This document shows, one piece after another, positions 1 through 32,561 of a stretch of 32,561 nt of DNA (position 1 is the stretch's first letter; every line of letters begins with the position of its first letter). Position numbers and translations under genes: made by a program. This stretch comes from Gemmatimonadota bacterium (lineage in GTDB: Bacteria > Gemmatimonadota > Gemmatimonadetes > Longimicrobiales > Gaopeijiaceae): the NCBI GenBank assembly GCA_007126575.1, contig SLBA01000098.1, forward strand, positions 1 to 32,561, read 5' to 3'. The notes below the pieces were generated by a model. The model worked only from the letters and a program-made list of their open reading frames with translations, did no database searches and was not told the origin of the DNA.

Positions 1-65
1 TCCGGAGTCAGGCAAATCGCGATCCGTTCGGGCAGAATTCACCGGTCAGGTGGAGCTGACCGCGG

Positions 66-650
66 TCAGTTCGACGGTGGGGCATCGCCCACGTCCGCAA
101 GCGGCCGGATCTCCTCGAGCTCCTCGGCCAGCGACTCCACCTGCTTGCGGATCTCGTCGAGCACCGCCCCTTGCGGCTCCCGGGTGACCCCGGTCCCGTG
201 CAGGAGGTTGAAGAAGAGGGTGTCCATGTGGCCGACGCTCGCGAAGGTCACCCCTTCGTCGACGATCCGGTTCAGCTGGAGCAGTTCCCTGAGTTCCAGG
301 TTCGCCGTCACCCCACCGTCGGTCCCGAGCGGCGGGTGGGCGTGCAGGAACCGGAAGAGGACCTCGCGCAGGAACTGCATCTCCTCGACGGCCTCGCCCG
401 CCGCGAGCCCTCGGACCGCCGCGAGGTTCCCGTAGAGTTCGGCGGACTGCTGGAAGAGGGGCTTCACATGGTCCTTCCAGGGGCCCATCGCGGGGGGAAG
501 GAAGCTGACCATCAGCGTCAGGAACTCGGAGAGCAGTTCGGTGAGGGGCCCGTCGACCTCGTGGCTGCGGGCCCGAACCTCGAGGAGCCAGCGATCCACG
601 ATCGCCGGGCTGTGTTCCTCGAGCCAGTCGCTGACCTGATTCGGGGTCAT
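66..650 (-). CDS. RsbRD N-terminal-domain-like stand-alone sensor protein
   Basis: The product is about 194 residues and mostly alpha-helical. It begins NQVSDWLEEHSPAIVDRW and carries the blocks GEAVEEMQFLREVLFRFL and LNRIVDEGVTFASVGHMDTLF, a pattern like the RsbRD N-terminal domain (RsbT co-antagonist family, also found fused in front of kinases and GGDEF domains). No STAS, kinase or output domain follows; the C-terminus is a short coiled-coil-like segment (EIRKQVESLAEELEEI). I chose the ATG at 650 because GGAGG lies 7 bases upstream and the domain starts there. The frame is open further upstream (ATGs at 740, 734 and 809), but these lack a ribosome site. It lies just downstream of the NtrY-like kinase gene on the same strand, so a role as an accessory signalling partner is plausible but inferred. 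The family call is by resemblance only. Confidence 0.6.
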   Translation of the reverse strand: MTPNQVSDWLEEHSPAIVDRWLLEVRARSHEVDGPLTELLSEFLTLMVSFLPPAMGPWKDHVKPLFQQSAELYGNLAAVRGLAAGEAVEEMQFLREVLFRFLHAHPPLGTDGGVTANLELRELLQLNRIVDEGVTFASVGHMDTLFFNLLHGTGVTREPQGAVLDEIRKQVESLAEELEEIRPLADVGDAPPSN

Positions 651-786
651 GGACAGGCCTCCGGAGCCGGTTCTCGGGGCCCCTCGCAGAGAGGATTCAC
701 CCGAGTCGAGCGTGATTCGGTCCACTTCGGACATGGGCATACCGAGTCGATGGGGAATGGTTGGCGCGAGTCCGAATGTAAGGTAC

Positions 787-3700
787 TCAAGCCGACGCCT
801 CGGTCCCACCCCCTTGCACCCTTCGTGCCGGATCCGGATCCGGATCCGGGTCGGTCCAGGGAACGAGCCGGATCTCCATCGAAGTCCCCTCGTCGGAGCT
901 CCGCACGAGCTGGACCCGCCCGCCCCACGACTCCACCAGTCGGCGGACGATCGCGAGCCCCAGCCCGGACCCCGAGGTGCGGGTCGAGAAGTGCGGCTCG
1001 AAGACCTTCTGCCGCACCGCCGGCGGAATCCCGCTCCCCTCGTCGTGCACCCGCAGGTGGACCATCCCGTCGACGGCCTCGACCTCGATGTGGACGTTCC
1101 CCTCCCCCTCGATCGCCGCCCGGGCGTTCTCGAGCAGGTTCACGAGCACCTCCTTGAGCTCCCCCGGGCGGGCCCGGACCGGGGGGAGGTCCGGCTCGAG
1201 TTCCGCGCTGAAGCGCACGGGGCCCTCGCCCGCCGAATACAGGTCGATCACCTCGCCGACCACCCGCTCGACCTCGACCCTCGTGAGGGGGATCGCTCCC
1301 ACCGGAGAGGGGGCCGCATAGCGGGAGAAGGACGAGGCGACCGAGGCGAGCCGGTCGATCTCGAGGAGGATCGCGTCGACGTTGCGGTCGAGGATCTGAT
1401 CGTAGTCCTCGGAGCCGTCGCGCCAGGCGCGCCGGATGTGCTGGATCCCGAGCTTGATCGGGGTCAGCGGGTTCTTCACTTCGTGGGCCACCTGCTGCGC
1501 CATCTCACCCCACGCCAGGATCCGCTCGGTCCGCAGCTCGTCGGTCACGTCCTCGAAGGCGAGCACGACGCCCCCGGGCGGCCCCTGTCTCGAGATCCTG
1601 CGTGCCCGGACCCGGATCCTGCGGTCGTCGATCGGGATCTCGGTCCCGGCCTCGAGGAGGCCGTCGCGCAGGTACCGCTCCGTCCACTCCCGCAGGCCGA
1701 CGAGCGCGTGTGGGGACTCGCTCGGACCGGGAAGCGGCTGCCCCTGGGCGAGGCGCACCCCGAGCAGGTCCTCGGCCCGCGGGTTCGCCAGGGTCACGCG
1801 GCCCTGTGCGTCCAGCGCCACCACCCCGGTCGCGACCTCCTCCACGATCGCCCGGGTCCTGCGCGAACTCGCGACCAGCGCCTCGCGCGTCCTCGAAAGC
1901 CGGTCGACCATCCGGTTGAAGGCCGCGAAGACCGCTCCGAACTCGTCGGTCCGATCCTCGGGAAGGTGGACCCCCATGTTCCCGGACCCCACGCGCTCAC
2001 TGGCGATCTGGAGCGTCTGGATGGGTCGGGTGAGCGCACGGCCCACCCCCAGCGCCAGAAGGACCGAGAGGCCGGCGCCCAGGAGGAGCGCAAACCCCAG
2101 GAGGTCGGCGATCTCGCGCTGCCGGACGGCGGTGGCCCCCGCCTGGAGGGGAGAGGGAGCGGCCAGCACGAGCCCCCCGGGGATCCGCTGGTACGCCACC
2201 ACGTACTCCCACCCGCCCAGCGTCGCCATGCTGGTGGCGGTGAGCTCCTCGCCGCGCCCGACGTCCTGCTGGATCGCGGGGGGCAGCCATCCCTCGTAGA
2301 GCCCGAGTTCGACCAGCTCCCGCATCGAGCCCCCCACGAGCTGTCCCCCGTCGTAGAGGAGGAGGTCGGCCCCGACCCTCGAGGCCAGCAGGTCGAGCGC
2401 CCCCTCGACGTCGAAGAACCACGAGGCGGCGTCGTCGACCGCTCGCGCCGCGAGCGCCTCGGCCGTGCGCATCGAGACGCCCGCCAGGGTCTGGTAGGCA
2501 AGCGCGCCGAACAGGAGGGTGGGCAGGAGGAAGAAGGCGAAGAGTGCCATGGTCACCCTCCCCCGGAAGGAGGTGAGCGCCGCGGCCGCTCGCTTCGGCC
2601 CGTCTCCCGGTCCCGTCGAGAGACGGCGTCCCCCGGTCCAGAGCAGGAGGATGAGCACGAAGGTCATCAGGAGCAGCAGCGAGCCCCGGGCCACCAGGAG
2701 GAGCCCTCCGGGAAGCTCCAGGATGTAGTGGCCGTGGTAGAGTTCGCCGGGGTACTCGACCTGCGTCTCGCCCTGGAATCCGTCGCGCGTGCTCACCCAT
2801 CGCACCCCGAGCTCCTCGACCGGGCGCTCTCCGGGAAGCATGGGGATCAGGACGAGGGGGTCGGGCTCGGTCCGGGCCGGGGTGAACAGCGGCCCGAGGG
2901 GAGACTCCACGGCGAGCCCGCGGCGCGGAGGTATGACCGCAGTCACCACGCTTCCGTCGCCGACCGACGCGGCAGACATGTAGTGTGCATCGGAGAGATT
3001 GAAGCGCTGCAGCGTCACCCGATCCGTCGTGAGGGCCTGAAGGATCAGCTCCACGGGGATCCGCGGTCGCAGGGTGGGGACCCCGATCCGGAGCTCCTCG
3101 CGCGCGACCCCGTCGGGCGACCACCAGGTGAGCCATACCGGAACCCCCTCGCGGGCCAGGCCGCTCTCGGTCCACGCGGAGTAGAGGACCTCGACGGGAT
3201 CCCGACCCGTGCGGGCCATGGTTCGGGCCTCCTCTCCGGTGCGCAGGAGGAGGAATTCAAGGAAGGGGTCCGGCCGGGTGCCCAGCGTCTCGATTCGCTC
3301 CTCGGCCACCGCGATCCGGGCCTCGACCCGTTCACCCCAGGCCCAGGGCAGGATCAGCGTTCCGGACACGGTTACCACCGCCACCCAGCGCAGGAGCCCG
3401 GTCCGCCAGCGCTCGTCCGATCCCAGGGCGTGGGTCACGAGAGCGAGCGGCACGACCCACCCGAGCCCCGCGACGAGGGGGAACGACGCCGTGTTCCTCA
3501 CCCACCAGGCTCCCCCGAACCCGAGGAGGAGAGCCAGGGTGATCCCGGCCGCGAAGGTCCATCCGCGGAGGTCCGGCGTCTCCCTGCGACCCGCCATCAG
3601 GACCGGAAGCAGGAGGACCGACAGTGCCAGCGCCGCCGTGCCCTGGAAGAGGACCCAGATGGCCTCGGGCGCCGCCAGGAGATCGCGCGAGGCGCCCTGC

Positions 3701-4854
3701 CCGAACAGAAGGATCAGCCCGAAGCCCAGCCCGATCCCGATCGGTGCCGAAAGCCATGGGGGGACCCGCCGGATCGCCCCCGCACGCAGGAACCCGAGCA
3801 GGAACACCCCGCCGGCCGCCAGGGTGAAGACCCCGCCGAGGGAGAAGGTGAAGGGCCCGGGCAGGAGGAAGTCGGCGGGAGAGAAGAAGCGGGGGCCTCC
3901 CAGGAGCGAGCCGAGCGGGAGGATCGCGAGGGTGGGCAGGAGGGCGCCGGCCGCCAGCCCCAGCCCCGGGGGGCGGGCACGCGTGCCCCAGGTGATCAGT
4001 CCCCACGAGAGGAGGAGCAGGAGGAGGACGGCGACGATCCAGCGGCGCTCGAGTCGCTCCCGGACCGCCGCCTCCGATGGGGGCGTGAGGGTGACCGAAA
4101 AGAGGATGTCGCCGGCCCACCGGAGGTCCCAGACGCTCTCTTCCTGGACACGGTCGGAGCGGGCCACCTGGATCGCCGCCCCGGTCTGCCGATGGAAGCG
4201 GGAGACGAAGTCGCCGGTCACATCTTCGAGCGAGGCGGGCAGATCGGCCCTCAGCAGGGTCGCCGCCATCGCGGTCCCGCGACCCTCGGGGAGGGGTCGG
4301 ATCACGTAGAGGTAGCCGAAGAGCGCGCCCTCCTCGTAGGCGTAGGGCCGCAGCCCGAGGCGAACGGTCCGCGGGATCGGTCCCTGGTGGCTGCCGTCCC
4401 AGGCCAGCAGCTCGCCCCCGGGGCCGAAGACGCCGACGGCGTCGACGCCGGGAGGGCGGAGCTCCGACGGAAGGGTCGTGGGCACGAGATCGCCCTCCCC
4501 CTCGAACTCCGCGACCAGGCGCGCGGCCGCATCCTCGCCCGCCAGGAGGAGGTCGTCGAGCTCCCCGGCGAGCGTTTCGCGGACATCAGCCTCCCAGACC
4601 ACCGCCCGCTCGGTCCAGCCCGACGACACCCGGTGCAGGTGCGCCTCGGCGACGAAGCCCAGGGTGATCGCCGCCAGGAGTCCGGCCAGCGCCCAGCGGG
4701 GCGCCAGATGCCGATCGGCCAGGAGGAATCCGCCCGAAACCGCCGCCAGCGCCGCGACCGCGAGCCAGAGGGGATGATGGGTCGCCGCCCACATCGCCGT
4801 CAGGACGATGGCGAAGTGGAGGAGGGCTGCGGGGGCGAGGGGGCGGAGAGTCAC
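787..4854 (-). CDS. Large NtrY-like membrane sensor histidine kinase
   Basis: This 1355-residue protein ends in a complete kinase core. There is a HAMP-like segment near 935-990 (RALTRPIQTLQIASERVGSG) and a PAS-like segment near 1000-1100. The phospho-acceptor is His1124 in VAHEVKNPLTP, the N box has Asn1243 (NLLENARAAI), and G boxes DEGSGIPP and GSGLGLAIVRRL follow. This arrangement is that of NtrY-type kinases. The N-terminal 900 residues are unusual. Membrane helices lie near 6-72, a first extracytoplasmic stretch follows, then a block of many helices around 270-500. A second extracytoplasmic region (about 505-725), more helices near 725-790, a third extracytoplasmic region and a helix near 905-935 complete it. 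NtrY itself is about 750 residues. The GTG start has no Shine-Dalgarno sequence, so the exact start is uncertain; an ATG lies about 20 codons inside. No response regulator gene is adjacent inside the window. Confidence 0.9.
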   Translation of the reverse strand: MTLRPLAPAALLHFAIVLTAMWAATHHPLWLAVAALAAVSGGFLLADRHLAPRWALAGLLAAITLGFVAEAHLHRVSSGWTERAVVWEADVRETLAGELDDLLLAGEDAAARLVAEFEGEGDLVPTTLPSELRPPGVDAVGVFGPGGELLAWDGSHQGPIPRTVRLGLRPYAYEEGALFGYLYVIRPLPEGRGTAMAATLLRADLPASLEDVTGDFVSRFHRQTGAAIQVARSDRVQEESVWDLRWAGDILFSVTLTPPSEAAVRERLERRWIVAVLLLLLLSWGLITWGTRARPPGLGLAAGALLPTLAILPLGSLLGGPRFFSPADFLLPGPFTFSLGGVFTLAAGGVFLLGFLRAGAIRRVPPWLSAPIGIGLGFGLILLFGQGASRDLLAAPEAIWVLFQGTAALALSVLLLPVLMAGRRETPDLRGWTFAAGITLALLLGFGGAWWVRNTASFPLVAGLGWVVPLALVTHALGSDERWRTGLLRWVAVVTVSGTLILPWAWGERVEARIAVAEERIETLGTRPDPFLEFLLLRTGEEARTMARTGRDPVEVLYSAWTESGLAREGVPVWLTWWSPDGVAREELRIGVPTLRPRIPVELILQALTTDRVTLQRFNLSDAHYMSAASVGDGSVVTAVIPPRRGLAVESPLGPLFTPARTEPDPLVLIPMLPGERPVEELGVRWVSTRDGFQGETQVEYPGELYHGHYILELPGGLLLVARGSLLLLMTFVLILLLWTGGRRLSTGPGDGPKRAAAALTSFRGRVTMALFAFFLLPTLLFGALAYQTLAGVSMRTAEALAARAVDDAASWFFDVEGALDLLASRVGADLLLYDGGQLVGGSMRELVELGLYEGWLPPAIQQDVGRGEELTATSMATLGGWEYVVAYQRIPGGLVLAAPSPLQAGATAVRQREIADLLGFALLLGAGLSVLLALGVGRALTRPIQTLQIASERVGSGNMGVHLPEDRTDEFGAVFAAFNRMVDRLSRTREALVASSRRTRAIVEEVATGVVALDAQGRVTLANPRAEDLLGVRLAQGQPLPGPSESPHALVGLREWTERYLRDGLLEAGTEIPIDDRRIRVRARRISRQGPPGGVVLAFEDVTDELRTERILAWGEMAQQVAHEVKNPLTPIKLGIQHIRRAWRDGSEDYDQILDRNVDAILLEIDRLASVASSFSRYAAPSPVGAIPLTRVEVERVVGEVIDLYSAGEGPVRFSAELEPDLPPVRARPGELKEVLVNLLENARAAIEGEGNVHIEVEAVDGMVHLRVHDEGSGIPPAVRQKVFEPHFSTRTSGSGLGLAIVRRLVESWGGRVQLVRSSDEGTSMEIRLVPWTDPDPDPDPARRVQGGGTEASA
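828..849. repeat. Short GGATCC tandem repeat in the kinase 3' end
   Basis: The hexamer GGATCC/CCGGAT is repeated three to four times in register. In the minus-strand kinase frame it encodes alternating Asp-Pro (DPDPDPDP) just before the C-terminus. It is a candidate for length variation by slippage, without changing the kinase core. Confidence 0.6.
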
Positions 4855-5054
4855 CGGAGGATACGGGTTGCGTCAGAGGGACAAAGGCCGGAAGATTGCG
4901 ACCGTGGCGCACGCCGCCGGCCGCGGTCACTCCCGAAAAGATGGGTCACCGGGGGGCGGCGGGACAGGGGACCACCCCCCGACCCCGAGGGTAGAACGGA
5001 GAATACGATGGTGTTTCGGGCTCCCCACCCTTCCTGAGCAGGAGACAGTCGATC
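4855..5054. promoter_or_regulatory. Divergent intergenic region between kinase and exported-protein genes
   Basis: These 200 bases separate divergent genes and must hold promoters for both directions. On the minus strand TATCCT (4863-4858) with TTGTCC (4884-4879, spacer 15) is a weak promoter match. It sits only three bases before the kinase GTG, which would make a nearly leaderless mRNA or mean that the true start is further in. On the plus strand no convincing promoter was found. The exported-protein gene does have AGGAG about 10 bases ahead of its ATG at 5055. No strong inverted repeat was noticed. Confidence 0.3.
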
Positions 5055-5768
5055 ATGCGATCTCTCATTCCGATCCCCCTGGCCGCGAGCCTGCTGCTTC
5101 TCGCGGTCGCCTCGCCGTCTCCCTCTCCCGCCGAAGCCCAGAGCGTGACCGTCGACGAGGGGGTCTTCGTCATCTCGATGAACGGCCAGCGGGTGGGAAC
5201 CGAGAGCTTCACGATCCGGCGGTCCGGCTCGGGCGACGATGCCCAGATCATCGCGACCGCCGAGATCCAGCTCGAGCTCTCGGAGGGGCTCACCGACCTG
5301 CGGCCCTCGCTGCACGCGGTGGGACGGGACATGGCGGTCTACGCCTACCAGATCAAGGTGTCGGGCGGCCACCAGGAGGAGCTCACGGTGCGTGAGGGCG
5401 ACCGGAGGTACATCACGCGGGTCCGTTCGGAGCGGGGAGAGAGAGAGCGGGAGTTCCGCGCCGCCCCCGGAACCCTGCTGCTCGATTCCGACGTCGCGCA
5501 CCAGTTCCACTTCCTGGCCTCGCGGCTCACGGGGGGCGCCACGACGATCCCGGTGATCTCGCCGCGCGAGGGCCGCCAGTACGAGCTGCGGGTCTCGGAG
5601 GTCGGCACCGAAAGCATCCAGATCGGTGGGGCGAGCGTCCAGGCGAGGCATCTGCGCCTGCAGGGAGAGGGAGGCACCCGGGACATCTGGCTCGACAGCG
5701 AGGACCGGGTCCTGCGTGTGGAGCAGGCGGACCGGGGATACACGGCCGTACGGCAGGCCCTTCCCTGA
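5055..5768 (+). CDS. Exported protein of unknown function
   Basis: The product has 237 residues. It starts with a typical signal peptide (hydrophobic ASLLLLAVASPSPSPAEAQS, probable cleavage near AEA-QS at residue 29). The mature part is rich in beta-strand-like alternation, with FVISMNGQRVGTESFTIRR near its start and a run of evenly spaced polar/hydrophobic strands to the end. This resembles small periplasmic or outer-membrane-associated beta proteins (DUF3108/LolA-like in general style), but I do not recognise a specific family. It has no cysteine lipobox, so it is not a lipoprotein. AGGAG precedes the ATG. It lies 88 bases upstream of the efflux operon on the same strand and might be co-transcribed with it. 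Confidence 0.75.
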   Translation: MRSLIPIPLAASLLLLAVASPSPSPAEAQSVTVDEGVFVISMNGQRVGTESFTIRRSGSGDDAQIIATAEIQLELSEGLTDLRPSLHAVGRDMAVYAYQIKVSGGHQEELTVREGDRRYITRVRSERGEREREFRAAPGTLLLDSDVAHQFHFLASRLTGGATTIPVISPREGRQYELRVSEVGTESIQIGGASVQARHLRLQGEGGTRDIWLDSEDRVLRVEQADRGYTAVRQALP

Positions 5769-5856
5769 CCCGAATTCCCGGGGTGGTGAAGAACCGCCCG
5801 TACTTCTCTCGTAGGCAGGGACAGGAACTTCGAACCCAGCCTTCCGCGGAGAGAGA

Positions 5857-7479
5857 ATGACCGAACATCCCTTTGAGCCCCTGGCCGGGAGCCGCCTCAC
5901 CCCGGGAATGCGCCGAACGGGCCGACGCCGTCCATCGGCCCGGGTCCGGACGCCCCCGAGCCCACGGCGTCTCCCGGGGCTGCTCGCGCTGGGCGCGTTG
6001 GCGCTGGCCCTTCTTCAGGCGAGCGCGCTGGGTGCCCAGGTGGCCCCGAGCCCGCAGGCGATCAGCCTGGACGAGGCCATCGCGATGGCGATGGATCGGA
6101 ATCCCTCCGTCCTCGTTCCCGAGGCCGAGATCGAGGCCTCGCTCTGGAACGTGCGGGCGGCGCGCGCCTCCCTTCTCCCGTCGGCCTCGGTGTCGGGCGG
6201 GGTCTCGTGGCAGGGATCCGGCGAGGAACGGCTGGGGAGCCTGACCTCGGGGGAACTGGGGCTGATCGACCAGCCGAGCTGGTACTTCTCGCAGTACAAC
6301 GCCGGACTCTCGTACTCCCTCAGCGGCGCCACCCTCCTCGCCCCGCGCGAGGCCCGGGCCGGTCTGGAATCCGCCCGAGCCCGCTCGACGTCCGCCGCCA
6401 ACACCCTCCGGCTCGAGGTGACCCGCGCCTACATCGAGGTCCTTCGGCGGGACGAGGCCGTGCGTCTGGCGGACAGCGAGATCGAACGGGCGTCGGCCAA
6501 TCTCCGGCTCGCCGAGGCCCAGGTGGCGGTGGGCGCGGCGACCCAGCTCGATGTCCGACAGGCCCAGATCGCCGTCGGGCGAGCCCGTGTGAACAAGACG
6601 CGGGAGGAGGGCGAGGCGGGCAATGCCCGGATCGGCCTCCTCGTACTCCTCGGCCAGGAGCCGATCGGTGCCGAGGGGCTGCGACTCACGACGTCGTTTC
6701 CACTCGAGGCCCCGACTCTCGACGAATCGGCGCTGATCGCCGAGGCGCTCGAGGGGAATCCGGAGCTGGCCCAGCTCCGCGCCCAGGAGGAGCAGGCGCG
6801 GGTGTCGGTGCGCTCCGCCCAGACCGCGTACCTGCCCTCGCTCAACGCCCAGGCCGGCTGGAGCGGCTTCACGCGCCAGGCCTCGGACGGGCAGCTGCTC
6901 ATCCAGCAGGCCGAAGCCCGGGTGGCGGGTCAGATCCAGCAGTGCCAGTTCCAGAACGAGCTGTTCTCGCGGCTCGCGGACCCGCTCCCCCCGCAGAACT
7001 GCGGGATGCTCGCCCTCGACCAGGCATCGCGCGACGCGATCCTCGCGGGCAACCAGGCCTTCCCGTTCGACTTCACCCGGCAGCCCCCGTCGGTCGGTCT
7101 CTCGATCTCGATTCCCGTCTTCCAGGGGCTCCAGCGGCAACGCCAGATCGAGAGTGCCAGGGTCCAGCTCCGCTCCGCCCGGCTGCGCGAGGACGACCGC
7201 GCCCGTAGCCTTCGGGGCGACGTCGCCCGGAGTGTGACGACCGTTCGCACCGCGCTCGCCACGGCCCAGCTCGAAGAAGAAAACCTGGAGGTGGCCCGGG
7301 CCCAGCTGCGCCTCGCGCGGGAGCAGTACCAGGCCGGGATGGTCGACTTCCTCCAGCTGGCGGATGCCGAGAACATCCTGGCGCGCGGGGAGCGGGAGTT
7401 CCTGGCCGCCGTCTTCACGGTCCATGAGGCACTTGCCGGGCTCGAAGCCACGGTGGGTCGCCCGCTTATCCAACGTTGA
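5857..7479 (+). CDS. TolC-family outer-membrane efflux protein
   Basis: The 540-residue product is an outer-membrane channel component of an export system. After an Arg-rich N-terminus and a hydrophobic signal segment (about residues 40-61, ending ALGAQ) comes the TolC opening motif ISLDEAIAMAMDRNPSV. Two long helical repeats of the OEP family follow, each with alternating Leu/Ala heptads (for example NLRLAEAQVAVGAATQLDVRQAQIA split across helices, and ARAQLRLAREQYQAGMVDF). The repeated QxxxGxxxxLxxxxAE pattern at the second helix turn is characteristic. The signal peptide has a long n-region of about 37 residues. The chosen ATG has GGAG five bases upstream; the internal ATG at 5908 lacks one. 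The adaptor gene begins 11 bases after its stop, which supports one efflux operon. Confidence 0.92.
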   Translation: MTEHPFEPLAGSRLTPGMRRTGRRRPSARVRTPPSPRRLPGLLALGALALALLQASALGAQVAPSPQAISLDEAIAMAMDRNPSVLVPEAEIEASLWNVRAARASLLPSASVSGGVSWQGSGEERLGSLTSGELGLIDQPSWYFSQYNAGLSYSLSGATLLAPREARAGLESARARSTSAANTLRLEVTRAYIEVLRRDEAVRLADSEIERASANLRLAEAQVAVGAATQLDVRQAQIAVGRARVNKTREEGEAGNARIGLLVLLGQEPIGAEGLRLTTSFPLEAPTLDESALIAEALEGNPELAQLRAQEEQARVSVRSAQTAYLPSLNAQAGWSGFTRQASDGQLLIQQAEARVAGQIQQCQFQNELFSRLADPLPPQNCGMLALDQASRDAILAGNQAFPFDFTRQPPSVGLSISIPVFQGLQRQRQIESARVQLRSARLREDDRARSLRGDVARSVTTVRTALATAQLEEENLEVARAQLRLAREQYQAGMVDFLQLADAENILARGEREFLAAVFTVHEALAGLEATVGRPLIQR

Positions 7480-7490
7480 GGAGTCGGAGC

Positions 7491-8711
7491 ATGTCGGGAA
7501 CGCGCAAGATCGTGATCGGGATCGTGGTGCTCGTGCTGGTCCTGGGGGCTGCCGCCATCAGCGTGGCGCAGAGCCAGGACCGGTCGGTGGACGTGAGGGC
7601 GTCGGCGGTGATCGAGCGGGACCTGGTCGCCACGATCACGGCCACCGGCAACGTTCGGGCGCGCCGTGAAGTGAACATCTCGTCCGACGTGATGGGCCGG
7701 GTGATCGAGCTCAACATCGAGGAGGGCGACGAGGTGGACCGCGGCGATGTCCTCCTCCGGCTCGACCCCTCGCAGACCCAGGCGGCGGTCTCTCGGGCCC
7801 GGGCCGCGCTGGCCCAGGCCGAGGCACAGGTCGCCCAGCAGCGGGCCAACATGGTGCAGGCGCGTCGGGAGCTCGATCGCCTCGAGGGGCTGCGCGCCCG
7901 CGACTCCGAACTCGTCTCCAACCAGGCGCTCGAAGAGGCCGATACCCGCCTGCAGGTGCAGCGCTCGCTGCTCCAGTCGGCGGAGTTCGGGGTCGAGCAG
8001 TCGCGGGCCGGGCTCAGCGAGGTCGAGGAGCAGCTCTCCCGCACCACGATCCTGGCCCCCATCTCGGGGCGTGTCACCCGCCTCAACATCGAGGAGGGGG
8101 AGATGGCCGTGGTGGGAACGATGAACAACCCCGGCTCGCTCCTGCTCACGATCAGCGACCTCTCGGTGGTCGAGGCCGTGCTCGCGGTCGACGAGATCGA
8201 CATCCCCCAGATCGCCCTCGGGGACTCGGCCACGGTCGAGCTCGACGCCCTTCCCGGTCGGGTCTTCGCCTCGCGTGTGGCAAAGATCGGCAACTCCTCG
8301 ATCCAACCCCAGGGAGGCGGATCGCAGGGGTCGGTCGACTACGAGGTGATCCTCACGATCCTGGAGCCGCCGATCGAGCTGCGCCCCGACCTGTCGGCCA
8401 CCGCGGACATCATCGTCGACCGCCGGCCGAACGCCCTTTCGGTGCCGATCATCGCGGTGACCCTTCGGGGCGGAGACGAAGATGACGACGAGGACGAGGA
8501 GCCGGTCGAAGGGGTCTTCGTGGTGCGCGACGGGAAGGCGGTCTGGCAGCCCGTGGAGCTGGGGATCACCGGACAGGAGCACTTCGAGATCCTCTCGGGG
8601 CTCGAGGCGGGGGACTCGGTCGTGAGCGGTCCCTACCAGCGCATCCAGCTCCTCCGTGACGGAGACGCCATACGGGTGGAGCCGCGTGCCTCCCGAACCC
8701 CGTCGAACTGA
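7491..8711 (+). CDS. Periplasmic adaptor (membrane-fusion) protein, HlyD/MacA type
   Basis: The product is about 406 residues. One N-terminal membrane anchor (residues 6-26) is followed by the split lipoyl domain: GNVRARREVNISSDVMGRVIEL before the hairpin and TTILAPISGRVTRLNIEEGE after it. An alpha-helical coiled-coil hairpin lies roughly at 95-180, followed by the beta-barrel and membrane-proximal domains. An acidic insert ([12 protein letters not shown], near 330) lies in the beta-barrel region and is not typical. The ATG at 7491 is preferred over the in-frame TTG at 7476 because GAGGAG lies 7 bases ahead of it. It would link the TolC-family channel to the two permeases encoded downstream, as MacA does for MacB. 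The substrate cannot be deduced. Confidence 0.92.
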   Translation: MSGTRKIVIGIVVLVLVLGAAAISVAQSQDRSVDVRASAVIERDLVATITATGNVRARREVNISSDVMGRVIELNIEEGDEVDRGDVLLRLDPSQTQAAVSRARAALAQAEAQVAQQRANMVQARRELDRLEGLRARDSELVSNQALEEADTRLQVQRSLLQSAEFGVEQSRAGLSEVEEQLSRTTILAPISGRVTRLNIEEGEMAVVGTMNNPGSLLLTISDLSVVEAVLAVDEIDIPQIALGDSATVELDALPGRVFASRVAKIGNSSIQPQGGGSQGSVDYEVILTILEPPIELRPDLSATADIIVDRRPNALSVPIIAVTLRGGDEDDDEDEEPVEGVFVVRDGKAVWQPVELGITGQEHFEILSGLEAGDSVVSGPYQRIQLLRDGDAIRVEPRASRTPSN

Positions 8712-8726
8712 CCCGAGGAGCACCCC

Positions 8727-9968
8727 TTGCAACTGATCGAAGGCGCCAGACTGGCCCTGATGCAGATCCGCCAGGAAAAGCTGAAGAGCGGGTTCAGCGT
8801 CCTGGGCGTCGTGATCGGGGTCATGTTCCTGATCGTTGTGGTCAGTGTGGTCGAGGGCATGGATCGCTACATCACCGAGGACTTCGCGGAGGTCGTCTAC
8901 GGGGTCAACACGATCCAGGTCCGGCAGACCCCCAGTGTGCAGATCGGCGACGGGGGGGCCCAGTGGCGGGAGATGCAGCGTCGCCCGCGGGTGACGCTCG
9001 ACGATGCCCGGGCGATCCGCGAGGGCCTCACGGTCCCCGCGCTCGTCGGAGTCCAGACCGGAGCCACCCGGCCGGTCCGGACCGAGGAGGGCCGCCGGGC
9101 CGAGAACGTCCAGGTCTCGGCCATCTCCCCCGAGGTCCTTCAGATCCGGGCCTTTCACGTCAGCGAGGGGAGGCCCTTCTCTCCCCAGGAGGCCGCGCGC
9201 GGGGTTCCCGTGGCGATCCTCGGGCAGGCGGTGGCCGAATCGCTCTTTCCGGACGAGGGCGGACTCGAGTCGCGCATACGGATCGGGGGATTCCCCTACC
9301 GGGTCGTGGGGGTTCTGGAGCCGCAGGGATCGCTCTTCGGGATCTCGCTCGACAACGTGATCCTGATTCCGGCGCAGTCCCGGGCGGGCGACATCCTTCC
9401 CGAACGGGGCGCCGTGGGCTCGATCATCGTACAACCGCGTGACCCCGCGCACGTGCGCACCGTGCAGGCCGACATCGAGTCCGCCATGCGCGTCACGCGC
9501 CGGCTCGGGCCGACCACTCCCAACGACTTTCACATCGATACGGCCGAAGAGTCGCTCGCCTTCTGGGATCAGATCAGCACGGTGCTCTTCATCGCGCTTC
9601 CGGGCCTGGTCGGGATCTCGCTCGTGGTCGGGGGCATCGTGATCATGAACATCATGCTGGTCTCGGTCATGGAGAGGACCCGTGAGATCGGTGTGCGCAA
9701 GGCGCTGGGCGCCCGCAGGCGAGATATCATCTCGCAGTTCCTGGTCGAGTCGACGACACTCTCGGGGCTCGGAGCGCTGATCGGTGTGGCGATCGGGATC
9801 GGACTGACGGCCATCGTTCGCGCCACGACCCCCCTGCCCGCGGCGATCGCCCCGCACTGGGTCGCGCTGGGGGTGGCCCTCGGCATGACGGTCGGGATTC
9901 TCTCGGGGGTCTATCCGGCCGTCCAGGCCTCCCGCCTCGATCCGGTGGAGGCGCTGCGCCGTGAGTAG
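8727..9968 (+). CDS. MacB/FtsX-type ABC transporter permease (first of two)
   Basis: The 413-residue product has the MacB architecture without the ATPase: an N-terminal membrane helix (SGFSVLGVVIGVMFLIVVVSVVEG, about residues 21-45), then a large periplasmic MacB-PCD-like domain of about 230 residues. Three C-terminal helices carry the FtsX signature MERTREIGVRKALGARRRDIISQFLVE. The start is TTG, supported by GAGGAG six bases upstream and by the position of the first helix. It ends 8 bases inside the next permease gene. The sequence contains no Walker A, signature or Walker B motif, so an ATPase subunit must be supplied from elsewhere. It probably pairs with the second permease as a heterodimer. 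Confidence 0.9.
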   Translation: MQLIEGARLALMQIRQEKLKSGFSVLGVVIGVMFLIVVVSVVEGMDRYITEDFAEVVYGVNTIQVRQTPSVQIGDGGAQWREMQRRPRVTLDDARAIREGLTVPALVGVQTGATRPVRTEEGRRAENVQVSAISPEVLQIRAFHVSEGRPFSPQEAARGVPVAILGQAVAESLFPDEGGLESRIRIGGFPYRVVGVLEPQGSLFGISLDNVILIPAQSRAGDILPERGAVGSIIVQPRDPAHVRTVQADIESAMRVTRRLGPTTPNDFHIDTAEESLAFWDQISTVLFIALPGLVGISLVVGGIVIMNIMLVSVMERTREIGVRKALGARRRDIISQFLVESTTLSGLGALIGVAIGIGLTAIVRATTPLPAAIAPHWVALGVALGMTVGILSGVYPAVQASRLDPVEALRRE

Positions 9969-11262
9969 CCGCTCCTGGACGCCGACCCAGCTCCGGCACG
10001 GGGTGACCGAGGGGATCCGGATCGGGCTGGACTCGATCCGCGCGAACCCCTTCCGCTCGGGCCTCACGATCCTGGGCATCGCCGTGGGGGTCTCGGTCGT
10101 CGTGATCATGGCCTCGCTCATTACCGGGATCCGGGGAACGGTCCAGGAGGGGATCGAGTCGGCGGGGCCCCGAAACTTCTACGTGACCCGGTTCGACCTC
10201 TCCGAGGTCCGGCTGATCGGCGACGGAAGCCAGCCGGACTGGCTGCGCCGCCGCCCCATCACGGTTACGGAGGCCGAGCGAGCCGACCGGCTCCCCGCCG
10301 TGGAGAGCGCGGTGATCAGCTTCGGACTTCAGGACCCGGGGGCGGGGGGCGGTGTGACCGTCTCGACCGAGGGCCGCCGGATCACGGGGGTCAGCGGGGC
10401 GGCGGAGTCGTCTCGATGGCCCGAGTACCGCGAGGGCCACTTCACCCGCGGGCGAAACTTCATTCCGGTCGAGGTCGAGCAGGCCCGCTCGGTCGTGGTG
10501 GTCTCGCAGCAGCTCGCCGACGACCTGTTCGGAAGCGACGACCCGCTCGGGCGCCGGATCCGGGTCTCGGCCGGCCCCGCCGACCCGGTCCCCCTGACGA
10601 TCGTGGGCGTCTACCAGACGGCCGACAACCTCTTTTCGGACCAGGTCGGACAGGTGGTGGTGATCCCCTCCACGACCGCGATCCGGCGCATGAAGATCGA
10701 CGACGAGTGGGGCCAGATCGTGGTCGTGCCCCGGGCCGACGTACCCCTCGATCTCGCCGAGGACCAGGTGATCGCCATGATGCGAAGCGTCCGGGGGCTC
10801 TCGCCGGGAGAGGCGAACGACTTCTCGATCCTTCGCTCGACCCAGATCCTGGAGCTCTTCGACGACTTCACCGGGGTCTTCTTCATCGTGATGCTCTCCC
10901 TCTCGTCGGTGGGACTGCTCGTCGGGGGCGTCGGGGTCGTCGGCATCATGCTGATCTCGGTGACCGAGCGTACCCGCGAGATCGGGATCCGCAAGGCGCT
11001 CGGGGCCACCCGGGGCGAGATCCTCTGGCAGTTCCTCGTCGAAGCCGGGATGCTCACCGCGATCGGGGGCGCAGTGGGCCTCCTGCTGGGGGGGATGGTG
11101 TCACTCGGGGTCACCTCGTTCACCCCCGTTCCGGCGTCGATCCCCCTCTGGGCGGTTGCCACGTCGCTGGTCATGGCCGTGATTACGGGCATGCTCTTCG
11201 GGCTCCTGCCCGCCCTGCGGGCGGCCAGGATGGAGCCGGTCGACGCCCTCCGCCACGAATAG
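9961..11262 (+). CDS. MacB/FtsX-type ABC transporter permease (second of two)
   Basis: The 433-residue product is a paralogue of the preceding permease. The first helix lies in NPFRSGLTILGIAVGVSVVVIMASL, a periplasmic PCD-like domain follows, and the C-terminal three-helix FtsX block contains TERTREIGIRKALGATRGEILWQFLVE. Its GTG start overlaps the previous gene by 8 bases, so the two are translationally coupled and likely form a heterodimeric permease. It also lacks any nucleotide-binding domain. Together with the TolC-family protein and the adaptor this gives a MacAB-TolC-like tripartite system with the ATPase gene missing from the operon. The next gene, bshB1, starts 33 bases later and may be read through, though it is functionally unrelated. 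Confidence 0.9.
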   Translation: MSSRSWTPTQLRHGVTEGIRIGLDSIRANPFRSGLTILGIAVGVSVVVIMASLITGIRGTVQEGIESAGPRNFYVTRFDLSEVRLIGDGSQPDWLRRRPITVTEAERADRLPAVESAVISFGLQDPGAGGGVTVSTEGRRITGVSGAAESSRWPEYREGHFTRGRNFIPVEVEQARSVVVVSQQLADDLFGSDDPLGRRIRVSAGPADPVPLTIVGVYQTADNLFSDQVGQVVVIPSTTAIRRMKIDDEWGQIVVVPRADVPLDLAEDQVIAMMRSVRGLSPGEANDFSILRSTQILELFDDFTGVFFIVMLSLSSVGLLVGGVGVVGIMLISVTERTREIGIRKALGATRGEILWQFLVEAGMLTAIGGAVGLLLGGMVSLGVTSFTPVPASIPLWAVATSLVMAVITGMLFGLLPALRAARMEPVDALRHE

Positions 11263-11295
11263 CATGCGGCTTCCACCTCATCCGGGTCCCAGCAC

Positions 11296-12042
11296 ATGAG
11301 CGCCACCTACTCCACACCCGACCAGCCCCTCGACTTGCTGGCGGTCTTCGCCCATCCCGACGATGCCGAGCTCCTCTGCGGCGGGGCGCTCGCCCTCGCC
11401 GCCGAGCGAGGCGAGCGGGTCGGGATCCTCGACCTGACCCGCGGCGAGATGGGCAGCCGGGGCACCCCCGAGCTTCGGGCGAAGGAGGCGGATGCCGCTG
11501 CCGAGATCCTGGGGGTCTCGCTGCGGTGGAACGCCGGGCTCCCGGACGGTCGCCTCGAGGACTCCCACGACGCCCGGCGGGCGCTGGCGAATCTCCTGCG
11601 GATGCTTCGGCCGGGGGTCGTCGTGACGCACTGGCTCGACGGCCGCCACCCGGACCATCGCGCCGCCTCGGCCCTCGTCCGCTCGAGCGTCTTCCTGGCG
11701 GGGCTCCGGAAGCTCGAAAGCCCCCACGCTCCCTTTCGGCCCCGCAAGGTCATCCACTCGATCCTCTTTCGCGAGGATGCGCCTCCCCCCTCCTTCGTCC
11801 TCGATGTGACCGCGGTCATGGACCGGAAGATGCGGGCGGTCGCGGCCTTCGAGTCGCAGTTCGGGGGCAATCGGGGAGCCGGCGAGGTGTATCCGGGGGG
11901 AGACCGTGCGCTCCCCGATCAGATCCGGGCCCAGATGGCCCACTGGGGGTCCCGGATCCGGGTGGAGTACGGGGAGCCCTTCTGGACCCCCGAGACCCTC
12001 TCCTTTCCCTCGCTCACCGACGTCCCGGTGAGCTCACTCTGA
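11296..12042 (+). CDS. bshB1: Bacillithiol biosynthesis deacetylase BshB1
   Basis: The 248-residue protein belongs to the LmbE-like zinc deacetylase family. The zinc motif is FAHPDDAE (His20, Asp22, Asp23), and the second metal/catalytic motif is DGRHPDHRAA (His118, Asp120, His121). The block LDLTRGEMGSRGTPELRAKEA is typical of the BshB1 subgroup. BshB removes the acetyl group from GlcNAc-malate, the second step of bacillithiol synthesis; bshA and bshC are not in this window. The length agrees with the family (about 230-240). No clear Shine-Dalgarno sequence precedes the ATG. The 3' end overlaps the convergent HIRAN-like gene by 9 bases. The adjoining cysteine desulfurase and mnmA make this a thiol/sulfur neighbourhood, although they are in a separate transcription unit. 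Confidence 0.9.
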   Translation: MSATYSTPDQPLDLLAVFAHPDDAELLCGGALALAAERGERVGILDLTRGEMGSRGTPELRAKEADAAAEILGVSLRWNAGLPDGRLEDSHDARRALANLLRMLRPGVVVTHWLDGRHPDHRAASALVRSSVFLAGLRKLESPHAPFRPRKVIHSILFREDAPPPSFVLDVTAVMDRKMRAVAAFESQFGGNRGAGEVYPGGDRALPDQIRAQMAHWGSRIRVEYGEPFWTPETLSFPSLTDVPVSSL

Positions 12043-12444
12043 GTCCGAGGACCCGGACTCGCAGCGAACTTCGAGGAGAAGCCTTCGCCAGCTGGGGGTT
12101 TCGGGTCCCGAGACCCGAAGGGCCTTCGCCACGGCCCTGCCCCCCTCGAGAAGCCAGGGCGCGAGCCACCGCCCGATCTCGGCCGGCAGGTGCCCCAGCG
12201 GCTCCCCCGAAGCCACGTGCACCCATACCTGCGGCGGTTCCTGGACGGGTGGGTCGGGGATCAGGGTCAGGGTGTCGCCCTCCCGCACCCCCTCGAGGGT
12301 CCGCTCCCGATGCTCGAAGAGGGTGCCGTGCACCGTCGCGCGGAATCGGCGGGGACGCTCGAAGGGAAACCCGCGCTCCTCCCCGTCAAAACCGAATTTG
12401 AGTTCTGTTTCATCGCTCGTCTCGTCGGGCCCACGTTCGGTCAT
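12034..12444 (-). CDS. Small HIRAN-like domain protein
   Basis: The product is about 136 residues. Residues from FRATVHG to LRVSG read like a HIRAN domain: a beta-barrel with a first strand, REGDTLTLIPDPP, then VWVHVASGEPLGHLPAEIGRWLAPWLLEGG. HIRAN domains bind single-stranded 3' DNA ends in SNF2 helicases such as HLTF and also occur as small stand-alone bacterial proteins. There is no partner helicase here. The N-terminus is acidic and disordered in appearance (TERGPDETSDETELKF). I prefer the ATG at 12444; an upstream ATG at 12477 is in frame, but neither has a well-placed ribosome site. The gene is convergent with bshB1. The call rests on pattern resemblance and needs a profile comparison. 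Confidence 0.55.
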   Translation of the reverse strand: MTERGPDETSDETELKFGFDGEERGFPFERPRRFRATVHGTLFEHRERTLEGVREGDTLTLIPDPPVQEPPQVWVHVASGEPLGHLPAEIGRWLAPWLLEGGRAVAKALRVSGPETPSWRRLLLEVRCESGSSDSE

Positions 12445-12542
12445 CGGCGCAAGGTGCTCCCGGCACGGTGGAATCATGAAGGGTGAGGCGGGGAGGGCGG
12501 GCGCCGCAGCGCAGCCCCGCGGTCGATCCGGTACCGGACGGG

Positions 12543-12571
12543 TTCAGCCCGGTCCCCCCCGGCCGTATCTT
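12543..12571 (+). promoter_or_regulatory. Candidate promoter of the cysteine desulfurase-mnmA operon
   Basis: TTCAGC (12543-12548) and TATCTT (12566-12571) are separated by exactly 17 bases, inside the 192-base gap between the divergent HIRAN-like gene and the desulfurase gene. The predicted start would leave a leader of about 60 bases. The -10 match is moderate and the -35 weak. No other signal is seen in this gap. Confidence 0.35.
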
Positions 12572-12636
12572 ACCCTGTTAAGGATGGCGAGACCCGGGCG
12601 CGCTTTCCACCCCCCACTCAACCCCCTGCCTCCCCG

Positions 12637-13842
12637 ATGCTCTATCTCGACCACGCCGCCACCTCTCCCCTGCGTCCCGAGGTGCTCGACGCGATGGACC
12701 GGGCACGTTCGGTCGCATGGGCGAACCCGTCGGCCCGACACGAGCCCGGGCGAAGGGCCCGGGGGATGCTCGAGGACGCTCGGGAGCGGGTGGCCTCGAT
12801 CCTGGGCTGCTCTCCCCGCGAGGTCTACTTCGTGCGGGGCGGGACCGAGGCGAACAACCTGGCGATCCAGGGGCTCTGGCGACATGCCTCGCAGCCCGCA
12901 GCCGCCGGGGGAGGGCCGGGCCGCCTCGTGATCTCGGCGCTCGAGCATTCGTCGGTGTCGGAGCCGGCCGACGCCCTGGAGGCGCTGGGGGTCGAGGTCA
13001 CCCGGCTCGGGATTCACCGAGACGGCTCCCTCTCCGAGGAGGCCCTGGGCGAGGCCCTCTCTCCCCACCCCTTCCTGGTCTCGATCCAGGCCGTCAACTC
13101 GGTGACCGGGCTCCGGCTGCCCCTCGACCCCGTCCTGAGCGCGACGGGCGCTCGGGGCGTTCCGCTCCACATCGACGCGGTCCAGGCGATCGGCAGGATC
13201 CCCCTTCCCTCGCTCGAAGACCGCCCCGACTCCCCGGTCCTGATGACGATTTCGGGCCACAAGCTCGGGGGTCCGCGGGGGTCCGCGGTGCTCACCGTGC
13301 CCCGCTCGCTTCCCTGCCGACCGCTGCTGTTCGGGGGCGGGCAGGAGCGGGGACTCCGACCGGGAACCGAAGACGTCGAGGCGGCGCTGGGGTTCGCGAC
13401 GGCGCTCTCGATCGCGACGGACGCCCGGACGAGCGAAGCCGAGCGGCTCACGGTGCTGCGTTCGGGCCTCGAGACCCGGATCCTCGAGGCCATCCCCACC
13501 ATCCGGGTCCACACCTCCGAGGGGCCCAGGGCGCCGCACATCCTGCACCTCGGCGTTCCCGGACTCGACTCCGAGCTTCTCCTGGCCGCCCTCGACATGG
13601 AGGGGGTCGCCGGGTCCGCCGGGTCCGCGTGCCGCAGCGGGGTACCCGGCCCCGGACCGACCCTCGAAGCCCTCTACGGGAACGAGGCCGGGGGGCATGC
13701 CTCGCTCCGACTGTCTCTCGGATGGAACACCACCGCAGCCGAGGTGGAAGAAGCCGGGGAGCGAGTGGTGTCGGTGATCCGGCGCATGCTCGAGTTCGAG
13801 GGGAATGAACGGGAGACTTCAGTGGGGAATCCAGCCAGATGA
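12637..13842 (+). CDS. Cysteine desulfurase (NifS/IscS family)
   Basis: The 401-residue PLP enzyme takes sulfur from cysteine as an enzyme-bound persulfide. Visible landmarks are the opening YLDHAATSPLRPEVL, His104 (LEHSS, stacking on PLP), Asp180 (HIDAVQA), the Schiff-base lysine Lys209 in SGHKLGGPRG, the RPGTE block at 241-245 and the active cysteine Cys332 in GSACRSG. The usual NNExG motif is altered to VNSVTG near residue 153. The stop overlaps the mnmA start as ATGA, so the two are translated together. This points to a dedicated sulfur donor for tRNA thiolation rather than a general Fe-S cluster role; no iscU or sufU gene is nearby. The ATG has no Shine-Dalgarno sequence, but the motif at the very N-terminus fixes the start. 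Confidence 0.93.
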   Translation: MLYLDHAATSPLRPEVLDAMDRARSVAWANPSARHEPGRRARGMLEDARERVASILGCSPREVYFVRGGTEANNLAIQGLWRHASQPAAAGGGPGRLVISALEHSSVSEPADALEALGVEVTRLGIHRDGSLSEEALGEALSPHPFLVSIQAVNSVTGLRLPLDPVLSATGARGVPLHIDAVQAIGRIPLPSLEDRPDSPVLMTISGHKLGGPRGSAVLTVPRSLPCRPLLFGGGQERGLRPGTEDVEAALGFATALSIATDARTSEAERLTVLRSGLETRILEAIPTIRVHTSEGPRAPHILHLGVPGLDSELLLAALDMEGVAGSAGSACRSGVPGPGPTLEALYGNEAGGHASLRLSLGWNTTAAEVEEAGERVVSVIRRMLEFEGNERETSVGNPAR

Positions 13843-15053
13843 ATCGACGCATTCTGGTCGCCATGTCCGGGGGGGTCGACTCTTCGGTGGCGGCGGCGCT
13901 TCTCGTCGAAGCCGGTCACGAGGTGATCGGGGTCACGATGAAGACTTTCTGCTACGACGAGACCGCGGGACCCTCGCGCACCTGCTGCGGACTCGACGGG
14001 ATCCTCGATGCGCGCTCGGTCGCGGACCGGCTCGGAATCCGCCACCTGGTCTTCGACGTCGAAGAGGAGTTCACGCGGGACGTGATCGACGACTTCGTGG
14101 ACGAGTACGCCGCGGGGCGGACACCGAACCCCTGCGTGCGCTGCAACTCGAACACCAAGTTCCGCGACCTGCTGGCCCGCGGCCGGGCGCTCGGGTGCGA
14201 CGGGATCGCGACCGGGCACTACGTGCGGGCTGAGCACTCGGCCGAGGGCTCCCACCTTCTGCGTGGAGAGGACGCCGAGAAGGACCAGGCGTACTTCCTC
14301 TGGGGGCTCCCCCGGTCGATGATCCCGCAGCTGCACTTTCCCCTGGGCGCGCTCACGAAGCCCCGGGTACGGGAGCTGGCTCGCGAGCGAGGGTTCATCA
14401 CCGCGGACAAGCCCGAGTCGCAGGAGATCTGCTTCGTGCCCTCGGGAGACTATCGGGAATTTCTCTCGCAGCGGCTGCGCCCCCGCCACCCGGCGCTCGA
14501 GCCGGGGGACCTGGTCACCTCGGACGGCAGGGTCCTGGGCCGGCACGACGGCTACGCGGGGTTCACGGTCGGGCAGCGGCGCGGCCTGGGAGGCGGATTC
14601 CCCGAGCCGTACTTCGTGCTCGAGATTCGGCCCGAGACCCGGCAGGTCGTGGTCGGCCCCCGCGAGGAACTCACCGTCGCCGGGCTCGAGGCGACGGGGG
14701 CCAACTGGCTCACGGCTCCCCCCGAGCCCGGCACCGAGGTCGGGGTTCAGATCCGGCACCGCGGTCGCTCGATTCCGGCTCGTATCGAGTCGATCGAGAA
14801 CGATCGATGGAGCTGCCGCTTCCATGCGCCCGAACCGGCCGTGACCCCGGGTCAGTCGGCCGTCGTCTTCAGTGGTTCACGACTGCTCGGGGGCGGGCGG
14901 ATCGAACGCACGGTGCGCCTGGAGCGCCCCGACGGCTCGACCGGGACCGAGGATCAGTACCGGAGCTCGGCGCTGCGCGCAAAGGCCTCCATGGCCTCAC
15001 GCTCCGAGTCGGAGAGCTCCGCGGGGATGTCGACGCGCACCTCGACGAATTGA
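13839..15053 (+). CDS. mnmA: tRNA-specific 2-thiouridylase MnmA
   Basis: The 404-residue enzyme adds sulfur to U34 of tRNAs for Lys, Glu and Gln. The PP-loop SGGVDSS is at 10-16, the catalytic cysteine Cys99 is in NPCVRCN, and the second persulfide cysteine Cys198 is in [14 protein letters not shown] and the motif GQRRGLGGG in the second domain agree with the family. Normal MnmA proteins end at about the block [10 protein letters not shown], which here occurs near residue 355-365. The frame continues for roughly 35 more residues, the last part being read through the antisense of the dnaJ 3' end (14954-15053). That tail is Ser/Arg rich and unlike the rest, so it is probably an accidental extension. 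The gene is coupled to the cysteine desulfurase upstream through ATGA. Confidence 0.95.
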
Positions 15054-16099
15054 TCGCCGGTCCGCTCCCCCTTCGAGATTCCCTGGCCGCGGACCCGGAA
15101 GCGGGTGCCGCTCTGTGTGCCCGGAGGCACGCGGAGCACGACGTGCTTTCCCCCGACGGTCCGGACCCGGATGCGTGATCCGAGGGTGGCCTGGGCCACG
15201 TTGATCGGCACCGTGACGTGCACGTCGAGCCCTTCGCGGCGAAAGAACCGATGCGGCTGCACCTGGAAGGTCAGGATGATGTCCCCGGGTGGGCCTCCAT
15301 TCATCCCGCGCTCCCCCTGCCCCGAGATCCGGATTCGGTCCCCGCTCTCGACGCCGGCGGGCACCTTCACCTGAAGGGTCCGCGTCTGCCGGACGCTCCC
15401 CGTGCCCGCACACGATGTGCACGCCGCTTCGGGGATCCTTCCCCGGCCACCACAGGCGGGACAGGGCCGGTTGACCGCGAAGCCGCCCTGGCCGAACGAG
15501 ACCGTGCCCGATCCGGTGCACTCCTCGCACCGTGCGAGGCGGGTGCCCGGCCGCGCCCCCGATCCTCCGCAGGTCGCACAGCTTTCGGTGATCGGGACCT
15601 TCAGGTTCAGCTTCCCGCCCTGCACCGCCAGCTTGAAGGAGATCTCGGCGGAAAGCTCCGTATCGGGCCCCTTCTGGGGACCGGTGCTCCGGGGCGAGTC
15701 CGCGCCCCCCCGCCGGCCGCGGTCGAAGATCGAGGAGAAGATGTCTCCCAGCCCGCCGAGGTCGTCGAACGAGAAGCCCTGTGCGCCATCGCCGGGTGCA
15801 CCGCCCGGCCCCGGTCGCCCGGCCCCCGGACGCTGGGGCCCGGCGCCTCGGGTGCGGCCTCCCATCCCGAAGGCACCGAATTTCCGCATCTGGTCGTACT
15901 GCTTCCGCTTCTCGGGGTTGGAGAGGACCCCGTACGCCTCGCCGATCGCCTTGAAGCGCTCCGCGGCGTTCTCGTCACCCTGATTGGCGTCAGGGTGGAA
16001 TTTCTTGGCCAGCTTGCGGTAGGCCTTCCGGATCTCGTCGGTGTCCGCCTTTTCCGAGACGCCGAGGATCTTGTAGAAGTCTTTCGTCTGGGCGCTCAT
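14954..16099 (-). CDS. dnaJ: Chaperone DnaJ (Hsp40)
   Basis: The 381-residue co-chaperone stimulates the DnaK ATPase. The J domain is at about 5-72 with the HPD motif at 35-37. It is followed by a G/F-rich stretch ([20 protein letters not shown] in part) and a longer Gly/Pro/Asp-rich linker with [19 protein letters not shown]. The zinc region contains all four CxxCxGxG repeats: [24 protein letters not shown] and CTSCAGTG. The C-terminal substrate-binding domains and dimerisation tail complete it. It lies 25 bases downstream of grpE, and no dnaK is in the window. Its last 100 bases overlap the convergent mnmA frame. Confidence 0.97.
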
Positions 16100-16124
16100 C
16101 GACCCTCCCCCCGAGGTGACTCGC

Positions 16125-16727
16125 TCATCCGTCCACTTTCAAGACCGAAACCCTCGCCGGCCGGACCAGGTGGCCCTTGAACAAAACGCCCTTCTGGAGG
16201 ACCCGGCTGACCGTGTCGTCGTCGTCCTCGGACTCGGCGGGCTCCCGCATCACGGCCTCCATCAGCTCCGGATCGAACACCTCTCCATGGGGCTCGAGGG
16301 TCTCGACCCCCGAGTCGGCGAGCGCCCGCTTGAGCTTCCGCTCCACGAGCTGGACCCCTTCGAGGACCGACTCCGCCGTGACGCCCTCGGTATCGATCCC
16401 GACCAGGCGGTCGAAGTCGTCGAGCACGTCGAGCAGCGAGCCGATGAGCGCGGCCTGGGCACGGGTGCCCGACTGCCCGAGCTCCTCGCGGGTGCGCTTT
16501 CGGTAGTTCTCGAACTCGGCGGCCAGCCGGAGGTGGCGATCGCGCATTTCGGCGAGCTCCGCCTCGAGCCCGCTGAGCGGATCGTCCGACTCCTGGACCG
16601 AGTTCACCTCGTCCGGGAAGGAGTCCTCGTGCGTGGGCTCGTCGAGCCCGAGCGCTTCGTCGGATTCCTCCCGATGCGGTCCGGCATCCTGTTCGGAATT
16701 CCCGGATTCACTGCGATCTGACATCAT
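16125..16727 (-). CDS. grpE: Nucleotide exchange factor GrpE
   Basis: The product is about 200 residues and releases ADP from DnaK. An acidic disordered N-terminus (about 60 residues) leads into a long coiled coil ([28 protein letters not shown] in two parts). The GrpE core follows: [10 protein letters not shown], then [14 protein letters not shown] and the beta-wing signature [23 protein letters not shown]. The frame is open 42 codons further upstream, but the ATG-ATG at 16727/16724 has AGGGGA five bases ahead. The upstream stretch, rich in Arg, Trp and Cys, does not look like GrpE. The 73-base gap to cinA holds only a 12-base perfect palindrome (16763-16774). No CIRCE element or heat-shock promoter was recognised, so the pair may be read from the upstream operon. 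Confidence 0.95.
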
Positions 16728-16800
16728 CGTGTTCCCCTGCGTCCTGAGTTTCTGAAGGAAGAGGCGTGCACGCCACACGCACCGCCTCCAGAGGGAGTCC

Positions 16801-18084
16801 TTACCCTCGCCCATGAATCGAGTTCGCGTCCGTGAGGAGCCGGTGAAGGGCATGCTGCACCGCCCGGACCTTCACCTCCGAGCGCCCACCGGGAAGCCGG
16901 ACCGGCTCCGTCCATTCCCGCTCCGGAGTCCGAAAGCCGAACCACACGGTGCCGACCGGCTTGTCGGGTGACCCACCGCCGGGGCCGGCGATCCCGGTGA
17001 TCCCGACCCCGACCTCGGCCTCGAAGCGACGGGCCACCCCGGCGGCCATCGCCCCGGCCACCGCGGCGGATACGGCGCCCCCGCGCTCGACGGCTTCGGC
17101 ATCGACATCCAACAGGGTCACCTTGGCCCGGTCGGAATAGGCCACGACGCCGCCCAGCACCACGTCGGAGCTGCCCGGAATGTCGGTGAGTCGGGCCGCG
17201 AGCATTCCCCCCGTGCAGCTTTCGGCCAGCGCGATCCGCCATCCCCTCGCCCGCAGGGCCTCGAGCACCGACTCGGCGAGGTCCCCGGAGGGTGACTCGT
17301 AGCGCCAGGCCTCGAGCACCGAGTCCACCTTCCGGAGGACGTCGGTGAGCCGATCCTCGGCCCCCGGTCCCGTCGAGGAAAAGACCAGCTTCACCCCCCG
17401 TACGGATGGGTGGTACGCGAGATTCACCCCCGAGCCCGACGGCATCCGGGACTCGAGATGCTCCGCGAGCGCCGACTCCGGAATTCCGGTCGTCTGGACG
17501 ATCCGGCGCGCCGATCGCGACGGGCGCGGGCCGAACCACCGGTCGAAGACCGGGCCCAGCCGCTCGGAGGCCAGGTGCTTCATCTCGGACGGGACCCCGG
17601 GCAGGAGGACCAGTCGCCCCTCGGCTCCCTCGAGCGCCAGCCCGGGCGCCGACCCGACGTCGTTCCACAGGACCTCGGCCCCCTCGGGCACCAGCGCGAT
17701 CCGATGGTTCGTCGCCGGCAGTCGATCCATTCCGCGCGATCGGAACCGTCGGTGGAGCTCGTCGAGCACGTCGGAGTCGGTTGCCAGAGGGGTCCCGAAG
17801 AGCTCGGCCACGACCTCGCGGGTCCGATCGTCCTCGGTCGGTCCCAGGCCCCCGGTCGCCACCACGACCCCGGCCCGGCCGCTCCATCGCAGAGCGGACC
17901 GAAGGCCCTCGCGGATCCCGGTCGGCGCGTCTCCCACCGAAAGGATCCGCTCGACCACGAAGCCGTGGTTCGTAAGGAACGCCGCGAGCCAGGCCGCGTT
18001 CGTGTCCGTCCGGTCGCCGAGCAGGAGCTCATCGCCGATCGTGAGGATCACGGCCGATGGGTGATTCGGCGCCGGCGTCGTCAC
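16801..18084 (-). CDS. cinA: CinA: nicotinamide-nucleotide amidase / competence-damage protein
   Basis: The 427-residue protein has the two-domain CinA layout. The N-terminal molybdopterin-binding-like (MoCF) domain carries the motifs ILTIGDELLLGDRTDTNAAW and VVVATGGLGPTEDDRTREVV. The C-terminal PncC amidase domain has ALAESCTGGMLAARLTDIPGSS and VGITGIAGPGGG. CinA proteins act in pyridine nucleotide recycling (NMN deamidation, ADP-ribose pyrophosphatase). The GTG at 18084 is chosen because it forms a GTGA overlap with the pgsA stop and has GGGGA six bases upstream. The longer frame to 18240 would lie inside pgsA. The pgsA-cinA order is common in bacteria, often followed by recA, which is absent here. 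Confidence 0.95.
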   Translation of the reverse strand: MTTPAPNHPSAVILTIGDELLLGDRTDTNAAWLAAFLTNHGFVVERILSVGDAPTGIREGLRSALRWSGRAGVVVATGGLGPTEDDRTREVVAELFGTPLATDSDVLDELHRRFRSRGMDRLPATNHRIALVPEGAEVLWNDVGSAPGLALEGAEGRLVLLPGVPSEMKHLASERLGPVFDRWFGPRPSRSARRIVQTTGIPESALAEHLESRMPSGSGVNLAYHPSVRGVKLVFSSTGPGAEDRLTDVLRKVDSVLEAWRYESPSGDLAESVLEALRARGWRIALAESCTGGMLAARLTDIPGSSDVVLGGVVAYSDRAKVTLLDVDAEAVERGGAVSAAVAGAMAAGVARRFEAEVGVGITGIAGPGGGSPDKPVGTVWFGFRTPEREWTEPVRLPGGRSEVKVRAVQHALHRLLTDANSIHGRG

Positions 18085-18740
18085 GACGGATCCCCGCTGC
18101 GCTCCCTTGCGAGCGCCCGATTCTGCCAGAGGTACACCCCCATCGAGTACACGGTGAGGATCAGGGCGACCGCGAGCCCGAGGGCGACCACAGAGCCGTG
18201 GAAGACCGCCCAGCCCTCCCAGAGACCCGTCTGGGTCCATTCACGCTCGTGTGCGATGCGAACCAGCGAGTACCAGAGGAGGAGTGCCCCGGAGAAGATG
18301 TTCTGGGTGAAGGCCTTGATCTTCCCGGAGGGCCCGGCCGAGATCACCGAGCCCCGTCGCGCCGCCCAGCTCCGAAGCACGGTCACCGCGACTTCCCGGC
18401 CGAAGATCACGATCAGGACCCAGAGCGGCATCGCGCCCCAGACCGGAATGTCCGTGAACGGGTCCGGACGCTGCGAGACGAGGTAGAAGGGGATGAAGGT
18501 CGAGGCCAGCAGGAGCTTGTCCGCGATCGGGTCCAGGAGCTTTCCCACCGTCGTGACGAGCCCGTGCTTTCGGGCCAGGTAGCCGTCCCACAGATCGCTG
18601 ACCGCGGCCGCCGTGAACAGCACGAAGGCCCAGAAGAGCGTTCCGGCGCTCGACGAGAGCGTCAGGACGAGGATGAGCGGACACGCCAGGATTCGCGCGA
18701 CGGTGATCGCGTTCGGGAGGTTCCACGAGCCCGAGGCCAT
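18081..18740 (-). CDS. pgsA: CDP-diacylglycerol-glycerol-3-phosphate 3-phosphatidyltransferase
   Basis: The 219-residue integral membrane enzyme makes phosphatidylglycerol phosphate from CDP-diacylglycerol and glycerol-3-phosphate. The CDP-alcohol phosphatidyltransferase motif is complete in SDLWDGYLARKHGLVTTVGK followed by LLDPIADK, giving DG, AR, G and two Asp in the standard spacing. The N-terminus NLPNAITVARILACPLILV is the usual PgsA opening. About five membrane helices are visible. The ATG at 18740 matches the family N-terminus and lies 11 bases after the mglA stop. Its ribosome site is weak, so coupling to mglA is likely. The 3' end overlaps cinA as GTGA. Confidence 0.95.
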   Translation of the reverse strand: MASGSWNLPNAITVARILACPLILVLTLSSSAGTLFWAFVLFTAAAVSDLWDGYLARKHGLVTTVGKLLDPIADKLLLASTFIPFYLVSQRPDPFTDIPVWGAMPLWVLIVIFGREVAVTVLRSWAARRGSVISAGPSGKIKAFTQNIFSGALLLWYSLVRIAHEREWTQTGLWEGWAVFHGSVVALGLAVALILTVYSMGVYLWQNRALARERSGDPS

Positions 18741-18751
18741 GGACGGGTGGC

Positions 18752-19330
18752 TCAGTTGAGGGTTTTTACGACGAGCTTGCTCACGGCCCGGAGGGTCTCG
18801 AACACACCCTTCCCCTCGATCGCGACCCCCTCGAAGTCGGGAACGCCCGCGGGGTTCAACTGCTCCCTGAGGTCCTCGACGGACAGGATGTTGTCGAGGT
18901 CCCGCTTGTTGTACTGAATCGCGAACGGGATCGTCTCGAGGTCGTACCCGTAGGATTCGAGGTTCTCGAAGAGGTTGTGCATGGCCTCGATGTTCGCTTC
19001 GGCACGCTGTGCCTGCGAATCCGCCACGAAGATGATCCCGTCGACTCCCTTCAGGATCAGCTTGCGGGACGCGTTGTAGTAGACCTGACCGGGCACCGTG
19101 TACAGGTGGAAGCGGGTCTTGAATCCGCGGATCGACCCCAGGTCGACCGGCAGGAAGTCGAAGAAGAGCGTCCGGTCGGTCTCGGTCGCGAGCGAGATCA
19201 TCTTTCCCCGGCTTTCGGGATCCACTCGGGAGTGCACCCATTCGAGATTCGTGGTCTTGCCCCCGAGTCCCGTTCCGTAATAGACGATCTTGCAGTTGAT
19301 CTCGCGAGACGCGTAGTTGATCATCGACAC
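18752..19330 (-). CDS. mglA: MglA-type small Ras-like GTPase
   Basis: The 192-residue protein starts [19 protein letters not shown], very close to the consensus MglA N-terminus. The P-loop is GTGLGGKT at 19-26. The switch-2 motif is TVPGQ in place of the Ras DxxGQ, which is typical of the MglA family. The guanine-specificity motif is NKRD, near residue 130. MglA controls cell polarity and motility in Myxococcus, and related forms occur in many bacteria. I chose the GTG at 19330 because GGGAGG lies 9 bases ahead and the initial MS matches the family; an ATG at 19324 is two codons inside. The roadblock gene ends only four bases upstream, so the two are surely co-expressed, as for MglB-MglA pairs. 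Confidence 0.93.
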
Positions 19331-19334
19331 CGGG

Positions 19335-19856
19335 TCAGTCCTCCCCCTTGAATATACGGTCGATCTCGCCTTCGGCATCACGAGACCAGTTCACCCCCAG
19401 CCCTTCCACCCGCCTCGACCCGGCCTCGGAAAGCGCCTGCGCTGCCCTGTCCACATCCATCACGTCAGGATAACTCCCGGGACCGCTCGAGCCCCCCTTC
19501 CGGGTATCGTGCAACGCCTCGGGGGCGTCGTCGAAGAGAAGCGCCAGGGTCCGTCCTCCGAAGATGGAGGAAAGGACGAACCGGCATCGACCCCCGACCT
19601 GAGCCAACCGAGAAAGCTCTCCCCCCGTGGCCTCCGGGGCAAGGTCTCGTGCCGCGGCGAACTGCGCGAAGGAGAGAGACACGAAGGAGGTGGGCTCCAG
19701 ATCTCCGGGATTTCCTCCCGCGGCCGAGACCATCCCGGAGTCGTCGAAAAGGAAACCCACGCGCGCTCCTTCCCGCTGGACCGTGTCCCGAACCGAGGTT
19801 CGCAGGGACGCCTCGGGCACCCCCCGCTGCTCCGGAACCCGTCCGGAGTCGGTCAC
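19335..19856 (-). CDS. MglB-like roadblock/LC7 protein (putative GTPase-activating partner)
   Basis: The product has 173 residues. The stretch [22 protein letters not shown], followed by [17 protein letters not shown] and [23 protein letters not shown], has the strand-helix-strand pattern of roadblock/LC7 domains, which dimerise and bind MglA. Myxococcus MglB is of similar length, about 160 residues. The C-terminal 60 residues ([20 protein letters not shown] and on) are an addition I cannot assign. The GTG start overlaps the stop of the upstream small membrane protein gene (GTGA), and mglA follows after four bases. The assignment rests mainly on adjacency plus fold-like pattern, so the GAP activity is inferred. 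Confidence 0.75.
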
Positions 19857-20179
19857 CGCGCCACCCGGGAGCGAGTTCCGGCGAGCGCGTCGATTTCACG
19901 CTCCATCCGGTCCACCACGGCCCGCGCTCGATTGCGCAGAAGCTTGCGCGACTCCCAGGCGATGTAGTCGCGAAGGAGGTTCAGCAGGTCCACCGACGCC
20001 CGTTGACGGGAGATGTATCCGAGTGCCCCCATCCGTCGCAGCGCCGAAGGGTGGAAGAGGTTGCGCTGCTGGCGGTGCATCTGATCGCGCACGATCAGCA
20101 CGGCCACCCCCGCCGCAGCGGCCACCGCAGCGGCAGAGATCCCGGCAATCCGAAGCCATCGTCTGGTATCGTCGGTCAT
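19853..20179 (-). CDS. Small single-pass membrane protein, function unknown
   Basis: The product is about 108 residues. One N-terminal membrane helix lies at 8-31 (IAGISAAAVAAAAGVAVLIV), and a basic cytoplasmic part rich in Arg and Leu follows (RQQRNLFHPSALRRMGALGYISR and a helical tail with many Arg). No family is recognised. The ATG at 20179 is preceded by GGAGGAG; an upstream GTG at 20203 would overlap recR as GTGA and is an alternative. It sits between recR and the MglB-like gene with overlaps on both sides. It may be a membrane anchor or partner for the MglA system, but that is only a guess from position. Confidence 0.7.
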   Translation of the reverse strand: MTDDTRRWLRIAGISAAAVAAAAGVAVLIVRDQMHRQQRNLFHPSALRRMGALGYISRQRASVDLLNLLRDYIAWESRKLLRNRARAVVDRMEREIDALAGTRSRVAR

Positions 20180-20199
20180 CGCTCCTCCCCCCCCATCAC

Positions 20200-20793
20200 T
20201 CACATCTCCCGGCGCCCCGAGAGCGCCTCGGCCAGTGTGGATCCGTCAACGTATTCGAGGTCGCTCCCCATCGGGAGACCTCGCGCGAGCCGCGTCACCC
20301 GCACCCCGAGCGGGCGCAGGACACCTTCAAGGTAGACCGCGGTCGCTTCTCCCTCAACCGACGGGTTGGTGGCCAGGATGATTTCGGCGATCTCGGCATC
20401 GGGCTCCCCGATCCGTTCGAGGAGCGAGGCCACGTTGAGTTCGTCGGGCCCGATCCCGTCGAGGGGGGACAGCCGCCCTCCCAGGACGTGGAAGAGTCCC
20501 CGGAACTCTCCCGTCTTCTCGATCGAATGGACTTCGAAGGCGCTCTCGACCACGCAGAGCGTCGTGCGGTCCCTCGCCCGGTCCGCGCAGATCCGGCACA
20601 GCTCCAGCTCCGTGTAGGTGCCGCACCGGGGACAGGGATGGATCCGATCGGCCAGTTCGCGGATCGCCGCCGAGAGCCTCCGGCTGCGCTCCCCGGGCTC
20701 CCGCATGAGGTGGTAGACGAGGCGAGTCGCCGTACGGGGGCCGATGCCGGGCAACCGACTCAGCTCCCGGGTGACCTCGTCGATCACCGACAT
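20200..20793 (-). CDS. recR: Recombination mediator protein RecR
   Basis: The 197-residue protein has the RecR order of parts. The helix-hairpin-helix at the N-terminus is LSRLPGIGPRTATRLVYHL. The four-cysteine zinc finger is CPRC...CRIC (about 54-72). The Toprim domain begins TTLCVVESAFEVHSIEKTGE and carries the acidic-rich NPSVEGEATAVYL. The C-terminal Walker-B-like tail contains VTRLARGLPMGSDLEYVDGSTL. RecR loads RecA with RecO/RecF during gap repair. The dnaX-ybaB-recR order is a well-known conserved cluster. It starts 7 bases after the ybaB stop. Confidence 0.97.
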   Translation of the reverse strand: MSVIDEVTRELSRLPGIGPRTATRLVYHLMREPGERSRRLSAAIRELADRIHPCPRCGTYTELELCRICADRARDRTTLCVVESAFEVHSIEKTGEFRGLFHVLGGRLSPLDGIGPDELNVASLLERIGEPDAEIAEIILATNPSVEGEATAVYLEGVLRPLGVRVTRLARGLPMGSDLEYVDGSTLAEALSGRREM

Positions 20794-20800
20794 GGGCGGA

Positions 20801-21118
20801 TCAGAGTCCCGGAATCTTCAGGGGAAACGGAAGCCCTCCGGACACCTTCTTCATCTCGGCCTCGTAGGCCTCCCGAGCCTTCTTCTGGGCTTCGGAGACC
20901 GCGGCCAGAACCAGGTCCTCGAGCATCTCGACATCGCCGGGATCCACGACGGACGGGTCGATCTTGAGGTTCTGGACCTCGCCTCGTCCATCGACGGTCG
21001 CCGATACCATCCCTCCACCGGCCGACGCCGTGATCTCACGACCGTCGAGCTCTTCCTGAATCGCACCCATCCGGGCCTGCATCTGCTGGCCCATCTGGAG
21101 AATCTGCTTCATGTCCAT
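20801..21118 (-). CDS. ybaB: YbaB/EbfC family nucleoid-associated protein
   Basis: The 105-residue protein begins MDMKQILQMGQQMQARMGAIQEELDGREI and contains the family block GGGMVSATVDGRGEVQNLKIDPSVVDP...MLEDLVLAAVSEAQKKA, which is characteristic of YbaB/EbfC, a dimeric DNA-binding protein. It lies between dnaX and recR as in many bacteria. GGAG six bases ahead of the ATG at 21118 supports the start; a second ATG follows two codons later. Confidence 0.95.
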   Translation of the reverse strand: MDMKQILQMGQQMQARMGAIQEELDGREITASAGGGMVSATVDGRGEVQNLKIDPSVVDPGDVEMLEDLVLAAVSEAQKKAREAYEAEMKKVSGGLPFPLKIPGL

Positions 21119-21144
21119 CGAGTTCTCCGTAGTCTATGTCCGGC

Positions 21145-21163
21145 CGGAGTGAGTCTCACTCCG
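21145..21163. other. Perfect hairpin between dnaX and ybaB
   Basis: CGGAGTGA (21145-21152), a three-base loop, then TCACTCCG (21156-21163) form an 8-bp perfect stem in the 73-base dnaX-ybaB gap. It has no U-run on the transcribed minus strand, so it is not a classical terminator. It may be an mRNA processing or stability element or a protein-binding palindrome. Confidence 0.45.
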
Positions 21164-21191
21164 AAATCGAATCGGTCATCCCGCGTCGTGT

Positions 21192-23000
21192 TCAGTCCGC
21201 TATTTCCAGATCGAGCTCTTCTACCGCGGGCTTCAGGGCTGGTTCCTGGGCCAGAAGGTCGCTCAACTTGCCCTGGCGAACCTCGGTTCGCGAGATCCGG
21301 TCCCCCGCGTCGGACCCGGCGTCGCCCGACGCCCGGACCTCGAGTGAAACCCCCGCGGCGCCCAGCGTTCGAAGCCGCTCCTCGATCGTCTGTCGTACCC
21401 CCGAATCCCGAAGACGCTCTTCGCCCGGGCCATCGGGCACATGAAGCCGCAGCACCGTGCCGTCGGCCTCGGCACGAGTGGCCATGAGAAAGGGGGAAAG
21501 CCCCGACGGGACCCCCTCACCCGACGCCAGGAGAAGGCTCCAGGCCTCGAGAGGGGTCCGCTCCGGGGGCGCGCCCGACGATGCGATCGACACTGGGGCG
21601 GTCTCCGGGGCCGATGAGGCGGGCTGCGTCGAGGGCCGGGGCGTCGAGGGTCCGCTCTGCGAGGGGCCCTCGGGTGCCGGCGAGTTCGCTTTCGGGGAGG
21701 CCCTTCCGGGCGTTCCGTCGGTCCCCTGCGGCCCCGCGGTGGGCGGCGAACCGGTCGGTGCCCCCGTCGGCGCCCCGGTGGTCGGTGCCCCCGTCGGGGC
21801 TCCTCCCGTCGGGGGTGGGCCCGGGGCCGGCTCGACGGGCTGCAGCGGCGGGCCCTCGCCTCCCACGGCGCGCATGAGCTCCTCGATCTCGAGCGAGCGG
21901 TCCAGGTACGAAAAGCGCAGGAGGAGGAGCTCGAGGAGCACGCGGGGCTGGTTCGTGCGACGCAGACTGCCCGCGGTCTCGAGCTCGGCGGCCATCCCGA
22001 GCATCCGGACCAGGTCCGCCGGCTCGAACAGCCCCGCTCTCTGCGTCCAGTCCGCTACCCGTTCCTCGGGCAGATCGCTGCTCTCGGCACCGACGGCGAG
22101 GCGAAGGAGCGTCCGCAGCGAGGAGAGCAGCCCGTGATAGAACTCGACCAGATCGTAGCCCTGGTCGAGGAGATCCTCGACGAGCCGGAAGAGCCCCCCA
22201 CGGTCACCCGAACTCAGCAGATCGAAGAGTTCGAGGTACCGTTCCTCCTCGACGACCCCCAGGATCTTGCGCACCGTTTCGGGCCGGATGCCGTCTTCCG
22301 ACAGCGCCAGAAGCTGGTCGGTCAGCGAGAGGGCGTCCCGCATCCCCCCATCGGCCTTTCGCGCGATGATCCGGAGCGCCTCGTCGGTCGCCTCGGTCCC
22401 CTCGGCCGAGAGCACCTCGCGAAGCCGCTTCACGATCTCGACCACCCCGATCCTGCGGAAGTCGAAGCGCTGGCAGCGCGACATGATCGGGGCCGCCGTC
22501 TGCTCGATCTTCTGGGGTTCGGTCGTGGCGAAGATGAAGATCACCCGCGGAGGCGGTTCCTCGAGCACCTTGAGGAGGGCATTCCACGCCTCGCGGGTGA
22601 GCATGTGCGCCTCGTCGACGATGTAGACCTTGAAGCGGCCCTCTTCGGACGGGGCGTACTGGGCCCGCTGCCTCAGGTCGCGGGCGTCGTCGACCCCTCG
22701 GTTCGAGGCCGCGTCGATCTCGACGACATCGAGGGAGGTGGTTCCGCTCCAGATCCGCGTGCAGTCGTCGCAGCGGCCGCAGGGCTCTCCCTGGTCGGTC
22801 CGCTCGGAGCAGTTGAGCGCCATCGCCAGAACGCGCGCGAGGGTCGTCTTTCCGACGCCCCTGGGACCGCAGAACAGGTAGGCGTGCCCCACCCGATCCA
22901 TCGCCACGGCGCGTCGAAGCGTCTCGGAGACGTGCTCCTGAGTCGCCACCTCGGCGAAGCGCCGGGGTCGATGCTTCCGGGCCAGGGCGGTATGGGACAA
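21192..23000 (-). CDS. dnaX: DNA polymerase III subunit gamma/tau
   Basis: The 602-residue clamp-loader ATPase begins SHTALARKHRPRRFAEVATQ after the initiator, as DnaX proteins do. The P-loop GPRGVGKT is at 45-52, zinc cysteines are at 64, 74, 77 and 80, the Walker B VDEAH motif is around 129-131, and sensor/SRC (SRCQRF) is at 174-176. A Pro/Gly/Thr-rich linker follows at about 400-470, then a C-terminal domain of about 120 residues. The start is TTG at 23000 with no Shine-Dalgarno sequence. The frame is open further upstream to 23108, but that region is the SRP RNA gene, so the start must lie downstream of 23069. No clear A-rich frameshift site for a gamma form was seen. Confidence 0.93.
   Translation of the reverse strand: MSHTALARKHRPRRFAEVATQEHVSETLRRAVAMDRVGHAYLFCGPRGVGKTTLARVLAMALNCSERTDQGEPCGRCDDCTRIWSGTTSLDVVEIDAASNRGVDDARDLRQRAQYAPSEEGRFKVYIVDEAHMLTREAWNALLKVLEEPPPRVIFIFATTEPQKIEQTAAPIMSRCQRFDFRRIGVVEIVKRLREVLSAEGTEATDEALRIIARKADGGMRDALSLTDQLLALSEDGIRPETVRKILGVVEEERYLELFDLLSSGDRGGLFRLVEDLLDQGYDLVEFYHGLLSSLRTLLRLAVGAESSDLPEERVADWTQRAGLFEPADLVRMLGMAAELETAGSLRRTNQPRVLLELLLLRFSYLDRSLEIEELMRAVGGEGPPLQPVEPAPGPPPTGGAPTGAPTTGAPTGAPTGSPPTAGPQGTDGTPGRASPKANSPAPEGPSQSGPSTPRPSTQPASSAPETAPVSIASSGAPPERTPLEAWSLLLASGEGVPSGLSPFLMATRAEADGTVLRLHVPDGPGEERLRDSGVRQTIEERLRTLGAAGVSLEVRASGDAGSDAGDRISRTEVRQGKLSDLLAQEPALKPAVEELDLEIAD
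21754..21797. repeat. Direct repeat in the dnaX linker
   Basis: The 17-base sequence GTCGGTGCCCCCGTCGG occurs exactly at 21754-21770 and 21781-21797, a 27-base period. It encodes the repeating Gly-Ala-Pro-Thr linker of DnaX. Expansion or contraction here would vary linker length without affecting the domains. Confidence 0.7.
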
Positions 23001-23068
23001 TGGACGGGGAGGGTGGAGGGGACAGAAATCCCGGGGGTCAGCAGGCGCCTCGTCCGGAACTGACAGAC

Positions 23069-23086
23069 AAAAAAAATGCCCCAGGT
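23069..23086 (-). terminator. U-run terminator ending the SRP RNA
   Basis: Eight consecutive U residues (23076-23069 on the transcribed strand) follow directly after the GC-rich closing helix of the SRP RNA (ten perfect pairs). The closing helix serves as the terminator stem. Because no other promoter for dnaX was found before its start at 23000, some read-through is likely. Confidence 0.55.
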
Positions 23087-23175
23087 CGACCGCAGCAACG
23101 ATCACCACACTTACCGCTGCTACCGGCGAGGTCCTGACGGATTTCGTGGGCTTTCATTCTGCGAACCTGGGGCAC
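23069..23175 (-). ncRNA. ffs: Signal recognition particle RNA (4.5S type)
   Basis: The transcript of about 107 bases was recognised from sequence and folding. The 5' end TGCCCCAGGT (23174-23165) pairs perfectly with ACCTGGGGCA (23086-23077), and CGCAG (23163-23159) pairs with CTGCG (23095-23091). The conserved domain IV is present: CCAC/GTGG, an internal loop GAAAT/TAAGT, CCG/CGG, the symmetric loop TCAGG/AGCAG, then the stem ACC/GGT. These lie between 23149 and 23105. This is the Ffh-binding region of SRP RNA. The apical loop is UCGCC (23129-23125), not the usual GGAA/GNRA or URRC tetraloop. An eight-base U-run follows. The location just upstream of dnaX matches that of scRNA genes in several bacteria. 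Confidence 0.9.
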
Positions 23176-23181
23176 GCATTC

Positions 23182-23210
23182 AAGCTATCGGGGATCGGGC
23201 GCGCAGTCAA
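23182..23210 (-). promoter_or_regulatory. Sigma70-type promoter of the SRP RNA gene
   Basis: TTGACT (23210-23205) and TAGCTT (23187-23182) are separated by exactly 17 bases. Six bases after the -10 lies G23175, immediately before the 5' closing helix. This agrees with the independently folded RNA end. It is the best promoter match noticed in the window and lies just after the yraN stop. Confidence 0.75.
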
Positions 23211-23223
23211 CCGCGGGGAAGGA

Positions 23224-23607
23224 TTACTCGCCCGTCCTCCAGGCCCCCTCGATGTGGACGACTTCGTGTCGTCCCGAGGGGTCCAGGCGAACCGAAACCG
23301 CGTCGAAACGGAGCGTTCGGACCCCGCCAACCTCGGGTCCCCGGGACCGGATCCAGGCCCGGGCGGCCCGCTCTACATCACGTCGTTTGCGTGGACCGAT
23401 CGCCTCGAGCGGCGCCCCGAAGGCATCCGAGGTGCGCGCCTTCACCTCGAGAAAGGCCAGCGTCCCCCCTCGCCGGGCCACGAGGTCCAGCTCCCGGGGC
23501 CCGTCGCGCCAGTTCCGGTCGAGGAGCTCCCAGCCCCGTTCCTCGAGCCATACGGCGGCGATCGACTCCCCACGACGACCTCGACCGACATTCGACTCCA
23601 TTGGCAT
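23224..23607 (-). CDS. yraN: YraN family protein (UPF0102, endonuclease-like)
   Basis: The product is about 127 residues. It has the YraN opening GRRGESIAAVWLEERGWELLDRNWR and the PD-(D/E)xK-like core RELDLVARRGG...LAFLEVKAR, with Glu, Asp, Glu and Lys in the nuclease order. The C-terminal helix contains ERAARAWI. The family is widespread and its function uncertain; a role in DNA repair or recombination is suspected. The ATG at 23607 is likely, but an ATG at 23601 is close and the frame is open to 23655. It is the last gene of the smc-aroF operon, with the SRP RNA promoter following its stop. Confidence 0.85.
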   Translation of the reverse strand: MPMESNVGRGRRGESIAAVWLEERGWELLDRNWRDGPRELDLVARRGGTLAFLEVKARTSDAFGAPLEAIGPRKRRDVERAARAWIRSRGPEVGGVRTLRFDAVSVRLDPSGRHEVVHIEGAWRTGE

Positions 23608-23711
23608 GTCCACCCCGGAAGCGTCCCGGTGATCGCCGGGACCGACGTTCTGCAATTCTCGGGAAGCTCACCCCGGAGGGTGGGCGGAGCCATGGCCGGA
23701 TGGGACCGGGG

Positions 23712-24752
23712 TCAGACCGCGACGCGGGGCATCTCGACGAGCTCGCGGTCGAGCGCCCGGGCGATGACCCGGATCTGCTTCATCAGCTCGGCGAACTGCT
23801 CGGGATACAGCGATTGCGCGCCGTCGGAGAGCGCCATGTCGGGCTGGGGGTGCACCTCGATCATGAGGCCGTCGGCTCCGGCGGCCACCGCGGCTCGCGC
23901 CATCGGGGTCACCTTGGACCGGAGTCCGGTGCCGTGCGACGGGTCGGCGATGATCGGCAGGTGCGAAAGCGACTTCACGACCGGAATCGCGGTCAGGTCC
24001 AGCAGGTTCCGGGTGTGGGTGTCGAAGCTCCGCACCCCCCGCTCGCACAGGATCACCTGGCTGTTGCCCTCGGCCAGGAGGTATTCGGCGGCGAGAAGCA
24101 GCTCCTTGATCGTCGCCGACATTCCGCGCTTGAGGAGCACCGGCAGCCCGGACTGCCCGGCACGGCGCAGGAGCGGGTAGTTCTGCATGTTCCGGGCACC
24201 GATCTGGATGATGTCGGCGTATTCCCTCACGATCTCGACCCCCTCGGAGTCGATCGCCTCGGTCACGATCGCCAGACCGGTGGCTTCACGGGCGCGAGCC
24301 AGGAGTTCGAGCCCCTCGACTCCGAGCCCCTGGAAGGAGTACGGCGAGGTGCGGGGCTTGAACGCCCCTCCCCGGAGGATCGTGGCCCCCATCCCGCGAA
24401 GGGTGTGCGCCACTCCGAGGATCTGCTCCTCGTTTTCGACCGCGCAGGGCCCGGCCATGATCGCGATCTCGGAGCCCCCGATCCGCGTTCCGTTGGCGAG
24501 GGTGACGATGGTGTCGTCGGCCTTCCACTCGCGCGATACCTGCTTGTAGGGGTGACTGACCGCGATCACCTCGAGGACGCCGTCGAGCCCCTCGAGCCGC
24601 GCCGAATCCACCCGCCCGTCGTTTCCGACCAGTCCGATCGCCGTGCGCTGATGGCCCGGGATCGGCCGGGCGTCGTAGCCCATGGCCTCGATCGTCTCGA
24701 CCACCCGGTTGATCGCCTCTTCCGTCGCTGACTGCTTCATGACCACTAGCAT
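23712..24752 (-). CDS. aroF: 3-deoxy-7-phosphoheptulonate synthase (DAHP synthase)
   Basis: The 346-residue enzyme catalyses the first step of the shikimate pathway (PEP plus erythrose-4-phosphate). An N-terminal ferredoxin-like regulatory domain (about 1-75) is followed by the TIM barrel. The metal/substrate motifs GPCAVEN (101-107) and [15 protein letters not shown] (128-142), KRGM near 209 and ADPSHGTG near 292 are visible. This layout is that of the type I-beta DAHP synthases (Thermotoga-like, with an N-terminal regulatory domain sensitive to aromatic amino acids), distinct from the E. coli AroG/F/H group. The gene starts 42 bases after the metallo-hydrolase gene. The 104-base spacing to yraN shows nothing of note. 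Confidence 0.95.
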
Positions 24753-24794
24753 GGCTTCATCTCGTATCTGTACGTGCGCTGGGCACGGTGGGGT

Positions 24795-25619
24795 TCATTC
24801 GTCTGGAGATCCGCGGAGGATCGTCGCGCGGCCCGGCGTCACCTCGAAGACATCGCCATCCTCGGCGATCCGGACTCGTCCGGTATACCCCCTCGCCCGC
24901 AGGAGATCCGGCAGCGCTCCCCGATCCACTTCGGGGTACAGGTGCGTGAGGACGAGCAGGTCGGGGGATGCCCCGATCGCGAGCCGTGCCGCGCTCGCGG
25001 GCGACAGGTGGTTGGGAAGCTGGGTCGGATCCAGGACCGCGCACTCCGAGATCAGGAGCTCGACCTCCCGGAAGAAAGAGGGAAGCTCGGCCGAGGGCCC
25101 CGTGTCTCCCGTGTAGCCGACCGACGCCCTCCCGGCCTCGACCCGCACCGCGATCGACTGGTCGGTGTGCGGAGTCGGATGATGCGCCAGCTCGAAGCGG
25201 CCCTCGGGATCGAGCCACCGTCCATCTCCGGCCAGCTCGACGATCTCGAGAGGCCCTCCAGGATGAAGGATGAACTCCCCATGCGCCCGGGCCAGCGCCT
25301 TGAGATGGTGCGTCGTCCCCACCGGTCCCACGAGCGTGAAGGGCTCCAGACCCTCGCCCGGAAGGCCGTGCGTCCGGGCCCAGAAGAGCGCGGCCAGGTC
25401 CCCCACGTGGTCGGTGTGGAAGTGCGAGAGCACCAGGTGCGAGATCGCGGTCCAGTCCTTCCCGAAGCGGTCCAGGCCGTGCAGCGTGCCGGGCCCGCAG
25501 TCCAGAAGGAGCGTGGTCCCGCCCGCCTCGACCAGGTGGGCCGCCGAGTGGTGCCGGTCGTCGGGAAGGAGGATGCCCGAGCCGAGAATCGTCACCCGCA
25601 TCCGGTCTCGCGTCGTCAT
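24795..25619 (-). CDS. Metallo-beta-lactamase-fold hydrolase, RNase Z-like
   Basis: The 274-residue protein begins MRVTILGSG (after six residues) and has the zinc motif HFHTDH (His66, His68, Asp70, His71). Later ligands are likely in GYTGDTG and in LLVLTHLYPEVDRG. The spacing suits the ElaC/RNase Z group or its phosphodiesterase relatives, although it is shorter than typical RNase Z (about 305), and the flexible arm for tRNA binding is not evident. It overlaps the smc stop as ATGA, so it is co-translated with smc. It may process tRNA 3' ends or cleave another phosphodiester; I cannot decide between these. Confidence 0.85.
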   Translation of the reverse strand: MTTRDRMRVTILGSGILLPDDRHHSAAHLVEAGGTTLLLDCGPGTLHGLDRFGKDWTAISHLVLSHFHTDHVGDLAALFWARTHGLPGEGLEPFTLVGPVGTTHHLKALARAHGEFILHPGGPLEIVELAGDGRWLDPEGRFELAHHPTPHTDQSIAVRVEAGRASVGYTGDTGPSAELPSFFREVELLISECAVLDPTQLPNHLSPASAARLAIGASPDLLVLTHLYPEVDRGALPDLLRARGYTGRVRIAEDGDVFEVTPGRATILRGSPDE

Positions 25620-28600
25620 ACGGGGGCTCCGGCCGCCTCGAGGGCCTCTTCGAGCCGAACCCCCACGATGGAGCTCACCCCGGGCTCCTCCATCGTCACC
25701 CCGTAGATCCAGTCGGCCGCCTCGATCGTCCTGGGATTGTGGGTGATCACCACGAACTGCGAGTCCGCCTTGAACTCCTGGAGCAGCCGGATGAAGCGAC
25801 CGATGTTCGATTCGTCGAGGGGCGCGTCGACCTCGTCGAGCACGCAGAAGGGAGACGGCTTGACCAGGTAGATCCCGAAGAGGAGCGAGAGCGCGGTGAG
25901 TGCCCGCTCCCCTCCCGAGAGCAGGTCGATGCGCTGGGTGCGCTTGCCCCGGGGCGATGCATGGATCTCGATCACCGACTCGAGGGGGTCGTCGGCGTCT
26001 TCGAGCCAGAGGTCGCACTCCCCCCCCTGGAAGAGGCGCTGGAAGGTCGCACGGAAGTTCTCGCGGGCCAGCTCGAAGGTCTCCATGAAGAGCTCCGTCG
26101 CGGTCTGGTTGATCTCGCGAATGGCCCGCCTCAGATCGTCGCGCGCCTCGACCAGGTCGTCCCGCTGCTCAGTCAGAAATTCGAGGCGCGCGGATTCCTC
26201 CTCGTGCTCTTCGACGGCGAGCATGTTCACGGGTCCGAGTCGCTCGAGTGTGCGGGCGACCTCGTGGAACTCGCGCTTCAGTTCCTCTTCGTTTCCCTCG
26301 ACCTCGTCGGCCTCGTCCATCAGGCTCTCGAGCGGACGGCCCCACTCCCCTTCGAGCCGCTCCTCGATCCGTCCCACGCGACCGTCCAGTTCGCCGAGCT
26401 CCAGCTCGAGCCGGTGGCGGCGATCCGAGACCTCGCGCTCCGAGCTGCGGGCGTCCCGGACCCGACGCTCCGCCTTCAGGACCTCCTCCTCGAGGGCACT
26501 CCACGCCGCATCGCGCTCGGTGAGCACGGCCCGCGCCTCCTCGCGCTTCCCGAAGAGCTCCTCGAGGGCCTTCTCTCCCTCCGATCGCACGCGGGCGCTG
26601 GAGGTCAGCTCCTCGCGCAGGCTCGTCTCCTCGCGGTCGAGCGCCTCGGAGCGGGCCCGGGCCGACGCGGCGCGGCGCTCGAGCTCGGTGGCGCGGTCCG
26701 AGAGCCGGGACACCTCGGCCTCGAGCCGGGCCTCCTCGACCGTGACCGCCTGTTCCTCGGAACGGGTGACCTCCCACCCCTCCTGGACGGCGTCGAGGGC
26801 CTCGCGGGCCTCGATCCGGGCCTCCTTCAGGCTCGACTCCTCGGACTGGAGCCGGTCCCTCTCCTCTCTCGCCTCCGCGGCCTTGCCAACCGCATCTGCG
26901 GCTCCGGAGCGGGCCTGGTCCAGGCGGCGCTGGAGCTCCTCGTGCTCCCGCTCCAGGCGGCCCCGGCGATCCGACTGGGCCGCCGCCTCCGCCCGCGCCT
27001 CACGGTGGGCGTCCTCGGCCGTGCGCAGCGCGGTGCGGGCCTCGGCCACCGCGGTCTCGGCCGCCTCGAGCTCGGCCTCTCTGCGGGATCTCTCTTCACG
27101 TGCGACCTCGACCGCGGCCCCCTTCGCCCTGGCCTTCGTGCGAAGCTCCCGGAGCTGGCCCTTCCGCTCGACGAGGCCGGAGCTTCCCAGCGGATTCCCC
27201 AGTCGAATCGCCCCCTGGCGGTCCACGATGGTCCCGTCCATCCCGACCCGAACCCCGCCCCCCGCGGTCAGCTCGTCATCTTCGGCGAAGAGGGCGCCAC
27301 CCAGGAGCGCACGCACCCAGGGCGCCCCCTTGCCGGTGGGTTCCACCGCATCGAGCAGGCTTCCCTCGACCTCGTCCGGGGAGGGCTCGTCGGGCACTCG
27401 ATCGAGGGGGAGCACGATCAGCCCTCCACCCTTCTTCCAGCGCTCGCGGAACCAGCGCCGGACCTCGAGAGCGGCATCGAGATCGGCGACCACCACGGCC
27501 CGGGCCATCCCGCCCAGGAAGGCCTCGACGGCCGGGGCCCGCGCAGGGGGAGCCGTGAAGAAGTCGGCCACCACACCGTGCACCCCCGAGACCCCGGCCG
27601 AGAGGAGCGCCCGCACCACCGGCTCGACCCCCTCCTGGTCCCGCTCGAGCTTTTCGAGCGCATTCACCCGCGCCTCGATGCCCCCGGCCTCGTCCTCGGC
27701 TCGACGGAGGGCCTCGCGGGCCTCGGCCGCCCGCTCCCGGTGCCGGTCCGCTTCGTCGCGGGCCCGCTGCAGCGCACGGGTCGCCTCTTCCTCGGCCTCG
27801 AGCATCACCCGGGTGCGGTCGGTGAACAGGTCGCCCTGGTCGTTCAGCTCCCTGAGCTCCTCGTCGACCCGCTCGAGCTCGACCTTCAGCGCCTCGACCC
27901 GCGCCTCGAGTTCCCGCCCCCGCTCCCGGGCCGCGTCGGCGTCGCCCATGAGCTGCGCGACCCGGCGGGCAATCGCCCGTTCCCTGCCCTCGACCTCGTC
28001 GAGCGATGCCCGGGCGCGGGCCACAGCGGCACGGGACTCCGCCGCCCGAGCCCGGACGCCCTCTGCGCGTTCGGCCAGCGTCTCGAGGCGCTCGCGCGCC
28101 GCACGCTCCTCGTCTTCGAGTCCCGCGCGCTCCGCCGCGGCCCCTTCCGCCTGGCTCTTCAGCTCCGCCCGGTCCCCGTCGATCTGGCCCAGGCGACGCT
28201 CGGCCGCGGCATGCCGTTCCCCCGCGACCGCGAGCTCGCGCTCCCAGCGGACCAGTTCGCCGCGGAGCTCGTCGAGCGACCGGCCCGCCTCGCTCCGGGC
28301 CTTCTCGAGCCGGACCCGCTCCACACGGAGCGCCTCGAGTCGCGCCTCGGCCGTCTGAATCTCGGCCTGAAGGCTCTCTCCGGAGTCGAGGCCGCCGTCG
28401 AGGAGAGCCCGGATCTCCCGCCGACGATCGGTCAGGCTCGAGAGTGCAATCCTGGCGATCGCGATCTCGAGGTCGAGCCGTCGCTTCCGCAGTTCACCGT
28501 AGCGCTCGGCGCGCCCCTTCTGGCGGGCGAGTGACCGCACCTTGGTCTGGACCTCGCCGATGAGGTCCTCGAGACGCTGAAGGTCGAGCTCCGCACGCTC

Positions 28601-29143
28601 CATCCGCCGAACGGCGCCCTTCCGCCGGTCCTTGTACTTGCCGATCCCCGCCGCTTCCTCGAAGAGGCCCCTTCGCTCCTCGGCTCGGTCGGAGAGGATC
28701 GCGTCGATCATCCGGTTCTCGATGATCGAGTATGCGTTGGCGCCCAGGCCCGTATCCCGGCAGAGCTCCTGGATGTCCTTCAGGCGGCACGAGGACCGGT
28801 TCAGGGCGTATTCGCTTCCCCCGTCGCGGTAGACCGTGCGAGAGATCTCGACCTCCTCGTAGGGCACGGGGAGCACGCCGTCTTCGTTCGTGACCTCGAT
28901 CGAGACCGAGCCCCGATTCACCGGGCGGCGTGAGACGGTTCCCTGGAAGATGGCCTCATCCATCCGCGCGCCCCGGATCGCCGTGGGGCGTTGCTCGCCG
29001 AGCACCCACCGGATCGCGTCCGAGATGTTGGACTTCCCGCAGCCGTTGGGCCCGACGATCGCGGTGATCCCGTCGTGAAAGACGACCTCTGTGCGGTCCG
29101 CAAAGGACTTGAAGCCATGCAACCGGAGGGCTTTGAGTCTCAT
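25616..29143 (-). CDS. smc: Chromosome segregation protein SMC
   Basis: The 1175-residue condensin ATPase has the Walker A GPNGCGKS at 31-38, the Q-loop region VLGEQRPTAIRG, and a long first coiled coil (about 165-500). A hinge domain lies at about 500-660 (SGVHGVVADFF ... GALFAEDDELTAGG), followed by a second coiled coil. The C-terminal head has signature LSGGERALTAL (Ser1076) and Walker B FCVLDEVDAPLDESN. The His-switch is in VITHNPRTIEAAD. The length is standard. It begins with ATGA overlap after the BY-kinase-like gene and ends with ATGA overlap into the hydrolase gene. No scpA or scpB gene is in this window. Confidence 0.98.
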   Translation of the reverse strand: MRLKALRLHGFKSFADRTEVVFHDGITAIVGPNGCGKSNISDAIRWVLGEQRPTAIRGARMDEAIFQGTVSRRPVNRGSVSIEVTNEDGVLPVPYEEVEISRTVYRDGGSEYALNRSSCRLKDIQELCRDTGLGANAYSIIENRMIDAILSDRAEERRGLFEEAAGIGKYKDRRKGAVRRMERAELDLQRLEDLIGEVQTKVRSLARQKGRAERYGELRKRRLDLEIAIARIALSSLTDRRREIRALLDGGLDSGESLQAEIQTAEARLEALRVERVRLEKARSEAGRSLDELRGELVRWERELAVAGERHAAAERRLGQIDGDRAELKSQAEGAAAERAGLEDEERAARERLETLAERAEGVRARAAESRAAVARARASLDEVEGRERAIARRVAQLMGDADAARERGRELEARVEALKVELERVDEELRELNDQGDLFTDRTRVMLEAEEEATRALQRARDEADRHRERAAEAREALRRAEDEAGGIEARVNALEKLERDQEGVEPVVRALLSAGVSGVHGVVADFFTAPPARAPAVEAFLGGMARAVVVADLDAALEVRRWFRERWKKGGGLIVLPLDRVPDEPSPDEVEGSLLDAVEPTGKGAPWVRALLGGALFAEDDELTAGGGVRVGMDGTIVDRQGAIRLGNPLGSSGLVERKGQLRELRTKARAKGAAVEVAREERSRREAELEAAETAVAEARTALRTAEDAHREARAEAAAQSDRRGRLEREHEELQRRLDQARSGAADAVGKAAEAREERDRLQSEESSLKEARIEAREALDAVQEGWEVTRSEEQAVTVEEARLEAEVSRLSDRATELERRAASARARSEALDREETSLREELTSSARVRSEGEKALEELFGKREEARAVLTERDAAWSALEEEVLKAERRVRDARSSEREVSDRRHRLELELGELDGRVGRIEERLEGEWGRPLESLMDEADEVEGNEEELKREFHEVARTLERLGPVNMLAVEEHEEESARLEFLTEQRDDLVEARDDLRRAIREINQTATELFMETFELARENFRATFQRLFQGGECDLWLEDADDPLESVIEIHASPRGKRTQRIDLLSGGERALTALSLLFGIYLVKPSPFCVLDEVDAPLDESNIGRFIRLLQEFKADSQFVVITHNPRTIEAADWIYGVTMEEPGVSSIVGVRLEEALEAAGAPV

Positions 29144-30090
29144 CCCGCGCCGAAAGGGTGGAGCAGGAGCGAGGTCGCGCCGGGATCCAGGCGAACGGGG
29201 AGCCCGGGGATCGTGAAGATCCCGAACCAGTGCCCGATCACAGCACCAGCCAGGAGGAGCACGCCGAGCAGGAGGAGCCAGGGCATGCTGCGCCGATTGC
29301 CCACCGGTCGCGCCCGAGCGGTCGAGCGCTCCGGGCGGGAAGGCCCCGGGTCGCCCACGCTTGCCCGCGAGCCCTCGGGTCCCGCACCCGACGGCCGCCG
29401 GGCTTCGGGCTTCGGCGCCAGGGAACCCTGGGCCGCACCCGTCAGCCCCTGCGGCGGGCGGAAGCGCTCATCCACCGCGTCGGAGGCCCGGCGAACCGAA
29501 GCGCCATCGGCCTGCGACGGCGCCGCCAGCACCTGAATCCCGGGATACCGCGAGAGCTCCGGGGCGTCCGGTCGACCCACCCAGAAGCTCCGGTCCGCCA
29601 ACCGGACGATTCCTCCCACGTCAGGATCGCCCCCGGGCAGGTAGAGCAGGACGATCTGATCGTTCCCCCGATACCCCTGGAGCAGCGAACTCCAGCGCCG
29701 ACTTCTCCAGAATTCGAGGTGGTGGGGGAGGACGGTGCCGGCGGAGACGAACTCGAAGGGCTCTCCATCGGGCCGACGGGTGACCCTCGCCCTCGACACC
29801 CCGTACTCCACCGCATCGGTGATCCCCTCGGCGTTGGCGACTCCGAGAAGCTGGTGCAGCGCGGGCTCCTCGACGTGCGCGTCGACCAGGACCACCCGGC
29901 GCTCCTTTTGCGCCCAGGCCCGGGCGAGGGATCGCCCGACCCGGAGGGACCAGCCGGCCATCCCCATTCCCGGGTCCACCAGGAGGGCGACGACCTCTCC
30001 ACCCCGCCGGGGGGGCAGAAGCATTCCCTCGGGCAACTCGGCCGCGGCCGGGTCAAAGGGGATCGGATGGCGGGTACCGGAATCGATCAT
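29140..30090 (-). CDS. Degenerate BY-kinase/ParA-like protein with a C-terminal membrane anchor
   Basis: The 316-residue protein is built like the ATPase domain of bacterial tyrosine kinases (CpsD/Wzc) and ParA-like proteins. The Walker A' strand is RRVVLVDAHVEEPALHQLLG (64-83), then GITDAVEYG and FEFVSAGTVLPHHLEFWRSRRWSSLL, matching the kinase order. The Walker A itself (VDPGMGMAGWS, 38-48) lacks the GEGKS/T residues, and the Walker B equivalent (IVLLYLPGGD) lacks the aspartate, so nucleotide hydrolysis is probably lost. No tyrosine cluster is present. Residues 200-265 are Pro/Ser/Arg rich and probably disordered, and one membrane helix lies near 270-291. GGAG precedes the ATG. The 4-base overlap with smc suggests co-translation; a regulatory or anchoring link to chromosome or envelope is only inferred. 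Confidence 0.6.
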   Translation of the reverse strand: MIDSGTRHPIPFDPAAAELPEGMLLPPRRGGEVVALLVDPGMGMAGWSLRVGRSLARAWAQKERRVVLVDAHVEEPALHQLLGVANAEGITDAVEYGVSRARVTRRPDGEPFEFVSAGTVLPHHLEFWRSRRWSSLLQGYRGNDQIVLLYLPGGDPDVGGIVRLADRSFWVGRPDAPELSRYPGIQVLAAPSQADGASVRRASDAVDERFRPPQGLTGAAQGSLAPKPEARRPSGAGPEGSRASVGDPGPSRPERSTARARPVGNRRSMPWLLLLGVLLLAGAVIGHWFGIFTIPGLPVRLDPGATSLLLHPFGAG

Positions 30091-30118
30091 GTGCGGGCTC
30101 CGAAGCGTCGCGAGTCAG

Positions 30119-30145
30119 AAGATACCCTCAACGGATTCCCGGCAA
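30119..30145 (-). promoter_or_regulatory. Weak promoter candidate ahead of the BY-kinase-like/smc unit
   Basis: TATCTT (30124-30119) has TTGCCG (30145-30140) upstream with a short 15-base spacer, in the 99-base gap between rsfS and the next gene. The -10 is identical to that proposed for the desulfurase operon. The short spacer makes this tentative. Confidence 0.25.
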
Positions 30146-30189
30146 GGTAACCCGCCCGAGGACCTCCCAGCAATCGAAGGTCCACCCGT

Positions 30190-30570
30190 TCAGCCGTCCC
30201 CGAACTCGCGGGCCTCGGCATCGCCCCAGAGCGTCTCGAGCTGATAGAAATCCCGGGCCGTGGGATGGAAGACGTGGACGACCCAGTCGATGTAGTCGAT
30301 GAGCACCCAGCGCCCGCTGCGGAGCCCTTCGACGTGCTCCGGCCGGACGCCCTCCTTCTTCAGCTCGTCGATGATGTGGTCCGCGATGGCCTTGATCTGC
30401 ACATCCGACCCCCCCGTCGCGATCAGGAAGTGGTCGGTGGCCGAGGAGATCCCCTTCAGGTCGAGGACCACGACGTCACGGCCCTTTCGCTCAAGGGCCA
30501 ACTCCACCGCCCGCACGATCTCGGGAGGCAGGGGCTCGGGGCTCGAAGTCGCCCGCTCGGTGTCAGTCAT
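30190..30570 (-). CDS. rsfS: Ribosome silencing factor RsfS
   Basis: The 126-residue protein carries the RsfS/DUF143 core: VVVLDLKGISSATDHFLIATGGSDVQIKAIAD, the basic turn GLRSGRWVLIDYIDWVVHVFHP and the ending REFYQLE-like block (ARDFYQLETLWGDA). It binds L14 on the 50S subunit and blocks joining with 30S in starvation. It lies 9 bases downstream of rplI in a ribosome-related unit. The usual partner gene nadD is not seen. Confidence 0.95.
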   Translation of the reverse strand: MTDTERATSSPEPLPPEIVRAVELALERKGRDVVVLDLKGISSATDHFLIATGGSDVQIKAIADHIIDELKKEGVRPEHVEGLRSGRWVLIDYIDWVVHVFHPTARDFYQLETLWGDAEAREFGDG

Positions 30571-30579
30571 CCGAGACCG

Positions 30580-31035
30580 TCAATCCTCGGTCCGCTCCAC
30601 CCGGACATCGAGCTCCAGCTCGACCTCGGCGTGGAGTTCCAGCGTCACGGTGTACGCGCCCACTTCCTTGAGGGGTTCCTCGAGACGGACGTGCCTGCGC
30701 TCGACCTCGAAATCCATCCCCCGCTCGTTGAGCTGGCCCGCGATGTCGACGGCCGAGACCGATCCGAAGAGCTTGCCTTCCTCGGATGCCCTCTCGTGGA
30801 AGACGAGCGAGACGTCCTCGATCTGCGAAGCACGCCGGCGCGCCTCGAGATAATCGCGGCGGGAGCGCTCTTCCTCGAGCTGTCGCTCCTCCTCGATCCG
30901 TCGGAGGTTCGCCTCGGAGGCCTCGTAGGCGAGTCCCTGCGGCAGAAGGTAGTTGCGGGCGTACCCCGGTTTCACGTCGACCACCGTGCCGGACTCGCCG
31001 AGATTTTCCATGGACCTTTTCAGTATGACCTTCAT
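30580..31035 (-). CDS. rplI: 50S ribosomal protein L9
   Basis: The 151-residue protein begins MKVILKRSMENLGESGTVVDVKPGYARNYLLPQGLA, the standard L9 N-domain with the 23S rRNA-binding Gly-Tyr-Ala-Arg-Asn-Tyr motif. The connecting helix (about 40-75) is Glu/Arg rich, and the C-terminal domain contains GKLFGSVSAVDIA. A strong ribosome site (GGAGGG, 8 bases ahead) precedes the ATG. It sits after the S6-S18 and DUF2232 genes, as in rpsF-rpsR-rplI operons. Confidence 0.97.
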   Translation of the reverse strand: MKVILKRSMENLGESGTVVDVKPGYARNYLLPQGLAYEASEANLRRIEEERQLEEERSRRDYLEARRRASQIEDVSLVFHERASEEGKLFGSVSAVDIAGQLNERGMDFEVERRHVRLEEPLKEVGAYTVTLELHAEVELELDVRVERTED

Positions 31036-31049
31036 TGTCGACTCCCTCC

Positions 31050-31994
31050 TTAGGAATCTTGGTTCCCGTCTCCGTCCCGGGCGGTTGTCGCCGCGGTTCG
31101 AAGATCAAGCCAGGTATCCCCCAGCCCCACCATCAGAGCGCCCGCGAACATCACGGGTGCCGCGAACACTGTCGCCAGCGCGATCAGGATGCCCCCGATC
31201 CAGCCGACCCCTCCCGAGAGGAAGAGGAGCACCGCCGCCCCCCGCAGCGCGTAGAGCGCCCCGACGAACAGGATGAGGTTCGACCCCACGCGTCCCCAAC
31301 CCTCGGTCCAGCCCATCACCAGCACGAGCCCGAGGCCCGCGATGAACAGCCAGATCAGGCCATCGGCGAAGCGAAGGTTCTTGAGCTTCGCGAGCCCCTG
31401 ATCCGATCCCCCACTCAGCTTCACATGAAGCCACCACGCCACTCCCAGCGCCGCGAGCGTCGAGAGCGCCACGAGTGCCGGAAAGACCGTCACCTGCATC
31501 GCCGCGGTCCGCTCGACCGCCTCGCCCAGCGCCGCCGCGTCCGTGCCGGCTCCGAGCGCCCGCGAGAACTCCATCGTGGCCGCCGCACTCGCCTCGACCC
31601 GGTCGCGCACCATCCATTCGACGTGCTCCCACCCGTCCAGGACGAGCAGGAGCGCCCCCGTCCAGACCGTCCCCCCTCCGACCGCGAGCAGAGCCCGGGG
31701 AAGGAAGGGTCGGGCCGGCCGAGCCAGTGTCAGCGCGGCGAACCACCCGGCCACGATGATCGCCCAGCCCCGCTCCAGGTACCAGAGCCCTCCACTTTCA
31801 TGTCCGGCGAGCGCGAAGCCCAGTACGAGCGCGCCGAGCACCATCGGGAAGGCCCGCTCCCCGGGCTGCAGGAAGCTGAGGAGCCCGAAGGGGATCGCGA
31901 TCAGTACGAAGGGCTGGCCGACCGAGAGCCCCAGGACGACCGCCAGCAGACCGAGCGGTCGCAGCCAGCGATGCCTCCGGCCCTTCGCGGCCAC
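31050..31994 (-). CDS. DUF2232-like (YybS-type) polytopic membrane protein
   Basis: The 314-residue protein is very hydrophobic, with about eight membrane helices (for example GLLAVVLGLSVGQPFVLIAI, VLGALVLGFALAG, WAIIVAGWFAALTLA, VTVFPALVALSTLAALGVAWWL, ILIALATVFAAPVMFAGAL). The element FPALVALSTLAALGVAWWLHVKLSG matches the DUF2232/YybS pattern, and the location between rpsR and rplI is the typical place of that family. Its function is unknown. The start is GTG, 13 bases after the ribosomal fusion gene stop, with GGGG six bases upstream. Only 14 bases separate it from rplI. Confidence 0.8.
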   Translation of the reverse strand: MAAKGRRHRWLRPLGLLAVVLGLSVGQPFVLIAIPFGLLSFLQPGERAFPMVLGALVLGFALAGHESGGLWYLERGWAIIVAGWFAALTLARPARPFLPRALLAVGGGTVWTGALLLVLDGWEHVEWMVRDRVEASAAATMEFSRALGAGTDAAALGEAVERTAAMQVTVFPALVALSTLAALGVAWWLHVKLSGGSDQGLAKLKNLRFADGLIWLFIAGLGLVLVMGWTEGWGRVGSNLILFVGALYALRGAAVLLFLSGGVGWIGGILIALATVFAAPVMFAGALMVGLGDTWLDLRTAATTARDGDGNQDS

Positions 31995-32007
31995 GGCCTG
32001 CCCCCGA

Positions 32008-32561
32008 TCAGCCGTCGTGCTTCTGGATGTACGGGAGGAGCGCCAGGTAGCGGGCCCGCTTGACCGCGGATCCGAGCTGACGCTGGAAGCGGGCGGTGAC
32101 CTTCGTGGTCCGCTTTGGCAGGATCTTTCCCTGCTCGGTCACGAATCGCGAGAGCGTCCGGACGTCCTTGTAGTTCAGGAGCTCGACCCGGGGGCCGTCG
32201 ACCCGACGGCGCTTCCCGCGTCCACCCGAGAACTCCGGAGGGGACCCCTCGGGAAAGTCGTCCTCTTCCTCTTCTTCTTCCTCATCCTCGTCGTCGTCCT
32301 CGTCGTCGTCCTCCGACTCGTGGACCTCGGCCAGGATCGACATGCCGGTCGTGGGCTCGCCCTCGCTCAGCACGACGAGGTAGCGCAGCAGGTCGTCGTC
32401 GAGCTTCAGGATCCGTTCGAACTCCGTCAGATCCGAGGGTTCCGCGGTGAACTGCACCACGACGTAGTAGCCCTGCGACTGGTCCTTGACCTGGTAGGCC
32501 AGCTGACGGACGCCCCAGTGGTCGAGCTCGGTGACCTCCGCGCCCTCGGCTGCGGTGGCGA
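32008..32561 (-). CDS. Fused ribosomal proteins S6 and S18 (5' end cut by window)
   Basis: One uninterrupted frame runs from the window edge to the stop at 32008; 183 residues are visible. Residues 1-73 are the C-terminal half of S6: [20 protein letters not shown], then [20 protein letters not shown] and DDLLRYLVV. Residues about 81-101 are nearly pure Asp/Glu, followed by a Pro/Gly/Ser piece and a basic GKRRR. From about 119 to the end is S18: [39 protein letters not shown] and [13 protein letters not shown]. There is no stop between the two, and no start codon with a ribosome site ahead of S18; the only internal ATG (32343) lies before the acidic run. S6 and S18 are direct neighbours on the 30S platform, so a joined protein is structurally sensible. 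The start of S6 is outside the window. Confidence 0.92.
32258..32319. repeat. Trinucleotide-rich acidic-linker repeat
   Basis: A low-complexity run of TCC, TCG and TTC triplets encodes the Asp/Glu stretch of the S6-S18 linker on the minus strand. Its triplet nature allows in-frame length change by slippage. Confidence 0.75.

Follow-up and report, generated by a model that had tools for sequence, protein, structure and literature searches.

Five-base apical loops in the SRP RNA of a Gemmatimonadota bacterium and many of its relatives

An SRP RNA gene upstream of dnaX

The window that we analysed, a stretch of 32,561 nucleotides from a Gemmatimonadota bacterium, carries on its minus strand a single gene for SRP RNA (scr/ffs), a structured RNA that is conserved, is served by a conserved promoter of its own and lies upstream of dnaX. 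The gene, of the small 4.5S type, starts just past the -10 box and takes in a T-run at its other end (23069-23181, minus strand, with an approximate 5' end). The RF00169 covariance model matches it over its full length (23172-23076, minus strand) with 40.1 bits against a curated cut-off of 40 (E 2.2e-5), and this is the sole Rfam family above its cut-off in a search of the window; a match to Six3os1_3 (14.7 bits, cut-off 40, E 0.22) we put down to chance. A first-pass annotation of this DNA had identified a 4.5S/SRP RNA, and the covariance model, once run, bears that out. Its coordinates and elements are also correct, since promoter boxes, terminal helix and loop are all present; it gave no strand, and the gene lies on the minus strand. 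A better SRP RNA gene elsewhere would have spoken against the identification, and no second copy was found in an RF00169 search of the whole assembly (3.68 Mb in 205 contigs).

The fold of the minus strand is strong. From 23180 to 23070 it reaches -51.7 kcal/mol (z = -4.95, with none of 200 shuffles as good), the terminal helix beginning at 23173, and compensatory changes are found in 19 of 24 predicted pairs of a 45-sequence alignment, so that the long hairpin with paired ends, kept by compensatory change, that marks RF00169 members is present here. The plus strand (23069-23210) has a z of -1.55, and a plus-strand hairpin reading was rejected, given the weaker fold and no family match above cut-off. 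The symmetric internal loop GUCAGG/AGCAGC, the predicted site of the Ffh M domain, is found at 23138-23133 and from 23121 (minus strand); in the RF00169 alignment its 5' side, GUCAGG, occupies 23133-23138 and AGCAG, on its 3' side, 23117-23121.

Upstream, a -35 box (TTGACT, 23205-23210) and a -10 box (TAGCTT, 23182-23187) stand on the minus strand, separated by a 17-base spacer. That the gene has its own promoter of this make-up had been proposed at first pass, and relatives agree: TTGAC-N16-19-TANNNT is kept in 25 of 29 same-family upstreams (f1; f1 to f10 are tool-assigned family labels, entered in a table by hand, and handles absent from that table were counted as f5), in 6/7 of f2 and in 6/6 of f10. 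Overall, 40 of 173 upstreams contain it, against 0.15 expected by shuffling. The strict pattern is found in none of 43 f4 and none of 65 f5 upstreams, and a looser one in 6/44 and 13/65, respectively, where the printed examples mostly retain a TANNTT-like box. A generic sigma-70 scan listed no promoter in the window because the -10 hexamer is poor. Taken together, the window's promoter is well supported, and its -35 part appears not to be universal across the phylum. At the other end, a run of eight Ts (23069-23076, minus strand) directly 3' of the terminal helix is a probable intrinsic terminator; a T-run of at least four within 40 bases downstream occurs at 52 of 173 loci, which means that the phylum does not generally use a U-run terminator here.

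The next gene downstream (21192-23000, minus strand, from the open reading frame list), which we take to be dnaX from its product sequence, probably starts near 23000 (TTG, MSHTALARKHRP); its listed start, 23108, falls within the RNA gene. The minus-strand order in the same list is SRP RNA, dnaX, ybaB-like and recR, the last two names presumably following from the products, and the order SRP RNA-dnaX-ybaB-recR is known in other bacteria. The best matches of the RecR-like protein (20200-20793, minus strand) are Gemmatimonadales/Gemmatimonadetes MAGs (L030 96%, L031 79%), which places the window in the Gemmatimonadota. Amid such matches, one record titled Gammaproteobacteria bacterium isolate Ww582 (L034), with a RecR 70% identical to that of the window, is probably a misnamed or mixed MAG.

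The apical loop and its length across the phylum

In its full-length match, GUCAGG/AGCAGC loop, hairpin rod, promoter, T-run and dnaX neighbour, the window gene is like the 4.5S RNA of RF00169. It differs at the tip, where the family consensus has a four-base apical loop and the window gene a five-base one: UCGCC on the stem ACC/GGU, at 23125-23129 (minus strand). The first-pass annotation had read this loop as five bases, neither GNRA nor URRC, and our own reading (23129-23125, minus strand) is the same. The GNRA-type or URRC apical tetraloop expected of RF00169 is therefore missing here, and we regard it as a usual and not an indispensable feature of the family, since 132 of 176 SRP RNAs of the phylum lack a four-base loop and the model accepts the window gene. 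An alternative triloop register, in which the CC of CCGCA or CCGAA pairs to GG, is conceivable for those loops and impossible for UCGCC, UUGCC and GUGAA; we did not adopt it. Predicted apical hairpins, when trimmed, give -4.1 and -3.7 kcal/mol with a pentaloop against -5.1 with GGAA, about 1 kcal/mol less stable.

The survey of the phylum comprises 178 SRP RNA loci (29 + 30 + 119 regions), with a loop readable in 177, from 176 genomes. These loci cover the best 150 matches listed in an RF00169 search in which 30 of 249 genomes had no match; weaker matches lie outside the sample and, consequently, tetraloops should be favoured in it, since they resemble the Rfam model more. A single locus (L120, genome G194), whose core is unreadable by rule and GAAA by eye, was left out, and genome G230, with two places, was counted once; its two matches (C143:24-121 and C187:21-118) score equally and lie at contig ends, and are probably the same gene appearing twice where the assembly breaks. 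Among the matches listed, the loop has five bases in 132 of 176 genomes and four in 44. All 31 genomes of f1 have five (CCGCA 15, UCGCC 11, GUGCA 4, UUGCC 1), as do all 18 of f7 (GUGAA 15, GCGAA 3); the corresponding fractions among the matches listed are 7/7 in f2, 2/2 in f3, 38/44 in f4, 35/65 in f5, 1/1 in f6, 0/2 in f8 and 0/6 in f10, the last two families having GGAA throughout. UCGCC itself recurs in both congeners (G001 and G002) and in the records L033, L038 and L048, and pentaloops are found in single-contig genomes such as G056 and G074, both CCGAA; the records L030, L031 and L041, judging by their upstreams, duplicate the loci of G001, G002 and G015 and are not independent of them. 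A pattern survey (TCAGGNCC-N3-7-GGNAGCAG) matches 199 of 249 genomes, some by chance, and returns the same loops plus CCGCC in G099. The five-base loop is the normal, majority state among the phylum members examined, and so a natural variant of an RNA that serves protein targeting universally.

Outside the phylum, GGAA caps all 13 readable SRP RNAs among the 80 loci of the RecR search, from Eisenbacteria, Zixiibacteriota, KSB1, a Chromatiaceae MAG, a Bacillota MAG and others, although two records (L100 and L108) are alike in the printed stretch, so that perhaps 12 are independent. A fourteenth match to the regular expression (L083), with a nine-base loop, was dropped as chance. Two further observations stand somewhat apart. 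In f3, an SRP RNA-like core with CCGCA (L028:1501-1594, minus strand; L029:1501-1591, plus strand) scores only 26 and 22 bits against RF00169 and has tRNA genes on one or both sides, and no dnaX following it; most f3 genomes have no RF00169 match, yet those in the pattern-survey list contain the core pattern. In addition, the conserved U.G pair by the symmetric loop can give way to C.A, turning GUCAGG/AGCAGC into GCCAGG/AGCAAC. This is so in 25 of 65 f5 genomes, where four-base loops accompany the change in all 25, and in a single one of the 31 f1 genomes (examples are L118:1503-1599 and L051:3818-3914 in f5, and also L015, L042, L043, L045 and L102); the change affects both sides jointly, as for a wobble-like C.A pair.

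Loop length has changed repeatedly. A tree built with FastTree from the joined FtsY and Ffh sequences of 29 genomes, with the GGAA-only family f10 as its root, needs at least six changes (500 label shuffles gave a mean of 9.9 and a lowest value of 5); support is below 0.2 at four inner nodes, which makes six an approximate number. The tree allows both for returns to a four-base loop (UAAC, GAGA, GGAA/GGCA, GAAA) and for pentaloops gained more than once. Within the mostly five-base f4, one genus (g53) has GGAA and GGCA (L115 and L123, genomes G052 and G253), a candidate reversal.

A standard receptor and a constrained loop

In E. coli, FtsY docks on the tetraloop (PMC4737761, PMC6059433 and PMC11404819); it is established that the internal loops are the binding site of Ffh and that the tetraloop is where FtsY first docks (PMC4737761, PMC11404819, PMC5115805). 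The window's genome encodes both partners above curated cut-offs, FtsY at G000:C133 and Ffh at G000:C98. Across 30 genomes chosen by loop class (16 pentaloop, 14 tetraloop), FtsY is above cut-off in 30 and Ffh in 29, the exception, G185, being absent from the 29-genome tree. With residues numbered on E. coli FtsY (from L229), the equivalents of W343, K399 (Lys399) and V403 are unchanged in 30/30, whatever the loop length. The R402 equivalent is R in 16/16 pentaloop and 11/14 tetraloop genomes, position 402 varying solely in the latter (3/14), while K406 corresponds to R or K in 29/30 and S362 mostly to A in both loop classes. No FtsY column fully separates the loop classes in the 30 genomes; the best, position 258, does so with an accuracy of 0.90, with gaps in two, and we set it aside as a case of co-variation with loop length, given that the cited passages do not name it as an RNA-contact residue. 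In Ffh, the M-domain motif R-[RK]-x-R-[IV]-[AS]-x-G-x-G can be read by eye in 29/29. With the FtsY residues and the Ffh motif conserved in this way, the loop-reading machinery looks standard with either loop length, as far as protein sequences can tell, and K399 conservation may reflect uses of that residue other than loop docking. It had been suggested at first pass that a changed loop could alter FtsY docking; this finds no support in a loop that is the majority state (132/176 among the matches listed) and in W343, K399 and V403 equivalents that never vary.

The loops themselves obey a simple rule, in that B-Y-G-M-M fits 132/132 pentaloops among the matches listed. By position, and again among the matches listed, these comprise C 71, U 33 and G 28 at the first base, C 99 and U 33 at the second, G in all 132 at the third, C 81 and A 51 at the fourth, and A 100 and C 32 at the fifth, all such counts being genomes and not independent events. 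First and last bases covary (C..A 71, U..C 32, G..A 28, U..A 1), while the phylum's tetraloops, likewise among the matches listed, are G..A in 41 (GGAA, GAAA, GAGA, GGCA) and U..C in 3 (UAAC, UAGC). GNRA and URRC loops show the same habit of G with A and U with C, and the pentaloop may accordingly retain their kind of closing mismatch plus one additional base.

Five bases can indeed mimic GNRA with one looped out, as in the boxB of phages and other GNRA-like pentaloops, where solved examples have the extra base in any of four positions and touch protein with it in three of these (PMC12550061, the main text of which does not contain the term SRP). The comparison fits some loops better than others: the relatives' GUGAA can be taken either as GNR(N)A, the boxB form, or as G(N)GAA, a GGAA into which a U has been inserted, whereas UCGCC has neither the initial G nor the final A, and CCGCA has no initial G. 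For B-Y-G-M-M loops in general a GNRA-like fold is a guess from sequence, UCGCC and CCGCA not being GNRA in their letters. We know of no structures of such pentaloops in SRP RNA.

What the pentaloop may do

Our preferred reading, to which we give a probability of roughly 0.6, is that the pentaloop is a functional substitute for GGAA, or for a tetraloop generally, in an otherwise ordinary SRP RNA, with docking kept, and not a defect. The RNA would bind Ffh via its usual internal loops; the pentaloop would fold as a GNRA- or URRC-like cap, one extra base probably being looped out; and FtsY would still dock on it through the Lys399 patch, speeding Ffh-FtsY assembly. The alternative that fares best, although we think it unlikely, is near-neutral variation, in which FtsY touches mainly the backbone, four and five bases are equivalent and the switches carry no functional meaning. 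The six or more switches that the tree requires, against shuffles that average 9.9 and go as low as 5, agree with this, as does the failure of any FtsY column to separate the lengths fully (position 258, at 0.90 and with gaps in two, being the best), but it sits badly with a third position that is G in 132/132 pentaloops among the matches listed, a second that is always a pyrimidine, and first and last bases that covary. A shade less likely again is that docking is altered or weakened, such that the pentaloop makes no FtsY contact and Ffh-FtsY assembly is slower or proceeds via protein-protein contacts. UCGCC does depart from GNRA and URRC, and binding in other systems falls when the loop is larger or is exchanged (PMC5115805); however, the K399 equivalent is kept in 30/30 FtsY sequences and R402 in all 16 pentaloop genomes, and relaxed function would not yield the constraint seen in 132/132 B-Y-G-M-M loops among the matches listed. 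Finally, a sequencing or assembly error, or a pseudogene, is so improbable as to be negligible: the RF00169 score is just 0.1 bit above the cut-off, yet UCGCC is repeated in both congeners and three further records, none of the close relatives carries the GGAA that would have signalled an error, pentaloops occur in single-contig genomes, and pairs change in compensation.

Returning to the pentaloop as a working substitute, one precedent for an SRP RNA likewise without the classical tetraloop is that of the chloroplast of Physcomitrella patens, and its likeness is partial. The moss RNA has a 10-base loop and weaker SRP54 binding, and replacing that loop by the E. coli tetraloop raises cpSRP54 affinity 6- to 11-fold (PMC5115805); Gemmatimonadota have a constrained five-base loop across the phylum. 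None of the titles and abstracts listed in searches of open-access literature describes a five-base loop in bacterial SRP RNA; the classical SRP RNA surveys, e.g. Rosenblad and co-workers 2009, lie outside those searches. SRP RNA itself is of course known, and the phylum-scale variant cap may be new. A fuller account, which we put forward tentatively and hold to be rather less probable than the substitution itself, is that Gemmatimonadota have a distinct class of SRP RNA cap. This B-Y-G-M-M pentaloop would descend from GGAA, still the loop of f10 and f8 as the outermost of the families sampled, would have switched several times with GNRA/URRC tetraloops, and would present FtsY, its surface otherwise conserved, with a looped-out additional base, amounting to a second, previously undescribed docking solution.

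All of this matters for two reasons. Models built on tetraloops seem to under-score such genes, as the 0.1 bit by which the window gene exceeds the RF00169 cut-off suggests. In addition, the apical tetraloop is regarded as the near-universal FtsY docking point of bacterial SRP RNA, and a phylum in which most of the members examined have a constrained pentaloop, and in which both lengths occur side by side among relatives, is a natural loop-swap set for asking whether FtsY reads length, backbone shape or bases.
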